64,000 nt of DNA from Thalassovita mediterranea (GTDB taxonomy: Bacteria; Pseudomonadota; Alphaproteobacteria; Rhodobacterales; Rhodobacteraceae): contig NZ_CYSF01000017.1 of assembly GCF_001458435.1 (NCBI RefSeq), forward strand, positions 248,001-312,000, in the 5' to 3' direction. Every line of letters begins with the position of its first letter. Position 1 is the stretch's first letter. Shown here piece by piece: positions 1 through 64,000 of the stretch. Below the pieces are notes generated by a model. That model searched no databases and had not been told where the DNA came from. It saw only the letters and a list, made by a program, of their open reading frames with translations. Made by a program: the position numbers and the translations under genes.

Positions 1-2
1 GC

Positions 3-428
3 GGTGGCGACCGCATTCTGGTTGAGGGCGACACCCGTTCCTTCACCGCGCTTGGTGCCACTGGCAGCCAATCGCGTGTCGGCTTTGAGAGCCAGACAGT
101 GTCCGCCATCGAAGCGATTGCGCAGGTTGGTGGTCTGGTGCCAACTGCTGCAGATCCCACCGGTGTGTTCGTGCTACGCAACGAACCGGCAGAGATTGCC
201 AACAGCGTCTTGGGCCGTAACGATCTGGAAGGCGCACAGCGCATGGTCTACGTGCTGGATCTGACCCAGCCGAACGGTTTGTTCCTGGCCCGCGATTTTG
301 CGGTACGCGACGAAGACACCCTCTATGTGACCGAGGCACCGTTCACCCAGTGGGATCGTACCATCGCATCGCTGACCGGCTCGCTGACAACCGTTAGCTC
401 ACTGTCTACGTTGGCTGGCGGCAGCTAA
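3..428 (+). CDS. Polysaccharide export outer-membrane protein, C-terminal part (KpsD/Wza-like)
   Basis: Partial gene: the start lies left of the window and only about 141 C-terminal residues are visible. The sequence has a beta-grasp, SLBB-like stretch (GGDRILVEGDTRSF, then TVSAIEAIAQVGGLVP), as expected in the polysaccharide export family that forms the outer-membrane channel for capsule or exopolysaccharide. The stop codon TAA overlaps the ATG of the following kpsC (TAATG), so the two are translationally coupled in a capsule operon. Family assignment rests on this C-terminal pattern and on the neighbour; whether it is closer to KpsD or Wza cannot be decided from the fragment. Confidence 0.7.
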   Translation, partial: GGDRILVEGDTRSFTALGATGSQSRVGFESQTVSAIEAIAQVGGLVPTAADPTGVFVLRNEPAEIANSVLGRNDLEGAQRMVYVLDLTQPNGLFLARDFAVRDEDTLYVTEAPFTQWDRTIASLTGSLTTVSSLSTLAGGS

Positions 429-2487
429 TGGCGCCACCCGATTGGATCGGATTTGAACCCGCCGGGATCCCCTCTCGGCGGGTTGCTTATTTCAACGCAG
501 GCTTCCTGCGTCAGAAACGCCTGCGCCGCATTCTGGAACTGGCGGGTTATGACCTGCGCCTGACGCGGCCCGAACATGCCGAAACGGTCGCTGTTTGGGG
601 CCATTCGCCCTATGCCGCACGCGGTGAGGCGGTGGTGGCCAAAACAGGTGCCGACCTGATCCGGGTTGAGGATGCCTTCCTACGCTCGCTGCACCCCGGT
701 CGATCAGGCGAACCACCACTGGGTCTGGTCGTGTGCAAGCAGGCGATGCACTTTGACATCACGCAACCAAACGATCTGGAACAGATCCTGAACCAGCACC
801 CGCTGGATGATGCGGGCCTCTTGACCCGCGCCCGCGACTGCATCGCACGGATCAATGAGGCGCGATTGAGTAAATACGCCGCCTTTGATCCTGACGCACC
901 GCTGCCGGACGCAGGCTATGTGCTGCTGGTCGATCAGACACGTGGCGATGCCTCGATCAAGCTGGGCCGCGCCAACCAACACAGCTTTGCCGAAATGCTG
1001 ATGCAAGCGCGCGAAGATCATCCCACCGCCCGCATCGTCATCAAGACCCACCCCGAAACCCGCGCAGGTCATCGCACGGGCCACTTCACCGACGCAGACC
1101 TGCCCGACAACGTCACGCTCTACGATGGCGCCGCCAGTCCCCACGCCCTGCTGAAAGGTGCGGTGGCGGTCTACACGCCCTGCTGAAAGGTGCGGTGGCG
1201 GTCTACACCGTCACCTCCGGTCTGGGGTTTGAGGCGATCATGGCCGGTCACCGCCCCAAGGTGTTTGGCCAGCCGTTCTATGCAGGCTGGGGGCTAACCG
1301 ATGACATATCCCCCCTGCCCCGCCGCAGCCGCACACTGACCCGCGCGCAGCTCTTTGCTGGGGCGATGATGCTCTACCCGATCTGGTATGATCCCTACCG
1401 CGATCGCCTGTGCCGGCTGGAGGATGTGATCGACACGTTAGAGGCGCAATCGCGCGCCTATGCGGCGGATCTACACGGCTGGCAGGCCAGCGGCATGCGG
1501 CTGTGGAAACGCAAAGCACTGAACGGTTTCTTTGGTCAGGTGACGCCAATGCAGTTCACCAAAACACCGCAGGCCACAACGCGCAAACAGATGATCTGGG
1601 CGCGCGAGGCTGAACGCCTAGACACCCCGCCGGACGGTCTGGTGCGGGTGGAGGATGGATTCCTACGTTCCCGCGGCCTTGGCGCTGCTTTGGTACCGCC
1701 CTTGTCCCTGGTGACAGACCATCAGGGCATCTACTACGATCCCTCCCGCCCCAGCGATCTGGAGGATCTGATCAGATCCCGCGCACAGTTGCGCGAAGAT
1801 CAACGCGCCCGTGCCGACCGCCTGCGCCGTGCGCTGATCAAGGCGGGCCTTAGCAAATACAACCTCGGCGCCGCCGCGCCCGACCTGCCTGCGGGCCATC
1901 GTATTCTGGTTCCGGGACAGGTAGAGGATGACGCCTCTATCCGCCTTGGCACCAGTGAGGTGCAGACCAATCTGGCCCTGCTGGCCGCTGCCCGTGAGGC
2001 AAACCCAGAGGCCACGATCCTCTATAAGCCCCACCCGGATGTAGAGGCTGGCCTGCGCCCCGGCGCACTGTCACAGGATGAGGTGTCGCGCTACGCCGAT
2101 GCCATCATCGAAGGTGGTGATCCCGCGGCCCTGCTGACAGAGGTGCAAGAGGTCTGGACCATGACATCGCTGTTGGGGTTTGAAGCACTACTGCGCGGGG
2201 TGAAGGTCACCTGCCTCGGCACGCCGTTTTACGCAGGCTGGGGGCTGACGGTGGATCGCGGCACGGTGCCGAGCCGCCGCAACATCCTCGTCCCGCTCGA
2301 AGGTCTGATCCACGCTACCCTGATCGACTATCCCCGCTACCGCGATCCGGTGACAGGCCTGCCCTGCCCTGCAGAGGTGGTGGTGGAACGCCTTGCCGCG
2401 GGTATCAGCCCCGCACCGCCCAGCCTGAGGATGGTGGCCAAGCTACAAGGGCTGTTGAGCTCTTACGCACATCTATGGCGGTGTTAG
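428..2487 (+). pseudogene. kpsC: kpsC, capsule Kdo-linker glycosyltransferase, frameshifted
   Basis: KpsC builds the poly-Kdo linker that attaches group 2-type capsule to lipid, using two tandem Kdo-transferase domains. Both are visible: the same pattern (DASI, then a KTHPE or KPHPD motif, then LGFEA and FYAGWGLT) occurs once in each half. As it stands the gene is split into an ORF at 428-1186 and another at 1195-2487 in a different frame. The break is exactly at a 32-bp tandem duplication (1143-1206). Removing one copy joins the frames into about 675 residues, the usual full length of KpsC. The break falls near residue 240, inside the first transferase domain, so the current allele should not make a normal enzyme. 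It could be a true mutation, a reversible slippage allele, or an assembly error. Confidence 0.85.
1143..1206 (+). repeat. Exact 32-bp tandem duplication inside kpsC
   Basis: Positions 1143-1174 and 1175-1206 are identical, head to tail, beginning ACGCCCTGCTG and ending GGCGGTCTAC. Because 32 is not a multiple of three, the second copy shifts the frame and brings in a TGA at 1184-1186. The flanking frames agree once one copy is removed. Confidence 0.97.
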
Positions 2488-2508
2488 CGCCTCAGGTTTA
2501 GAAATGGC

Positions 2509-3600
2509 TCAGCGCCGCCGCCAGTGATGCAATACGTCCTTGCCGATCTGACGCGCCTCCACCAGCTCATACCGCGGTGCGGCGCCTAGGCGGTCCAGCC
2601 CCATCGCGCCAATGCCCGGCAACCCTTCGGCGCCGATGGCCAATCCGGCAGTGTAGCCCACCAGATCATCCACCAGATCCCGCGCCAGAAGCGACGCGGC
2701 CAGCGCACCGCCGCCTTCACAGAACACCCGTGTCAGCCCGCGTTCGCCCAAAGCCTCAAGCGCGGCCAGCGGATCAATCTGTCCTTGCGATAGCGGACAA
2801 CGGATCAGCTCCGCCCCCAAATCACGCCAACTGCGTTCCAGCACCGGATCCAGATCCGGCCCGTGACAGATCCACACCGGAACCTCATGCGCGGTTGATG
2901 CCAGCTTACCAGTCAACGGCAGGTCCAGACGGCGCGACAGCACCACACGCACCGGTTGGCGGGTCACGCCCATATCGCGCACGGTCAGGCTGGGATCATC
3001 GGCGCGGGCCGTGCCGCCGCCGACCATCACCGCGTCATGACTGGCGCGCATCGCATGCACATGGCGGCGTGCCTCTGGTCCCGTGATCCACTGGCTTTCG
3101 CCCGTCGCGGTGGCAATGCGCCCGTCGAAGGAGTTTGCCAACTTCAACGTCAGCGCCGGACGCCCCTGTTCCACGCGGGCAAAAAACCCCGCCAGATCGC
3201 GCGCTGCCTCATCCGCCAGAACGCCTGTCGTCACCTCAATCCCCGCATCGCGCAGCATGGCAAAGCCCTGGCCGGACACACGCGGATCACTATCGGTGAT
3301 CGCGGCGACCACACGGGCAACGCCCGCGTTGATCAAAGCCTCTGCACAAGGCGGCGTTTTGCCGTAATGAGCGCAGGGTTCCAGCGTCACATAGGCGGTT
3401 GCGCCACGCGCGCGATTACCGGCCTGTTCCAGTGCCACCACCTCAGCATGGGGACGGCCAGAGGGTTGCGTCCAACCACGACCCACAATGCGGCCTGCGT
3501 TCACAATCACACAGCCCACCGCAGGGTTGGGCCAAGTGTTGCCCTGCCCCCGCCGCCCCAGCGACAGGGCCAGCGCCATATAGCGATGATCCATGGTCAT
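2509..3600 (-). CDS. ribD: Bifunctional riboflavin biosynthesis deaminase/reductase RibD
   Basis: Catalyses the deamination of the pyrimidine intermediate and the following side-chain reduction in riboflavin synthesis, in the cytosol. The N-terminal deaminase domain shows the zinc site HAEVVAL (H51, catalytic E53) and LEPCAHYGKTPPC (C76, C85). The C-terminal RibD reductase domain begins near residue 150 (TLKLANSFDGRIA) and includes a glycine-rich FCEGGGALAASLL segment. The 363-residue length is normal. The start ATG follows AGGTGG at a short spacing. It lies 42 bp downstream of nrdR on the same strand, a common pairing in proteobacteria, and is probably co-transcribed with it. Confidence 0.95.
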   Translation of the reverse strand: MTMDHRYMALALSLGRRGQGNTWPNPAVGCVIVNAGRIVGRGWTQPSGRPHAEVVALEQAGNRARGATAYVTLEPCAHYGKTPPCAEALINAGVARVVAAITDSDPRVSGQGFAMLRDAGIEVTTGVLADEAARDLAGFFARVEQGRPALTLKLANSFDGRIATATGESQWITGPEARRHVHAMRASHDAVMVGGGTARADDPSLTVRDMGVTRQPVRVVLSRRLDLPLTGKLASTAHEVPVWICHGPDLDPVLERSWRDLGAELIRCPLSQGQIDPLAALEALGERGLTRVFCEGGGALAASLLARDLVDDLVGYTAGLAIGAEGLPGIGAMGLDRLGAAPRYELVEARQIGKDVLHHWRRR

Positions 3601-3642
3601 GATCCACCTGATCGCATGCGCCGCAACAAGGCGGGCGCGCGC

Positions 3643-4113
3643 TTACTCTTCTTCGGGTGAGGTGTTCGGGCGCAGCTCGGACACAAACTTGTCGAAGTCA
3701 TCTGCCGCCTGGAAATTCTTATACACACTGGCAAAGCGCACATAGGCCACAGTGTCGATCCGCGCCAAGGCTTCCATCACGATCTCACCAATGGTTTGCG
3801 ACGGAATGTCCGTGTCACCCATACTTTCCAATCGGCGCACGATGCCGGAAATCATCTGATCAATGCGATCAGGGTCCACCGGGCGTTTCTGCATCGAAAT
3901 ACGGATAGAGCGTTCCAGTTTCGGGCGGTCGAAATCTTCACGGCGACCGTTGGATTTGATCACCACCAAATCGCGCAGCTGTACGCGCTCGTAGGTGGTA
4001 AAACGCCCGCCACAAGCCGGACAGAACCGGCGCCGGCGGATCGCAACGTGATCCTCTGCCGGACGTGAATCTTTCACCTGAGTGTCGATATTTCCACAAA
4101 ATGGACAACGCAT
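3643..4113 (-). CDS. nrdR: Transcriptional repressor NrdR
   Basis: Zinc-ribbon and ATP-cone repressor of ribonucleotide reductase genes. The protein is 156 residues from the ATG at 4113. I chose this start, rather than one 7 codons upstream, because the family begins MRCPFCG and a GAGGGG ribosome site precedes it. Zinc ligands are C3, C6, C31 and C34. The ATP-cone follows ([21 protein letters not shown]), and the family motif [12 protein letters not shown] is near residue 120. It heads a likely nrdR-ribD transcript. The upstream region carries DnaA-box-like sequences rather than an obvious NrdR box. Confidence 0.95.
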
Positions 4114-4144
4114 GAAAGGCCCCTCTTTCGTCACACCGCCAAGT

Positions 4145-4172
4145 CTGGGGATAAGTTCCCCAGTTATCCACA
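4145..4172. promoter_or_regulatory. Palindrome and DnaA-box-like sites upstream of nrdR
   Basis: A palindrome with 7-bp arms (CTGGGGA, 5-nt centre, TCCCCAG, 4145-4163) abuts TTATCCACA (4164-4172), which equals the classical strong DnaA box. On the minus strand the palindrome contributes a second related CTTATCCCC. The sites lie 30-60 bp upstream of the nrdR start, where a promoter would be. Binding by DnaA is inference. Confidence 0.45.
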
Positions 4173-4263
4173 GGCACTATAGGGGCGCCGCTAGGATTTG
4201 GGTAGGGGGTAAATCCACCCCCTACTTATTGTTGTGTCTTTCCGGTTGTTTGTAGCAACCAGA

Positions 4264-5484
4264 TCAATCCAGCAGGTTGGTTTCCACCACCGCGGTGGCG
4301 TGTAGGGTTTTGTGAACCGGGCACTTGTCGGCAATCTTCAAAATATCGGCGCGCTGCTTGTCAGTCAGGTCACCGGTGACATGGATGTCACGACGGAAGA
4401 CATCCTGTTTGCTGCCTTTGCCCGCGTCACCGCTCATGGCCTCGACATGGCGTTTGTCGTGGTAAACATCCACCGCCACGTGATCCAGCGGATAGCCCTT
4501 GTGGCGGGCATACATGCGAATGGTCATGGTAGTGCAGGCGCCCAGCCCCGCCGACAGATACTGATAGGGCGTCGGGCCCAGATCAGCGCCACCAACGGCC
4601 TTGGGCTCATCTGCCAGATAGGCGTGGCGACCGGCGATATTCACATCCTGCAGGAAGCCAGCTGCGTCTGCCTCGGATACGTGCACGGCGCCATCGGGGG
4701 CTGCTTTGGTCACAGGTTCTGCTGCCAAATCCACATAGCGCGCCGCCCATGCCAAGATGGTGTCGGCCGCATATTCTGCATCCGCCTGACGGGTCACCAG
4801 ATGGTCCGCATCGTCCAGCGTGACAAAGCTTTTGGGGTGTTTCGCGGCGGTGAAAATCTCACCTGCGTTTTCAATACCCACAACATCATCCAGCGGCGCG
4901 TGCAACACCAACAGCGCCTTGTTCATGCCAGCGATGGCCGGCTTCATCTCTTGTGCTGCGATGTCTTCGAGGAAATGTTTACAAATTGTGAAAGGACGCC
5001 CTGCCAGATCAACCTGCGCGCCGCCCTGCTCTTCGATCTCTTTAACCTTGGCGCCAAAGTTATGCGCCACATGCGCAGGATCAAACGGCGCACCGATGGT
5101 GGCCACTGCGCGGGCGCCCGGAATTTTGCCCGCCGCCTTCAGCACTGCTGCGCCACCCAGCGAATGCCCGACCAACAGCTGTGGCGCTGCGAAACGCTCT
5201 TCCAGTGCTTTGGCAGCCAGAACCAGATCAGCGACATTGGTGGTGAAGTTGGTGTTGGCAAATTCACCTTCGGAATGACCAAGACCGGTGAAGTCAAAAC
5301 GCAGGACCGCCATGCCACGCTGCGCCAGACGCTGCGCAATGCGGCGTGCAGCGGGGATGTCTTTGGAACAGGTGAAACAATGGGCGAACAGCGCGGTTGC
5401 GGTGATCTCGCCCTCGGGCAGGTCAAGGCGCGCGGCCAGTTGGCTGCCGTCATGGCCGGTGAAAGTGATGCGCTGGGTTTTCAT
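4264..5484 (-). CDS. Alpha/beta hydrolase fused to OsmC-family peroxidase domain
   Basis: Two-domain protein of 406 residues. Residues 1-250 form an alpha/beta hydrolase with nucleophile motif GHSLGG (S108) and likely triad partners D200 and H228. Residues 280-406 form an OsmC/Ohr-type domain (PYQYLSAGLGACTTMTIRMYA) with C317 and C388 placed like the peroxidatic and resolving cysteines. OsmC domains reduce organic hydroperoxides, so the fusion may release and then detoxify peroxidised acyl groups; that joint role is inference. The start at 5484 follows AGGAGGA at good spacing. A longer frame with 20 more codons is unlikely. The fused architecture is known in alphaproteobacteria. Confidence 0.9.
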   Translation of the reverse strand: MKTQRITFTGHDGSQLAARLDLPEGEITATALFAHCFTCSKDIPAARRIAQRLAQRGMAVLRFDFTGLGHSEGEFANTNFTTNVADLVLAAKALEERFAAPQLLVGHSLGGAAVLKAAGKIPGARAVATIGAPFDPAHVAHNFGAKVKEIEEQGGAQVDLAGRPFTICKHFLEDIAAQEMKPAIAGMNKALLVLHAPLDDVVGIENAGEIFTAAKHPKSFVTLDDADHLVTRQADAEYAADTILAWAARYVDLAAEPVTKAAPDGAVHVSEADAAGFLQDVNIAGRHAYLADEPKAVGGADLGPTPYQYLSAGLGACTTMTIRMYARHKGYPLDHVAVDVYHDKRHVEAMSGDAGKGSKQDVFRRDIHVTGDLTDKQRADILKIADKCPVHKTLHATAVVETNLLD

Positions 5485-5652
5485 GGGGTGTCCTCCTGAC
5501 CCGGGGTGTCTGCTGCTCATCATGAAGGCGCTTCTGGCGCACAAACAACCGCACTCACAGAAACGTAATCCCTGCGTGCCATTGCGTGATAAAGGTTACA
5601 GATCATGTGCAAATCGGATGCCGACTATGGCGCCCGATAAACGAACATCTGA

Positions 5653-6072
5653 TCAGGCGCTCAGATGGGCCAAGACACGGCGCTGATGCGGGGCATCGCG
5701 GTGTTCAAACAGGTAAATCCCCTGCCACGTGCCTAAGCCAAGGGCGCCATCCACCACTGGTATAGACAGGCTGACCGGCATCATGGCGGCCTTGATATGC
5801 GCAGGCATGTCATCCGGCCCCTCATAGGTGTGGGTCAGATAGGACATGCTGGGATCGGTGGTGGGCGGCACCAGACGGGCAAAGAAGTTGCGCAGATCGA
5901 CCTGCACCTCTGGGTCAGCGTTTTCCTGTATCAGCAGCGAACAAGATGTGTGGCGCACAAACAGCGTCAGCAGGCCCGTGGCCACGCCCCGCCCCGCCAC
6001 CCACGTCTGCACATCGCGGGTAAATTCATAGAGGCCCTGACCGCGGGTCGAGAGGTGAAACTCCGTCTGCAT
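5653..6072 (-). CDS. YjbQ/UPF0047 family protein (secondary thiamine-phosphate synthase type)
   Basis: 139 residues, full length for the YjbQ family. Conserved family segments are visible: LLTLFVRHTSCSLLIQENADPEV with the family's H and C, DMPAHIKAAMMPVSLSIPV, and near the end GTWQGIYLFEHRD. Members have been reported to support a weak thiamine-phosphate synthase activity, but the main role is unclear. The gene begins 12 bp downstream of the hlyU stop codon, on the same strand, so it is probably co-transcribed with hlyU. Confidence 0.88.
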   Translation of the reverse strand: MQTEFHLSTRGQGLYEFTRDVQTWVAGRGVATGLLTLFVRHTSCSLLIQENADPEVQVDLRNFFARLVPPTTDPSMSYLTHTYEGPDDMPAHIKAAMMPVSLSIPVVDGALGLGTWQGIYLFEHRDAPHQRRVLAHLSA

Positions 6073-6084
6073 GCGCGCGTGCCC

Positions 6085-6372
6085 TTAGCGAAAGATGCCG
6101 TCGCCCATCTGGTCGATGAACTGCTTGGCCTTGTGCAGAGTGACCTCTTCGGCCTCTTCCAACGATGCGATGGTATCGGCGCGGATCATCTGGTGGGTCT
6201 TGAGTTCACCTTCCACGTCTTTGTTGATGGTCGCCGCGACGCGGTAACCACCGCTTTCTTTCATTGGGGCAACCTCGATCTGGAACCCCTTGTGTTCGTG
6301 CATATTCGCCTTTGGTTTGGCACCTGCGGTATCACCGGATTTGCCGCCGAAGAGTTTTGACCAGAGTGACAT
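6085..6372 (-). CDS. HlyU family protein
   Basis: 95-residue protein starting MSLWSKLFGGKS, ending HKAKQFIDQMGDGIFR. The body (HKGFQIEVAPMKESGGYRVA, then KDVEGELKTHQMIRADT) matches the HlyU family named after the Vibrio haemolysin activator. The start at 6372 was chosen because the longer frame adds 22 residues without similarity and AAAGGGCGGA precedes the ATG. In alphaproteobacteria the function is not established, so the transcription-activator label should be used with care. It lies just upstream of the yjbQ gene on the same strand. Confidence 0.8.
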   Translation of the reverse strand: MSLWSKLFGGKSGDTAGAKPKANMHEHKGFQIEVAPMKESGGYRVAATINKDVEGELKTHQMIRADTIASLEEAEEVTLHKAKQFIDQMGDGIFR

Positions 6373-6439
6373 GTTCCGCCCTTTTACTGTTTGGCGCACT
6401 CTGCGCGTCTGCGCGTTTAGGTGCAAGCATTCGGACACG

Positions 6440-6470
6440 AAAAAGGCGGGACCGGCAATCCGACCCCGCC
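6440..6470 (-). terminator. Rho-independent terminator
   Basis: On the minus strand GGCGGG pairs with CCCGCC around a 14-nt loop (6445-6470), followed by five T. It ends the transcript of the small secreted-protein gene at 6513-6755 and separates it from hlyU. Confidence 0.75.
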
Positions 6471-6512
6471 TGTCGCGCGTTTCCGATCCCTACAAGGGGC
6501 GAAAACCTATGC

Positions 6513-6755
6513 TTACTCTCCGATACAGATCGCATGGGCCGTGACCGTATAGGCCGGCACGGCATTTTGCCCCTCAACTTCGGGCAACAGGCACTGCACC
6601 CCATGTTTCGGAGCCAGCACCACAGGCGTGACCTGCGGCTGTGACAGGGCCAGTTCGGTAATCGGACGATCCGTCAACTGATCCCAGATTTGGTCACCGC
6701 CACGATGGGCAAAAGCAGCTGTAGGGAGTAGCATTAACAAGACGAGCACACGCAT
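6513..6755 (-). CDS. Small secreted protein of unknown function
   Basis: 80 residues with a clear cleavable signal peptide (MRVLVLLMLLPTAAFA, cleavage before HRGGD). The mature part of about 64 residues has two cysteines (in HGVQCLLPEV and HAICIGE) that could form one disulfide. No family is recognised. A very strong AGGAGGTG ribosome site precedes the ATG, and a terminator follows the stop codon, so this is a short stand-alone transcript and very probably a real gene. Confidence 0.75.
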   Translation of the reverse strand: MRVLVLLMLLPTAAFAHRGGDQIWDQLTDRPITELALSQPQVTPVVLAPKHGVQCLLPEVEGQNAVPAYTVTAHAICIGE

Positions 6756-6863
6756 GGCTCACCTCCTTTCATGCTTGCCTATTTAGTCAGCAGAGCGGTG
6801 ACGAAAACCCCACCGCGCGCGGTTGTGAAAAGTGGTCGCGCTTTTGTGTACTGTGGCGTTACG

Positions 6864-7421
6864 TCAAAGGCTTAGTGACGCATCGTCCCCCGCCACTGCG
6901 ACAGAACCATGATAGCGGATCAATCGCCCCAGCAGCGGCAGATCTGCCGCGATATCAAACTGGAATCGCCCATCCGCCCCCGCCTGTTCAACGCTATCAC
7001 TGCGCGGCCAGAACAGACGTGGGAGTTTAAGTGGACCAAGGCGCATCCCAATCACCGCCACATGCAAACGCCCTGCCGCAGCATGAATGCCCATGGTCAC
7101 TTTGAAGGGGCCTAACCGCTCCACAATAGCATGACTGTCTGGATCATAGCACAGGAAGGATGTGGTCAAATGACCGTCGAAATCCCGCTGCCAACATGCG
7201 CCTGTATCGGTGCGCGTCAAGGTCAGCATCACGGGGGCATCTGTCTGATCCGGCGGAAACCCTGCCAACCGCAGGATCAACTGCACCAGCCAGCCACGCC
7301 CCCGTTCCACCGTCGCTGTGCCGCGATACTGCGCGGTGTCTGCAACGTCGTGAAACCGGCGTACGACATCCGCTACTATGAGATCCTGCGCTGCAATGGC
7401 CTGTCCAAACGGATCCATCAC
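6864..7421 (-). CDS. DUF4166 domain-containing protein
   Basis: 185 residues, no signal peptide or membrane segment. The pattern of a domain with a fixed FHDVADTAQYRGTATVERG opening, a glycine/leucine-rich WLVQLILRLAGFPP stretch and a CWQRDFDGHLTTSF segment fits DUF4166, a domain of unknown function often found beside saccharopine-dehydrogenase-like or DCC-family genes. Its ATG overlaps the stop codon of the upstream DCC gene by 4 bp (ATGA), so the two are translationally coupled and probably act together. Confidence 0.72.
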   Translation of the reverse strand: MMDPFGQAIAAQDLIVADVVRRFHDVADTAQYRGTATVERGRGWLVQLILRLAGFPPDQTDAPVMLTLTRTDTGACWQRDFDGHLTTSFLCYDPDSHAIVERLGPFKVTMGIHAAAGRLHVAVIGMRLGPLKLPRLFWPRSDSVEQAGADGRFQFDIAADLPLLGRLIRYHGSVAVAGDDASLSL

Positions 7422-7870
7422 CCGATGCCCCTGTCCAAAAACCGCGCCCTCAGCGCCTCATCCGGAACCACACACTGATCATAGCGACCAAACAGCCGAT
7501 AGCGGTTATGCGCGATCAAGCTATAGAGCGGGTCTTTCAATACATGCGGGACCCAATGGGTAAGCCGCGCAAGACGCCAGAGCCCCCCAAAGCTGGAGAC
7601 AAGCTCCGCAAGCGCTTCAACCTTGGTGTAAGCCTTGCCTTCGCGGAACACCAAAATGGTGGTGAAGTTTTCGTGTGGCAAACCAGCACGTTTGAACAGC
7701 TGCTGCCCCAAGGGTGACTGACCGATGACAAACCGCACTTGTTGGCTGCGATCCCGCTTCAGTACGAAGTGAAAGAACCCATCGCACATCACACATTCAC
7801 CATCATAAACCATCACATAGGGCGCGCTTTGCAGCTCACTTTGCCAGATGGTTTGCAGGTCTGTAGGCAT
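7418..7870 (-). CDS. DCC-family thiol-disulfide oxidoreductase-like protein (DUF393)
   Basis: 150 residues. The signature YDGECVMCDG near the N-terminus gives the DxxCxxC motif from which the DCC family is named. The rest (LKRDRSQQVRFVIGQSPLGQQLF, then YTKVEALAELVSSFGG and a C-terminal RYRLFGRYDQC) follows the family. A redox role is presumed from the CxxC motif but not proven. The start at 7870 follows AGGAGGT at ideal spacing; an in-frame extension of 74 residues upstream is not credible. Coupled to the DUF4166 gene by ATGA. Confidence 0.85.
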   Translation of the reverse strand: MPTDLQTIWQSELQSAPYVMVYDGECVMCDGFFHFVLKRDRSQQVRFVIGQSPLGQQLFKRAGLPHENFTTILVFREGKAYTKVEALAELVSSFGGLWRLARLTHWVPHVLKDPLYSLIAHNRYRLFGRYDQCVVPDEALRARFLDRGIG

Positions 7871-7940
7871 ATCGCGTACCTCCTGCCCGTCATGGTAGCA
7901 GGGATCCCAAATGGGGAAAGTGCGACAGTGTCGCAGCCCC

Positions 7941-8456
7941 TCACTCAGACCAGGATTGCGTTTCCAGCGAATAGATCTGCCCTGCGGCTTCCTTCGCCTC
8001 AAAAAGCGGCAATGGATAGCCGGAGGTGATGACTTGGCCCGCATCGCAGTAGAGTTCCGCCAGAACCTTATCACCTTGTTCGACCGCAACACCGCCAGTC
8101 AACTGCGCCGCGCCTTCGGCCATTTTGTCAAAGCCGTAGAACACGCGGTAAGAGGTGGCGCCGTTGGTGAAGGTGAAATCTTCCCAGATGTAGCGCCCAA
8201 TGCCGGGCCACGGGGTCATCGCGACATCTGTAACCGGCCGCGCCAGATGAAGATCGGGTGTTTCACCAGCTTTGCCAAAGGCATAGGTCACATGATCCCC
8301 GAGGAGGCAGGTTTGCAAAACCTTCGCCCCGTCTTGCAGCGGACAAGAGACAAGCGGTGTTGCGCCTTCGGGACAGGCGTATACGGGGATGGCGAGGGTA
8401 GCACAGAGGAAAGCCGCGCATTTACTAAAATGTGTCATCCGAAAATCCATATTCAT
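7941..8456 (-). CDS. Secreted protein of unknown function
   Basis: 171 residues with an N-terminal signal peptide (hydrophobic CAAFLCATLAIPVYA, then CPEGATPLVSCPL). The mature part contains several cysteines (CPEG, SCPL, TCLL, YCDAG) suggesting disulfides in the periplasm. No family recognised. The start is ambiguous: ATG codons at 8456, 8450 and 8438 are all in frame and none has a strong ribosome site. Confidence 0.65.
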   Translation of the reverse strand: MNMDFRMTHFSKCAAFLCATLAIPVYACPEGATPLVSCPLQDGAKVLQTCLLGDHVTYAFGKAGETPDLHLARPVTDVAMTPWPGIGRYIWEDFTFTNGATSYRVFYGFDKMAEGAAQLTGGVAVEQGDKVLAELYCDAGQVITSGYPLPLFEAKEAAGQIYSLETQSWSE

Positions 8457-8667
8457 GAAATCGGTTTATCTCTAACGCCGCTCAGAGAGGTGCGAAGACG
8501 CGACGCCCGTTTTGCTGGAGGACACCCAGAGATTAACTATTTGAGGCGAAGCTTCTAAAAGTTGCATCTCGGAGGATTTCATTAAAACGCGAAGTCGCAT
8601 ATGCTGGCGAAACTAAATTTACAGAATTGCCCGATACTTTTTAACTTACTTCAAAAGGAAATGACAG

Positions 8668-9213
8668 ATGACCCACATTGAACCAGCCGAAACCCTCCAC
8701 GAGGTCTTGTCCAACGTTGAAAAACAGAAGGACCTACTGGCAAACATCGATTCAAAACTGGGGCGATATCCATATGCGCGACAACTGCCATTAAAAAACC
8801 TCAAAGATTGGAAAATTGTAATTCATAGCACGGACGACGATTTTGAACTCTACTTTGAGGGCTTCAAAATAGCATCGGGGCCAAGCGGCGGGACATTCGA
8901 GTTGTTCCAGCTGCTAGCAGAAGAATATCAAAAACGGATCCTTACCCTAACAAACTATCGGGATGCCGATGCACTTAAGAAAAAGATTGATCACATTTAC
9001 ACTCGGGAACAATTTAGCTTTCAAATTCGTGTCAAAGACCACGGAAAACCTTCAAGTATTCACTACGAGATTTTCCACGAAGGGGACAAAAAATACTACT
9101 TCGCAAACCAAATCGCCAACCAGGATGGCAGCATATATGAAGCAGACCACAAGGTTATTCGATACTGGGGAGAAGATTTCCTGAACGTCTCCGCCTGGAA
9201 AAAAATAAACTAA
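8668..9213 (+). CDS. Hypothetical protein in an AT-richer patch
   Basis: 181 residues, soluble, charged, no signal peptide. The N-terminus looks helical and could form a coiled coil (ETLHEVLSNVEKQKDLLANIDSKL). The remainder is rich in aromatic and charged residues (YYFANQIANQDGSIYEADHKVIRYW). No family recognised. Base composition and codon use are clearly more AT-rich than the neighbours, a sign of recent transfer. A ribosome site (AAAAGGAAAT) lies before the ATG and a strong terminator directly follows the stop codon, so it is probably expressed. Confidence 0.7.
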   Translation: MTHIEPAETLHEVLSNVEKQKDLLANIDSKLGRYPYARQLPLKNLKDWKIVIHSTDDDFELYFEGFKIASGPSGGTFELFQLLAEEYQKRILTLTNYRDADALKKKIDHIYTREQFSFQIRVKDHGKPSSIHYEIFHEGDKKYYFANQIANQDGSIYEADHKVIRYWGEDFLNVSAWKKIN

Positions 9214-9217
9214 AACA

Positions 9218-9247
9218 AAAAGCGCCCCCGAAATCGGGGGCGCTTTT
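9218..9247. terminator. Bidirectional terminator between the orphan gene and rpoD
   Basis: A perfect stem of 13 bp (AAAAGCGCCCCCG paired with CGGGGGCGCTTTT, loop AAAT) is flanked by A-runs and T-runs on both sides. It lies 4 bp after the plus-strand stop codon and 3 bp before the end of rpoD, so it can serve both convergent transcripts. Confidence 0.92.
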
Positions 9248-9250
9248 AAA

Positions 9251-11251
9251 TCACTGATCCAGGAAGCTGCGTAGTTTGCGGCTTCGGCTGGGGTGCTTCA
9301 GCTTGCGCAGCGCTTTCGCCTCAATCTGACGAATACGTTCACGGGTTACGCTGAACTGCTGGCCCACTTCTTCCAGCGTGTGGTCGGTGTTCATGCCGAT
9401 GCCGAAACGCATCCGCAGCACACGTTCCTCACGCGGGGTGAGCGATGCCAGAACGCGGGTCGTGGTTTCCTTCAGGTTTTCCTGAATGGCGCTGTCCAGC
9501 GGCAACACGGCGTTCTTGTCTTCGATGAAATCGCCCAGCTGGCTGTCTTCTTCGTCGCCAATCGGGGTTTCCAGCGAAATCGGTTCCTTGGCGATCTTCA
9601 TCACCTTGCGGACCTTTTCCAGCGGCATCTGCAGCTTTTCTGCCAGTTCTTCCGGCGTCGGCTCACGACCGATCTCATGCAGCATCTGACGGCCGGTCCG
9701 CACCAGTTTGTTGATCGTTTCGATCATGTGAACCGGGATACGGATGGTGCGCGCCTGATCCGCGATCGAGCGGGTGATCGCCTGACGGATCCACCAGGTT
9801 GCATAAGTCGAGAATTTGTAGCCGCGGCGGTATTCAAACTTGTCCACCGCCTTCATCAGGCCGATGTTACCTTCCTGAATAAGGTCAAGGAACTGCAGAC
9901 CACGGTTGGTGTATTTCTTGGCGATCGAGATCACGAGGCGCAGGTTTGCCTCGACCATCTCTTTCTTGGCCTGACGGGCTTCTTTTTCACCCTTTTGAAC
10001 CTGCGCGACGATGCGGCGGAATTCGGGGATGTCCAGACCAACGTACTGACCAACCTGCGCCATATCGTTGCGCAGACCTTCGACCTTGTCAGTCGAGCGT
10101 TCGATGAACGCCTGCCAGCCACGGCCCGGTTTTTCCGCCATACGGTCCAGCCAAGTCGGGTCCAGTTCCGAGCCACGATAGGCCTCGATGAACTCACGAC
10201 GGTTGATGCGGGCTTGGTCAGCCAGTTTCACCATCGAGCTGTCGATCGACATGATCCGGCGGTTGATGCCGTAGAGCTGGTCGATCAGCGCTTCAATACG
10301 GTTGTTGTGCAGGTGCAGGCCGTTCACCAGCTCCACAATCTCAGACCGCAGCTTCTGATAGCGTGCTTCATCCTCTTCGGAGAAGGAACCGTCTTCGTTC
10401 AGCGTGGCCGAAATACGGGCGTCCTGCATTTCCGACAGGATTTCGAAATCTTCGGCGATGTTGTTGAGGGTATCCAGAACGCGCTGTTTCAGCGCCGCTT
10501 CCATCGCGGCCAGCGACATGTTGGCCTGTTCGTCTTCATCATCATCGTCATCATCGTTGCGGATCGGGTTGCCGTCCGCATCGTATTCCTGCTTTTCCTC
10601 TTTCTGCGCCGGTTGCGCAGTGGGGGCAGCGGTCACATTGGCGGCGCCGACGATGCCTTCTTCGTCGTCGTCATCCTCACCCATCTGGTTGCCGAAGGTG
10701 GTTTCCAGATCGATAACGTCGCGCAGCAAAATGTCTTCGGACAGAAGTTCGTCGCGCCAGATGGTGATCGCCTGGAAGGTCAGCGGGCTTTCACACAGGC
10801 CGAGGATCATGGTGTTGCGACCGGCTTCGATCCGTTTCGCAATCGCGATCTCGCCTTCACGGCTCAGCAATTCGACCGAGCCCATTTCGCGCAGGTACAT
10901 GCGCACTGGGTCGTCGGTGCGGTCCAGTTTTTCCGAGGTGCCAGAGGCCAGCGCAACCTCACCCTTGTTCGACGACACATCGACAACGGCGGTGTTTTTC
11001 TGCTCTTCCTCTTCGGCCTCTTCGTCTTCGATGATGTTGATGCCCATTTCACTGAGCATCGACATCACATCTTCGATTTGTTCCGAGGACACCTGATCCG
11101 GCGGCAGCACCTGATTGAGCTGATCATAGGTGATATAGCCGCGCTCGCGTGCCTCAGCGATCATACGCTTGACGGCGGCTTGGCTCATATCAAGGGAGAC
11201 CTCCGCGTCCTGATCGTCGGGCTTACGGTCTTCGGTGTCTTTGGCAGCCAT
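9251..11251 (-). CDS. rpoD: RNA polymerase primary sigma factor RpoD (sigma-70)
   Basis: 666 residues with all regions of a housekeeping sigma factor: region 1.1 ([29 protein letters not shown]), a long acidic linker (a [10 protein letters not shown] run near residue 235), region 2 ([26 protein letters not shown]..., then [18 protein letters not shown]), region 3, and region 4 ending [18 protein letters not shown]. The start follows TAGGAGAG. It lies 150 bp downstream of dnaG on the same strand, the remnant of the macromolecular synthesis operon. The 150-bp gap leaves room for a separate rpoD promoter. Confidence 0.98.
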
Positions 11252-11401
11252 AAAACTCTCCTAGAGGCGGACGGGTCCGGTTTCGAGTCGTGATCAACGA
11301 TTCGCTGAACTCGAATCAATAACGTGATTCCCAGATTCGGAAAGACGTTTACCCGCTTTTCTTTCGGTTTTCTTCACCAAAACGCAGCGAATCAATCCGA
11401 A

Positions 11402-13411
11402 TCAGCGTCTGGTGAAATTGATGTTGTTCAAAATCGCATCGAACGCATCGCGCTCTTCGCGGTTGATTCGGGCTCCGTTTTCACCAACGTCATAGTGCGC
11501 GCGGTCTTCTTGCTCGCTGCGCAACGCGCGGTTGCGGGTCTCGGTCGCCTGATGCAGGCGATGGGTCAGCGCCTCATCCTCTGAGGTGGGCAGGTCTTCC
11601 TCTGCTTCGCTGATCTCAGCGTCCAGCCCACGGGTGGCCTGCAGTTTGGCCAGCTCTTCGGACACCGACATGCGCACGGTTTCCAAATCTCCGGCGCGGC
11701 GCACGGCGGGTGCAATCGCCACATGGGGAAGGGCAAACAGGCTTTCAAGGGCATAGGGGCCCAGCGCCTCAAAAATACGCCCCTCAACGTCGTGCATTTC
11801 GCCACGATCACTGCAGTCCAACAGGATATCACGAATATCACTGCGGTCGCGGTCAACGCACTGCATGCGGTCAATTTGGCTGTCAAATTCGCGCAACAAT
11901 TCCGGCGTGCGGATCAGCGCAGCCAGAATGACAGCTTCGCGCAGATGGTCATCCGCCCCCTCGCCCGCTGCAACCAGCATGGAGGATTTCGTACTGGCCA
12001 GCGGTGTGGGGGCAAAGCCACCCTTGCGCCAACCACCCTTAAAACCGCCATTGAAGCCGCCCCGCTGGAAACCGCGCTGCGGCGCATCAGCGAACCCTCG
12101 GTCGCCCTGCTGTTCCCTGCGCCGATTGAACCCAAACAGATCACCGCGCAAATCCTTGATCGCCAAACCATAGTGTTCGCGGATCGACGGATCGCGGATC
12201 AGCTTGATCTTTTCCCGCAGGGATTTGTCCAACGCCGCCCGCCGTTCGGGGCTGTCAAAAACCTTGCCCTCGGTTTCACGCTGCCACAGCAGGTCAACCA
12301 TCGGGATCGCGTTATCCAGCAGTTCCTGCAACTTCTCCGGCCCGTCCTGACGGATCAGGTCGTCGGGGTCCTTGCCTTCGGGCATCAGGGCAAAGCGCAG
12401 CGACTTCCCTGCCTCCAGCAACGGCAGCGCCAGATCAATCACCCGCATCGCGGCACGCAGACCGGCGGTGTCACCATCCAGCGCGATGATCGGTTCCGGC
12501 GCGATCCGCCACAGCAGTTGCAGCTGGTTTTCAGTGATCGCCGTGCCCAGCGGCGCGACGGAGGCCCCAAATCCCGCCTCTGCCAATGCGATCACATCCA
12601 TATAGCCTTCGGCCACGATCAGCGGCTGGCCCTTGCCCGCTGCCTCGCGCGCGGGGCCGTGATTGTAGAGATTGCGGCCCTTATCAAACAGCGCGGTTTC
12701 CGAACTGTTGAGGTATTTGGCGTTGTCGTTGGGGTCCATCGCACGACCACCAAACGCAATGCAGCGCCCACGCGGATCGCGGATCGGGAACATGATGCGG
12801 TTACGGAAGGCATCATAGGGCTTGCCGCCTTTGCTGGACGGTTTTGCCAGCCCTGCGCCGATGATCAGCTCTTCTTCAACGCCTTTGCCGCGCAGGTGAT
12901 CCCATAGGTTCTGCCACCCATCCGGGGCAAAGCCGATTTCAAACCGCGCCTGCGTTTCCCCCATCAACCCACGGCGCTGCAGATAGGCGCGCGCGTCCGC
13001 CGCCACCCCACGGCTGAGTTGCAGACGGAAATACTGCACCGCCATGTCCATGACGTCAGACAGCTGATTGCGCTTATCCGCTTTCTTCTGCGCCTGCGGA
13101 TCGCGCTGGGGCATCGGCATTCCGGCTTCGCGGGCCAAAATTTCCACCGCCTCCATAAACTCCACATTCTCAGTTTCGCGGATAAAGGTGATCGCATCCC
13201 CTTTGGCGTGACAGCCAAAGCAGTAGTAATACCCCTTGCGATCATCTACGTGGAACGAGGCCGATTTTTCCTGATGGAACGGGCACGGCGCCCACATGTC
13301 GCCCTTGCCCTGATTGGACTTGCGCTGATCCCACATGACTTTGCGCCCCACCACCTGAGAGATGGAGGTGCGGTTGCGCAGTTCATCAAGGAAACCGGGG
13401 GGCAGACTCAT
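11402..13411 (-). CDS. dnaG: DNA primase DnaG
   Basis: 669 residues; makes RNA primers at the replication fork. The zinc-binding domain is at the N-terminus (C43, H46, C64, C67 in APCPFHQEK and YYYCFGCHAKGD). The catalytic TOPRIM core follows, with EGYMDVIAL and LDGDTAGLRAA. A glycine/arginine-rich linker (RGGFNGGFKGGWRKGGF) near residue 445 separates the core from the helicase-binding C-terminal domain. Upstream of rpoD on the same strand. Confidence 0.98.
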   Translation of the reverse strand: MSLPPGFLDELRNRTSISQVVGRKVMWDQRKSNQGKGDMWAPCPFHQEKSASFHVDDRKGYYYCFGCHAKGDAITFIRETENVEFMEAVEILAREAGMPMPQRDPQAQKKADKRNQLSDVMDMAVQYFRLQLSRGVAADARAYLQRRGLMGETQARFEIGFAPDGWQNLWDHLRGKGVEEELIIGAGLAKPSSKGGKPYDAFRNRIMFPIRDPRGRCIAFGGRAMDPNDNAKYLNSSETALFDKGRNLYNHGPAREAAGKGQPLIVAEGYMDVIALAEAGFGASVAPLGTAITENQLQLLWRIAPEPIIALDGDTAGLRAAMRVIDLALPLLEAGKSLRFALMPEGKDPDDLIRQDGPEKLQELLDNAIPMVDLLWQRETEGKVFDSPERRAALDKSLREKIKLIRDPSIREHYGLAIKDLRGDLFGFNRRREQQGDRGFADAPQRGFQRGGFNGGFKGGWRKGGFAPTPLASTKSSMLVAAGEGADDHLREAVILAALIRTPELLREFDSQIDRMQCVDRDRSDIRDILLDCSDRGEMHDVEGRIFEALGPYALESLFALPHVAIAPAVRRAGDLETVRMSVSEELAKLQATRGLDAEISEAEEDLPTSEDEALTHRLHQATETRNRALRSEQEDRAHYDVGENGARINREERDAFDAILNNINFTRR

Positions 13412-13571
13412 GGGTAGGACTATAGCGGGTTGGTGGGGTCAGGCAAAGCGGGCCGTCACATCGGGCGGCCACCAAAACACCAGATCGGCAGAAATGAAAA
13501 GTCTGATTGCAACGCTCGGCCTGATCGTCACGGACCAACGGGCCGCTGCGATCACCAGAGAACGCACAAGA

Positions 13572-13925
13572 TCAGCCGTTATATTCTGAGCAAGCGGCCT
13601 CGAACGCTGTCGTTGCCTCTGGCCCCAGCTGCTCGGCTGGCAGGGAATAGACCCAGTTCACCAACAAATCGACATGACCTTCAAAGTCGGTGTCTTTGAT
13701 CCCCTCGGCCCTGCGGATCTGACGCACCGCTTTCTTGGCGGACTTTAGTTCCTGCCGTTTCTCAACGGCCAACGTCACGATCTGTGCCTGCCCGATGCAA
13801 CGCGTGATGCGCTCCTCTTCGGTTTCAGCACTCAGGGTAGCGGGCGCCAAAGTGACAGAGGTTAGGGTCATGGCACAGGCGGCCAGAACGCGGGGGGTCG
13901 GAACAGTCATCAGGTTACGCAGCAT
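13572..13925 (-). CDS. Hypothetical secreted protein
   Basis: About 118 residues from the ATG at 13925, which follows an AAGAGTG-type ribosome site. The N-terminus (RVLAACAMTLTSVTLAPATLSA) is a signal peptide. The mature part is a short helical protein with two cysteines (RCIGQAQ and AACSEYNG). No family recognised. The frame can be extended by 20 codons but that would place a non-hydrophobic stretch before the signal peptide. Confidence 0.6.
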   Translation of the reverse strand: MLRNLMTVPTPRVLAACAMTLTSVTLAPATLSAETEEERITRCIGQAQIVTLAVEKRQELKSAKKAVRQIRRAEGIKDTDFEGHVDLLVNWVYSLPAEQLGPEATTAFEAACSEYNG

Positions 13926-14409
13926 CGGCACACTCTTATGGTCAGGTCCGCATCCTTTGATGGATAAAAACGCGAAGAATATCAAAATAGGTCGTCATCT
14001 ACCGCGCAACGCGGCGCGCCATCCCTTGATGCCAGCCATTTTCAACGGGTGCAAGCCACGCCTGCCCTCCCCGTTCGGAGGCACAAAACACAGCACGCAT
14101 TAGGGCCCTGGCGACCGCGCATTCCGGCGAAAGGACTTATCCCTTCCCACTCACTAGTTCGTGAGGGTGGCGCAGATTGGCGCGTAAATCGCAACAATTA
14201 ACCATTTTGCCCGCCACTTTGGCCCAGATGCGGACGCAAACCCCAGCAATTCCTTAGGCGTGCCTTTTTTCTGCCAGCTTTCGCCGCGATCCCTAGTCAA
14301 ACACCTACGAAAGTACGCCCCCTCCCCAAAAGGCCACCCTAAGACGGCCAGCCTGAGCGGCGTTTAGGGATGTGAGGGACTCGGCGTTGAATGAACAGAG
14401 GTTGAGACA
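13926..14409. other. Intergenic region upstream of the Tad-type genes
   Basis: No convincing gene in these 484 bp. Short open frames here lack ribosome sites and family patterns. The part nearest 14410 probably holds the promoter of the pseudopilin operon; AGAGGTTG at 14397-14404 is its ribosome site. Confidence 0.5.
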
Positions 14410-16092
14410 ATGAAGCGAGTGAATAGACTGCATATGCCGCGCCGGATGGCGCAGGGCTACACCGCCGCAGCGCGTCGTCTTGATCAGTTCGGCCGCGACG
14501 AAAGCGGTGCGGTTCTTCTATTTTCGATGTTCATGCTGATGTGCATGCTGATGATCGGCGGCGTTGGCATTGATCTGATGCGTTTTGAACGCGACCGCAT
14601 GGCGCTGCAGAACACGCTGGATGGCGCTGTTCTGGCCGCGGCGGACCTTGACCAGACACAACCTGCCCGACAGGTGGTAGAAGACTACTTTGAAAAAGCA
14701 GGCGTCGGCGCCACGCTGACCAGCGTCACCGTTGACGAAGGCATCGGCTTCCGTTCGGTGAGCGCGACGGCTGAATCCAAAATCAACACCCATTTCATGA
14801 AGCTCTTTGACATCGACACGATGATCGCCCCCGCCCAGGGTCAGGCCGAAGAGCGTATTGATGGGATCGAAATCTCGCTGGTACTGGATGTATCGGGGTC
14901 GATGAATTCGAACTCGCGCCTGACGCGCCTACGTCCGGCGGCGCGATCCTTTGTCGACACGGTTCTGGATTCCGCACAAGAAGGTAACGTCTACATCTCA
15001 GTCGTGCCCTACGCGACACAGGTGGCTGTGGGTGAAACCCTGCTGGATCAATACACGGTAACAGATGAACACCGCTATTCGCATTGCGTGAATTTTGACA
15101 CGCCTGCGTTCAGCACGACCACCCTGTCTCCGACCGAAACACTCAGCCGCACGGCACACTTTGATCCGTGGTATCACCGCGAACTGTCCGAGGATGGCGA
15201 GCACCGGTTCTACCGCGTCTGCCCGACCGGCGCGAACCTGCAGATTCTGCCGTTTTCCAACAACCGCACAGCGCTGCATAACTACATCAACGGCTTGACC
15301 GCACGCGGCAACACGTCGATCGATCTGGGGATGAAATGGGGCACCGCCCTGCTGGATCCCAGCGCGCGCCCTGTGTTGAACAATCTGATCGACGCCGGTG
15401 AGGCCAACGTTGCTTTCCGCGGGCGTCCACATGACTACAGCGTTTCGAACACCCTGAAAGTTGTTGTTCTGATGACCGATGGTCGCAACACCAACCAGTA
15501 CTTCCTGAACGACTCGGTCAAATCTGGCTACAGCGGCGTCTGGTACAATGCCGAGGCCAACCGGTATTCGGTTTACAACGGCTATTACAACAACCGCCAC
15601 AACTACTACTGGCCCTTCAACAACACCTATCAGGACCACCCCTATGGCAATGGCAGCTATCAACAGTGCCGTTGGGAATGGGTCTACAAATGGGGCCGTT
15701 GGCGCCAAGAGCAGCGTTGTAATACCTATCAGGAAACTGGCACCGCCGTTAACCTGACCCACCCTGAACTGTGGAACCGTACATCGCTGGTCTGGAACCG
15801 TGACGAAAACTACGGCTTCGATCCGAACCGTCAGTGGAAATATTACGACAGCATCCGCCACTACCACAACGACACCGTGAAAGACTCGCGCACTGCATCC
15901 ATCTGCGCAGCTGCCAAGAACCGTGGCATCGTGGTCTTCACCGTTGGATTTGAGGCACCCGAACGCGGCCAGACCGTGCTGCGCAACTGCGCCAGCTCAC
16001 CCGGGCATCACTTCGACGTGGACGGCTTGGCGATTGATGATGCATTCGCTTCCATCGCGGCATCGATCCGCAAACTGAGGCTGGTACAATGA
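14410..16092 (+). CDS. TadG-like minor pseudopilin with VWA domain
   Basis: 560 residues. An N-terminal TadE/TadG-type segment (RDESGAVLLFSMFMLMCMLMIGGVGIDL, residues 29-56) anchors it in the inner membrane. A von Willebrand A domain follows, with the metal-ion site D160-x-S162-x-S164 (LVLDVSGSMNS) and a later VVLMTDGRNT. Residues about 378-447 form a striking insertion very rich in Tyr, Asn, His and Trp. TadG-like proteins are accessory parts of Flp/Tad pili, where VWA domains mediate adhesion or assembly. It is followed by two more Tad pseudopilin genes with 4-bp and 1-bp overlaps, so the three form one operon. Confidence 0.88.
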   Translation: MKRVNRLHMPRRMAQGYTAAARRLDQFGRDESGAVLLFSMFMLMCMLMIGGVGIDLMRFERDRMALQNTLDGAVLAAADLDQTQPARQVVEDYFEKAGVGATLTSVTVDEGIGFRSVSATAESKINTHFMKLFDIDTMIAPAQGQAEERIDGIEISLVLDVSGSMNSNSRLTRLRPAARSFVDTVLDSAQEGNVYISVVPYATQVAVGETLLDQYTVTDEHRYSHCVNFDTPAFSTTTLSPTETLSRTAHFDPWYHRELSEDGEHRFYRVCPTGANLQILPFSNNRTALHNYINGLTARGNTSIDLGMKWGTALLDPSARPVLNNLIDAGEANVAFRGRPHDYSVSNTLKVVVLMTDGRNTNQYFLNDSVKSGYSGVWYNAEANRYSVYNGYYNNRHNYYWPFNNTYQDHPYGNGSYQQCRWEWVYKWGRWRQEQRCNTYQETGTAVNLTHPELWNRTSLVWNRDENYGFDPNRQWKYYDSIRHYHNDTVKDSRTASICAAAKNRGIVVFTVGFEAPERGQTVLRNCASSPGHHFDVDGLAIDDAFASIAASIRKLRLVQ

Positions 16093-16655
16093 GTTCTGTG
16101 TTTACCCTTCCCAAACGGCTGCTGCGCAGCAGTCTGGCCCCACTGGCCCTATTCAGTCGCCGCGAAGACGGCAGCGCATCTTTCGAATTTGCCTTCGTCG
16201 CGCCGCTGTTGATGTTAATCTTGGGGTCCACGTTTGAACTGGGGCTGCTGACAGTGCGTGAAACCCTGCTGGAACGTGCGCTGGATCTGACAGTCCGCGA
16301 CATCCGCTTGGGCACTGGCACCGCGCCGCAGCATGACGAACTGAAAAACCGCATTTGTGAACGCTCTTACCTGCTGCATGATTGCGACCAGAACCTGCGG
16401 ATCGAAATGATCCAGTTGGATCCGCGCGCTTGGGTAGATCCACGCCAAGATGCGGACTGCACCGATCGCAGCCAGGATGTCGAACCTGTGCGCGCCTTTA
16501 TCCACGGTCGTGAAAACGAAATGATGCTGGTGCGTGTCTGTGTGAAGGTACAGCCACTTTTCCCCACCACGGGCCTGGGCGCTGCCATGCAAAAAGACGG
16601 TGCGGGTGATTATTCGCTGATCGCCAAATCGGCCTTCGTTCAGGAGCCACGCTGA
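16089..16655 (+). CDS. TadE-family minor pseudopilin
   Basis: 188 residues. The TadE-like signature GSASFEFAFVAPLLMLILG lies at residues 28-46, after a positively charged leader, with the conserved glutamate of pseudopilin-type signals. The periplasmic part has four cysteines (NRICERSYLLHDCDQ, DADCTDR, VRVCVKV). The start codon overlaps the preceding stop codon (ATGA). Probably processed by the prepilin peptidase of a Tad system encoded elsewhere. Confidence 0.85.
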   Translation: MSSVFTLPKRLLRSSLAPLALFSRREDGSASFEFAFVAPLLMLILGSTFELGLLTVRETLLERALDLTVRDIRLGTGTAPQHDELKNRICERSYLLHDCDQNLRIEMIQLDPRAWVDPRQDADCTDRSQDVEPVRAFIHGRENEMMLVRVCVKVQPLFPTTGLGAAMQKDGAGDYSLIAKSAFVQEPR

Positions 16656-17230
16656 TGACCAATCTTACGTCCCTGACCCAATTGCCCCAACGTGGCCGCC
16701 GTTTCCTGATCCACTTCATGAAGGACGGCGCCGGATCCGTCGCGGTTGAAGCGGTGTTGATCCTGCCGTTCCTACTGTGGGCGTTTCTGGCTACGTTTGT
16801 CTACTTCGACGCCTTCCGTCAAAGTTCGATCAACCTGCGCGCTGCCTATACCATCGGTGATATGCTTAGCCGGGAAACTGCAGCGGTGAACAGTTCTTAT
16901 GTCAACTCACTGCAGTCGCTTTTCAGCTTCCTGTCCAAGGGCGATTCTGATCCCGCCGTGCGCGTGTCCGTCGCCATGTGGGACGCCGAAGACAATGCCT
17001 ATAAACTGGACTGGTCCGCAGCGCGCGGCGGGCGCCCCTCGCTGACCGAAGAAAGCGTCAACGCCATGCGGGACCGCCTGCCGAACCTGCCCGACAATGA
17101 GCGCGTAATCGTTGTCGAAACCTGGAGCACCTACAAACCCCTGTTCAACGTCGGTCTTAAACAAGACGAACTGTACAACATGGTATTCACCAGCCCGCGT
17201 TTCGCACCACAGCTGGTGTGGGAAAACTGA
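16655..17230 (+). CDS. TadE-like pseudopilin
   Basis: 191 residues. The N-terminal membrane segment GSVAVEAVLILPFLLWAFLATF follows a basic leader, with the glutamate at position 5 of the mature helix as in pseudopilins. The rest is a periplasmic domain without cysteines. Its ATG shares one base with the preceding stop codon (TGATG). Last gene of the three-gene operon; a strong terminator follows. Confidence 0.82.
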   Translation: MTNLTSLTQLPQRGRRFLIHFMKDGAGSVAVEAVLILPFLLWAFLATFVYFDAFRQSSINLRAAYTIGDMLSRETAAVNSSYVNSLQSLFSFLSKGDSDPAVRVSVAMWDAEDNAYKLDWSAARGGRPSLTEESVNAMRDRLPNLPDNERVIVVETWSTYKPLFNVGLKQDELYNMVFTSPRFAPQLVWEN

Positions 17231-17271
17231 TCCATCCCGACGGGACCACCGGATCTAATCCCGGAAATAAC

Positions 17272-17303
17272 AAAGGGCGGCCCAACGCAGGCCGCCCTTT
17301 TTT
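17272..17303 (+). terminator. Rho-independent terminator of the pseudopilin operon
   Basis: AAAGGGCGGCC pairs with GGCCGCCCTTT around a 7-nt loop, followed by a run of T on the plus strand. It lies about 40 bp after the last stop codon and also faces the convergent gene at 17354. Confidence 0.9.
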
Positions 17304-17353
17304 CATTTTTTGTCTGGCACGATCACCCCCAACCAAAGGCGTGTCCCCGTTCG

Positions 17354-17884
17354 TCAGCCGTCGGAGCGCGCCATCAGCGCCTGTGTCAGCTCTGCCATGA
17401 TCTTGGTCTGGTTGCCCGGCGTTACGCCACCAACCCCAACCCGCGCGCCCAGACGCCACCACAGGCCCGGACGCCAAACACGCCCTGCATCTGCGGGCAT
17501 CTGATCCAAATCCAGACGCAGCAAAAATCCGTTCGACGGTTTGAAAGCAAAGGCACCCCGATCTACGGATTTGATCGCTTTGATCGGCGCAATCACAGTG
17601 CCGTCCTGATCACGCAGCCCCTCTTCGGTCAGCTCAATCCCAGATCCGGTGCCCGCATGCATTTTCACCATCAGCGCCAGAGACAGGGCCGCAATGACAA
17701 TCACAAACACCTGCAACAGCACATTTGCTGGCGGCGTTGCAAAGGCAAAGTAGGCCAGCAAGATCCCCAACACGCCCAACATGCCCAGCGCCATCCAACG
17801 GCGGCCGGCCGAAACACTCACCACAGCGAGGACTTCGTTCTCTGGGGAATTGGGGGGCGTTGAACTAGGGTCTTGGGTCGACAT
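17354..17884 (-). CDS. Hypothetical membrane protein
   Basis: 176 residues from the ATG at 17884, chosen over a longer frame because GAGAGGA precedes it and the upstream extension lacks any pattern. Two transmembrane helices are visible (WMALGMLGVLGILLAYFAFA and LLQVFVIVIAALSLALMV), followed by a cytoplasmic domain that may bind a ligand (IELTEEGLRDQDGTVIAPIKAIKSVDRGAFAF). The overall shape of two helices plus a short beta-rich tail resembles small PH-like membrane proteins, but no family is certain. Divergent from the chemoreceptor gene. Confidence 0.65.
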   Translation of the reverse strand: MSTQDPSSTPPNSPENEVLAVVSVSAGRRWMALGMLGVLGILLAYFAFATPPANVLLQVFVIVIAALSLALMVKMHAGTGSGIELTEEGLRDQDGTVIAPIKAIKSVDRGAFAFKPSNGFLLRLDLDQMPADAGRVWRPGLWWRLGARVGVGGVTPGNQTKIMAELTQALMARSDG

Positions 17885-18188
17885 TGCGCGGTCCTCTCTG
17901 TGATCGGATCGGAGTGGGAGCCATCCGGTGGCGATGGCGTTTGGGCGCTCATATCTCAGGATCGGGTTCAATGCCACCCGTTTGCCTAAACCCGACCCCA
18001 TCGCTCAACGCAGGCGCCACACAAACAGTCATAAATCTGTTGCAAAAATTTCACACATCTTCGCCGTACAGTCGCGCCCTGGCCCGTCGTTACACCTCTC
18101 AAGGGCCGCAACATGCCCTTTTGAAACGGATCCCCTACTGCTGCCCATTGCTTGGGCTGACCCCATTTTACCGAGTTACGAGGTCCCA

Positions 18189-19826
18189 ATGCGACTGACC
18201 GTCAAATCCCAGCTGATCTTTACCTTTGTCCTCTTGGCCACGCTTTTCGCAGCCATCGGACTGGTGAGCCTTTATGAGATGAAGCGCATCAAAACCCGCG
18301 GCGAAGAGATCGTGCGCATCAACTTTGAAACCCTGCATCAGGTGGATGAAATCGCCAAAGTGCAAGAGGCCATCCAATCCGAAATCGGCACCTACATTCT
18401 GATCGGCACCAAGGACGAACGCGCAGGTCTAAAGGCACGCCTGAAAGAGATGGCCGCCAAGCAAGAGGTCCTAATCACCGCCGCACAGGCCAGCGCCTCC
18501 GAAGGCACGCAGAGCTTCCTCAGCGAATATCTGGTGTTGAAGGAAGGGATCGAGAAGGCCAACAAAAAGATCCTGCAGGATCTGCTGTTCGGCGCCAAGG
18601 GCAAAGCGTCAAAACGACTGGCCGCCGCCAAGACCGACTTTCAGGATCCGATGACAGATCTGATGCAGCGCCTGACAGCGGTGGAAACCGAAAAGATGTA
18701 TAGCGAACTGTCCAGTTCGCAGGTCGACTACAACACAGCGCGCACACAGATCAGCGCGATGATCGCCACCGCACTGTTGATCAGCCTGATCGTGGCCTGG
18801 CGGGTCATTGCCGTACAGTCCCGCGGTGTGCGCGCGGCGCAAGCGCTGAGTAAACGAGTAGCCGCAGGTGATTTGACCCAGCTAGAAGACCATCAGATGA
18901 AAAACGAATTCGGCACGTTGCTAGACACGCTAAACCAGATGGTGACCGACCTACGTGTGCTGGTGGGGGATGTACGTATGGGCTCTACCCATGTGTCTGC
19001 GGGCGCGGCCCAAATGTCTGCGACCGCCAGTGACATCCAATGCGCCGCACAGGACCAAACCAATTCAGCCGAAGCCGTGGCTGCCTCGATCACCCAGATG
19101 GGGGCCAGTGTCGAACAAACCGCGGACCGTGCCGAAGCAACCGCACGCGCTGCCAACACTGCGGCCAAAGGCGCGCGCGACAGCAGCGCCGCAGTGGCGC
19201 AGGCGATGACATCGATGGCCGAGATTGTGGACCGCATCAATGTAGTCCAGGAAATCGCCCGCCAAACCGACCTATTGGCGCTAAACGCCGCGGTCGAGGC
19301 GGCCCGCGCCGGTGAACATGGGCGCGGTTTTGCCGTGGTCGCCGCAGAGGTCCGCAAACTAGCAGAACGCGCAGGCGAAGCAGCGGTTGATATTGCTGCA
19401 TTGACCTCGGGCACCGTCGACACCGCCGAAGAGGCGCGCGCCAAATTGGACGCGCTGGTTCCAGAGATTGAAAACACCGCCGAACTGGTGACAAAAATCT
19501 CGACTTCCAACACGGAATTGGCGGCAGGAATGAGCCAAATCAGCGATGCCATTGAACGTCTGGATCACAGCATCCAAACAAACAACAGCGCCTCTGAGGA
19601 AATGTCTGCCACCTCTGAACAACTGGCGGCGCAGGCTGTCGCGCTGAACAGCAGCATTTCGACCTTCTGCTTGACCGAAGATTGCAAAGCACAAAAGGCC
19701 GATAGTGATGTCGAGGCGCTGGACGACACAGAAGCCGAAGCGGAAAACACTCCCCCACAGGGCGCCGCGGCAGTTGCCGCCACAACAATGGCACAGGGCC
19801 CATACCCTACCGCCAAAGCTGCCTAA
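18189..19826 (+). CDS. Methyl-accepting chemotaxis protein
   Basis: 545 residues. TM1 ([21 protein letters not shown], residues 8-28) and TM2 (about 189-207) flank a helical periplasmic sensor of the four-helix-bundle type. A HAMP linker is at about 208-260 and the signalling domain carries the highly conserved hairpin [21 protein letters not shown] and [15 protein letters not shown]. There is no CheR-binding pentapeptide at the C-terminus, so adaptation would need other receptors. The start at 18189 was chosen because the receptor pattern begins there and GAGGT precedes it. No che genes are in the window. Confidence 0.93.
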
Positions 19827-19832
19827 GCCTGC

Positions 19833-19877
19833 CACAACTGTGGCGAAGTCAACGCATTGACACTTGCCACAGTTGTG
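19833..19877. promoter_or_regulatory. Paired 12-bp palindromic half-sites around a TTGACA box
   Basis: CACAACTGTGGC (19833-19844) and its exact complement GCCACAGTTGTG (19866-19877) form an inverted pair. The left copy, extended by two bases, is itself nearly palindromic (GCCACA-AC-TGTGGC). Between them lies TTGACA (19857-19862), a perfect -35 box. No T-run follows, so a repressor operator over the promoter of the gene at 19922 fits better than a terminator. Confidence 0.5.
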
Positions 19878-19921
19878 CGCCCTCCCTAGCCTGACGCAGG
19901 CAGATTGATGGAGCAGACCAA

Positions 19922-20428
19922 ATGTCAGGCTGGGGCACACCTGAGCAAGAAGCAGAACGCCGCCGCATGCAGGCCGAAGAAGATCGCCGCAGACGCGAAC
20001 AAGAGGCCGCGCGCCGTTTTGCGGACACACAGGCCCGCCAACGCGCCGAAGAGGACCGCCGTCGTCGTCAGACCGAAGAGACGCTGGCCATGATGGACGG
20101 CGCCGCAGGTAACAGCCATTCCCACCGTCGGTTCAGCAATCCCGCCAGTTTCCTCAGCGGCTCTATGGCCGCCGGACGCGATGTCACCACGGGCAAAACC
20201 CGCACCGAAATACAGGCCAATGCACAGCCAATCTCCCAGACGTCCCGCACGCAGATGGCCCGCGCCCAAAACCGCAAGACCTATGATCCCACACAGGCCG
20301 GCCCCATTCGTCGGTTCATCTGGGCGGTAGAGGCCGCAATCGAATGGTCCGTACGCCTGTTGGGCGCGGCTATTTTTATCGGATTGTTCTATTTGGTAGC
20401 CGACAGTGTCGATCTGTTCCCTTGGTAG
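19922..20428 (+). CDS. Hypothetical protein with charged coiled coil and C-terminal membrane helix
   Basis: 168 residues. Residues 7-52 are an extremely charged Arg/Glu-rich helix (EAERRRMQAEEDRRRREQEAAR) likely to form a coiled coil. A Ser/Gln-rich linker follows, and one transmembrane helix near the C-terminus (LLGAAIFIGLFYLVADSVDLF) makes it a tail-anchored inner-membrane protein. No family recognised. It is preceded by a striking pair of palindromes at 19833-19877. Confidence 0.65.
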   Translation: MSGWGTPEQEAERRRMQAEEDRRRREQEAARRFADTQARQRAEEDRRRRQTEETLAMMDGAAGNSHSHRRFSNPASFLSGSMAAGRDVTTGKTRTEIQANAQPISQTSRTQMARAQNRKTYDPTQAGPIRRFIWAVEAAIEWSVRLLGAAIFIGLFYLVADSVDLFPW

Positions 20429-20449
20429 GTAAGCCGTATCAGCGCAAGA

Positions 20450-21037
20450 TCACGCGCTAACCGATTTGCGCACCATATCCCAATAAAGCAGTTCCACCTC
20501 GTCACCGGACAGGCGGCCACTGGGGCGATACCAGGTCGTCACCCCCGTCAGCATTGCAATCACTGCCATGGTGGTGATGCGGATATCGTTTGCCACAAAC
20601 AACCCCGCTGCCACCCCATCGCGCAGGATCTCTTCCAGTTCCGCCTCATAACGGCGGCGCAGCTCTTCGATGGTGGCAAAGTTTTCTTCGGTCAGATTGC
20701 GCAATTCCATATACGCGATGAACACCTCATCTGGACGATTAAGGTGATAGCGAATGTGAAAACGCGCAAAATCCTCCAAACGGCTCAGCGGATCAGCCGC
20801 GCTTAGGCGATCCTGCCTCTGTTCCAGCAGGTCCTCCATATGGCGCCGCATCAGATCGAATAGCAGCGTCTGCTTGTCCGGAGTGTAGTTATACAGCGCC
20901 CCGGCCTGCACACCCACCTCACGCGCTATTTGGCGCATGGACACAGCCGCAAACCCATGTTGCGCAAACAACCGCAGCGCCGCGTCCAAAACGCGGGGGC
21001 CAGTGATATCAGAATGGGATCCAGCGGTCCTTGCCAT
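20450..21037 (-). CDS. TetR-family transcriptional regulator
   Basis: 195 residues from the ATG at 21037. The helix-turn-helix is at the N-terminus (VLDAALRLFAQHGFAAVSMRQIAREVGVQAGALYNYTPDKQTLLFDLM, given here only as the extent of residues about 17-63). The C-terminal ligand domain (FARFHIRYHLNRPDEVFIAYMELRNL) resembles regulators of fatty-acid or acyl-CoA metabolism, but the ligand is not readable. A palindrome 16-29 bp upstream of the start is the likely autoregulatory site. The longer frame adding 41 residues is not credible because it would run through the operator. Confidence 0.88.
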   Translation of the reverse strand: MARTAGSHSDITGPRVLDAALRLFAQHGFAAVSMRQIAREVGVQAGALYNYTPDKQTLLFDLMRRHMEDLLEQRQDRLSAADPLSRLEDFARFHIRYHLNRPDEVFIAYMELRNLTEENFATIEELRRRYEAELEEILRDGVAAGLFVANDIRITTMAVIAMLTGVTTWYRPSGRLSGDEVELLYWDMVRKSVSA

Positions 21038-21052
21038 ACGCACCACGCTAAC

Positions 21053-21066
21053 TGAACAAATGTTCA
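21053..21066. promoter_or_regulatory. Operator palindrome for the TetR regulator
   Basis: TGAACAAATGTTCA has 6-bp arms and a 2-bp centre and lies directly upstream of the regulator start, a typical TetR autoregulation site. No second copy was noticed elsewhere in the window. Confidence 0.7.
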
Positions 21067-21186
21067 AATCATAGAGGAAACGGCACAGAAGCGCCGATCG
21101 CGGCTGCATAGCACAGCCAATGCCCTTGCCAAGCGCAAATGCCGCGGGCAAAACAGACATGTCTGCCCCTTGTCCGGTTCTCTCTT

Positions 21187-21459
21187 ATGCACATCGCTGC
21201 CCTGCCCCGCCGTCTCGGAACCATCGCTACCGTTGTCCTATGCGGCGCGACCCTGATAGGATGTGGGGTGACGGATATTCCTGATCGGGCCAGCACCGCA
21301 GCGCATCTGGCCCCTTACCCCGCCCTAGTCCCCATCGAGGTGGCCCTTGCAGGAACCCAAGCGCCGCAACTGGACGCCGACAGCGACGCCGCCCTGACCG
21401 CCCGCGCCAACCGTCTGCGCGCCCGCGCCAACAGTCTGCGTGCCCAAAATGGCGGCTGA
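21187..21459 (+). CDS. Small lipoprotein
   Basis: 90 residues from the ATG at 21187. The N-terminus has a basic start, a hydrophobic core (TIATVVLCGATLIG) and a lipobox LIGC with the modified cysteine at residue 26. The mature part is short, Ala/Asp-rich and ends in a repetitive basic helix (ALTARANRLRARANSLRAQ). No family recognised. A longer start at 21139 is possible but would give a poor signal peptide. Divergent from the TetR gene. Confidence 0.7.
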   Translation: MHIAALPRRLGTIATVVLCGATLIGCGVTDIPDRASTAAHLAPYPALVPIEVALAGTQAPQLDADSDAALTARANRLRARANSLRAQNGG

Positions 21460-21581
21460 CCCCGTATAAAACCGCACTGACGCTGGGCTCAGATCTTGCA
21501 AAGCTGCAATTGCCGCGTTGCACAGGGGCGCAAAGCCCGATACATCGCCAAGACAAAGATCTGTCAGTTCAGGAGGGCCAG

Positions 21582-22868
21582 ATGAGCCAACCCTTGCGCC
21601 TTGGTATTGCAGGGCTCGGCACCGTAGGTGTCGGCGTTGTGAAAATTGTCCGTCAACAGGCTGCCCTTCTGACCATGCGCACCGGGCGCGAGGTGGTGAT
21701 CACCGCCGTATCCGCCCGTTCGCGCGACAAGGATCGCGGTGTCAATCTGGACCACTACGCGTGGGAAGATGACGCCGTAGCACTGGCCACCCGCGACGAC
21801 GTCGATGTCTACGTCGAACTGATGGGCGGCGAAGAAGGCCCCGCCAAAGACTCGATCGAAGCTGCGCTGAAAGCAGGCAAGGACGTGGTCACCGCCAACA
21901 AGGCGCTGCTGGCCCACCACGGTCAAGCACTGGCCGAGCTGGCCGAAGCATCCGGTGCAGTGATCCGCTATGAGGCCGCCGTCGCCGGTGGCATCCCGAT
22001 CATCAAATCCCTGACCGAAGGTCTGGCCGCCAATGAGATCACCCGCGTGATGGGCGTGATGAACGGCACCTGCAACTACATCCTGACCCGTATGGAAGCC
22101 ACCGGTCAGGGCTATGACGCGCTGTTTGCCGAAGCAGACGCGCTTGGCTACCTAGAGGCGGATCCGAACCTTGACGTGGGCGGCATTGATGCCGGTCACA
22201 AATTGGCGATCCTCTCCTCGCTGGCCTTTGGCACGCAGGTGGATTTCGATGGCGTTGAGCTAGAAGGCATCCAGCGCATCAGCCTCGAAGATATCCGTCA
22301 GGCCGCCGACATGGGCTACCGCATCAAACTCTTGGGTGTGGCGCAAATGACAGGCCGCGGTCTGGAACAGCGCATGTCGCCCTGTCTGGTGCCCGCACAA
22401 AGCCCGCTGGGCCAGCTGGAAGGTGGCACCAACATGGTTGTCGTCGAAGGATCCGACGTGGGCCAAGTTGTGCTGCGCGGTGCCGGTGCGGGCGAAGGCC
22501 CGACCGCCAGTGCCGTCATGGGCGACGTCTGCGACATCGCGCGCGGCTACCGCTATCCGGTGTTCGGCCAGACCGCCGACACGCTGAAAAAAGCACCCCG
22601 CGCCCAATCCGCCCTGCCCGCGCCCTACTACCTGCGTCTGTCGCTGAAGGACAAACCGGGCGCCCTGGCCAAAGTGGCGGCTGTACTGGGTGAGGCGGGT
22701 GTCTCCATCGACCGCATGCGTCAGTACGGCCACAAGGACAACAGCGCGCCGGTGTTGATGGTGACCCACAAAACCACCCGCGCCGATCTGGACGCCGCGC
22801 TGGCAGGCATTGAACAAACCGATGTCGTGACCGAAGCACCGGTTGCACTGCGCATCGAAACTGTCTGA
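21582..22868 (+). CDS. hom: Homoserine dehydrogenase
   Basis: 428 residues; reduces aspartate semialdehyde to homoserine on the way to threonine and methionine. The NAD(P)-binding motif GLGTVGVGV is at residues 11-19. The catalytic domain carries AAVAGGIPIIKSLTEGL and GVMNGTCNYILTRM. A C-terminal ACT domain (RLSLKDKPGALAKVAAVLGEAG) gives feedback control by threonine. The start at 21582 follows AGGAGGG. Confidence 0.96.
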   Translation: MSQPLRLGIAGLGTVGVGVVKIVRQQAALLTMRTGREVVITAVSARSRDKDRGVNLDHYAWEDDAVALATRDDVDVYVELMGGEEGPAKDSIEAALKAGKDVVTANKALLAHHGQALAELAEASGAVIRYEAAVAGGIPIIKSLTEGLAANEITRVMGVMNGTCNYILTRMEATGQGYDALFAEADALGYLEADPNLDVGGIDAGHKLAILSSLAFGTQVDFDGVELEGIQRISLEDIRQAADMGYRIKLLGVAQMTGRGLEQRMSPCLVPAQSPLGQLEGGTNMVVVEGSDVGQVVLRGAGAGEGPTASAVMGDVCDIARGYRYPVFGQTADTLKKAPRAQSALPAPYYLRLSLKDKPGALAKVAAVLGEAGVSIDRMRQYGHKDNSAPVLMVTHKTTRADLDAALAGIEQTDVVTEAPVALRIETV

Positions 22869-22940
22869 TCCTACAGACTGCGGCGCGCGCATTGGCGGGC
22901 GTCGCGGTTTAAGTATTTTTGGAACATTGAAAGGCCGCTG

Positions 22941-24701
22941 GTGACCACCTCCTCCCGTGCATTTCTGGACGTAGACGCATCGCTCAACGGGCGGCGCTGG
23001 GTTGGTCCGGGCATTGAGGTGGAACGTCAGGCCGAATTTATGCGCCAGCAGACCGGCCTGCCGATGGCGGTCTGTCAGACACTGGCGCGTCGTGGTGTGC
23101 CCCCGCATGAAGCGCAGGGCTTTCTGGAACCGCAGCTGCGTGACCTGCTGCCCGATCCACACAAACTGAAGGATATGGAAGCCGCCGCCGCGCGTTTCCT
23201 GCAAGCGGTAAAGCAACGTCAACGCATCGCGATCTTTGCCGATTATGACGTGGATGGCGGCACCTCTGCGGCGCTGCTGATCGACTGGCTGCGCCAGATG
23301 GGGCGTCAGGCGACGCTCTATGTCCCCGATCGGATTGATGAGGGCTATGGCCCGAATGAGGCAGCGATGGCCGCGCTGGCGGCAGATCACGATCTGATCG
23401 TTTGCGTCGACTGCGGTACACTCAGCCACGATCCGATTGCCGCCGCCAAAGGCGCAGATGTTGTTGTGCTGGACCACCACCTTGGCGGTGAAACCCTGCC
23501 TGACGCGGTGGCGGTGGTGAACCCCAACCGTCAGGATGAGGATGGCGAGCTGGCGCATCTGTGCGCCGCCGGCGTTGTCTTTCTGATGCTGGTGGAGGCC
23601 AACCGTCAAATGCGCGCAGAGGGCGCCAAAGGCCCCGACCTGATGGCGATGCTGGATCTGGTGGCCCTGGGAACCGTGGCCGATGTGGCGCCGCTGATCG
23701 GTGTCAACCGCGCGCTGGTGCGTCAGGGGCTGAAGGTCATGGCCCGCCGCGCCCGCCCCGGCATTGTGGCGCTGTCTGACGTCAGCCGGATGGAACAGGC
23801 ACCAAATTCCTACGCGCTGGGGTTCATGCTGGGCCCGCGCGTCAACGCTGGTGGCCGCATTGGCAAGGCCGACCTTGGCGCCCGCCTCCTGTCCACCGAC
23901 AACGTGGCAGAGGCCCGCGCGATGGCTGAACGGCTGGATGAGTTGAACACGGAACGCCGCGACATTGAAAACGCCGTCCGCGCGGCTGCCTTGGAACAGG
24001 CCGAAGACCGCGGACTGGATCACCCGCTGGTCTGGGCCGCTGGCGAAGGCTGGCACCCCGGCGTTGTCGGCATCGTCGCCAGCCGCCTGAAAGAGGCCAC
24101 CAACCGCCCCGCCATCGTCATTGGCTTTGACGGCGACATCGGCAAGGGATCAGGCCGGTCGGTCAGCGGCGTAGACCTTGGCGCATCAATCCAAAAGCTG
24201 GCCGCCGAAGGCCTGTTGATCAAAGGTGGCGGGCACAAGATGGCCGCAGGCCTGACCGTCGCACGCGACAAACTGGACGCCGCGATGGAACGCCTGTCGG
24301 AACTGCTGGCCAAACAGGGGGCGGGCGATGCTGGCCCTGCGGACCTGAAACTGGACGGCGTCCTGATGCCCGGTGCGGCCAGCATCGAATTGATCGAACA
24401 GATTGAAAAGGCAGGCCCTTTCGGCGCCTCTGCCGCTGCGCCGCGCTACGTGTTCCCTGATGTGGAAATCCGCTTTGCCAAACGGGTCGGCGAAAGCCAC
24501 CTGAAAATCAACTTCACCGATGGCATGGGCCCACGCATTGACGCGATCTGTTTTGGCGCCTTTGACACTATGCTGGGTGAGCGCCTGCTGAACCACGGCG
24601 GCGCGCGTTTCCACCTTGCTGGACGGTTGGAAATTAACAGTTGGGGCGGGCGTCAACAGGTGCAGCTGCGCCTAGAGGATGCGGCCCCCGCCTCTGCATA
24701 A
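22941..24701 (+). CDS. recJ: Single-stranded-DNA-specific exonuclease RecJ
   Basis: 586 residues starting with GTG. RecJ degrades single-stranded DNA 5' to 3' in recombination and mismatch repair. The DHH phosphoesterase motifs are clear: FADYDVDGGTS (D101, D103, D105), CVDCGT (D157) and LDHH (residues 177-180). The DHHA1 domain contains GSGRSVSGVDLG and GGGHKMAAG, and an OB-like C-terminal domain follows. It lies 72 bp downstream of hom; the gap carries a dispersed AGTATTT...AACATTGAAA motif that also supplies its ribosome site. Confidence 0.96.
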   Translation: MTTSSRAFLDVDASLNGRRWVGPGIEVERQAEFMRQQTGLPMAVCQTLARRGVPPHEAQGFLEPQLRDLLPDPHKLKDMEAAAARFLQAVKQRQRIAIFADYDVDGGTSAALLIDWLRQMGRQATLYVPDRIDEGYGPNEAAMAALAADHDLIVCVDCGTLSHDPIAAAKGADVVVLDHHLGGETLPDAVAVVNPNRQDEDGELAHLCAAGVVFLMLVEANRQMRAEGAKGPDLMAMLDLVALGTVADVAPLIGVNRALVRQGLKVMARRARPGIVALSDVSRMEQAPNSYALGFMLGPRVNAGGRIGKADLGARLLSTDNVAEARAMAERLDELNTERRDIENAVRAAALEQAEDRGLDHPLVWAAGEGWHPGVVGIVASRLKEATNRPAIVIGFDGDIGKGSGRSVSGVDLGASIQKLAAEGLLIKGGGHKMAAGLTVARDKLDAAMERLSELLAKQGAGDAGPADLKLDGVLMPGAASIELIEQIEKAGPFGASAAAPRYVFPDVEIRFAKRVGESHLKINFTDGMGPRIDAICFGAFDTMLGERLLNHGGARFHLAGRLEINSWGGRQQVQLRLEDAAPASA

Positions 24702-24766
24702 AACAGACCCAATTTGCCCATGTGGGGCACCGCGAAAAAAATCGTCACCAAGATGTCATTTTCCAC

Positions 24767-24795
24767 TTGCGCGCCCTGCCCGCTTTGCCTAAAAG
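24767..24795 (+). promoter_or_regulatory. Promoter of first tRNA-Glu gene
   Basis: TTGCGC (24767-24772), 17-bp spacer, TAAAAG (24790-24795). The same boxes and exact spacing precede the other two tRNA-Glu genes, which supports the call. Confidence 0.7.
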
Positions 24796-24814
24796 CCACC
24801 TCACCAAACGGCTT

Positions 24815-24889
24815 GTCCCGTTCGTCTATCGGTTAGGACGCCAGGTTTTCAACCTGGAAAGAGGGGTTCGATTCCCCTACGGGATGCCA
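24815..24889 (+). tRNA. tRNA-Glu (anticodon TTC), copy 1
   Basis: 75 nt including encoded CCA. Acceptor GTCCCGT pairs with ACGGGAT (with one G-T pair), anticodon stem CCAGG/CCTGG, loop TTTTCAA with anticodon TTC at 24848-24850, T-arm GGTTCGATTCC. Confidence 0.98.
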
Positions 24890-24902
24890 TTTTGGATCGA
24901 AA

Positions 24903-24927
24903 AGTCGCCCTTTCGGGCGGCTTTTTC
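24903..24927 (+). terminator. Terminator after tRNA-Glu copy 1
   Basis: GTCGCCC and GGGCGGC pair around a TTTC loop (24905-24922), followed by five T. It shows that copy 1 is its own transcription unit. Confidence 0.8.
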
Positions 24928-24997
24928 GCATTTTGGGGCATGAATTCTGCGCGATAGATCCACTCAGAAAAAAGTGTAAATCCCTGACGTTTTCCGC

Positions 24998-25026
24998 TTG
25001 CGCGCCCCGCCCGCTTTGCCTAAAAG
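24998..25026 (+). promoter_or_regulatory. Promoter of second tRNA-Glu gene
   Basis: TTGCGC (24998-25003), 17-bp spacer, TAAAAG (25021-25026), almost identical to the copy 1 promoter. Confidence 0.7.
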
Positions 25027-25045
25027 CCACCTCACCAAACGGCTT

Positions 25046-25120
25046 GTCCCGTTCGTCTATCGGTTAGGACGCCAGGTTTTCAACCTGGAAAGAGGGGTTC
25101 GATTCCCCTACGGGATGCCA
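25046..25120 (+). tRNA. tRNA-Glu (anticodon TTC), copy 2
   Basis: Identical over all 75 nt to copy 1. The 50 bp upstream are also nearly identical, so the repeated unit includes the promoter. Confidence 0.98.
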
Positions 25121-25210
25121 TTTTTCACTGACAGTCAGCATATTCTGCACGCGTACACCCGCGCTATGAAATCGCGGTTATACCCTTGAAATTATGGCCA
25201 TATTTTCCAC

Positions 25211-25239
25211 TTGCACCGCAGCTCGGCATTGCCTAAAAC
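25211..25239 (+). promoter_or_regulatory. Promoter of third tRNA-Glu gene
   Basis: TTGCAC (25211-25216), 17-bp spacer, TAAAAC (25234-25239). The spacer has diverged from copies 1 and 2 while boxes and spacing are kept. Confidence 0.68.
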
Positions 25240-25258
25240 CCATCTCACCAAACGGCTT

Positions 25259-25333
25259 GTCCCGTTCGTCTATCGGTTAGGACGCCAGGTTTTCAACCTG
25301 GAAAGAGGGGTTCGATTCCCCTACGGGATGCCA
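25259..25333 (+). tRNA. tRNA-Glu (anticodon TTC), copy 3
   Basis: Identical to copies 1 and 2 over 75 nt. Only the last 20 bp upstream and the promoter boxes are well conserved, so it is the older or more diverged repeat unit. Confidence 0.98.
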
Positions 25334-25410
25334 TTTCTCCACGGCATATAGAAAACGCGCACCTCGCTGCCTGCGCAGTCGAGCGCCCTGTTCTTGTAAC
25401 GCGCATAGGA

Positions 25411-26445
25411 CTAACGATAGTGCTCACTGACGCGGCCAAACATGGCCAGGATACAGCCATAGGCAAAGCCGAACGCGCGCACGGCCAGAACCAAACTACG
25501 CCCACCATCCAGCACCGACAGCATCAACCTTACACAGCCCAGCAGCAGCTTGGCGCTCACAAAAAATACCGACCTTAAGAACAACGCACCGTGTAGATCG
25601 CCCCCGTAGCGCACACGGTATGAGGCGATCGACTGATCCCGCCCACGCCTAAACTGATACCGCAACGAGAGCCGGTCGCGTGGCAGCACCTCATGCACAA
25701 TCGCATCTGCCGCCCAAGAGGTCTGCCCCCCTTTCCCACGCAGCGCCCAGAAAAAGGCCACATCCGATCCGCCGGAAAACCCAAGCCTTTCGTCAAATCG
25801 CAGGTCAGTTTCGCGCACAAAATCTAATCGAACCAACCAGTTGTTGGTGATCACCGTCGGGCGCCGCCGTGCAGCGCCCCACCGCTCTAGACGCCTATTG
25901 TGCCACGCCATGCGCCGGCTGCGCGCCGCCAGTCCGCGATAACACACCCTTTGCCACAGGGTCAGAGAGCCATCCGGCGGCATGGGGAATTCCGGCCCCC
26001 CTGTTAAATCGGCATCAGTGGACACATGGCGTTCAAGCAGCCTAACCAGCCAGCCCTGCGTCACCTGTTCATCATCATCAACAAACGCCAAATGGCTGGC
26101 GCCTTGATCCAAGGCGTATTGCAGCGCCTTATTCCGCGCAAATGGGATGCCCAGCTGTGGCTGCAACAACGCCACCGCAGAACAGCCGCGCCTGCGCGCA
26201 AACTGGTCAACCATCCCGCCGATCTGCAGCGCTGCAGCATTTTCGACAAAACAAAAAGAGACCGTGACACCTTCGGGCAAATCCATCTGTGCCAGACTGT
26301 CCAACAGGTCGGAAAACAACGCAATCCGCCCACGGGTCAGCGCAGCAACAACAACATGCAGCGGCGCAGCAGCGCCCTGTTGACCCGTCAATTTCGCATC
26401 CCCCCGAAAACCAGCAGCCCCACAGCGCCCCTGACAATGTGCCAT
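25411..26445 (-). CDS. Family 2 glycosyltransferase
   Basis: About 344 residues. The GT-A fold is shown by the start of the domain (HVVVAALTRGRIALFSDLLDSL), the metal-binding LAFVDDDEQVTQGWL and a later GGSDVAFFWALRGKGG followed by ADAIVHEVLPRDRLS. A C-terminal hydrophobic stretch (LFLRSVFFVSAKLLLGCVRLMLSVL) suggests membrane attachment. The start is uncertain. The open frame continues upstream to 26595, but that would cross a terminator at 26502-26537, so I prefer 26445. An inverted repeat (GGCGCAGC/GCTGCGCC) sits directly before this ATG. The acceptor and product are unknown. Confidence 0.78.
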   Translation of the reverse strand: MAHCQGRCGAAGFRGDAKLTGQQGAAAPLHVVVAALTRGRIALFSDLLDSLAQMDLPEGVTVSFCFVENAAALQIGGMVDQFARRRGCSAVALLQPQLGIPFARNKALQYALDQGASHLAFVDDDEQVTQGWLVRLLERHVSTDADLTGGPEFPMPPDGSLTLWQRVCYRGLAARSRRMAWHNRRLERWGAARRRPTVITNNWLVRLDFVRETDLRFDERLGFSGGSDVAFFWALRGKGGQTSWAADAIVHEVLPRDRLSLRYQFRRGRDQSIASYRVRYGGDLHGALFLRSVFFVSAKLLLGCVRLMLSVLDGGRSLVLAVRAFGFAYGCILAMFGRVSEHYR

Positions 26446-26501
26446 TGGCGCAGCCCAAAGCTGCGCCTCAAAGGCTATATCTGAAAAGGAATTAATCAAA
26501 G

Positions 26502-26537
26502 AAAAACGACGCAATGGCGATGTGCCACTGCGTCGTT
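26502..26537 (-). terminator. Terminator after purA-DUF2842
   Basis: On the minus strand AACGACGCA pairs with TGCGTCGTT (26505-26537), with an inner TGGC/GCCA extension, followed by five T. It isolates the glycosyltransferase gene from the upstream purA unit. Confidence 0.82.
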
Positions 26538-26569
26538 CCAAATTCAAATGCCGTGTGTGTATCGCGCCG

Positions 26570-26803
26570 TCAAAGGGTGTCATCTTCGGGCGCATCAGGA
26601 TCGCCCTGCCCTACGCCCAGAAAAACCTTTTTCAACGGGATCGCCCAAAGCACGCCCAAACCAACGTAAATCGCCAATTCCACCAACAGAGACGGACGAT
26701 CAAGCAGATTCACAATGCTGACTGCCGCCACAATATAGGCCGGCAGGCCAACCAGCAGGATCAAAACAGAGAGCCTGCGACGGGCTTTGTAGCTCAGGGC
26801 CAT
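26570..26803 (-). CDS. DUF2842 small membrane protein
   Basis: 77 residues with two transmembrane helices (LSVLILLVGLPAYIVAAVSIV and LLVELAIYVGLGVLWAIPL) and an acidic tail. Starting MALSYKARRRL, it matches DUF2842, a small alphaproteobacterial membrane family of unknown function. It begins 9 bp after the purA stop codon and is followed by a terminator, so it is co-transcribed with purA. Confidence 0.8.
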   Translation of the reverse strand: MALSYKARRRLSVLILLVGLPAYIVAAVSIVNLLDRPSLLVELAIYVGLGVLWAIPLKKVFLGVGQGDPDAPEDDTL

Positions 26804-26812
26804 TTATGCACC

Positions 26813-28126
26813 TCAATCGGCAAAGGGATCAGTGACGAGGATGGTATCCTCACGCTCGGGCGAGGTAGAAAGTAGAGCGACAGGGCAGTCGATCAACTCT
26901 TCTACGCGCTTCACGTATTTGATCGCATTCGCGGGCAGATCATTCCAGCTGCGCGCACCTTCGGTCGATTCCGACCAACCGGGCATTTCCTCATAGATCG
27001 GCTTGCAGCGCGCCTGTTGATCCGCTGCGGTGGGCAGGTAGTCCAGACGCTCGCCGTCCAGATCGTAGCCAACGCAGATTTTCAGCGTTTCAAAACCGTC
27101 CAACACGTCCAGCTTGGTCAGGCAGATGCCTTTGATGCCGCTGGTCGCACAGGTCTGACGCACCAGTGCTGCGTCGAACCAGCCACAACGGCGCTGACGG
27201 CCGGTGGTGGTGCCAAATTCGTGGCCACGGGTGCCCAGACGTTCACCGTCCGCATCCGGCGTACCGTCAGCGTTCAGCAGTTCGGTCGGGAACGGCCCCT
27301 CACCCACGCGGGTGGTGTAGGCCTTCACGATGCCCAGAACGTAATCGATCGAGCCGGGGCCGATACCCACACCAGTCGCCGCCTGACCTGCGATCACGTT
27401 CGACGAGGTCACGAAAGGATAGGTGCCGAAATCGATGTCCAGCAGCGCACCTTGCGCACCTTCGAACAGGATTCGCTTACCGGCTTTGCGCTTTTCGCTC
27501 AGCACTTTCCACACGGGTGCGGCGTAGGGCAAAATCTCGACTGCGATCTCTTTCAGTTTGGCGATCAGCGCGTCGCGGTCGATGGGTTCGACACCCAGAC
27601 CTTTGCGCAGCGGATCGTGGTGCTGCAGGGCACGGTCAACGCGCGCTTCCAGAGTTGCCTCATCCGCCAGATCGGCAACGCGGATCGCACGACGGCCAAC
27701 CTTGTCCTCATAGGCCGGACCAATGCCGCGGCCGGTGGTGCCAATCTTGGTCCCCTTGGAGGCTGCTTCTTCACGGGCGCGGTCCAACTCACCGTGGAAC
27801 GGCATGATCAGCGGGGTGTTTTCCGCGATCATCAGGGTTTCAGGGCTGATTTCTACGCCCTGCTCACGCACGGTGGCGATTTCGTTCACCAGGTGCCACG
27901 GGTCCAGCACCACGCCGTTGCCGATGACCGACAGCTTGCCGCCGCGCACAACGCCCGAAGGCAGCGCGTGCAGCTTGTAAACCTTGCCATCAATGACCAG
28001 CGTGTGGCCTGCGTTGTGGCCGCCTTGAAAACGGGCGATGACGTCGGCACGTTCCGACAGCCAATCCACGATCTTGCCTTTCCCCTCATCGCCCCACTGG
28101 GCGCCGACGACGACGACATTTGCCAT
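26813..28126 (-). CDS. purA: Adenylosuccinate synthetase PurA
   Basis: 437 residues; joins IMP and aspartate using GTP in AMP synthesis. The N-terminal GTP-binding motif is [14 protein letters not shown], followed by [24 protein letters not shown] and the C-terminal [14 protein letters not shown]. Length is slightly above the usual 430. The ATG follows AGAGGA. Confidence 0.98.
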
Positions 28127-28290
28127 TGCTGGTCCTCTTTCGATGTTTGGATCGGGCCTGACTTTCTGTCAAACCCGCGCCCGTATATCGACAGGTGCGC
28201 CTTGAGGGAACCAATTTTTCGCCGCAAGCGCACAATTGACGCAATAGGAGCAGTGGAATTAGCGCGCTATCCCTACCGATGCCGCGCCCT

Positions 28291-28644
28291 TCACACCTGT
28301 TTGAGGGTGACAGGCGCCCCGTGTGGCGTGGTCAAATAAGCCTCTTCCCATGCGGCGCGGGTGTGTTCGACCTGCGCAGCACTGGCCATACCGCGATCAC
28401 TCAGGAACGCCTCAAGCGTCGCGAGCCATGCGTTAAAGTAATCCTCCCCACCGTTCAAACTGCGTTCCGCCCCATGTTGGCGCAAAACAGTTGAGAAACG
28501 GTTAACCCACTCGGCCCATGTGAACTGCCCCGCCTCATTCAGATGAACGGTCAGGGCTAAGACCTGTGCGTGCCATGGCTCAGTGAATGCCGGCTCCTCC
28601 AGCCCTGTGGCCGCGGTGAAATCGGGCAGGCTAGGACAGTCCAT
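28291..28644 (-). CDS. Nitrile hydratase accessory protein (metallochaperone-like)
   Basis: 117 residues from the ATG at 28644, which shares a base with the stop codon of the beta-subunit gene (TAATG). The sequence (EPAFTEPWHAQVLALTVHLNEAGQFTWAEWVNRF, residues about 17-50) is related to the N-terminal part of nitrile hydratase beta subunits, as expected for the accessory or activator proteins that help insert cobalt. Third gene of the alpha-beta-accessory operon. Confidence 0.85.
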   Translation of the reverse strand: MDCPSLPDFTAATGLEEPAFTEPWHAQVLALTVHLNEAGQFTWAEWVNRFSTVLRQHGAERSLNGGEDYFNAWLATLEAFLSDRGMASAAQVEHTRAAWEEAYLTTPHGAPVTLKQV

Positions 28645-29330
28645 TACGTGTCCTCCGCCGACAGGTAGCTTTGCCACAGGTCCAGAACCACCTCATCGCG
28701 CGGATGTTCCGGCTGCGCCCACAGTTCGGACGCGGCAAATCGCACCGCATAGAGTGGCTCTGGCGCCTCACCCAGACCGTGCGCGGCGCTATCGGGCAGA
28801 ACATGGGTTCCATGCAGGCGTTCGATCACCCCAACCGCGCCTGTCGCATAGGCTGGCAATCGGGTATGCCCGCCCGCCACCATGGCATTGCCACCGGGGT
28901 GACGTGTGCGGACCTTTTGACCCGGTTGAAACAGCGACGCGGGACCGCCTGTGCGATCTGCTGGGCCGCCGGACGCCAGAACGCCCTGTACTTGATCGGC
29001 GCGGAGACAACGATCCGCCAAAGGATGCTTGGCCTCAGGCGCATCAACGCCCGTCAGGTCAGCAACCGTCAACACCCCCTTTTCCACCAACAGATCCGCA
29101 AGGGCAGAGATCCACTTTTCATAGTAGGAAAACCGCGTGTAATCCTTAGGCGATAGGCGTTCGCGTGCATGGCGCGAGGTGTCGATATTCCATTGCCCCA
29201 AAGAGCCGCAAGCCAGTGTGACAGCCAAGGCGCGGGCGTGCCAATCGGCAGCAAAAACCGGCGCATCCTGCCCCTCTGGCAGCACTGGTCCGTCGCCAAA
29301 TCGGCCGCCTATATCATGTACGCGGCTCAT
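28644..29330 (-). CDS. Nitrile hydratase beta subunit
   Basis: 228 residues. The N-terminal [16 protein letters not shown] and the C-terminal SH3-like domain ([32 protein letters not shown], then [14 protein letters not shown]) are typical. With the alpha subunit it hydrates nitriles to amides. Its ATG overlaps the alpha-subunit stop codon by 4 bp. Confidence 0.93.
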
Positions 29331-29953
29331 GACGCGCCCCCCTCTGGCTGGCGCGCAAGACCGGTGCCGATCATGCTGTCGCGGGTTACAAGGGCCGCCA
29401 GCGCATCCTCATCCATACCCTCAGTGCCCTGTGGGCGCATCGGCAACACCAGATAACGCACCTCTGCCGTACTGTCCCAGACACGCACAGCGGTTCCCTT
29501 TGGCAATATCACGCCAAACTCTGCCAGCACCTTCCGTGGTTCACGCACGGCGCTGGCACGGTAGGCGTCGGATTTGTACCAACCCGGCGGAATGCCGAGG
29601 AGCGGCCACGGATAGCAACTGCACAGCGTGCAGACGACCATGTTGTGCTGATCGGGGGTGTTTTCCACCACGACCATATGTTCGCCCTGACGGCCATAGA
29701 ACCCAAGATCGCGCACCACACTGGTCGCATCCTGCATCAACGCAGCGCGAAAATCATCGTCCAGCCACGCCTTCGCCACCACACGGGCGCCATTTTGCGG
29801 GCCAATTTTGTTTTGGTAGGTGTCAATAATCTCCTCTAACGCGGCGGGGTCAATCAGCCCCTTATCGCGCAGAATCGTTTCCAAAGCCTTAACGCGAAGG
29901 GCGGGCTCTGGCGGCAGGAGGGCGTGCGGGTGGTCGGAATGATCATGCGGCAT
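29327..29953 (-). CDS. Nitrile hydratase alpha subunit, cobalt type
   Basis: 208 residues. The metal claw is C108-T-L-C111-S-C113 followed by YPWP; threonine at the second position marks the cobalt form (iron enzymes have serine). The rest ([20 protein letters not shown], then [13 protein letters not shown]) is canonical. First gene of a three-gene operon. No amidase or nitrilase and no cobalt transporter is adjacent, so the fate of the amide product is not visible. The ribosome site is weak. Confidence 0.95.
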
Positions 29954-30113
29954 ATTGCGATGCTGACGCAGTCACGCCCGCCCTGTCCACCATTTATTAA
30001 GCATTTGATGCAACAGTGCCCGTCAGAATTACGTGATGGCCTGCCCCTTCGGGGTTGCGTGGGGCGGCCGAAAACTTTAAGGAACCGCATCGAACAAATC
30101 CGAAGGCTGCCTC

Positions 30114-30476
30114 ATGGAAAACGTCGTTCTCATCATCCACCTCCTCCTCGCACTGGGCCTGATTGGCGTGGTGCTGATGCAGCGCTCTGAGGGCGGTGGT
30201 CTTGGCATGGGCGGCGGCGGTGGCGGCGCCGTAACGGGCCGCGCGGCAGCAACCGCACTGGGCAAAATGACCTGGATCCTGGCAATCGGTTTCATCATCA
30301 CCTCGATCACGCTGACCATCATTGCCGCTGATAAATCGGCTGGCAGCTCGGTTCTGGATCGTGTGGGTGGCGGTTCTGCCCCCGTGAGCGAAGAGGCCCC
30401 GGCCCTGCCCGCAGGCAGCGATCTGCTGCCCCCGTCGGCTGGCGACAGCGCACCGCTGGTTCCGCGCGCGGACTAA
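30114..30476 (+). CDS. secG: Protein translocase subunit SecG
   Basis: 120 residues with two transmembrane helices (VVLIIHLLLALGLIGVVLMQR and ILAIGFIITSITLTIIAA) separated by the family's glycine-rich loop (GGGLGMGGGGGGAV). Part of the SecYEG channel. The C-terminal tail is long and Ser/Pro-rich, as is common in alphaproteobacteria. A hairpin separates it from pyrG. Confidence 0.95.
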   Translation: MENVVLIIHLLLALGLIGVVLMQRSEGGGLGMGGGGGGAVTGRAAATALGKMTWILAIGFIITSITLTIIAADKSAGSSVLDRVGGGSAPVSEEAPALPAGSDLLPPSAGDSAPLVPRAD

Positions 30477-30499
30477 ACGACACACCTAAATTTAGGCAA

Positions 30500-30526
30500 A
30501 AGACCGCAGCAGCATCTTGCGGTCTT
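30500..30526 (+). terminator. Hairpin between secG and pyrG
   Basis: AAGACCGCA pairs with TGCGGTCTT around a 9-nt loop. The following T-run is interrupted, so termination may be partial. A perfect palindrome CCTAAATTTAGG sits just upstream (30485-30496). Confidence 0.6.
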
Positions 30527-30649
30527 CTTGCGTATTTTATGCGAATCTAGTAAGGCTCGAGTCCCGTGATGCTACGGTTGTACGCAACCGTATGGGCTTG
30601 GGTTTTGGCCTATGATTGGGCCGAACAGACTGCACGGGAGTTGCCGAAA

Positions 30650-32293
30650 ATGGCGCGTTTCATCTTTATTACGGGCGGCGTTGTTTCGTCGCTGGGCAAG
30701 GGTTTGGCATCGGCAGCGCTGGGATCGCTGCTGCAGGCGCGCGGCTATTCGGTCCGCCTGCGCAAGCTGGACCCCTATCTGAACGTCGATCCCGGCACGA
30801 TGAGCCCGTTTGAACATGGCGAAGTGTTCATCACAGACGATGGTGCGGAAACCGATCTGGACCTTGGTCACTACGAACGTTTCACCGGCGTACCTGCCCG
30901 CATGACCGACTCGGTCAGCTCTGGCCGCATCTATTCCAACGTTCTGGAACGGGAACGTCGCGGTGATTATCTGGGCAAAACCATTCAGGTGGTTCCGCAT
31001 GTCACCAACGAAATCAAAGACTTCATCTCCATCGGCGAGGATGAGGTTGATTTCATGCTGTGCGAGATTGGCGGCACCGTGGGCGACATCGAAGGCCTGC
31101 CCTTCTTTGAAGCGATCCGTCAGTTCAGCCATGACAAACCGCGCGGTCAGTGCATCTTCATGCACCTGACACTGCTGCCCTATCTGGCCGCCTCGGGTGA
31201 GTTGAAGACCAAACCGACCCAGCACAGCGTGAAAGAACTGCAGTCCATCGGCATCGCGCCCGACATTCTGGTGTGCCGTTCCGAACAGCCGATCCCGGAA
31301 AAAGAGCGCGAGAAGATCGCGCTGTTCTGTAACGTGCGCAAAGAGGCGGTTGTTGCCGCCTATGACCTGAAATCGATCTATGAAGCGCCGCTGGCCTACC
31401 ACCGCGAAGGTCTGGATCAGGCGGTTCTGGATGCCTTTGGAATCGCACCTGCGCCGCGCCCCGACCTCAGCAAATGGGATGACGTGGCCGACCGCATCTA
31501 CAATGCGGATGGTGAGGTGAACATCGCCATCGTCGGCAAATACACCCAGCTGGAAGACGCCTATAAATCGGTGAAAGAGGCGCTGACCCACGGCGGTCTG
31601 GCCAACAAGGTCAAGGTCAACGTGAAGTGGGTCGACTCTGAGGTGTTCGATAACGGCGACGCAGCCCCCTATCTGGAAGGCTTCCATGCGATTCTGGTGC
31701 CCGGCGGCTTTGGCGAGCGCGGGACCGAGGGCAAGATCAAAGCAGCCCAATTCGCCCGTGAGCGCAAGGTGCCCTACCTTGGCATCTGTCTGGGCATGCA
31801 GATGGCCGTGATCGAGGCCGCGCGTAACGCTGCCGGCCTGACCACCGCAGGGTCCGAAGAGTTTGACCACGAAGCGGGCGAAAAGCGTTTTGAACCCGTA
31901 GTTTACCACCTGAAAGAATGGGTTCAGGGCAACGCCACCGTGCGCCGCAAGGAAACCGACGATAAAGGCGGCACCATGCGTCTGGGCGCCTATAACGCGA
32001 CACTGGCCGAAGGGTCGAAGGTCGCGCAGGTTTACGGCAGCACCGCGATCGAGGAACGTCACCGCCACCGCTATGAGGTAGACACCAAGTACCGTGAACA
32101 GCTGGAGGCCTGCGGCCTGCAGTTCTCGGGCATGTCGCCGGACGGTCGCCTGCCTGAGATTGTGGAATGGAAAGATCACCCGTGGTTCATCGGCGTACAG
32201 TTCCACCCGGAACTGAAATCGAAACCCTTTGATCCACACCCGCTGTTCAAGGATTTCGTTCGCGCCGCTGTAGAAGCATCGCGTCTGGTTTAA
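30650..32293 (+). CDS. pyrG: CTP synthase PyrG
   Basis: 547 residues. The amidoligase domain starts [20 protein letters not shown]; the class I glutaminase domain is C-terminal with nucleophile motif LGICLGMQ and the His-Glu pair in [12 protein letters not shown]. The start at 30650 fits the family N-terminus and has GGGAG upstream; the open frame 28 codons further up has no such pattern. Confidence 0.97.
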
Positions 32294-32315
32294 ACAACCG
32301 GCATCCGATTGTACG

Positions 32316-32345
32316 AAAGGCGTCCCAAATTGGGGCGCCTTTTGT
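32316..32345 (+). terminator. Terminator of pyrG
   Basis: AAAGGCG and CGCCTTTT arms with an inner CCC/GGG pairing around AAATT, then T-rich sequence. It lies about 25 bp after the stop codon. Confidence 0.8.
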
Positions 32346-32440
32346 TTTGGCCGCTGGACGCCTGCCCCTGCCACTGCCCAATCTTGACCTTTGCTGCTGC
32401 GCACCGCACCTTTGCGACCATCAACAGAAAGGAATGCCCG

Positions 32441-32734
32441 ATGACCAAAGCGTACTGGGTGGCCCATGTGGACGTAAACGACCCTGAGGCCTACGAAAAA
32501 TACCGTGCAGCCAACGCCGAGGCGTTTGGAAAATATGGCGCAAAATTCCTGATCCGTGGTGGCGCCCAGCAACAGATGGAGGGCAGCAGCCGCGCCCGTA
32601 CCGTGGTGCTGGAGTTCAAGGATTACGACACCGCGATGGCCTGCTACCAATCGCCGGAATATCAAGCCGCCAAGGCGCTGCGCGATCCGGTATCTACAGG
32701 CGATCTGGTGATCGTCGAAGGGTATGACGGCTAA
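32441..32734 (+). CDS. DUF1330 family protein
   Basis: 97 residues with the ferredoxin-like pattern of DUF1330: KAYWVAHVDVNDPEAYEKYRAAN, then FLIRGGAQQQMEG and VVLEFKDYDTAMACYQSPEYQAAKALR. A dimeric alpha/beta-barrel protein of unknown function. The start at 32441 follows AAAGGA. Confidence 0.88.
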   Translation: MTKAYWVAHVDVNDPEAYEKYRAANAEAFGKYGAKFLIRGGAQQQMEGSSRARTVVLEFKDYDTAMACYQSPEYQAAKALRDPVSTGDLVIVEGYDG

Positions 32735-32807
32735 TAGCGTTCGGCCAGACGCTGCCGACACGTCTTATTTATTGGCAGCGTCCCGTCGGCATGACTATAT
32801 CATCCCC

Positions 32808-33248
32808 ATGTTTGCAGATTTCCTGAAACGGCTGACACAGCCGCAACCCGCCCCCCTGTCTGATTTCGACGCCCGCCTTGCGCTGGCAGCGCTGCTGGTG
32901 CGTGTCGCGCGATCCGACAATGACTATGCCCCTGCCGAGATTGCCCGCATCGACCGTATCCTCAGCACGCGCTTTGCCCTTGATGCAGGTGCTGCCGCCG
33001 CGCTGCGCGGTGAGGCCGAGGTGTTAGAGGCAGAAGCCCCTGACACGGTGCGGTTTACCCGCGCGATCAAGGACGCTGTGCCCTATGAAGAGCGTCTGGG
33101 CGTGGTCGAAGCATTGTGGTCGGTCGTATTGGCCGATGGCAGCCGCGACCAGCATGAAGATGCCCTTCTGCGTGTGGTGGCAAACCTCTTGGGAATCAAC
33201 GACCGCGACAGCGCATTGGCGCGACAGCAAGCGACACGTCAAACCTGA
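32808..33248 (+). CDS. TerB-family protein
   Basis: 146 residues starting MFADFLKRL. The all-helical TerB/DjlA-like domain is seen in ALAALLVRVARSDNDYAPAEIARIDRIL and ERLGVVEALWSVVLADGSRDQHEDALLRVVANLLGI (acidic residues at the end of each helix pair). The family is named for tellurite resistance, but stand-alone members have no known role. A longer start at 32724 overlapping the previous gene is less likely. Confidence 0.8.
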   Translation: MFADFLKRLTQPQPAPLSDFDARLALAALLVRVARSDNDYAPAEIARIDRILSTRFALDAGAAAALRGEAEVLEAEAPDTVRFTRAIKDAVPYEERLGVVEALWSVVLADGSRDQHEDALLRVVANLLGINDRDSALARQQATRQT

Positions 33249-33325
33249 CCTTCGGCCCGTCAAAAAGCCGAAACAAAGCGGCGTTTTGCCGAGCTCTCGG
33301 GCAATTGCAGAATGCTGCGATTGCA

Positions 33326-33351
33326 AAAAAGGTAAGGGATATTGCCTTTTT
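33326..33351 (+). terminator. Probable terminator after the TerB gene
   Basis: AAAAAGGTAA pairs with TTGCCTTTTT with one weak pair, ending in a T-run. About 80 bp after the stop codon. Confidence 0.5.
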
Positions 33352-33485
33352 GCTGACAGTTTGCGACTGAACCTAGGTCAGATTGTCCGATTCCATGTTC
33401 AAACCGACGTTTTGCACGTTGCACTGACCCGGAATTTGGTCCCTAGTGTCTGACGAAATCGGGGATAAAATTGTCAGGGGCGTCC

Positions 33486-34262
33486 GTGTCCGAACTGGAT
33501 CCAGTCATTGAAATTCGTGGTCTTCACAAGGCCTATGGCGATCTTGAGGTAATCAAGGGCGTTGATATCACTGCACGTCGCGGCGACGTGGTGTCACTGA
33601 TCGGCTCTTCGGGGTCGGGCAAGTCGACGATCCTGCGCTGCGCCAACCTGCTGGAAGATAGTCAGCAGGGCGACATCCTGTTCAAGGGTGAACCGGTGGT
33701 CTGGAAAGGCGATCAGCGCCACCGCCAACCGGGTGACGCCAAACAGGTGCTGCGCATTCGCACCAACCTGTCGATGGTGTTCCAACAGTTTAACCTTTGG
33801 GCCCATATGACCATCCTGCAAAACGTGATGGAAGCGCCGGTCACCGTGCTGGGCCGCGACAAGGATGAGGTGGAAAAATCCGCCCGCCGCTATCTGGAAA
33901 AGGTCGGCATCGGCGACAAGTGCGATGTCTATCCTGCCCAGCTGTCCGGTGGCCAGCAACAGCGTGCTGCCATTGCCCGTGCCCTGTGCATGGAGCCTGA
34001 GGCGCTGCTGTTCGACGAACCCACTTCGGCGCTGGACCCTGAGTTGGAACAAGAGGTGATCAAGGTCATCAAGGATCTGGCCGCAGAGGGCCGGACCATG
34101 TTGATCGTGACCCACGACATGAAAATGGCCGCAGATATTTCTAGCCACGTTGTGTTCCTGCACAAGGGATTGATCGAAGAACAGGGCACGCCTGACGAGG
34201 TGTTCGGCGCCCCGAAAAGCGACCGCCTGAAGCAATTCCTGTCTGCCACTGTTCACGTCTAA
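33486..34262 (+). CDS. Polar amino-acid-type ABC transporter, ATP-binding protein
   Basis: 258 residues from a GTG at 33486, with AGGGG upstream; a TTG 15 bp earlier is possible. Walker A is GSSGSGKST, the signature motif LSGGQQQR and Walker [13 protein letters not shown]. The Q-loop context ([13 protein letters not shown]) and length are typical of the HisP/GlnQ subgroup. First gene of an operon with a binding protein, two permeases, a glutamine-synthetase-like ligase and an amidotransferase. Confidence 0.93.
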
Positions 34263-34346
34263 CGGCGTGGTCGTGACGGACTGAATAGAACCAAGAGTTC
34301 AACCACAACCAGGACTAAAACCTGTAACCCAAGGGGAGAAACCTAA

Positions 34347-35054
34347 ATGAAAAACCTGATCCTGAGCACCGCCGCACTGGCGCTGACCGCTGGTATCGCT
34401 TCTGCTGACGTTGTGCGTCTGGGCACCGAGGGCGCCTACCCTCCGTACAACTTCCTGAACGATGCTGGCGAAGTTGACGGTTTCGAGCGCGAGCTGGGCG
34501 ACGAGCTGTGCAAACGCGCCGAACTGAAGTGCGAGTGGGTAACCAACGACTGGGATTCGATCATCCCCAACCTGACTTCGGGCAACTACGACGCCATCAT
34601 CGCCGGCATGTCGATCACCGAAGAGCGCGCCGAAGTTGTTGACTTCACCCAGGGCTACACCCAGCCGTCGCCGTCGGCTTACGCCGCACTGGCCGAAGGT
34701 CTGGACGTGAACACCGCTGTTGTGTCGGCTCAGTCCTCGACCATTCAGGCAGCGCACGTTGCAAGCACCGGTGCTACCCTGGTGGAATTCCCGACCCCCG
34801 ATGAAACCGTTGCTGCGGTGAAATCCGGCGAAGTGGACGCGGTTCTGTCCGACAAAGACTACCTGAACCCGATCGTTGCCGAAGGCGGTCTGGTGTTCCT
34901 GGGTGACGTATACCTGGGCGGCGGCATCGGCATGGCATTCCGCCAGTCCGACGATGAACTGCGCGGCAAATTCGACGCGGCAATCGCCTCGATGAAAGCA
35001 GACGGTTCGCTGAACGCGCTGCTGGCCAAATGGGAAATCGAAGGCCAGTTCTAA
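34347..35054 (+). CDS. Polar amino-acid-type ABC transporter, periplasmic binding protein
   Basis: 235 residues with signal peptide MKNLILSTAALALTAGIASA. The mature protein has the class 3 binding-protein pattern (RLGTEGAYPPYNFLNDAGEVDGFERELGDELC, then WDSIIPNLTSGNYDAIIAGMSITEERAEVVDFT). This group binds Lys/Arg/Orn/His and related amines. The real ligand is not readable. A strong hairpin after the stop codon probably raises its expression above the permeases. Confidence 0.92.
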   Translation: MKNLILSTAALALTAGIASADVVRLGTEGAYPPYNFLNDAGEVDGFERELGDELCKRAELKCEWVTNDWDSIIPNLTSGNYDAIIAGMSITEERAEVVDFTQGYTQPSPSAYAALAEGLDVNTAVVSAQSSTIQAAHVASTGATLVEFPTPDETVAAVKSGEVDAVLSDKDYLNPIVAEGGLVFLGDVYLGGGIGMAFRQSDDELRGKFDAAIASMKADGSLNALLAKWEIEGQF

Positions 35055-35076
35055 GCCTTCTCTCCCACGATATTGA

Positions 35077-35101
35077 GGGCGGGGGCAGATGCCCCCCGCC
35101 C
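35077..35101 (+). terminator. GC-rich intercistronic hairpin after the binding-protein gene
   Basis: GGGCGGGGGC and GCCCCCCGCCC pair around AGAT with one bulge, followed by TTTCCCTTTT. Such hairpins commonly stabilise binding-protein mRNA and reduce read-through to permease genes. Confidence 0.72.
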
Positions 35102-35158
35102 TTTCCCTTTTCCACAGATCGCGCCCTGTCCGATCTGCGCCAGTGAAAGAGGCCCACC

Positions 35159-36040
35159 ATTTTTTCCTATTGCGCTGATCCTGCCACGCTGGAAGGTCTC
35201 CAGTGGTTGAGCTGCTACCTGACCACAGGCAAGCACCTGAGCTTTTATGCGTCCTTCGGGACGGTTCTGTTGCTGCTGGCTGTCACCGCCCCGGTGTCGC
35301 TGGGCTTTGGCTTTGCTGGTGCGATGGCCGCACGGGCGCGCCTGACCCCGCTCAGTTGGCTGGGCAAAGGCTATATCGCCATTGTGCGCGGTGTGCCGGA
35401 CATTGCCTTTTTCCTGTTTTTTGTCATCGCTCTGGATCAGGGCATTGAATACCTGCTGCATCAGGTGCGCTGCCCGGATTGGACCGACCCGATCCGCCAA
35501 GGCGCTGATTTTGTTGTCTGCGACAGCGCCAAGATGCCGCTCAACTCTTCTCCGCAGTGGATCCACGAGGTTTATGGCTTCAGCCTTGCGGTGCTGACCT
35601 TTGCGATCGTGTTCGGCGCCTTTGCCGGCAACGTGCTGCAGGGCGCGATGAACTCCGTGCCGCGCGGCCAGATCGAAACCGCCGAGGCCTACGGCATGAC
35701 CCATCGCCAAGCCTTCTGGCGCATTCTGGTGCCGCAGATGTGGATCTACGCGCTGCCCGGGCTGTCGAACCTGTGGATGGTGCTGATCAAAGCGACCCCA
35801 CTGTTGTTCCTCTTGGGTGTCGAAGACATCGTTTATTGGGCACGTGAACTGGGCGCCAGTAAACAGGCGCGGTTCACCGACTACCCGCATGGGGATTGGC
35901 GGATGTGGTACTTCCTCGCGCTGTTGATCTTCTACCTTGCCTTTACCCGCGTGTCCGAAATCGTTCTGGACCGCCTCACCCTGAAACTGTCCCACGGTCA
36001 GGCCACCGTCGGCGGCGAAGCGCAAAGGAAAGCGGCATGA
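35159..36040 (+). CDS. ABC transporter permease, possibly with ATT start codon
   Basis: About 293 residues if it starts at 35159. The body is a HisM/HisQ-type permease with five or so helices and the EAA loop (ETAEAYGMTHRQAFWRILVPQ). The frame has no ATG or GTG near the expected N-terminus. The in-frame candidates are ATT at 35159, which has GAAAGAGG at ideal spacing, CTG at 35189 and TTG at 35207 (277 residues), neither with a ribosome site. The peptide from 35159 (FSYCADPATLEGLQWLSCYLT) looks like a genuine cytoplasmic N-terminus. An alternative is a start-codon mutation or sequencing error. The 3' end overlaps the next gene by 4 bp (ATGA). Confidence 0.88.
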   Translation: MFSYCADPATLEGLQWLSCYLTTGKHLSFYASFGTVLLLLAVTAPVSLGFGFAGAMAARARLTPLSWLGKGYIAIVRGVPDIAFFLFFVIALDQGIEYLLHQVRCPDWTDPIRQGADFVVCDSAKMPLNSSPQWIHEVYGFSLAVLTFAIVFGAFAGNVLQGAMNSVPRGQIETAEAYGMTHRQAFWRILVPQMWIYALPGLSNLWMVLIKATPLLFLLGVEDIVYWARELGASKQARFTDYPHGDWRMWYFLALLIFYLAFTRVSEIVLDRLTLKLSHGQATVGGEAQRKAA

Positions 36041-36843
36041 GCTGTTGGCAAACCCTGCAAGACTACGCATTCCGCTCGCTCGGCTACGGTGAACGCCTGC
36101 TGCCGCGTGGGGACTACACCCTATGCGATCAGTTTGTGCTGATCGGGTCCGGCATGATCTGGAACATCTATTTTGGCACATTGGCTGTGCTGACCGGTTT
36201 CCTGTTTGCCAACCTACTGGCGGTGGGGAAGCTGTCGAAAAACCGGCTGGCACGCAAACCGGCGGAATGGTTCATCTTTGTCTTCCGTGGCTCGCCGCTG
36301 TTTATCCAGTTCTTCTTTGCCTACTTCCTGTTCCTCAGCCTCAAAAGCGTGTCGCCGATCTTTGATCCGCTGTCGGCGGCCTGGCTGGGCGCGCTGATTG
36401 TGCTGTTCCTCAACACCTCCGCCTATTCGGCAGAGATTTTTCACGGCGCCCTGCTGTCGATCCCGCGTGGCGATATGGAGGCAGCGGATGCCTACGGGTT
36501 TTCCGGCTGGAAGAAGTTCCGCAAAATCACATGGCCTACCATGCTGCGTCTGGCATGGCCTGCCTACACGAACGAAGCGATCTTCCTATTCCATGCCACA
36601 ACGCTGGTCTACTTCTCGGGCTTTCCAGCATGGCGGCAACAGGGTGATGCGCTCTACTATGCGCGTTACTTTGCGGATAAGACCTTCAACCCGTTTATCC
36701 CCTACCCCATTCTGGCGTTCTATTTCATCCTGCTGACGCTGGCGATTGTGGGGATTTTCGGGGCGGCAAACCGCTATCTGAACCGCCACCTGCCGCAAAA
36801 CACCAAGCGTAAAATTCGCTTGCGTCCAAATCTGATCCGATAG
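36037..36843 (+). CDS. ABC transporter permease
   Basis: 268 residues, second permease of the polar amino-acid type. Membrane segments include FGTLAVLTGFLFANLLAVG and WFIFVFRGSPLFIQFFFAYFLFL; the EAA-type loop is EAADAYGFSGWKKFRKITWP. The ATG overlaps the previous stop codon (ATGA). Together with the first permease it forms the heterodimeric channel for the ATPase encoded upstream. Confidence 0.92.
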   Translation: MSCWQTLQDYAFRSLGYGERLLPRGDYTLCDQFVLIGSGMIWNIYFGTLAVLTGFLFANLLAVGKLSKNRLARKPAEWFIFVFRGSPLFIQFFFAYFLFLSLKSVSPIFDPLSAAWLGALIVLFLNTSAYSAEIFHGALLSIPRGDMEAADAYGFSGWKKFRKITWPTMLRLAWPAYTNEAIFLFHATTLVYFSGFPAWRQQGDALYYARYFADKTFNPFIPYPILAFYFILLTLAIVGIFGAANRYLNRHLPQNTKRKIRLRPNLIR

Positions 36844-36844
36844 T

Positions 36845-36889
36845 ATCAAATATTTGATCAAATTATTGCGCTGCCCTTCGGGGCAGTGC
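36845..36889. promoter_or_regulatory. Overlapping palindromes and a UUCG hairpin before the glutamine-synthetase-like gene
   Basis: ATCAAATATTTGAT (36845-36858) overlaps ATTTGATCAAAT (36852-36863); both are perfect palindromes. They are followed by a 9-bp stem with a TTCG loop (36868-36889) and no T-run. The first could be an operator for an internal promoter; the hairpin may protect mRNA ends. Confidence 0.5.
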
Positions 36890-36975
36890 AAAGTGATCAG
36901 GAATTTGAGATCTCGGGCCATCCTCATCGTGCTGCACGCGCCACTGGGACCGCCCCAGCGAAGCGATGGTGACCG

Positions 36976-38307
36976 ATGAAAGACTGGCTCTCCTCCCACC
37001 CCGAAGTGCGTTCTGTACGACTGGCGGCGGCTGACCTGAACGGTGTGCCACGCGGCAAACGGATCCCATCGCAATTTGCTGGCAAACTGGCCGAGGGCAC
37101 AGCGCGCTTTCCCTATTCTGTGCTGAACCTCGACATCTGGGGCGGCGACATTGAGGACAGCCCGCTGGTGTTTGAAAGCGGCGATCAGGACGGTTTCCTG
37201 CAGATGACGGATCGCGGCCCGCTGCCGATGCCGTGGCTGGACAATCCCGCCGCGCTGGTGCCGGTGTGGATGGTGCATGAGGACGGCACGCCCTATGACG
37301 GCGATCCGCGACAGGCGCTGCAACGGGTGCTGGACCGTTATGCAGCTCGTGGCCTGTCCCCCGTCGCGGCGGTGGAGCTGGAGTTCTTTCTGGTTGATGA
37401 CAGTGGCGACGGATTGGAAATGCCCGCCCTGCCTACCAACGGCAAGAAACGCGCGCGTCCTGACATCCTGTCGCTGGCCACGCTGGATGCCTTCGATGGG
37501 TTCTTCAGCGATCTGTATGCGGCCTGTGACGCGATGGGTATCCCCGCTGATGCCGCGATTTCCGAGGCGGCGAAAGGCCAGTTCGAGATTAATCTGATGC
37601 ACGGCGACGCGATGAAGGCCGCCGATGACGCCTGGCTGTTCAAGATGCTGGTCAAAGGTCTGGCACGCAAACACGGCTGCGCCGCGACCTTTATGACCAA
37701 GCCCTATCCGGATGAAGCAGGCACCGGTCTGCACACCCACTTCTCGGTCCTTGATCAGGACGGCAACAACGTCTTTGACGATGGCAGCGACATGGGCAGT
37801 GACACCCTGCGCCACGCGATTGCGGGCTGTATGGCGGCGATGCGTGACAGCACGCTGGCCTTTGCCCCGCATGCCGCCAGCTATGACCGTATGGTGCCCG
37901 GCGCGCATGCCCCGACCTCGATCTGCTGGGCGCACGAAAACCGCACGGCGGCGATCCGCGTCCCCTCTGGCCCGCCGAAGGCGCGGCGCATTGAACACCG
38001 CGTCGCGGGTGGCGATGTGAACCCCTACCTGATGCTGACCGCCATTCTTGGCGCGGCACTGAACGGGATTGAAGACGGTGCCGAGCCACCCGCGCCGATC
38101 ACCGGCAACTCTTACGATCAGGATCTGCCACAGATCATCACCGACTGGGCCGAAGCCATCGACACCTTTGAAACCAGCGCAGAGGTGGCCCGCCTGTTCC
38201 CGGCAGAGCTGATCCGCAACATGGTGCTGACAAAACGCCAAGAGATGCGCGAGATCGCCAATATGGACGCGGCAGAACGGCTGGAAACCTATTTGGAATC
38301 GGTCTAA
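36976..38307 (+). CDS. Glutamine-synthetase-family ligase (gamma-glutamylpolyamine synthetase-like)
   Basis: 443 residues, the length of PuuA/GlnA3-type ligases. Conserved active-site segments: AVELEFFL (glutamate and metal), EAAKGQFEINL, GTGLHTHFSVLDQDGNNVF (histidine of the ammonia/ATP site) and ENRTAAIRVP. These enzymes join glutamate to amines such as putrescine, ethanolamine or isopropylamine rather than to ammonia. Position after an amine-type ABC transporter and before a class I glutamine amidotransferase supports an import-then-gamma-glutamylate pathway, as in putrescine use. The actual amine is unknown. Confidence 0.88.
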   Translation: MKDWLSSHPEVRSVRLAAADLNGVPRGKRIPSQFAGKLAEGTARFPYSVLNLDIWGGDIEDSPLVFESGDQDGFLQMTDRGPLPMPWLDNPAALVPVWMVHEDGTPYDGDPRQALQRVLDRYAARGLSPVAAVELEFFLVDDSGDGLEMPALPTNGKKRARPDILSLATLDAFDGFFSDLYAACDAMGIPADAAISEAAKGQFEINLMHGDAMKAADDAWLFKMLVKGLARKHGCAATFMTKPYPDEAGTGLHTHFSVLDQDGNNVFDDGSDMGSDTLRHAIAGCMAAMRDSTLAFAPHAASYDRMVPGAHAPTSICWAHENRTAAIRVPSGPPKARRIEHRVAGGDVNPYLMLTAILGAALNGIEDGAEPPAPITGNSYDQDLPQIITDWAEAIDTFETSAEVARLFPAELIRNMVLTKRQEMREIANMDAAERLETYLESV

Positions 38308-38345
38308 CCCCGCGCCCCAAGCCCAACGATACGAAGAGACGACTT

Positions 38346-39023
38346 ATGAAAATCGGCATCCTGCAAACCGGCCACATGCCGGATGAGATGAAAGACGATC
38401 TGGGCAGCTACGCGGGAATGTTCGCCACGCTGCTGGACGGCAACGGCTTTGACTATGTGGACTACTTCGTCGTCGATGGCGTCTTCCCCACCTCGGTGGA
38501 TGAGGCGGACGGGTGGTTGATCACCGGATCGAAACATGGCGTCTATGAAGATCACCATTGGATCGCGCCGCTAGAACAGCTGATCCGCGACATCCGCGCC
38601 TCTGGCAAGCCATTGATTGGGGTGTGTTTCGGCCACCAGATCATCGCGCAGGCTCTTGGTGGTCATGTGGAGAAGTTCGAAGGCGGCTGGTCCGCAGGTC
38701 CCGTCACCTATCAAGTGAACGGCAAGGATATGGTGCTGAACGCATGGCATCAGGATCAGGTGATCACCCCACCCGAGGGGGCAGAGGTCTACGCCAGCAC
38801 CGATTTCTGCGCCAACGCTGGACTGGTGATTGATGACCAGATCCTGACCATCCAACCGCATCCTGAGTTTACCAAATTCTTCATCAACGGTCTGATCCGT
38901 CACCGCGCCCCCGGCGTGCTGCCGCCGCAGATGATTGAGGATGTGAGCGCCGCGATTGACACCCCGCTGGACGATCAGGCCTTTGGTCAGATGATGGCAG
39001 ATTTCTACCGCAAACAGCGCTAA
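38346..39023 (+). CDS. Class I glutamine amidotransferase-like hydrolase
   Basis: 225 residues. The triad is C94 (GVCFGHQ), H172 and E174 (IQPHPEF), typical of stand-alone GATase-1 proteins. In the putrescine pathway a related hydrolase (PuuD) releases the glutamate from the gamma-glutamyl product, which fits the neighbouring ligase. It could instead hydrolyse another gamma-glutamyl compound. Last gene of the operon, followed by a perfect terminator hairpin. Confidence 0.85.
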   Translation: MKIGILQTGHMPDEMKDDLGSYAGMFATLLDGNGFDYVDYFVVDGVFPTSVDEADGWLITGSKHGVYEDHHWIAPLEQLIRDIRASGKPLIGVCFGHQIIAQALGGHVEKFEGGWSAGPVTYQVNGKDMVLNAWHQDQVITPPEGAEVYASTDFCANAGLVIDDQILTIQPHPEFTKFFINGLIRHRAPGVLPPQMIEDVSAAIDTPLDDQAFGQMMADFYRKQR

Positions 39024-39054
39024 TCCGCTTCAGCTTGCACTCCTCGAAACATTC

Positions 39055-39080
39055 AGGGGCGCCCAATTGGGCGCCCCTTT
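39055..39080. terminator. Terminator at the end of the amine-utilisation-like operon
   Basis: A perfect 24-bp palindrome (AGGGGCGCCCAA and its complement) with T on the plus side. It lies between convergent genes and can also act on dabA. Confidence 0.88.
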
Positions 39081-39100
39081 CGGTTTCGGATATCCAGCCA

Positions 39101-41554
39101 TCACTCTGCCGCGATGGGCAACGTGCCCTTTGTCGCCGAGGCGCCTGTGGTTCGCCCCAACGGTTGCCAAGTCAGATCGCCGCTGTAGCGCCAAGCCAGA
39201 CGCCCCGCATCGTCCATCGCAATCAGATGCAGCCAACCGTTGTCAAATAGGGCGCGAACAGCCGGATGCCGGTCAAGGATGTCGCTCATCGCTTCACGCG
39301 GTGCTTCGATCACCACGGATAGGCGCAGCGGGTCATGTTGAAACCCCGACCCATCATGTACCGACTGCCACGGCAGCCCTGCCCGAGGGGCGCCGTTGTT
39401 GCCTTCGAGCACACCGATGCCGCCAACCACGTTATGCAGCAGCTTGTTGCCACCGCCAAACAAGGCAGGTGCGGTGGTTGATCCGTAGTATTGCAGGCTG
39501 ATCCAGCTGGCCACCACGACGGGCGCTGTCATGATCAATTCCAGAACGCCGAAGCCTTCGTCGCGTTGCCAATCGTAATTGTGCAGGAACGATTGCCCCG
39601 CAAGGTCCGCCCCATCGGTACGCCCACGCGGTGCCGCGATAAAGGCACGACAGCCCGCCAGCCCCCATTCCGGCCGGGTTTCGGCCCAATCCCGCGCCCG
39701 GCGCAGAACACTTTTGGCATCCTCAGCACGGGGCAACCGACCAGCGCGCTCACTGCGCGCAAGCGTGCCAGCCGCCGCCAACCAGCTGCGCAATTGCGCC
39801 AGCCCAGACCGATCAGCACCAAGCGGCAGGTCATCCTCGTAGAGGGTGATCTCGTCGGTGGTCGTATGATGCAGAGCGGGCAGAAATGCGGTGTCGTCCG
39901 GCACATCAACCCCCTGATCGCGCAGCCCCAAACGCACATCACGATCATTCAGCAACGCCGCCAGCAGACGTGCGTTTACATCACCCGCATGTCCGCCACA
40001 GGCCCCACATTGCAGCGCACTTTCATGCGGGTTGTTGGTCACATGTGCCCCATGCCCCGCCAGCATGACAATCGGCGCGAATTCGGACGTCAAAGACATG
40101 GCCGACAACACCGTTTTCGCCATGCCTACACGTGTGGGCAAGTCGATCATCGGATCCAGTTTCGGCGCGGGTTCCACCGCCGCGCCGTGCCCAGTTCCGA
40201 GCGAATCCTTCATCAGCTTGCCCGCATAAAGCGGCCCCGTTGCCTCGACAAAGGCAAAGGACGAAACAGCAGCCAGTTTGAACCGTCCCCATGCCCGTTT
40301 CGCCCGCGCGCTATACCGACGCCCCAGATCAACCTGTTTAGGTTCCACCACCTGCGAGGTCAGACCAGCCTGCAAAAGTGCTGGCCCACGCATTTCAGTG
40401 ACATCGGATCCAGCGGCCTTATGAGCGCTGGCCAAGCCAAAGAAGCCGGCGAAACCGATGGTCTGAATAGCACTGTCCTGTGCTTCTAACGCGCGGCGCA
40501 ACACCTCTGAGCGCACGTCGATGCAGAAAGCTGCCTGAACTGCGGGCCGTTCCGGCGCGGCCGGATCAACGGCCTTCCGTGGTGCGCCAGCCTCCAGTGC
40601 ATCTGCCAATGCACGCTGGGCCGCACGATCCCCCGCGTCCTGCAAAATTGCGTCGATGATCAGTTCCTTGTCAGGCGTTACAGGTGCCTGATGTGCTGCC
40701 ACCACCTGTTCCCAGCGCTCAATAATCTGATCGCGGTAAAGCTCAAATAGCGCCTCGTCAAAGACCATGCGAATAGCAAGCAGTTCGGTTACCGTGCTGT
40801 CCAGATCGCCGTTCAGCTCTGCCTGCCACAGATGATAACGCCCGTATTGCGCCCAACCGCCCAAGGTGGTCAGCCAACGATGAAAAGCCGTGTGCGATGC
40901 GGCGGTGTCCACACCCAGATTTTCACAGGCCCGCCCGATGGCGCGCCAATGCGAACGGTTGGTTTCCGCCACAAAGGAACAGAACCCTTTCAATCCATGG
41001 ATTTCCGGCGTCAGGTCACGGGCAGCAAAATCGCGCCACGAAGCAAAGGCGCTGTCGGATTTGGCTTGTTTCCACAATGCCTGTCCTTGGTCAAAATGGC
41101 TGGCCGCCCAGACCCCGATGCGATCCTCGATAAGGCCCGGCCAATCCACACCCGATACATCTGCGGCCAATTCTGCCACTGTTGGCAAGGCGGCGGCGGG
41201 TTCTGGTTCCGCCCCAAGGCTGGCGATCACCTCGTCCAAGGTTGGCTGTGCAAACACAGCCGCACTGGGATGTGCGGATGCGGCGCGGGTGGCATCGGCC
41301 AAATCGGCCTCGGTCATCGTGCCGGCGGCCAGCTTGGCCGCCCAATGGCTACGCGGCGGGGTGATGCGCGCGCCGCCAACGCGCGCCAACCGTGCTGCGG
41401 TGACGGCCAGCGGTTCCTCTGACTGACCAAGGAAGGGATTCACCGCCACGCTGGTCGACAGCGGAAACAACGGCGGGATCGCCTTGGCAGAGGATTTGGC
41501 GCAGGCCACCAATTCGAGCAGCGCGGCAGGGAAGGTTTCAAGCTTTGCAAACAT
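39101..41554 (-). CDS. dabA: Inorganic carbon transporter subunit DabA (DUF2309)
   Basis: 817 residues. DabA is the beta-carbonic-anhydrase-like half of the DAB complex that draws in CO2/bicarbonate using a cation gradient. The predicted zinc and catalytic residues are C344 and D346 in FCIDVRSEV, and H501 and C516 in GHGAHVTNN...[11 protein letters not shown]; the H-to-C spacing of 15 matches the characterised enzyme. The N-terminal [12 protein letters not shown] is conserved in the family. It follows dabB by 25 bp on the same strand. A LysR regulator is divergent from dabB. Confidence 0.93.
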
Positions 41555-41579
41555 AGGGATTTCCTTTCACGCGTTCGGG

Positions 41580-43121
41580 TCAGGCCGCGGTCCGTTTGGA
41601 CCAGCCGTTCAGAAGTCTGTCGAAGATGGCATTGGCATAAAGACCGTTGGTCAAATGGACCCGCAGGCCTGCCGCCGCCGGATGCCCCGCCCACAGGGGG
41701 AAGGTCGCCTGCGCAACCGCTGTGATGCCAAAGCTGACCAACGCCAAAACGATCAGCGCCCATTCCAGCGGCCCGGGTGCCGGTGTCGCAGGCAGCGCCC
41801 CGGCGGTCAGTTTCTGTGCAATCACCTGCAGGACGAAGTAGCTGACGGAGGTAACCAGCGCATAGGTCACTGTGCGCCGCATCAAAGCGCGCGGTGCGGC
41901 ATCCGCAAAGCCCTGTGCCAGCAGGTAGGCCACGCCAAAGATAAGGATGACCCCCAAGGCAATCGCCTGAACCGACTTTCCGTCAAAGCCAACGGTCATT
42001 CCGACCGCTGTATAGATGAGGATCGCGATGACAAAGGACTGCACCACATTGCGCGCACTGGGCACAGCCACTGGCCCCGGCCGCCGAATGGCCGCCACAT
42101 TGCGCACTGCCTCACCAGCGCTGAGGAAAGCATGCGCCTTGTATAGGGAATGGGCCACGATATGCAGCAGCGCTAGCGGGAACAGCGCCAGACCACACTG
42201 CATCACCATGAACCCCATCTGAGCAATTGTAGACCAAGCCAACGAGGTCTTTACCGCAGGCTGGGTTAACATGACCAAGCCGCCAAAAAGTGCGCTTAGT
42301 CCCCCCAGCATCACCAGAAGCGCCATCACACCCGGGGCAACCAGCATCACCTCGGCAAACCGGATCAAGAGGAATCCACCAGCGTTGATAACACCTGCAT
42401 GCAACAACGCGGACACTGGCGTCGGGGCTTCCATCACCTCTGTCAGCCAGCCATGCAGGGGAAACTGCGCCGATGCCAGAACCGCAGCCACCGCCAGCAA
42501 CAGGGCGGCAATCATGACCAGCCAACCAGCTTCTACCGTGGTTAGGATCGTCTGAATGTCCGTGCTGCCCGTGGCCGCAATCAACAGCACAACGGCTGCC
42601 GCTAGGGCGCCCTCACTCAGGCGCGCAACAATCGCTTTCTTGCGGGCGGCGCGGTGGGCTGTGGCACGTCCGGGATAAAACAACAACAAGCGGTTCAACA
42701 AAACGCTGGTCAGGATCCAGGCCAGCAGCAATTGGATCAGGTTGCCCGACATCACCAACATCAGCACTGTCGCCAACGTCGCCGACATGCCTGCGGTGAA
42801 TGAGCTATGGCGCTCTTCGCCATCCATGTAAGTGCGTGAATAGCGCAGCACCACCCAACCGATGAAGCTGACAAGCACCAGCATGATCACACTGACTGCG
42901 TCAAGTCGCACAGACAGGCCGATCCCCAGGGCCCCGGCCAAGGCCGAGGTCCCGGCCCCAAACACCCCAAGGAACAAGGCCGACAGCGCAGCGATTGCCA
43001 GCGCAGCCAAGGCCGCGCATTCGGCAAGCAATGCGCCACGGCGCGCTGTCATGTGTCTGGCGGCATAGGCCGCCGACAGCAGGACCAATGGTCCGAGGAA
43101 AGGAAGAAAGAGGTGGGTCAT
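41580..43121 (-). CDS. dabB: Inorganic carbon transporter membrane subunit DabB
   Basis: 513 residues, many transmembrane helices, related to the proton-pumping NuoL/MrpA subunits. The conserved TM segments include LHGWLTEVMEAPTPVSALLHAGVINAGGFLLIRF and PAVKTSLAWSTIAQMGFMVMQCG, with the lysine and histidine expected in the ion path. DabB supplies the cation gradient to DabA. Without DabA the same sequence could be read as a complex I subunit, but the neighbour makes the DAB assignment clear. Confidence 0.92.
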   Translation of the reverse strand: MTHLFLPFLGPLVLLSAAYAARHMTARRGALLAECAALAALAIAALSALFLGVFGAGTSALAGALGIGLSVRLDAVSVIMLVLVSFIGWVVLRYSRTYMDGEERHSSFTAGMSATLATVLMLVMSGNLIQLLLAWILTSVLLNRLLLFYPGRATAHRAARKKAIVARLSEGALAAAVVLLIAATGSTDIQTILTTVEAGWLVMIAALLLAVAAVLASAQFPLHGWLTEVMEAPTPVSALLHAGVINAGGFLLIRFAEVMLVAPGVMALLVMLGGLSALFGGLVMLTQPAVKTSLAWSTIAQMGFMVMQCGLALFPLALLHIVAHSLYKAHAFLSAGEAVRNVAAIRRPGPVAVPSARNVVQSFVIAILIYTAVGMTVGFDGKSVQAIALGVILIFGVAYLLAQGFADAAPRALMRRTVTYALVTSVSYFVLQVIAQKLTAGALPATPAPGPLEWALIVLALVSFGITAVAQATFPLWAGHPAAAGLRVHLTNGLYANAIFDRLLNGWSKRTAA

Positions 43122-43252
43122 GATCGCGATCCTTCACTTTTGCCGGCCAACGGCACCGTTGCTGTCCCACGACGTCGCTGGCATTTTGGATGACAGCAGA
43201 GCGACTGGGCTTTAGCGGCAGATAGGGCAGGATCTCTTCCAATAAAAATTCA

Positions 43253-43285
43253 TTGTTTAACGGATTACGTTCTATAAAATAGAAC
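43253..43285 (+). promoter_or_regulatory. Promoter with overlapping 17-bp palindrome for the LysR gene
   Basis: TTGTTT (43253-43258), 16-bp spacer, TAAAAT (43275-43280). The palindrome GTTCTATAAAATAGAAC (43269-43285) covers the -10 box and ends one base before the ATG. Its shape (T-N11-A type) fits a LysR site and implies autorepression. Confidence 0.65.
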
Positions 43286-43286
43286 T

Positions 43287-44177
43287 ATGCCGTTGAACTA
43301 TCATCATCTCAGGTACTTCTGGGCAGTCGCCCATGATGGAAACCTCACCCGCACTGCGCAGCGTTTGAACCTGTCGCAATCGGCCTTGTCCGTGCAGATC
43401 AAACAACTGGAGGAACGGCTGGGTCATCCCTTGTTCGAACGGCGCGGCCGCCAACTGCACCTGACAGAGGCCGGGCGCATTGCGCTCGACCACGCAGATG
43501 CAATTTTCTCGACAGGTCAAGAACTTGTCGCCACGCTTGGCGGTCGGGTGCAAACCCGCAAAGCACTGCGTGTTGGCGCGCTAGCGACGTTGTCGCGCAA
43601 CTTTCAGATCGGTTTTCTGCGCCCCATTCTGTCACGTCTGGATGTTGAGGTTATCCTGCGATCCGGCAGTCCGATGGAATTGCTAGAGGGGTTGGAAGCG
43701 CTGAATCTGGACATTGTGCTGATGAACAGACCACCACCTGATGACAGCCTAACACCATACGAAACCCACAGAATCGGTGAACAAGAGGTCAGCATCGTCG
43801 GCAGCCCCGACCGATTGGACCCGGACAAGCCGTTGAGGGATCTACTGGCAGATCAGCCATTTATTTTGCCGACTACAGACACCAGCCTGCGCACTGCCTT
43901 TGACGCGATGGCCAGTCGATTGTCCGTCCGCCCGCAGATCGCGGCAGAAGTGGATGACATGGCAATGATGCGTCTGTTGGTGCGCGAAGACATCGGACTT
44001 GCCCTTGTGCCGCCCATCGTTGTGACCGACGAGTTGAGCTCAGGCCGCCTACGCGAGGCAAAAGAACACCCCCGTATCCGCGAAACCTTTTATGCAATCA
44101 CCCTGCGTCGGCGGTTCCCCAACCCGATCGTGCAGGATCTGCTGAAACACAGTGGCGATGCGCAATTCCTGTCGTGA
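43287..44177 (+). CDS. LysR-family transcriptional regulator, divergent from dabBA
   Basis: 296 residues. The winged helix-turn-helix is at the N-terminus (LRYFWAVAHDGNLTRTAQRLNLSQSALSVQIKQLEERLGHPLFER, residues about 8-52); the ligand-binding domain follows from residue 90. As the divergent neighbour of dabBA it probably controls that operon. The start is set by the family pattern and has no ribosome site: the predicted transcription start coincides with the ATG, so the mRNA may be leaderless. Confidence 0.9.
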   Translation: MPLNYHHLRYFWAVAHDGNLTRTAQRLNLSQSALSVQIKQLEERLGHPLFERRGRQLHLTEAGRIALDHADAIFSTGQELVATLGGRVQTRKALRVGALATLSRNFQIGFLRPILSRLDVEVILRSGSPMELLEGLEALNLDIVLMNRPPPDDSLTPYETHRIGEQEVSIVGSPDRLDPDKPLRDLLADQPFILPTTDTSLRTAFDAMASRLSVRPQIAAEVDDMAMMRLLVREDIGLALVPPIVVTDELSSGRLREAKEHPRIRETFYAITLRRRFPNPIVQDLLKHSGDAQFLS

Positions 44178-44333
44178 CCCTGCCCGCCGCCGCAGCAGCA
44201 CCGGGCGTGCGCAAATTTTTGCAATCGGACCCAACGGGATCTGGCCATCGGTGAAAAAGAAACTAGGATAAAGCCCCGCGCCGCGCACCGTCGACGGCCC
44301 CACCACACCTGGAAAGCCACAACTGGAAAACCC

Positions 44334-44765
44334 GTGGAAAAGTACACAAACCTCATCAAACTGAGTGTCGGCACCGAAAGCGTCGATACGCTGGCGGAAT
44401 GGCAGAAAATCCCGCAGGTTCAGACCGCTGACGGATTTCCACAACATATCACCCGCATGTGGCCCAAACGCGAAGCAGAGATTCTGAATGGCGGATCGAT
44501 TTACTGGGTCATCAAAGGGGTGATCCAAGCACGCCAACGCATCCTGCGTCTGGATGAGGTCACAGGCCACGACGGTATCCGCCGCTGTGCCATTGTCCTG
44601 GACAAGGATTTGTTCCGCACCGCCCCTGCCCAACGCCGCCCTTTTCAGGGCTGGCGCTACCTAAAACCCGAAGACAGCCCCCCCGATATGACCGCCGCCC
44701 GTCAAGAAGACGACGCACTACCGGCAGACCTGTCTGCCGCGCTGGCCGACATCGGAGTGTTGTAA
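44334..44765 (+). CDS. DUF1489 family protein
   Basis: 143 residues. The pattern NLIKLSVGTESVDTLAEWQ, then GSIYWVIKGVIQARQRILRL and CAIVLDKDLFRTAPAQRRPFQGWRYL, matches DUF1489, a conserved alphaproteobacterial protein of unknown function. No signal or membrane segment. It lies 156 bp after the LysR gene and is convergent with the porin gene. Confidence 0.85.
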   Translation: MEKYTNLIKLSVGTESVDTLAEWQKIPQVQTADGFPQHITRMWPKREAEILNGGSIYWVIKGVIQARQRILRLDEVTGHDGIRRCAIVLDKDLFRTAPAQRRPFQGWRYLKPEDSPPDMTAARQEDDALPADLSAALADIGVL

Positions 44766-44788
44766 AGATTTTGCCCCAACCGCAGGTG

Positions 44789-44820
44789 CAAAAAAACCGG
44801 CCCTCGCAAGAGAGCCGGTT
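44789..44820 (-). terminator. Terminator of the porin-like gene
   Basis: On the minus strand AACCGGC pairs with GCCGGTT around a 12-nt loop, followed by seven T. Confidence 0.88.
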
Positions 44821-44844
44821 CCATCTTTATGAAAGGTAAATCGA

Positions 44845-45714
44845 TTACCTGTTGATCGGCCAATAATCGTTGGCGATCTTTCCTGCACCGCCGCGGCGGC
44901 CATCGGCAACAGAAGAGGCAAAGCCGGTGACACGTGCAGTCGATTTATCCGTTTCGCCCAGCGGGATCGAATAGCCAAGGGAGAGAACCTGCGTCTCGCG
45001 TGGGCCTTCTTCGACGCGCGCGACCTCTAGGGATGCGAGGCTACCATTGGCAAAGGCATAGGACACACCCAGACTCACAGCTTCGACATCAAGGAAGGTG
45101 GCCCAATCATATTTCTGGTAGGCACCGAAAACGCCGAAGGTATCAGTCAGATTGTGACTAACCGCCAGCCCAAGATATTTCTGATCAAAAAGCGCGAGAT
45201 TCATACGCGCAAATTCTGCGCTGATCTTCGTGTTCTCGGACAGCGAATAGGCGCCGCGAACACCAAAGTGATTGCCGTCTTGATTGGCCAGACCATCGAT
45301 CTGCCCAAAATAGGCTTCGACATCGTAGGTGTCGCTTTCGTAGCCGACAAAAGCACCCGCAGTGCTGTAAGCGATGAAAGTGGTCGGGGAGCGCGCAACA
45401 TTGATGTCTTCGACGAACACACCTGCAGTGACACCATTATCAAAGGCATAGCCCAGATCCACTGCCGCCGAGTGGCTGTTGCGATTGGTATTCAAACCAT
45501 TCGCTCGCATGGTGCTGACGTCCAGTTCCAGCTGGATACCTGTCAGATTACCATAGCCAAGGGTCGTATCAATCGAGGGGGACGTTACATTGTCTGCGTT
45601 TACGTTATCGCTGGCGACGGAATAGCCCAATTCGATCGAGCCACTGATTTCCGCAGATGCAAACGTGGGAACACAAACTGTTGCAAACGCTGCAACAATA
45701 CTCATAGTCTTCAT
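44845..45714 (-). CDS. Outer-membrane porin-like protein
   Basis: 289 residues with signal peptide MKTMSIVAAFATVCVPTFASA. The mature sequence alternates short amphipathic strands ending in aromatic residues (GSIELGYSVAS, then AVDLGYAFDNGVTAGVFVED, LGLAVSHNLTDTFGVFGAYQKYDW), as in small trimeric or monomeric beta-barrels. The last residues (YWPINR) do not end in phenylalanine, so recognition by the assembly machinery is atypical. Close to the porin families common in Rhodobacterales, but the exact family is uncertain. Confidence 0.75.
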   Translation of the reverse strand: MKTMSIVAAFATVCVPTFASAEISGSIELGYSVASDNVNADNVTSPSIDTTLGYGNLTGIQLELDVSTMRANGLNTNRNSHSAAVDLGYAFDNGVTAGVFVEDINVARSPTTFIAYSTAGAFVGYESDTYDVEAYFGQIDGLANQDGNHFGVRGAYSLSENTKISAEFARMNLALFDQKYLGLAVSHNLTDTFGVFGAYQKYDWATFLDVEAVSLGVSYAFANGSLASLEVARVEEGPRETQVLSLGYSIPLGETDKSTARVTGFASSVADGRRGGAGKIANDYWPINR

Positions 45715-45917
45715 TTTTTACTCACACTGATAAACAGATACAAAGGGTTAACAAGACGACGTGATAGTCAGAAAGTTTAGCCGCCTCAACAAATTTTTGC
45801 GCAATTCACTCGCCTGTCGCATGCAAGACACAACCCATCCGATAGCGCCCCACGCCGCGTTAGCGCCCCCGCGATCGTGCCTGTGGGTTCAATTTGAAGC
45901 GTCAGGACCAGACACGC

Positions 45918-45945
45918 AAAAGCCGCCCCTCTCTCGAAGGACGGC
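45918..45945 (-). terminator. Probable terminator after hisG
   Basis: On the minus strand GCCG...CGGC arms with G-C pairing between, followed by TTTT. It lies about 40 bp after the hisG stop codon. Confidence 0.6.
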
Positions 45946-45980
45946 CTGCTTGTTTTGCACTGCCGATGTGGCCGTATGCT

Positions 45981-46676
45981 TCAGACCAGCGCCAAGGCCT
46001 TGCGTAGGTCTTTGATCACTGCGCGTTCCTGATCGTTGGCTGCCGCCATGCGGGATCGGAACAGGGTGGCCTGCGATTTCAAAATCGTTGCATCGCTCAG
46101 GATCTTCAGGTGATTGGCGCGCAGCGTATCCCCGGTGGAGGTGATATCTGCTACCGCCTCGGCGGTTTCGTTTTTCACCGTGCCCTCTGTGGCGCCCTGA
46201 CTGTCCACCAGCTGGTAATCCGCCACGCCATGATCGCGCAGGAAATCACGCACCAGACGGTGGTATTTGGTGGCAATCCGCAAGCGGAAGCGATGTGTCT
46301 GGCGGAAGGCTGCAGCAGCGGCGTCCAGATCATCCAGGCTGTTCACATCCACCCAAGCGTTCGGCACCGCCAGAATCAGATCCGCATGGCCAAAGCCCAG
46401 TTCCGCCAGCGGTTCGACCTGCTGTTCCCACTGGCCCAGCTTTTCGCGCACCAGATCGGTGCCCGTGACACCCAGATGGATGCGACCAGCGGCCAGTTCG
46501 CGGGGGATTTCACCGGCGGAAAGCAGCACCAGCTCAACACCTTCGATGCCCTCAACCTTGCCCGCGTATTCGCGATCCGACCCGGTGCGCGACAGTGCGA
46601 TGCCACGTTCACCGAACCAGTCAAAGGTCTTTTCCATCAACCGCCCCTTGGAGGGCACGCCCAGTTTTACGCTCAT
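45981..46676 (-). CDS. hisG: ATP phosphoribosyltransferase, short form HisG
   Basis: 231 residues, the short form lacking the C-terminal regulatory domain; it needs HisZ for activity. Conserved segments are KLGVPSKGRLMEKT, GVTGTDLVREKLGQW and VADITSTGDTLRANHLKIL. The ATG overlaps the hisZ stop codon (ATGA), so the two are made together. Catalyses the first step of histidine synthesis and is feedback-inhibited through the HisZ complex. Confidence 0.96.
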   Translation of the reverse strand: MSVKLGVPSKGRLMEKTFDWFGERGIALSRTGSDREYAGKVEGIEGVELVLLSAGEIPRELAAGRIHLGVTGTDLVREKLGQWEQQVEPLAELGFGHADLILAVPNAWVDVNSLDDLDAAAAAFRQTHRFRLRIATKYHRLVRDFLRDHGVADYQLVDSQGATEGTVKNETAEAVADITSTGDTLRANHLKILSDATILKSQATLFRSRMAAANDQERAVIKDLRKALALV

Positions 46677-47758
46677 TGGCCTGCCTCCAACTCGATCAAC
46701 AGATCAGGGCGGATCACGCCGCCCACTGCGGGGATGTCACGCCCCTGCCCCAGCACCCGACACAGCGCATCATAGCGCCCGCCGGTGGCGACAGGTGGCA
46801 GGTCAGGACGGCTGGCGGCGTGGAAGCCGAAGACAAAGCCGTCGTAATATTCCATCGAGGTACGGCCATAGCTGGCCTCAAAATCCAGCGCGTCAACGTC
46901 GATGCCCCGTTTTGACAGCGCCTTCATACGGCGGGCCAGACGTTCGACACTGGCGCTGATCGCGGGCATGTCCACCGCAATATCGCGCAGCTGTTCCAAG
47001 GCGTTGGGCAGGTTTTCCCGCACGCCAAGGATGGCATCAATCAGCGCAACCTCATTTTCCGACAAGGGATCGGTTGCCGCATCTTCGCGCAGGGCAGCAA
47101 TCCGCGCCTCAACCTCACGGCGCGAGCGCAGACCGATATCGGGACCGGCGACCGCAAAGGGATCCTCTGCCGCCAGCAATGCCGCGCGGGCCGCAGGCAC
47201 TGGCGTGCGCCCTGCGTAACGATCCAACAACGCGCGGAACCGGCGCGGGCGCCAGATGTGGCGGCGCAGCGCGGCCTTGCGCCGTTCAGAGGTTTGCAAG
47301 CCCTCAACCGCAGCCAGCAACAGGCCAATGTCACCACAGGCCGCGCGCAGCGGCTGATTGCCCAGTGCGTCACGGATGATGGCGAACACCTCGGCATCCG
47401 CCTCTACTGGGTTTTCGCGGTCAAACACCTCGTAGCCAACCTGCGTATATTCATTGGGGCGGCTGGCGTCGTCTTCCTGACGGCGGAACACCTGACCGGC
47501 GTAGGTATAGCGCGCGGGCTCGGCCCCATGCGCCATGTGCATCTGCACCACCGGCACGGTAAAATCAGGGCGCAGCATCTGTTCACCGCGCAGCGCGTCC
47601 GAGGTCACATAGGCGCGGCCACGGATATCTTCGCCGTAGAGGTCCAGCAGCACCTCGGCCGGTTGCAGCACATCGGTTTCCACCAGCTGTGCGCCCGCCG
47701 CCTCGAACGAGGCGCGCAGGGCCGCCGCGCGGGCGCGAATGTCGATCCGATCAGGCAT
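46673..47758 (-). CDS. hisZ: ATP phosphoribosyltransferase regulatory subunit HisZ
   Basis: 361 residues from the ATG at 47758. It is a histidyl-tRNA-synthetase paralogue without aminoacylation activity. The class II motifs are recognisable ([15 protein letters not shown], then GQVFRRQED and the C-terminal GGRYDAL). The start overlaps the end of hisS by 8 bp. It binds histidine and regulates short HisG. Confidence 0.93.
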
Positions 47759-49253
47759 CACTACCGTCCTGTTGGCTGGCGAGGATTTCACGCACCTTGG
47801 CGATCATCTCAGTGCGCGGCACCTCAAACTGGCTGGGACGCTCTTTCCATTCTTCCAGCGTGGCGCTTTCGGCGATCTTGGCGCCAAGGATCAGGTCCTT
47901 GATCTGCACCACGCCCTTCTCCTTCTCATCGCCACCTTCGATGATCGCGATGGGGGAGTTGCGCTTGTCCGCGTATTTCAACTGGTTGCCGAAGTTTTTA
48001 GGGTTGCCCAGATAGACCTCAGCCCGAATACCCTCTTGGCGCAGCTCAGCCACCATCGCCTGATAGTCGGCCATACGGGCCTTATCCATCACGGTGACCA
48101 CAACGGGGCCCGTAGGCGCACCGCCCATGCGGCCCTTTTCACGCAGGGCGGCCAGCAGGCGGTCCACACCGATGGAGACGCCCACAGCGGGCACTTCCTG
48201 ACCGGTGAAACGCTTGACCAAACCGTCATAGCGACCACCACCAGCGACCGAGCCGAACTGGCGCTTGCGGCCCTTTTCGTCGAGGATTTCAAAGGTCAGC
48301 TCTGCCTCAAACACCGGACCGGTGTAATAGCCCAGACCACGCACGATCGACGGGTCGATCAGCACCTGATCGTCGCCATAGCCTGCGGCGGCCAACAGGG
48401 CGCCGATCTGTTCCAGTTCGGCAATGCCGTCTTGGCCAACCTTGCTGTCCCCCACGGCAGCGCGCAGGTTTTCCATGGTGCCAGCCACATCGTCGGCACG
48501 CGAGGTGAGGAAGGCGATCACAGGTTCAGCCTGCGCCTCCTCCAGACCAACGCCATCGATGTAAGCGCCAGAGGCATCCAGACGCCCCTTGCCCAGCAAT
48601 TGACGCACACCCTCTTCGCCGACCTTGTCGAACTTGTCGATGGTGCGCAGCACGTCGTCGCGTTTGGGGTCATCTTCGGCCAAACCCATGGCCTCTAGCA
48701 CACCGTTCAGAACCTTGCGGTTGTTCACGCGCACCAGATAGTCGCCACGGGGAATGCCCACCGCCTCCAGCGTGTCGGACAGCATCATGCAAATCTCGGC
48801 ATCCGCGGCCATCGACGCGGTCCCAACGGTATCCGCATCACATTGATAGAACTGGCGATAACGGCCCGGTCCCGGCTTTTCGTTGCGCCAAACGGGACCC
48901 ATCGCGTAGCGGCGATAGGGGTTGGGCAGATCATTGCGGTGCTGGGCATAGACACGGGCCAAAGGCGCGGTCAGGTCATAGCGCAGGGCCATCCAGTCAC
49001 CCTTATCTCCCTCATCCGCCTCTTGCCAGGCAAAGACGCCTTCGTTGGGGCGATCCACGTCGGGCAGAAACTTGCCCAGCGCCTCAACCGTTTCCACGGC
49101 GGCAGATTCCAGCGCGTCAAAGCCGTAATGGTGATAGACCCCGGCGATTTTCTGCAGCATCTCGCTGCGTTCGGTCACTTCGGTACCGAAATAGTCGCGG
49201 AACCCCTTGGGCGTGACGGCCTTGGGGCGGGGGGCTTTCTTCTGCTTGGCCAT
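47751..49253 (-). CDS. hisS: Histidyl-tRNA synthetase HisS
   Basis: 500 residues, class II synthetase. Motif 2 is [23 protein letters not shown] and the histidine-binding segments are [12 protein letters not shown] and [14 protein letters not shown]. The C-terminal anticodon-binding domain includes [18 protein letters not shown]. First gene of the hisS-hisZ-hisG operon, which puts tRNA charging and the first biosynthetic enzyme under one transcript. Confidence 0.97.
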
Positions 49254-49445
49254 TGGCTTTGTCCTTGCGGGTAATGTCGCGCCCGCGTCTACCGGATGCG
49301 GCGCTTAGGGGCAAGCATTGCAAGGGGAAAGTGGCATATAACCTTGCAGTCGCGACCATTGTGCACGTCGCCCGCCTGTTCCCCGTCCATTGCCCCTGCC
49401 ACGCCTGCTGTGCTAAGGCCGCGCCAGCACACAAAGGGCGGCACA

Positions 49446-49655
49446 ATGCAAGACACCAAGATGCAAGATCTGGAAGAACAACTGGCACACCTGACCCGCA
49501 CGGTCGAGGACCTGTCAGATGTTGTCGCCACCCAAGCGGGCGAGATTGACATGCTGACCCGCCGCGTCGCCCTGTTGATGCAGCGCGAAGCAGAGCGCGA
49601 GGCAGATGGCGGCAGCCACATCTATGGCGGACCGGAAAAACCGCCGCATTATTGA
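49446..49655 (+). CDS. slyX: SlyX family protein
   Basis: 69 residues, almost wholly a coiled coil (DLEEQLAHLTRTVEDLSDVVATQAGEIDMLTRRVALLM), ending in the conserved PPHY. The start was chosen to match the family length. Function unknown; members are small cytoplasmic proteins. Confidence 0.85.
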   Translation: MQDTKMQDLEEQLAHLTRTVEDLSDVVATQAGEIDMLTRRVALLMQREAEREADGGSHIYGGPEKPPHY

Positions 49656-49683
49656 AGGGCGGTATTAAAAGACGGCGCGCGCC

Positions 49684-50646
49684 CTACTCTGCCGTATGGT
49701 GACTGGCCAGAACCGCACCGTCGTGCAGCAACATATTGGCCCAGCCCTGCCCCAAACCACGGGTGTCATACACGCTGACGAAAACTGTGTTGGGGGTCAG
49801 TTTGCCGCGTTTTTCGCCGCAGGGTTCCTTGGTGCGGACCTTACACAGGCGACGCTTCAGCTTTTCGTAGGCTTTGTCAGTAGTGGTAAAGGGATGCAGG
49901 TCCGACGGCAGGCCATAGCGTAGCTGTTCGTGCATTTCGACCGAGCCAAACACAACCGCCGTGCCCATCACCTGTCGCAGGCAGCCATCGCCAAAGCCCG
50001 TGACGTAGAACGCGCGCAACCCTTCATCGCTTGGGGCACTGTCATAGAGACGGTAAAACGGTTTCTTTTCAGGATGCTGCGCCACAAGCGTTCCCAGCTT
50101 TCGTTTGGGAAAATCACAGACGATCCCAACGCTGCCGAACCGCGTGCTACTGCCAAAGGGTATTGCGCCCGTTGGCTGTTCAGGTTCTGAACGGCTGAGC
50201 AATTTAAACAGATCAAATCCGGCCCTATCCTTGGACGTTGCACCTTCTGTGGATGCAGGCAGGCTGGCCAACTGCACCTGTGCGCCGGTATCACCGTCTG
50301 GTGTGCGCCCAGGTTCTTTGCTTGCCAATCTGGTCTGGGGTAGCGCTATGGCATCCTTGTCGGAAAGCGGCGCATCTTTCTGAGCAAACAACCACCCCAG
50401 CACGCCAGATTTGGCCGGTTCTTCCTCGGATGTGGCCGCGTCATCGGGCCGCTCTGCCTCAGCGTTGGTGGCCAGCAATGCCGCCCCGTCGTCCGCCGCC
50501 TCGGCCGATCCCGGCACATCCTGAAGGCGCAACCCTGCCAGCGGATCCCCGCAGCCAGCCAACAAAAGCAGCAGGCCAGCCAGCGCCCCACCTTTCAGTC
50601 CATGCGTCTGCACAGGATATGCAATGCGTTGAAAACGCTTATCCAT
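49684..50646 (-). CDS. Putative lipoprotein of unknown function
   Basis: 320 residues. The N-terminus has a hydrophobic core (ALAGLLLLLAG) and a lipobox LAGC with the cysteine near residue 32. A low-complexity Ala/Glu/Asp stretch follows (residues 45-75), then a globular C-terminal half with four cysteines (IVCDFPK, GDGCLRQV, RLCKVRTKEPCG). The central RFGSVGIVCDFPKRKLGTLVAQHPEKKPFYRLYDS segment has no family I recognise. Confidence 0.7.
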   Translation of the reverse strand: MDKRFQRIAYPVQTHGLKGGALAGLLLLLAGCGDPLAGLRLQDVPGSAEAADDGAALLATNAEAERPDDAATSEEEPAKSGVLGWLFAQKDAPLSDKDAIALPQTRLASKEPGRTPDGDTGAQVQLASLPASTEGATSKDRAGFDLFKLLSRSEPEQPTGAIPFGSSTRFGSVGIVCDFPKRKLGTLVAQHPEKKPFYRLYDSAPSDEGLRAFYVTGFGDGCLRQVMGTAVVFGSVEMHEQLRYGLPSDLHPFTTTDKAYEKLKRRLCKVRTKEPCGEKRGKLTPNTVFVSVYDTRGLGQGWANMLLHDGAVLASHHTAE

Positions 50647-50753
50647 TTACGGCAATCGTCCCAATTTGTCCCCGCGCGGACCATACCGCAGCGATCCGCG
50701 CGACGCAAACCAATGTTGCGTCGCGTGAACTGTCCTGCCCCCGTTTGGGGCGA

Positions 50754-53700
50754 TCAGATCTCTTGCACGTCCAGCACACCGGGCAGTGATTTGATCGCGC
50801 TTTTGATCTGCGGGTTCACCGGAAATTCCTGATAGGTGTCAATGTCAACCTCACCGGGCAATTCGGGGTTCATCAGGCAGAACTTGATCGGCCCCCGCCC
50901 CGCGCTGCGCGATTTTTCCCGCGCGTCAGCCAGAATGGTCGCGGCCAGCGGAATCGCCTCTGCCTCATCGACAAAGATCTGCAATCCCATGTTGCCCGCA
51001 TCCGCGACGAAGTCATCCAGGCTGGCCACACCGCGTCCCATCGGGTCAAACTGACCGTCGTTAAAGCGTGCCTCCAGCGTCATGATGACCTGATTGGTCT
51101 GATCAAACACCGCGCGGGTGCGATCAAAATCCTCTGGGAACATCACCATCCCCGCCACCTGTCCGGTGGGGTCAGAGATATTCATGCGAAAGAACCGCGT
51201 GCCCCGTCCCGATTTGCGTTCCTGCAGGCCAGAGACTAGCACGCCCACCCGTTCGGTGGCGGCGCCGTTGGCCTCTGCCTTTTGCTTCAGACCCTCAAGC
51301 GTCAGCAGTTTTTTGCGTTTCAGCGCAGGCAGGTAGTCATCCAGCGGGTGGCCGGTCAGATAGAAGCCAACCGCTTTATGTTCCTCGGCCAGACGATCAG
51401 CGGCGGGCCAGTCGGTGACCTTGGACAGGCGTGGTTCTGGCAGGTCCTCTCCCGCCTCACCAAAGAGCGAGACCTGAGAGCTTTCGCGCTGTTCATGGAT
51501 CGCCGCCGAATAGCGCACCAGACTTTCAAGGCTGTCAAAGACGCGGCGGCGGTTCGGGTCCAGATTGTCAAAGGCGCCAGCGCGCGCCAGCATTTCCAAG
51601 GGGCGCTTGCCCACCCGTTTCAGATCCACCCGACGGGCAAAATCAAACAGCGTAGCAAAGGGCTTCGGTCCCTGATCGCCCTTCAGGCGGGCGTCCGAGA
51701 TCAACTTCACCGCCTCAAGGCCGACGTTTTTCAGCGCGCCCATGCCATAGATCAATTCGCCATCCACAACGTCAAACGTCGGCAGTGAGGTGTTCACACA
51801 GGGCGGCACAATGGTGATGTCGAGGCCACGGCGCACCTCTTCGGCGTAGATCTCCAGCTTGTCGGTCAGATGGATATCGCAGTTCATAACGCCTGCCATA
51901 AACTCCGCCGGATGGTTCGCCTTCAGCCAGCCGGTTTGATAGCTAACCACCGCATAGGCCGCAGCGTGGGATTTGTTGAAGCCGTAGTTGGCGAATTTTT
52001 CCAACAGGTCGAAAACCTCGCTGGCCTTTTTCGCTGGCACCCCGTTTTCCGCCGCGCCCTTTTCGAATTTGGGGCGTTCGGCGTCCATCGCCTCTTTGAT
52101 CTTTTTACCCATCGCACGACGCAACAGGTCCGCCCCGCCAAGCGAGTAGCCCGCCATGACCTGCGCGATCTGCATCACCTGTTCCTGATAAACGATGATG
52201 CCTTGGGTTTCCTCAAGGATGTGGTCGATCAGCGGATGCACCGATTCCAGATCCTGCTGGCCGTTCTTCACCTTGCAATAGGTGGGGATGTTTTCCATCG
52301 GCCCCGGACGATACAGCGCCACAAGTGCAACGATGTCCTCGATACAGGTGGGTTTCATCTGTTGCAGCGCACTCATCATGCCGCCGGATTCCACCTGAAA
52401 CACCGCCACGGTTTTCGCACTGGCGTAAAGTTTATAGGTCGCCTCATCATCCAGCGGGATGGCGCCGATATCATCCACCGCACCCTCTGGCGGTTCATAC
52501 AGTTCCGATCCATCCGGCCCGATGTGCAGGTGACGCCCGTTCTTCTTGATCAGATCAACGGCGTTTTGAATGACCGTCAGCGTTTTCAGACCGAGGAAGT
52601 CGAATTTCACCAGACCGGCCTGTTCCACCCATTTCATGTTGAACTGGGTGGCGGGCATGTCGGATCGCGGATCTTGGTACAGCGGCACCAGACGATCCAG
52701 CGGACGATCCCCGATCACCACACCCGCCGCGTGGGTGGATGCGTTCCGCAGTAGCCCCTCAACCTTCATGCCGTAGTTCAGCAGGCGCTCAACCACCTCT
52801 TCATTGCGGGCCTCTTCACGCAGGCGCGGCTCTTCTTTCAGCGAATCCGCAATCGACAGCGGCTTCACCCCCTCGACAGGGATCAGCTTCGACAGGCGAT
52901 CCACTTGGCCATAGGGCATCTGCAACACACGGCCAATGTCGCGCACTGCCGCCTTGGACAAGAGCGCACCAAAGGTGATGATCTGGCCCACCTTGTCACG
53001 GCCATACTTCTCTTGAACGTATTTAATCACCTCTTCACGGCGATCCATGCAGAAGTCGATGTCGAAGTCAGGCATCGACACACGTTCGGGGTTCAGGAAG
53101 CGTTCAAACAGCAGGCTGTAGCGCAGCGGATCAAGGTCGGTAATCGTCAGCGCATAGGCCACAAGAGAACCCGCACCAGACCCCCGCCCCGGCCCCACCG
53201 GAATGCCGTGATCCTTGCCCCATTGGATAAAGTCGGCAACGATCAGGAAGTAGCCGGGGAACCCCATGCCTTCGATGATGCCCAGTTCGAAATCCAGCCG
53301 TTCCTGATACTCCTCCACCGTCGCCGCATGTGGGATCACCTTCAGGCGGGCCTGCAGGCCTTCGTTCGCCTGACGGCGCAGTTCGGCCACCTCATCATCG
53401 GCAAACTTCGGCAGGATCGGGTCACGCCGATAGGTGCCAAATGCACAACGGCGGGCGATTTCCACCGTGTTTTCAATCGCTTCTGGCAGGTCCGCAAAGA
53501 GGGTGATCATCTCCTCTTGGGATTTGAAATAATGCTGCGGGGTCAGTCGGCGGCGCGGTTCCGACTGATCGACATAGGTGCCCTCGGAAATGCAGATCAG
53601 CGCATCATGCGCTTCGTACATGTCGGATTTGGGGAAATAGACGTCATTGGTCGCCACCAAGGGCAGGCCCATATCATAAGCCATTTCGACAAAGTGACGT

Positions 53701-54275
53701 TCGCACAGTTTTTCGTCCTGCGGCAGCCCGTCCTCGCCCGGGTGGCGCTGCAATTCCACGTAGAGGCGCTGCGGATAGATCGATGCCAATTGACGTAGCA
53801 GCGCCGCTGCCTTGTCGCGCGCGCCTTGTTGGATCAGTTGGCCGACGGGACCGTTTGCGGCGCCGGTCAGGCAGATCAGACCTTCGGAAAACTCCTGCAG
53901 CTCTGCCATGGTGACCTGAGGCAGTTGCCCGCCGTTGTCCACATACAGGCAGGATGACAGTCGCATTAGGTTTTCATACCCCGCCTCTGTCTGCGAAAGC
54001 AGAACCACGGGGGCTGGCAGCGCTGGCACCTCCCCCGGTGCGGATTGTGTATAGGCCACATCCACCTGACAGCCGACGATCGGCTGAATGCCTGCGCCTT
54101 GCGCCGACACGGAAAATTCCAATGCAGCAAACAGCGAATTGGTGTCGGTGACCGCCACCGCAGGCATGCCCATATCGGCGCATAGGCCGGGTAGCTTCTT
54201 CAGGCGCACGGCACCTTCCAGAAGGGAGTATTCGGTATGGGTGCGCAGGTGGATGAATCGGGGGGCATCAGTCAT
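50754..54275 (-). CDS. dnaE: DNA polymerase III subunit alpha DnaE
   Basis: 1173 residues, the main replicative polymerase. The PHP domain opens the protein (FIHLRTHTEYSLLEGA). The catalytic palm has GPGRGSGAGSLVAYAL and the aspartates D403 and D405 of MPDFDIDFCMDRREEV. The tandem HhH and OB domains follow, ending in the NP(Q/E)I-type acidic tail. Length and order are standard for DnaE1. No divergent gene within 700 bp upstream. Confidence 0.98.
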   Translation of the reverse strand: MTDAPRFIHLRTHTEYSLLEGAVRLKKLPGLCADMGMPAVAVTDTNSLFAALEFSVSAQGAGIQPIVGCQVDVAYTQSAPGEVPALPAPVVLLSQTEAGYENLMRLSSCLYVDNGGQLPQVTMAELQEFSEGLICLTGAANGPVGQLIQQGARDKAAALLRQLASIYPQRLYVELQRHPGEDGLPQDEKLCERHFVEMAYDMGLPLVATNDVYFPKSDMYEAHDALICISEGTYVDQSEPRRRLTPQHYFKSQEEMITLFADLPEAIENTVEIARRCAFGTYRRDPILPKFADDEVAELRRQANEGLQARLKVIPHAATVEEYQERLDFELGIIEGMGFPGYFLIVADFIQWGKDHGIPVGPGRGSGAGSLVAYALTITDLDPLRYSLLFERFLNPERVSMPDFDIDFCMDRREEVIKYVQEKYGRDKVGQIITFGALLSKAAVRDIGRVLQMPYGQVDRLSKLIPVEGVKPLSIADSLKEEPRLREEARNEEVVERLLNYGMKVEGLLRNASTHAAGVVIGDRPLDRLVPLYQDPRSDMPATQFNMKWVEQAGLVKFDFLGLKTLTVIQNAVDLIKKNGRHLHIGPDGSELYEPPEGAVDDIGAIPLDDEATYKLYASAKTVAVFQVESGGMMSALQQMKPTCIEDIVALVALYRPGPMENIPTYCKVKNGQQDLESVHPLIDHILEETQGIIVYQEQVMQIAQVMAGYSLGGADLLRRAMGKKIKEAMDAERPKFEKGAAENGVPAKKASEVFDLLEKFANYGFNKSHAAAYAVVSYQTGWLKANHPAEFMAGVMNCDIHLTDKLEIYAEEVRRGLDITIVPPCVNTSLPTFDVVDGELIYGMGALKNVGLEAVKLISDARLKGDQGPKPFATLFDFARRVDLKRVGKRPLEMLARAGAFDNLDPNRRRVFDSLESLVRYSAAIHEQRESSQVSLFGEAGEDLPEPRLSKVTDWPAADRLAEEHKAVGFYLTGHPLDDYLPALKRKKLLTLEGLKQKAEANGAATERVGVLVSGLQERKSGRGTRFFRMNISDPTGQVAGMVMFPEDFDRTRAVFDQTNQVIMTLEARFNDGQFDPMGRGVASLDDFVADAGNMGLQIFVDEAEAIPLAATILADAREKSRSAGRGPIKFCLMNPELPGEVDIDTYQEFPVNPQIKSAIKSLPGVLDVQEI

Positions 54276-54986
54276 GGCGCCACCTTAGTGGAGCGTAGAA
54301 CAGGGCGGAAGACGGGATTTTTCAGCTGCTGGGTCCGCGATGTGACGGAACGAAACCCGTCATAGAATGCTGCGGCGCGGCAAAGCCAAACTCGTCCGCA
54401 ATACAGATTAAAAACAAGCCGCAAACATACCGCCTAAAAATCCACCACGATCAAAAATTGCGATCGCTTTTTGATCACCGCAACATTCTTAGCCGCAGCG
54501 CAGCGATAATTTTTCTTGAAATGCGCGTCAAATCTGCATCTTTTATTTGGGCAAGCAACACGCCCGCTCGTTTTCTACGCCGCATCGAAGACGCGCCAAC
54601 AGGGTAAGCCACTTGGTAAGGCGGCAGGTTTTTCACATGACTGTCCCCCCTCTTCTGTCAGGAGAGTGTGAGGCACCGTGCGCACCGGATCCGCAGGCAA
54701 CCTGTGGTCGGAACCTGCCCCGGACGCTGCAACTGCACTGCCACCAGAATCTCTTTGTGTCCGGTCGGTCCTATCCGACCGCTGATGGCCGGAATTTGGC
54801 GCGCGTGCCTGCTTGTGCATCTCAGGTCATCACAAGAGCGCAAAAAACACCCGTGAACCGCACTTCTCAACGCCACACACGCCGCTCAGCCATTGCTGTT
54901 GGGCAGGTGCTGGCGTTAGTAAGTGCGCAACCGGGCCAAGGCGCCAGCCTGACTGCCAACACACAGCTCAACAAAGAGGGACGCGC
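54276..54986. other. Long upstream region of the BMP-type transporter operon
   Basis: 711 bp with no convincing gene. The first half is AT-rich and carries a 28-bp inverted repeat (54449-54476: GATCAAAAA, a GCGATCGC core, TTTTTGATC). The second half can fold into several stems, for example GGTCGG/CCGACC near 54765. An open frame from 54637 (117 codons) lacks a ribosome site and family. The region may be a long 5' untranslated leader; no known riboswitch was recognised. Confidence 0.5.
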
Positions 54987-56504
54987 GTGACAGGGACGCT
55001 ACTCAAACTAAATGGCCTGACCAAGGCCTACCCGGGCGTTGTGGCCAACAACAACGTGTCATTTGAAATCGGCAAGGGCGAGGTTCACGCCCTTCTGGGG
55101 GAAAACGGCGCGGGCAAATCCACGCTGGTAAAAATGATCTATGGTCTGGTGAAACCAAACAGCGGATCAATGGTGATGAACGGCGAAGACTACGCGCCGG
55201 TGAAACCCTCGGCGGCCCGTCAGGCGGGTGTGGCGATGGTGTTTCAGCACTTCTCACTGTTTGACGCGCTGAATGTGGCGGAAAACATCGCACTGGGCAT
55301 GGAAAACCCGCCCAAGATGCGCGATCTGGCCGCCCGGATCAAAGAGGTGTCGGAAACCTACGGTCTGCCGCTAGATCCCTTCCGCACCGTGGGCGACCTG
55401 TCCGCTGGTGAACGTCAGCGGGTCGAAATCATTCGCTGTCTGCTGCAGGACCCGAAGCTGTTGATCATGGATGAACCCACCAGCGTGCTGACGCCGCAGG
55501 AAGTGGACATTCTGTTCGAAACCCTGCGCAAGCTGTCGGCTGAGGGCACCGCGATCCTTTACATCAGCCACAAGCTGGAAGAGATCCGCACCCTGTGTGA
55601 CAACGCCACGATCCTGCGTCTGGGCGAGGTGGTCGGTGACTGTGTTCCCCGCGAAACGACCGCGCGCGATATGGCAGAGATGATGGTTGGATCGAAATTG
55701 CACGTGCCGGAACGCACCGGCGGTGACATCGGGCCGGTTCTGCTGGAACTGAACGACCTCTCCGTTGCCTCCCCCGCTGAATTTGGCACCGCGCTGAAAG
55801 GCATCAGCATGGAGGTGCGGTCTGGTGAAATTCTCGGCATCGGGGGGGTCGCGGGCAACGGTCAGGACGAACTGCTGGGCGCTTTGTCCGGTGAATTGCT
55901 GACCAAGGCAGGCACCATTGTGCTGGAAGGCGATGACGTCAGCCAGATGGGTCCGGTGGGCCGCCGCAAGCTGGGTCTGCTGACCGCGCCCGAGGAACGT
56001 CTGGGCCACGCCGCCGCGCCGGATATGAGCCTGATTGAAAACGCAGTGCTGACTGGATCGGTGCGCGAAGGTCTGGAAAAAAACGGTTTCCTCAAATGGG
56101 GCAAGGCACGCAACTTTGCCGAAACGATCATCGAAAAATTTGACGTCCGCACCCCTGGTCCGGGCAACGCGGCGCGGTCGCTATCTGGCGGCAACCTGCA
56201 GAAATTTGTGATTGGCCGCGAAGTGCTGCAGCGCCCTGACGTGTTGGTGGTGAACCAGCCCACATGGGGCGTGGACGCCGCAGCTGCCGCTGACATTCGC
56301 CAGTCCCTGCTGGATCTGGCCGCTGCGGGCGCTGCGATCATTTGCATCAGTCAGGATCTGGATGAGCTGATGGAAATCTCTGACCACTTTGCCGCGCTGA
56401 ACGAAGGCCGCCTGTCCGACATCCGCCCCTCCAAGGGGCTGACGGTGGATGAGATCGGCCTGATGATGGGTGGCGCTCATGGGATGGAGGTGGCGCATGT
56501 CTAA
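54987..56504 (+). CDS. BMP-type ABC transporter, ATP-binding protein
   Basis: 505 residues from GTG, with GAGGG upstream. Two ABC domains in tandem. The first has Walker A GENGAGKST, the signature LSAGERQRVEI and Walker B LLIMDEPTS. The second has a degenerate Walker A (GVAGNGQDE), the signature LSGGNLQK and a Walker B-like DVLVVNQPTWG. This arrangement is typical of the ATPase of nucleoside or simple-sugar transporters of the BMP/RbsA group. First gene of the operon. Confidence 0.92.
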   Translation: MTGTLLKLNGLTKAYPGVVANNNVSFEIGKGEVHALLGENGAGKSTLVKMIYGLVKPNSGSMVMNGEDYAPVKPSAARQAGVAMVFQHFSLFDALNVAENIALGMENPPKMRDLAARIKEVSETYGLPLDPFRTVGDLSAGERQRVEIIRCLLQDPKLLIMDEPTSVLTPQEVDILFETLRKLSAEGTAILYISHKLEEIRTLCDNATILRLGEVVGDCVPRETTARDMAEMMVGSKLHVPERTGGDIGPVLLELNDLSVASPAEFGTALKGISMEVRSGEILGIGGVAGNGQDELLGALSGELLTKAGTIVLEGDDVSQMGPVGRRKLGLLTAPEERLGHAAAPDMSLIENAVLTGSVREGLEKNGFLKWGKARNFAETIIEKFDVRTPGPGNAARSLSGGNLQKFVIGREVLQRPDVLVVNQPTWGVDAAAAADIRQSLLDLAAAGAAIICISQDLDELMEISDHFAALNEGRLSDIRPSKGLTVDEIGLMMGGAHGMEVAHV

Positions 56505-56552
56505 GACCGCCCGCCGTGAGTATTTGAAGAACATTGAAAAGGAGGGGCTGTC

Positions 56553-57635
56553 GTGATCAAGCTGGAAAAACGTCCCCAGCCGTCCAAAGCATGGACCTAT
56601 CTGACGCCGCTCTTGGCGGTTGCCCTGACCATGGTTGTCGGCGGCGCATTGTTTGCGGGTCTGGGCAAAGACCCCGTTGTCGCGATCAAGACCATCTTCT
56701 GGGAACCACTGTTTTCAGAATTTGCGTTCTACTATCGCCCGCAGCTACTGGTGAAAGGCGCGCCGCTGGTGCTGATTGCCATCGGTCTGTCGCTGGGATT
56801 CCGTGCAGGCATCTGGAACATCGGCGCCGAAGGACAATACATCATGGGTGCCATCATCGGCGCGGGCGTCGGTCTGGCGTTTTACCCGATGGAGGCGTTT
56901 TACATCTTCCCCCTCATGGTCATTGCAGGCGCCTTTGGCGGCTGGATCTGGGCGATGATCCCCGCGTTTTTGAAGGTGCGCTTTGGCACCAACGAAATCC
57001 TTGTGTCGCTGATGCTGGTCTATGTGGCCGAACAACTGTTGGCCTCTGCCTCGCTTGGGTTGCTGCGCAACCCTGATGGCCACGGCTTCCCCGGCTCGCG
57101 GAACCTGCGTGATTACGCATCAGCGCACAATGGCGATCTGATTGCCAACACGGGTATGCACTGGGGTGTTGTGGCCGCGCTGATCGCGGTGATCTTTGCC
57201 TATGTGCTGCTGAACCGTCACATGCTGGGTTTCCACATCCGTCTGACGGGTGAGGCACCGCGCGCGGCGAAGTTCGCTGGCGTGAACCCCAGCCGTTTGA
57301 TCCTGATCTGTCTGGGTGCATCGGGCGCGCTGGCCGGTGTTGCGGGCCTGTTTGAGGTGTCAGGTCCTGCCGGTCAGGTCAGCATTGATTTCAACGTTGG
57401 CTACGGCTTCACCGCGATTATCGTGGCCTTCCTTGGTCGTCTGCACCCTGTTGGCATTCTGCTGGCCGGTGCGCTGATGGCGCTGACCTATATTGGCGGT
57501 GAGATTGCCCAATCGAAACTGGGCCTGCCCGCCGCAGCGATCCAGCTGTTCCAGGGCATGCTGTTGTTCTTCCTACTGACGGTGGATGTTCTGACGAACT
57601 TCCGCATCCGACTGGCCAAGCGTGAGGTGGCGTGA
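56553..57635 (+). CDS. BMP-type ABC transporter permease
   Basis: 360 residues, about ten transmembrane helices, starting with GTG after AAAGGAGGGG. Conserved LGFRAGIWNIGAEGQYIMGAIIG and the EAA-like loop (TGEAPRAAKFAGVNPSRLILICLGASGALAG) belong to the nucleoside-type permeases. The stop codon overlaps the next ATG. Confidence 0.92.
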   Translation: MIKLEKRPQPSKAWTYLTPLLAVALTMVVGGALFAGLGKDPVVAIKTIFWEPLFSEFAFYYRPQLLVKGAPLVLIAIGLSLGFRAGIWNIGAEGQYIMGAIIGAGVGLAFYPMEAFYIFPLMVIAGAFGGWIWAMIPAFLKVRFGTNEILVSLMLVYVAEQLLASASLGLLRNPDGHGFPGSRNLRDYASAHNGDLIANTGMHWGVVAALIAVIFAYVLLNRHMLGFHIRLTGEAPRAAKFAGVNPSRLILICLGASGALAGVAGLFEVSGPAGQVSIDFNVGYGFTAIIVAFLGRLHPVGILLAGALMALTYIGGEIAQSKLGLPAAAIQLFQGMLLFFLLTVDVLTNFRIRLAKREVA

Positions 57636-58555
57636 TGGATTTCTCTTCGATTAACCCCGTCCTGCTGCTGGCGTCCTTGATTGTGGCGGCAACCCCGCTC
57701 TTGCTGGCCGCGATTGGTGAATTGGTGGTGGAAAAGGCTGGCGTGCTGAACCTTGGCGTTGAGGGCATGATGATCACCGGCGCGATCTGCGGCTTTGCCA
57801 TCGCGGTGAATACTGGATCGCCCGTTGTGGGCCTGCTGGCAGCGGCTGTCGGCGGTGCCGTCCTCAGCATGCTGTTTGCCCTGCTGACCCAATATGCGCT
57901 GGCGAACCAAGTGGCGTCCGGTCTGGCGCTGACGCTGTTTGGTCTGGGCCTGTCGTCGCTGATCGGTCAGGGCTATCAGGGTGTGAAACCGCCCAGTTTC
58001 CCGCGCTTTGACATTCCGGTTCTGTCGGACATCCCATTCATCGGGCCGGTGCTGTTTACGCAGGATTTCATCGTCTATCTGGCGTTTTTCCTGACGCTGG
58101 GCGTTTGGGCCGTGCTGAAATACAGCCGCGCTGGCCTGATCCTGCGGGCAGTCGGTGAAAGCCACGATGCCGCGCATGCGCTGGGATACAAGGTGGTGCG
58201 CATCCGTGTGCTGGCGATCCTGTTTGGCGGGGCCTGCGCCGGTATGGGCGGCGCCTACATCAGCCTGATCCGCGTGCCGCAATGGACCGAGGGCATGACC
58301 GCCGGTATCGGCTGGATTGCACTGGCGCTGGTGGTCTTTGCCAGCTGGAAACCATGGCGCGTTCTGCTGGGCGCCTGCCTGTTTGGTGGCATCAACGTCT
58401 TGCAGCTGAACCTGCAGGCCGCTGGCATCGCCATTCCGGTCGAGATCCTGGCCATGTCGCCCTATGTGATCACCATCGTGGTGCTGGTCATCATGTCCGC
58501 TGATCGCAGCAATGCCCCTGCCTCGCTGGGCAAAGTGTTCCATGCGGGCAGCTGA
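57635..58555 (+). CDS. BMP-type ABC transporter permease
   Basis: 306 residues, second permease. The start at 57635 (TGATG overlap) follows GAGGTGG at better spacing than a GTG 3 bp earlier. Conserved segments EKAGVLNLGVEGMMITGAICGF and AVGESHDAAHALGYKVVRIRVLAILFGGA. Its 3' end overlaps the next gene by 14 bp. Confidence 0.92.
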   Translation: MDFSSINPVLLLASLIVAATPLLLAAIGELVVEKAGVLNLGVEGMMITGAICGFAIAVNTGSPVVGLLAAAVGGAVLSMLFALLTQYALANQVASGLALTLFGLGLSSLIGQGYQGVKPPSFPRFDIPVLSDIPFIGPVLFTQDFIVYLAFFLTLGVWAVLKYSRAGLILRAVGESHDAAHALGYKVVRIRVLAILFGGACAGMGGAYISLIRVPQWTEGMTAGIGWIALALVVFASWKPWRVLLGACLFGGINVLQLNLQAAGIAIPVEILAMSPYVITIVVLVIMSADRSNAPASLGKVFHAGS

Positions 58556-59372
58556 CCATAGCGAAACCGGCAGCGCAGCCCAAAAGCGGCTGCGCCAACT
58601 CCTCGACGGTCGCGATGACCGTTGGGGGGCGATGCCGGTTTTGTTTTTGCATGGTCTGATCGTCGCTTCGGCGATGTCTTATGCAATGCTGACAGTGCCG
58701 GGCCTGCCGGACTGGAGCTATACCGCCCTGATGGCCTTTGAACGCTTTGTGGCGGTTGTCTTTGCCGTTGAATATGGCCTGCGCCTATATGCAGCGCGCC
58801 ACCGGCTGTCCTACATTCTGTCCATCTGGGGGATCATTGACCTGCTGGCGTGGTTGCCGCTGGTCATTCTGGAACTCAGCGGTGCGGGTGCATTGCGTCT
58901 TTTGCGGTTGTTGCTGCTGGCGCGGATGCTGAAACTGCTGGGCCATTCCGCCGCGATGGACCGTCTGGCGCGCGCCATCCGGTCGGTGCGCCATGAATTG
59001 ACGCTGTTCTTTGTTGTCGCCGCTCTGATGCTTTACGTTGCCTCTGTCGGGATCTATCTATTCGAACATGACGCGCAGCCGGATGTCTTTACCTCTGTGC
59101 CAGCGGCGCTTTGGTGGTCCGTTGTCACACTGACCACTGTGGGCTACGGCGACACCGTTCCTATCACCACAGGTGGGCGAATTTTTACTGGCGGCATCAT
59201 CATGCTGAGTGTCGGTGTTTTTGCGGTCCCTGCAGGGGTTATTACTTCAGCACTGATCAGCCCAGACATCGAAGATATTGAAGAAACTCTGGAAAAAATC
59301 GAAACGAGCGAGCAAAAGACTCGTAACCAGAGACGTGCCGTTGCAAAAAGCAACAAACCTCATACAAACTAA
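58542..59372 (+). CDS. Voltage-gated-type potassium channel
   Basis: 276 residues, six transmembrane helices. The pore carries the selectivity filter TVGYGD at residues 199-204. The preceding S4-like helix is rich in arginine (LRLLRLLLLARMLKLLG). The gene overlaps the permease gene and lies 22 bp before the binding-protein gene of the same transporter, so it is almost certainly in that operon. Whether it serves the transporter, for example by balancing charge, is inference. A start at 58512 is also possible. Confidence 0.88.
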   Translation: MRAADHSETGSAAQKRLRQLLDGRDDRWGAMPVLFLHGLIVASAMSYAMLTVPGLPDWSYTALMAFERFVAVVFAVEYGLRLYAARHRLSYILSIWGIIDLLAWLPLVILELSGAGALRLLRLLLLARMLKLLGHSAAMDRLARAIRSVRHELTLFFVVAALMLYVASVGIYLFEHDAQPDVFTSVPAALWWSVVTLTTVGYGDTVPITTGGRIFTGGIIMLSVGVFAVPAGVITSALISPDIEDIEETLEKIETSEQKTRNQRRAVAKSNKPHTN

Positions 59373-59394
59373 GTCCTCAACAAGGAGAGTGGAA

Positions 59395-60489
59395 ATGAAA
59401 AGAAGAACCCTGCTTGCAAGCGCAGCCATGACCGCAGGTCTGGCCCTGGGCATGGCAACCGCCGGCTTCGCTATGGACAAGACCAAAGTTGGCTTCGTCT
59501 ACGTTGGCCCCGTTGGTGATGGCGGCTGGACCTACGAGCACAACAAAGGCCGTCTGGCGGTCGAAGAGCATTTTGGTGACGCAGTTGAAACCGTATTTGT
59601 TGAATCGGTTCCCGAAGGCCCGGATGCAGAGCGTGTGATGACCCAGATGGCGCTGGAAGGCGCGGACCTGATCTTCACCACCTCGTTTGGCTACATGGAC
59701 CAGACCATCAACGTGGCGAAGAAATTCCCCAACGTGAAGTTTGAGCACGCCACCGGCTACAAGCAGGCTGACAACGTCTCCGTTTACTCGGCCCGTTTCT
59801 ACGAAGGTCGCGCCATTCAGGGCCACATCGCTGGCAACATGACTGAATCGAACGTGATCGGTTACATCGCTTCCTTCCCGATCCCCGAGGTTATTCGCGG
59901 TATCAACTCCGCCTATATCCACGCCAAGAAGGTAAACCCCGATGTCGAGTTCAAGATCATCTGGGCCTACACCTGGTTTGATCCGGCCAAAGAAGCCGAC
60001 GCCGCCAAGGCGCTGATCGAACAGGGCGCGGACGTTATCCTGCAGCACACCGACTCCACCGCGCCACTGGCAGCTGCCGCAGAGGCAGGCAACGTGATCG
60101 GCTTTGGTCAGGCATCCGACATGGCTGAATACAAAGACGGCCCGCGCGTTTCCTCGATCATCGACGACTGGGCCCCCTACTACATCGCCCGCACCCAAGC
60201 GGTGATCGACGGTTCGTGGGAATCGGTTTCGACCTGGGACGGCATCGGCGCCGGCATGGTTGGCATCGGTGACATCACCGACAAAGTGCCCGCATCCGTG
60301 GCCGCTGAGGCTATGGAACTGAAGGCGAAACTGGCATCGGGCGAATACCACGCCTTCACCGGCCCGCTGAACAAGCAAGACGGTTCCGTCTGGCTGAAAG
60401 AAGGCGAAACCGCCTCTGACTACGGTGACAACGGTCTAGCCGGCATGAACTTCTACGTTGAAGGCATCACCGCCGAAATCCCGAACTAA
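59395..60489 (+). CDS. BMP-family substrate-binding protein
   Basis: 364 residues with signal peptide (MKRRTLLASAAMTAGLALGM..., cleavage after residue 26). The mature protein has the BMP family pattern: VGFVYVGPVGDGGWTYEHNKGR, FATSFGYM-like segment (ITTSFGYMDQTI reads IFTTSFGYMDQTI here), ARFYEGRAIQGHIAGNMT and VILQHTDSTAPL. BMP proteins of this length bind purine nucleosides or related compounds. The start follows AAGGAGAG. A terminator follows the stop codon. Confidence 0.92.
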   Translation: MKRRTLLASAAMTAGLALGMATAGFAMDKTKVGFVYVGPVGDGGWTYEHNKGRLAVEEHFGDAVETVFVESVPEGPDAERVMTQMALEGADLIFTTSFGYMDQTINVAKKFPNVKFEHATGYKQADNVSVYSARFYEGRAIQGHIAGNMTESNVIGYIASFPIPEVIRGINSAYIHAKKVNPDVEFKIIWAYTWFDPAKEADAAKALIEQGADVILQHTDSTAPLAAAAEAGNVIGFGQASDMAEYKDGPRVSSIIDDWAPYYIARTQAVIDGSWESVSTWDGIGAGMVGIGDITDKVPASVAAEAMELKAKLASGEYHAFTGPLNKQDGSVWLKEGETASDYGDNGLAGMNFYVEGITAEIPN

Positions 60490-60515
60490 GCCTTTGGCTT
60501 GATCGCATCATTCGG

Positions 60516-60540
60516 AAAGCCCCGCTTTGGCGGGGCTTTT
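60516..60540 (+). terminator. Terminator of the BMP transporter operon
   Basis: AAAGCCCCGC pairs with GCGGGGCTTT around TTTG, followed by T. Confidence 0.93.
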
Positions 60541-60672
60541 CTATTTGCGCCCTACCCCACTGGCACGCGCCGGCGGGCTGGGCATCGTATAAATCAAACG
60601 GTTGATTGGTAGACCCCCACACGCCCCTTATGATGCCCCCCACCTGCGCGGAGCATCAAAGGAAAAGGCGCA

Positions 60673-61095
60673 ATGACAGATCACGCAACCGCAGATCACA
60701 CGGACACCGCTCAAACCAGCGACCTGACGGGCAGTTGCCTGTGTGGTGCTGTCACGATCAACATATCTGAAACGCCAAAACGCATCGGCCTGTGCCATTG
60801 TCTGGACTGCCGCAAGCACCATGGCGCAGCGTTCTATGCGGCAGCAGTCTTTGAGCGCGAACAGGTGGATGTCGGCGGCACGACACACAGCTACCAAGGC
60901 CGCCACTTCTGCCCCACCTGCGGCAGCTCCGTCTATGCTATAAGCGGCGCAGAGATCGAAGTGCACCTCGGCGCATTGGATCGAGCAAACCAATGGCGTC
61001 CAAACTACGAACTATGGTGCAAAAACCGCGAAGATTGGCTGGGCGACATCGCCAAATGCGTCCGCTGGCAGGAAAACAGACCCGCGCAGCATTGA
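60673..61095 (+). CDS. GFA-family zinc protein
   Basis: 140 residues. The glutathione-dependent formaldehyde-activating (GFA) fold is indicated by the zinc cysteines C22, C24 (GSCLCGAV), C41, C43, C46 (LCHCLDCRKHHGAAF), C80 and C83 (FCPTCGSS). Most members have no proven formaldehyde activity, so the substrate is unknown. Single gene between terminators. Confidence 0.88.
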   Translation: MTDHATADHTDTAQTSDLTGSCLCGAVTINISETPKRIGLCHCLDCRKHHGAAFYAAAVFEREQVDVGGTTHSYQGRHFCPTCGSSVYAISGAEIEVHLGALDRANQWRPNYELWCKNREDWLGDIAKCVRWQENRPAQH

Positions 61096-61130
61096 TCCCA
61101 ACCCCGCGCAAATCCATAGACCGATCTGGC

Positions 61131-61643
61131 TTACTTCAACGGGATGCTCACCCGCACCTGCAGCGTCTCAAGCCCTGGGTTAACCGCACGGATATCCGCG
61201 TTCGAACGGTGGTCATAGCTGACCCCAAGACGCACGCCGCTGCGGAAATTATAGCCGACCTCGACACCGGACCGGAATTCGATCGGGAACCCCAGATCCG
61301 GCCCGTCGCCCTGTATATAGATCCCCGGCATCGCATGCAGCTGAACATAGGCACGGCCATCGGCAAAATCCTTGGTCCACATCTGACCGAAGCCCAGCCA
61401 AGCATCACCAGTATCGGTAACCGACAGGCCAATGGCGTTTTGGAATGGGCCGAAACGGTGATCCATCTCATAACGCGCATAGATTTCTTCGCCGATGAAC
61501 TCTTCCTGAAACTGCACACGGCCGGCAGCGATACTGAACCGCTCCTGCTCTGGCGCACGGGCCAGACAGCCCGTGTCACAGTAGTTGAGCCCCATATCCG
61601 TCAGTCCAACAATCGCAAACAGTAGCGCAAATGTTCCGTCCAT
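61131..61643 (-). CDS. PagL-type lipid A 3-O-deacylase (acyloxyacyl hydrolase family)
   Basis: 170 residues from the ATG at 61643, which follows GGAGGGA. It is an outer-membrane beta-barrel enzyme that removes an acyl chain from lipid A. The catalytic residues H145, S147 and E159 (YDHRSNAD...GLETLQV) have the same spacing as His126, Ser128 and Glu140 of Pseudomonas PagL. The N-terminus has a hydrophobic stretch and two cysteines; a cleavage site is not clear. A longer frame of 29 residues is unlikely. The 304 bp upstream hold no gene, only the tRNA-Phe promoter. Confidence 0.82.
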   Translation of the reverse strand: MDGTFALLFAIVGLTDMGLNYCDTGCLARAPEQERFSIAAGRVQFQEEFIGEEIYARYEMDHRFGPFQNAIGLSVTDTGDAWLGFGQMWTKDFADGRAYVQLHAMPGIYIQGDGPDLGFPIEFRSGVEVGYNFRSGVRLGVSYDHRSNADIRAVNPGLETLQVRVSIPLK

Positions 61644-61888
61644 CTGTCCCTCCGGGCAATGCCTCTCGCACGTCAATGCCACAGGTTGACCAGATGCAGG
61701 CAACATTTTCAAGAATAGACAGGCAATCACTCAGCGATAGTTGCCCCATGGGAACAACACTGGCGCCCATAGCTGTTCGCCCCTTTGTGCAGCCGCAACC
61801 AAGCCCCCCTGATTTCCCCCAGAAAGGACGCCAGATCAGAGCCTTAGGAAAAAAATTCGATTTTCGACAGATTTTTTGCAAATGCCTC

Positions 61889-61917
61889 TGGACACCCCCC
61901 CACCCCTCGCATAAAAC
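61889..61917 (+). promoter_or_regulatory. Promoter of tRNA-Phe
   Basis: TGGACA (61889-61894), 17-bp spacer made mostly of C, TAAAAC (61912-61917). The -10 box and spacing equal those of the third tRNA-Glu gene. The leader would be about 24 nt. Confidence 0.6.
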
Positions 61918-61947
61918 GCCCCCACCCGAACGGAGACGTTCACCCAG

Positions 61948-62022
61948 GCCCGGGTAGCTCAGGGGTAGAGCAGTGGATTGAAAATCCTCGTGTCGGTGGT
62001 TCGATTCCGCCCCCGGGCACCA
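61948..62022 (+). tRNA. tRNA-Phe (anticodon GAA)
   Basis: 75 nt with encoded CCA. Acceptor GCCCGGG/CCCGGGC, D-arm GCTC/GAGC, loop TTGAAAA with anticodon GAA at 61980-61982, T-arm GGTGG/CCGCC. The anticodon stem GTGGA/TCCTC has one T-T mismatch. The last 14 nt belong to the left inverted repeat of the integrase module. Confidence 0.97.
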
Positions 62023-62088
62023 TAGCATCCGCTAAGCAACTGTTAAGCCTCAGCTTTATCTAAGGATGGAGCTATCGTAGAACATGGC
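62009..62088 (+). repeat. Left copy of the ~80-bp inverted repeat
   Basis: 80 bp, from the last bases of tRNA-Phe (GCCCCCGGGCACCA) through the integrase ATG (AACATGGC). It matches the reverse complement of 63257-63337 at 78 of 80 positions (differences at 62038 and 62049) with one extra base in the right copy. Confidence 0.97.
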
Positions 62089-63250
62089 GGAGTACAAAAC
62101 TGCACCTCACTCATTTGTAAAAAACGGTGTCTACTATTTCGTGCGGCGGGTCCCCAGAGATCTCCTTCACCACTACACATCACAGAAAATATCCTTCTCG
62201 CTTCGGACGAGGTCAGCATCTGTTGCAACCTCTCGTGCCCTGAGAGCGGCACAACGACTCGACGAGCATTGGTATTTTCTGAGGATCAACGACTGCGACC
62301 TGCCCGGAAAGCACATGCTTCGGCTCGCGCAAAACACCAATGCAATGCCCGCTTCGGCTCCAACTGCCAACACGGTGAAGCTCTCAGAAGCCGTAGGCAT
62401 CTACTTGGGGCTAAAAGGCCAAGGACGTCCTGATACATTCCATCGAGCTGCAGAGCGCTCTTGTGGCTACGTACTCGACGCTTGTGGGGACAAGGATATC
62501 ACCGCCTACACAAAGGCAGATGCGAACACCTTCCGCGACTCTCTTATTAAACGAGGTCTGGCAGGCAGCAGCATGACCCGGGTCTTTGGAACCGTACGTT
62601 CGGTCTTCAACTTTGCTTCCGCCGAGGTGGGCCTCGATATCCCCAACCCATTCAGCAAAGTGTACTACGATCGCAACTCAGGCGTTGAAGAACGTGAGCC
62701 GCTTACGCTCGAAGCCATTCGCATCTTGCAGAATGAGTGCCGCAAACTCGACGATGACCTCCGCTGGCTGGTCGCCTTGGTGTCCGATACTGGGATGCGT
62801 CTTGCTGAGGCCGCAGGACTATCTCTGGAAGACCTCATGCTGGACGCCCCAATACCTCATGTTGTCATCCAAGAGCATCCTTGGCGGCGCTTAAAGACTG
62901 CAGGCAGCACCAGGTCAGTCCCTCTCGTGGGCAACGCGCTATGGGCTGCTCAACGTATCCGCGACAACGTCAAAGATGGCGAGTACGCCTTTCCTCGATA
63001 CAACAAGAATGGTCAGACTAATGCCAACTCAGCGAGTGCGGCACTAAACAAATGGATGAAGCCATACGTAAGCAACAAAGCCACGATGCACGGCTTTCGC
63101 CATTCAATGCGCGACCGTCTCAGGGCGGTTGAGTGCCCTGCTGACATTGTAGATCAGATTGGTGGGTGGCAAACCGAGGGAGTAGGACATGGCTACGGTC
63201 GAGGATATCCTTTGGAGGTGCTGGGCAAATGGATGCGAACTGCAGCGTAG
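62084..63250 (+). CDS. Tyrosine recombinase/integrase
   Basis: 388 residues. The N-terminal part (MAEYKTAPHSFVKNGVYYFVRRVPRDL) is the small DUF6538-type domain common in alphaproteobacterial integrases. A SAM-like core-binding domain covers about residues 100-190. The catalytic domain has R239 (DTGMRLAEAAG), H336-x-x-R339 (MHGFRHSM), W362 (IGGWQ) and the nucleophile Y371 (GHGYGRGY). It begins 62 bp after tRNA-Phe, the usual setting of an integrase using a tRNA 3' end as attachment site. Its base composition is less GC-rich than the chromosome. The ATG lies inside the left inverted repeat and the right repeat starts 7 bp after the stop codon. No strong ribosome site. Confidence 0.93.
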   Translation: MAEYKTAPHSFVKNGVYYFVRRVPRDLLHHYTSQKISFSLRTRSASVATSRALRAAQRLDEHWYFLRINDCDLPGKHMLRLAQNTNAMPASAPTANTVKLSEAVGIYLGLKGQGRPDTFHRAAERSCGYVLDACGDKDITAYTKADANTFRDSLIKRGLAGSSMTRVFGTVRSVFNFASAEVGLDIPNPFSKVYYDRNSGVEEREPLTLEAIRILQNECRKLDDDLRWLVALVSDTGMRLAEAAGLSLEDLMLDAPIPHVVIQEHPWRRLKTAGSTRSVPLVGNALWAAQRIRDNVKDGEYAFPRYNKNGQTNANSASAALNKWMKPYVSNKATMHGFRHSMRDRLRAVECPADIVDQIGGWQTEGVGHGYGRGYPLEVLGKWMRTAA

Positions 63251-63256
63251 CCAGTG

Positions 63257-63337
63257 GCCATGTTCTACGATAGCTCCATCCTTAGATAAAGCTGATGCTT
63301 AACAGTAGCTTAGCGGATGCTATGGTGCCCCGGGGGC
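63257..63337 (-). repeat. Right copy of the ~80-bp inverted repeat
   Basis: 81 bp in opposite orientation to 62009-62088. It carries a copy of the tRNA acceptor end with CCA and of the integrase upstream region with its ATG, now facing into the integrase from the 3' side. A frame from this ATG closes after 22 codons, so it is not a gene. Confidence 0.97.
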
Positions 63338-63787
63338 TGCTGGGTATGACCCTTCTGTTCCCGTTACAGGCACCGCATCAGCTTAAAACCTCAGCTAAAC
63401 AACGGTTATCGACCCCAGAGATAAACCGTCAAGAGGCACCTCTTGTTCTACGGTATGTTCTACGGTGTCTGTAAGCCCATGGGACGAGCTGTCGGGGTCG
63501 ATAAGGACAGCTTGCGACCTTGACTGTATCGGACTGGATATTGCGTTCCAGTGCTCTCTCATAGGCGCGGAAAGCGAGTGGTGCCCCAAGGGGGAAACAT
63601 GGAAACTGGTTATTTTGTCAGGTGGCTGAGATATGTGACCCCTGTGAGTTTTGAGGGTGATCATGGTGGGGAAGAAGGAAGCCAAAGCTATCAGTTACGG
63701 GTCCCCCTATGGGGAGCTATAGCTATTACCCATGGGTCATACTGTTGGGTGTATCACACCATCATGGTACCCCCTCAATCATAAGCC
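63338..63787. other. Repeat-rich stretch without a convincing gene
   Basis: Contains two direct repeats TGTTCTACGGT (63444-63454, 63456-63466) related to TGTTCTACGAT inside the right inverted repeat, an inverted pair TTATCGACCCC/GGGGTCGATAA (63406-63416 and 63494-63504), a near-palindrome AAGAGG-CA-CCTCTT (63431-63444), AGCTATAGCT (63715-63724) and GGTGT-ATC-ACACC (63748-63760). Open frames of 77 and 96 codons have no good start sites. It could hold recombinase arm sites and promoters. Confidence 0.5.
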
Positions 63788-64000
63788 TCAAGCTGCAAGC
63801 AGAAGCTCTTCCTCAGCTTCTACAACAGCTTCATCTTGAGCCTCATCAACACCTTGCAGCTCTTCCTTGGTGATGAGTTCAACTGCACCCTCCTGACCTG
63901 TCCTCTTCTTGAAGACCTCCAGCATGACAGCTTTGGCTTGGGCTGCGGAGGAGGCTGGGACGATGATTGCATCGTGGATGGGGAGTGCAACGATGTTCAT
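63788..64000 (-). CDS. C-terminal part of an unrecognised protein of the mobile region
   Basis: At least 70 residues; the frame is open to the window edge, so the ATG at 64000 need not be the start. The visible part begins MNIVALPIHDAIIVPASSAA and ends in an acidic tail (EAVVEAEEELLLAA). The hydrophobic strand followed by His-Asp recalls the motif C region of family A polymerases and related phage or plasmid replication proteins, but this is weak evidence. It faces the integrase. Confidence 0.45.
   Translation of the reverse strand: MNIVALPIHDAIIVPASSAAQAKAVMLEVFKKRTGQEGAVELITKEELQGVDEAQDEAVVEAEEELLLAA

Follow-up and report, generated by a model that had tools for sequence, protein, structure and literature searches.

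Integrative elements are usually pictured as carrying one attP each. In the yeast 2-micron plasmid, the FLP recombinase gene and the other genes are parted by two inverted repeats, each of which contains a recombination site (FRT), and a role in plasmid copy number is described for FLP. In Hin-type invertible segments, the recombinase is encoded within the segment that its own inverted sites enclose. ICEclc differs from the element described here in being conjugative, and a second attP in inverted orientation is not known for it. A report on Thermococcales pTN3 describes a tyrosine integrase that, in vitro, inverts a DNA segment flanked by attP sites in inverted orientation (PMC5495485). According to that report, the inverted attP pair is a test substrate and the pTN3 integrase gene is disrupted on integration, and in these points pTN3 differs from the present case. 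Among the matches listed for the open-access literature (subscription papers and preprints excluded), none describes an inverted duplicate attP around an integrase gene.

We analysed a 64,000-nt window of the Thalassovita mediterranea genome (G000; contig C17, positions 248001-312000), which would hold the left end of a mobile element integrated at tRNA-Phe (Table 1). The integrase (int) of this element matches DUF6538 at its N-terminus (E = 1.9e-18), Phage_integrase (PF00589; 1.4e-13) and phrog_1 (1.2e-35). Five of its residues, R239, H336, R339, W362 and Y371, are invariant among 10 aligned sequences; we take them to be the catalytic residues of a tyrosine recombinase, with Y371 probably the catalytic tyrosine, judging by motif spacing. 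The element and its relatives resemble tRNA-targeting islands in having a tyrosine recombinase beside a tRNA gene, a site at the tRNA 3' end, direct cores at the two ends and cargo of the restriction-modification type. They differ in that a second, complete-looking inverted attP follows closely after int and that its flank is repeated, inverted, at the far end, in line with the original prediction that this is not the arrangement of a standard tRNA island. Elsewhere in the window, a PagL-like lipid A deacylase gene lies directly ahead of tRNA-Phe on the minus strand (61131-61730), and three consecutive tRNA-Glu(TTC) genes occupy positions 24815-25333, with start-to-start spacings of 231 and 213 bp.

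Table 1 Features of the tRNA-Phe end of the window, numbered from its first letter.
Feature	Position	Strand	Basis
tRNA-Phe(GAA), the gene targeted by integration; attL core formed by its 3' end	61948-62022	+	ARAGORN
Left repeat arm, comprising attL core (13-14 tRNA nt), leader and start codon	62009-62088	+	
CGTAGAACATG, a putative arm-type site that runs into the start codon	62076-62086	+	sequence
Tyrosine integrase ORF, 388 aa, DUF6538 and Phage_integrase	62084-63250	+	domain matches
Right arm: inverted leader and core of the putative second attachment site (attP2)	63257-63337	-	
attP2 flank R (minimum extent)	63338-63561	-	matches end of contig C18
Weak promoter-like TTGACG-17-GATAAC, directed toward the core and the int 3' end	63405-63433	-	inferred
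Two putative direct arm-type repeats, CGTAGAACA twice	63444-63464	-	sequence; like repeats in relatives
Element gene, 3' part, matching phrog_4756 (unknown function) and continuing to the contig end	63788-64000	-	

We found an inverted repeat flanking int, in which 62010-62088 pairs with 63257-63335 over 79 ungapped nucleotides (96% identity); blastn of the window against itself gives this match an E of 5e-30. Read by eye from position 62009, the arms are 78/80 identical with one indel, as the original prediction had described them. The left arm contains the final 13-14 nt of tRNA-Phe, a 61-nt leader and the int start codon, and the right arm begins 6 nt past the int stop codon. That the tRNA end, the leader and the ATG lie inside the left repeat had been predicted correctly, with the correction that these last 13-14 nt are all of the tRNA that is included; tRNA end and start codon are within the arms and would hence be kept in either orientation, as was also foreseen. 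The only other inverted matches in the window at E<1e-3 are two palindromes, at 9218-9247 (30 nt, 93%) and 39055-39078 (24 nt, 100%). In the whole genome, copies of the leader are found in the two arms only. The inverted repeat is real and lies far beyond chance. An artefact of assembly could be suspected from the contig ends, since the contig of the window stops 788 bp past the right arm (125 bp past the window) and 7 of 15 loci stop less than 1 kb after the integrase match (L032, L033, L034, L037, L038, L040 and L046). The arms, however, differ by three mismatches and so are not a duplicated assembly fragment, the same structure is present in closed genomes, including that of Ruegeria sp. 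TM1040, and contig ends at such places are expected from the long repeats described below. We regard an artefact or a chance repeat as practically impossible, the closed genomes ruling it out.

We then surveyed relatives of the integrase among genome contigs (15 loci) and in 394 genomes of the family (28 matches at 1e-60), 385 genomes of the class (10 at 1e-70) and 390 genomes of the order (29 at 1e-70), with the own genome included in each of the three sets. A single script turned 74 sources into 79 integrase entries, the loci left out being mostly gene fragments. Twenty-one of the 79 were dropped for a truncated protein, less than 120 bp of 3' flank or less than 40% identity to the query set, and the 58 that were counted have a near-complete integrase and at least 120 bp of 3' flank. 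Using a threshold of at least 55 bp and at least 88% identity, we found an inverted repeat around the integrase gene in 51 of these 58 entries, with a median length of 86 bp and 100% identity in 29. Two entries are duplicates, so the repeat accompanies 49 of 56 distinct near-complete integrases, the window's included; conservation of the 3' inverted copy, on which the original prediction was made to depend, is the rule, and a missing copy is the exception (7 of 56). The seven entries without a good repeat are a second G053A copy (77% only), G383, G137C1, G002, which belongs to the same genus as the window, G611a (21 bp), G700C47 (17 bp) and G549C7. By comparison, the flanks (about 1.5 kb either way) of 29 other Phage_integrase loci in ten of the same genomes contained no such repeat, these controls being tyrosine recombinases in general and not only tRNA-integrated ones. 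The G392 integrase is present as two complementary pieces on two contigs (C10:165648-166124 and C57:3750-4457), and L043, L045 and L077 are among the genomes in which only an N-terminal integrase piece beside a tRNA gene matches.

The arms are matched to the tRNA gene that each element occupies. Among the 41 entries with a called tRNA, 15 anticodon types are represented, with Phe, Thr, Leu, Ser, Arg, Gly and SeC among the targets, and in 40 of them the arms reach into the tRNA gene from its 3' end: they take in the last 13-17 nt in 36, 21, 22, 27 and 35 nt in four, and none in G862. Both repeats of the window carry the recombination core, as the original prediction had supposed. The inverted copy fits the occupied tRNA even among related elements within one genome, as in G053 (elements A and C, at tRNA-Ser GGA and TGA) and G164 (C4 and C6, at tRNA-Thr TGT and CGT). 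More than one element per genome occurs in G053, G164, G777 and G611. The integrase family is found in several families of one class, which we read as Alphaproteobacteria from the named relatives. A phage or plasmid form of the element was also sought with the integrase by tblastn and was rejected: one plasmid record matched, the TM1040 megaplasmid that carries the integrated form, together with two distant phage records (67% of the protein, 30% identity), and no episome was among them. In viral contigs, two single-protein scans gave no integrase match, and an alignment scan gave four loci, one of which (L118) has an 84-bp inverted repeat at 100% identity.

As a further correction to the original prediction, the repeat around int forms half of a larger design, as the sequence to the right of the right arm (to 63561 at least) is also repeated. 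In the closed sequence of TM1040 (NC_008043), core and R flank at L117 21249-22396 recur inverted at 31545-32692, identical at 1148 of 1148 positions; each R copy contains a BRO gene, and a type I restriction-modification system lies between them. We found such an R/R' pair in 15 of the 79 entries, with lengths of 3183 bp (100%) in G247, 2265 bp (100%) in G982, 1251 bp (100%) in G898, 588 bp (99.8%) in G1008a, 767 bp (98.3%) in G053C and 729 bp (95.3%) in G053A. When the entries are limited to those that bear the inverted repeat and have at least 9 kb of 3' flank, the pair is present in 12 of 22, and R' was not found within the stretch examined in the other 10. The right arm looks like the inner half of a second, complete-looking inverted attachment site, attP2, with the order leader-core-R. 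The far R' copy terminates in a core that is direct to the tRNA end, and in 9 of the 15 entries with an R pair the cores of attL, attP2 and attR are identical, the others differing or not being clearly delimited. In G611b and G219, attL and attP2 agree against attR, and in G700C22 and G611c, attP2 and attR agree against attL; these disagreements are possibly snapshots of tRNA retargeting.

An uninterrupted target site is seen in a relative. G943, the sole genome to span the joint among 30 other genomes of that genus, has an empty tRNA-Leu site that aligns with positions 4-599 of the 601-nt joined flanks of the G1008a element at 75% identity. For G898, the match is suggestive, in that the two flanks match G336 as separate pieces with about 127 bp between them, not as one alignment. 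The far core and the empty site together indicate that the element is bounded by the tRNA core on one side and the far core on the other. In L035, a direct 47-bp tRNA copy is located at 10390-10435 with no recognisable R' alongside. From these comparisons of sequence, we consider the architecture, two nested inverted repeats with tRNA-matched cores and these boundaries, to be near certain.

The right junction of the window's own element appears to lie on another contig. Contig C18 ends in a 238-bp stretch that matches positions 63324-63561 (core and R) at 100% identity, with non-leader DNA joined at the core. We read this contig end as the element's own attR, since no further copy of leader or integrase was found in the genome. 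A direct third copy of the tRNA end, which the original prediction proposed to look for, exists at the end of C18 here and as R'-core in closed relatives. Adjacency of C17 and C18 was not confirmed by synteny with congeners, and a comparison that included an extra G007 sequence did not place C18 beside the tRNA. The cargo of the window's element is unassembled and its putative attR is read from a contig end; positions 63562-64000 have no other match in the genome, and a 1077-aa primase/helicase-like query has none there. Beyond the core, the last 600 bp of C18 (L047) weakly resemble the leader and integrase start of this family in decayed form (best E 0.001), perhaps an older, possibly tandem, element of the same kind. 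With a tyrosine recombinase, integration at a tRNA 3' end and direct cores at the ends (in the own genome by way of the C18 end), the element belongs with tRNA-targeting integrative elements. Relaxase or conjugation genes, as expected of an integrative and conjugative element, are not annotated in the TM1040 element, whose gene table is stated to be incomplete, and the window's own element is incomplete as well.

Both R and the leader contain conserved motifs. Aligning the ten closer attP2 sequences, we found that the conserved blocks of R are CGTAGNNC in two tandem copies, a GCCTGTTGAC-like block, and GTGCCTGTAACGGGA adjoining the core. A third CGTAGNNCATG lies in the leader over the start codon (CGTAGAACATG in the window), and its two variable bases agree with those of both R sites, being common to all three, in 8 of 10 aligned sequences (the exceptions are L033 and L038). 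More distant family members have different motifs at the same places. We infer that these conserved motifs are putative arm sites of the integrase. R may also contain a promoter, as the TTGAC of the promoter-like sequence is kept at its place in 9 of the 10 closer sequences and in 12 of the 19 aligned attP2 sequences that reach there; no promoter in R was present in the output of a consensus scan.

We next compared the orientation of int and of the cargo. In all 39 distinct called cases (41 entries), int is directed away from the tRNA; no entry with the inverted repeat has a tRNA called at the 3' side of the integrase gene, and no int-reversed copy was found among these 39. Ten further entries with the repeat lack a tRNA call, and in one of them, G247, a tRNA end is visible ahead of int. 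The original prediction suggested that the integrase could invert its own gene, and this constant orientation argues against free flipping of int in the chromosome. The cargo behaves differently. When G053A and G053C, which are about 90% alike, are aligned, their integrase ends match in inverted orientation and their 5.1-kb cargo in direct orientation, indicating that the cargo is flipped relative to int. Five elements have a helicase-like gene on the integrase side (L036, G378, G306, G053A and G1008a), three have it on the far side (TM1040, G053C and L035) and two on both sides (G247 and G982), the far end being unreached or unrecognised in L036, G378, G306 and L035. The element thus resembles a Hin-type segment in that int lies, by sequence, between its own inverted sites, and the cargo occurs in both orientations and int in one. 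It differs from such a segment in using a tyrosine and not a serine recombinase, in having one site fused to a tRNA gene, and in that the reversed state is unseen.

The content of the cargo varies as well. TM1040 carries the type I restriction-modification system, L035 a methylase and an HNH protein, and G053C a sulfotransferase-TPR protein. In G053A, a protein of 1077 aa has matches among phage primase families. A P-loop protein of about 634 aa is found in several elements (L036:6557-8461, L091:3850-5775 and the R arms of G247); it has no match among PHROG or NCBIfam families and none above the cut-off in Pfam, and in G053 it is replaced by the 1077-aa protein. Cargo that varies among relatives and stands in either orientation, in genomes that may hold several elements, would be expected if attP2 and attR served as an inverted pair for cassette exchange, with co-resident elements swapping their cargo and leaving the int end and its tRNA-matched core fixed. 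Plain gain and loss of cargo explains the diversity too, and we consider cassette exchange quite unlikely as the main role of the sites.

The att copies of one element can be more alike than those of different elements. Arms and the first 300 positions of R are identical within G053A and within G053C, yet the two elements differ from one another at 8 of 121 positions in the arm and at 21 of 300 in R, so the sequences of these att copies have evolved in concert. The R mismatches of G053A, G053C and G777b (34, 13 and 4) are all at a distance of at least about 300 bp from the core. Among the eight imperfect R pairs, the stretch near the core is free of mismatches in only three, mismatches nearer the core being present in G219, G611b, G700C22, G508C48 and G1008a, and the leader arms of G611c, G777d, G700C22 and G219 have 4-9 mismatches. 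Homogenisation is therefore clear in the sequences of some elements, and its link to the core is not consistent. The R arms, at 0.2-3 kb, are long enough for ordinary RecA inversion and homogenisation.

Twenty elements with the repeat, taken from all such entries less two duplicates and with no filter for completeness, have a gap of more than 200 bp between int and the right arm, and in 14 of the 20 the longest convergent ORF starts about 80 bp or less from the inner edge of the right arm, a count made without a random control. Seven of eight convergent ORFs that we scanned have a Pfam domain (DUF218, MAPEG, GNAT, DUF1330, SOUL, methyltransferase and DUF2938) and one has none. A captured gene may thus also be expressed by way of the inverted leader. 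Such a role would sit well with an alternative in which the integrase uses attL, attR and one attP, while the inverted copy is passive or regulatory and is kept alike by RecA or template switching; at the RNA level, the leader with its RBS and AUG would pair with leader', or antisense RNA from R would silence int. This explanation draws further on the arms, which hold leader and start codon, begin no more than 60 bp from the aligned integrase end in 34 of the 51 entries and are identical to each other in 29 of the 51. An RNA lock, however, has no need of a tRNA-matched core, arm repeats or an R/R' pair, yet all of these recur, and we think the alternative unlikely.

We propose instead a tRNA-integrated element whose circular form carries two inverted attP sites, with Int acting on all sites under the control of orientation, a reading to which we give an even chance; our confidence in the mechanism, as against the architecture, is moderate. 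In the circle, int would be flanked on both sides by complete-looking attP sites of the order leader-core-R, inverted to each other, and these would separate int from the cargo. Integration by one of them would yield the order tRNA-core-leader-int, inverted attP2, cargo, R'-core and chromosome. Recombination between attL and attR, which are direct, would excise the element, and recombination between inverted sites would flip int or cargo relative to each other. Int, rather than RecA, would presumably carry out these inversions. In elements such as TM1040 the two attP copies have the same sequence locally, so that the enzyme should integrate by either and place int either way; as only one int direction is seen, the other is expected to be unstable or transient, and the simplest reason would be expression. 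R would lie upstream of the int start both in the circle and once int is reversed, whereas in the forward integrated form it would face the int 3' end, leaving only the tRNA-fused leader upstream of int. R would then supply no sense and perhaps antisense transcription, and the forward orientation would probably lock int off and with it the integrated state. A parallel for orientation-dependent int expression may be Pcirc of ICEclc, an outward-facing constitutive promoter (PMC9286271, PMC2892462) that a table in one of these papers lists as the promoter of the integrase transcript. A more specific version, which we put forward tentatively and at less than an even chance, places the integrase in its own invertible segment, off when fused to the tRNA and on when joined to the R promoter; the enzyme would flip its gene after integration, which would thereby lock itself, and the site pair would flip or exchange cargo and rematch the cores to new tRNA genes.

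The proposed circle would have the topology of the 2-micron plasmid, with inverted, site-bearing repeats that part int from the rest, here deduced from integrated forms. It differs from that plasmid in being bacterial and located in the chromosome at tRNA genes, and it is known from integrated sequence alone. The shared topology raises the prospect of a similar function, in which attP-attP inversion in a replicating circle would lead to double rolling-circle replication and more copies. The phage-primase-like protein of G053A and a helicase-like ORF, or part of one, in ten elements would suit such amplification. Some complete small elements, such as G777d (4.3 kb), nevertheless have no match to these helicases, and the plasmid and phage records above included no episome; we judge this function very unlikely. 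Overall, the original reading of the locus is supported in part.

This family of elements keeps two inverted attP sites around int, both matched to the occupied tRNA. If the pair is used, it would represent a new coupling of integration to the control of the integrase, and would allow defence cargo to be inverted or swapped and the tRNA target to be changed. It would also explain why many draft assemblies break just past such integrases, hiding the cargo. Ruegeria sp. TM1040 offers an experimental system for double-attP elements.
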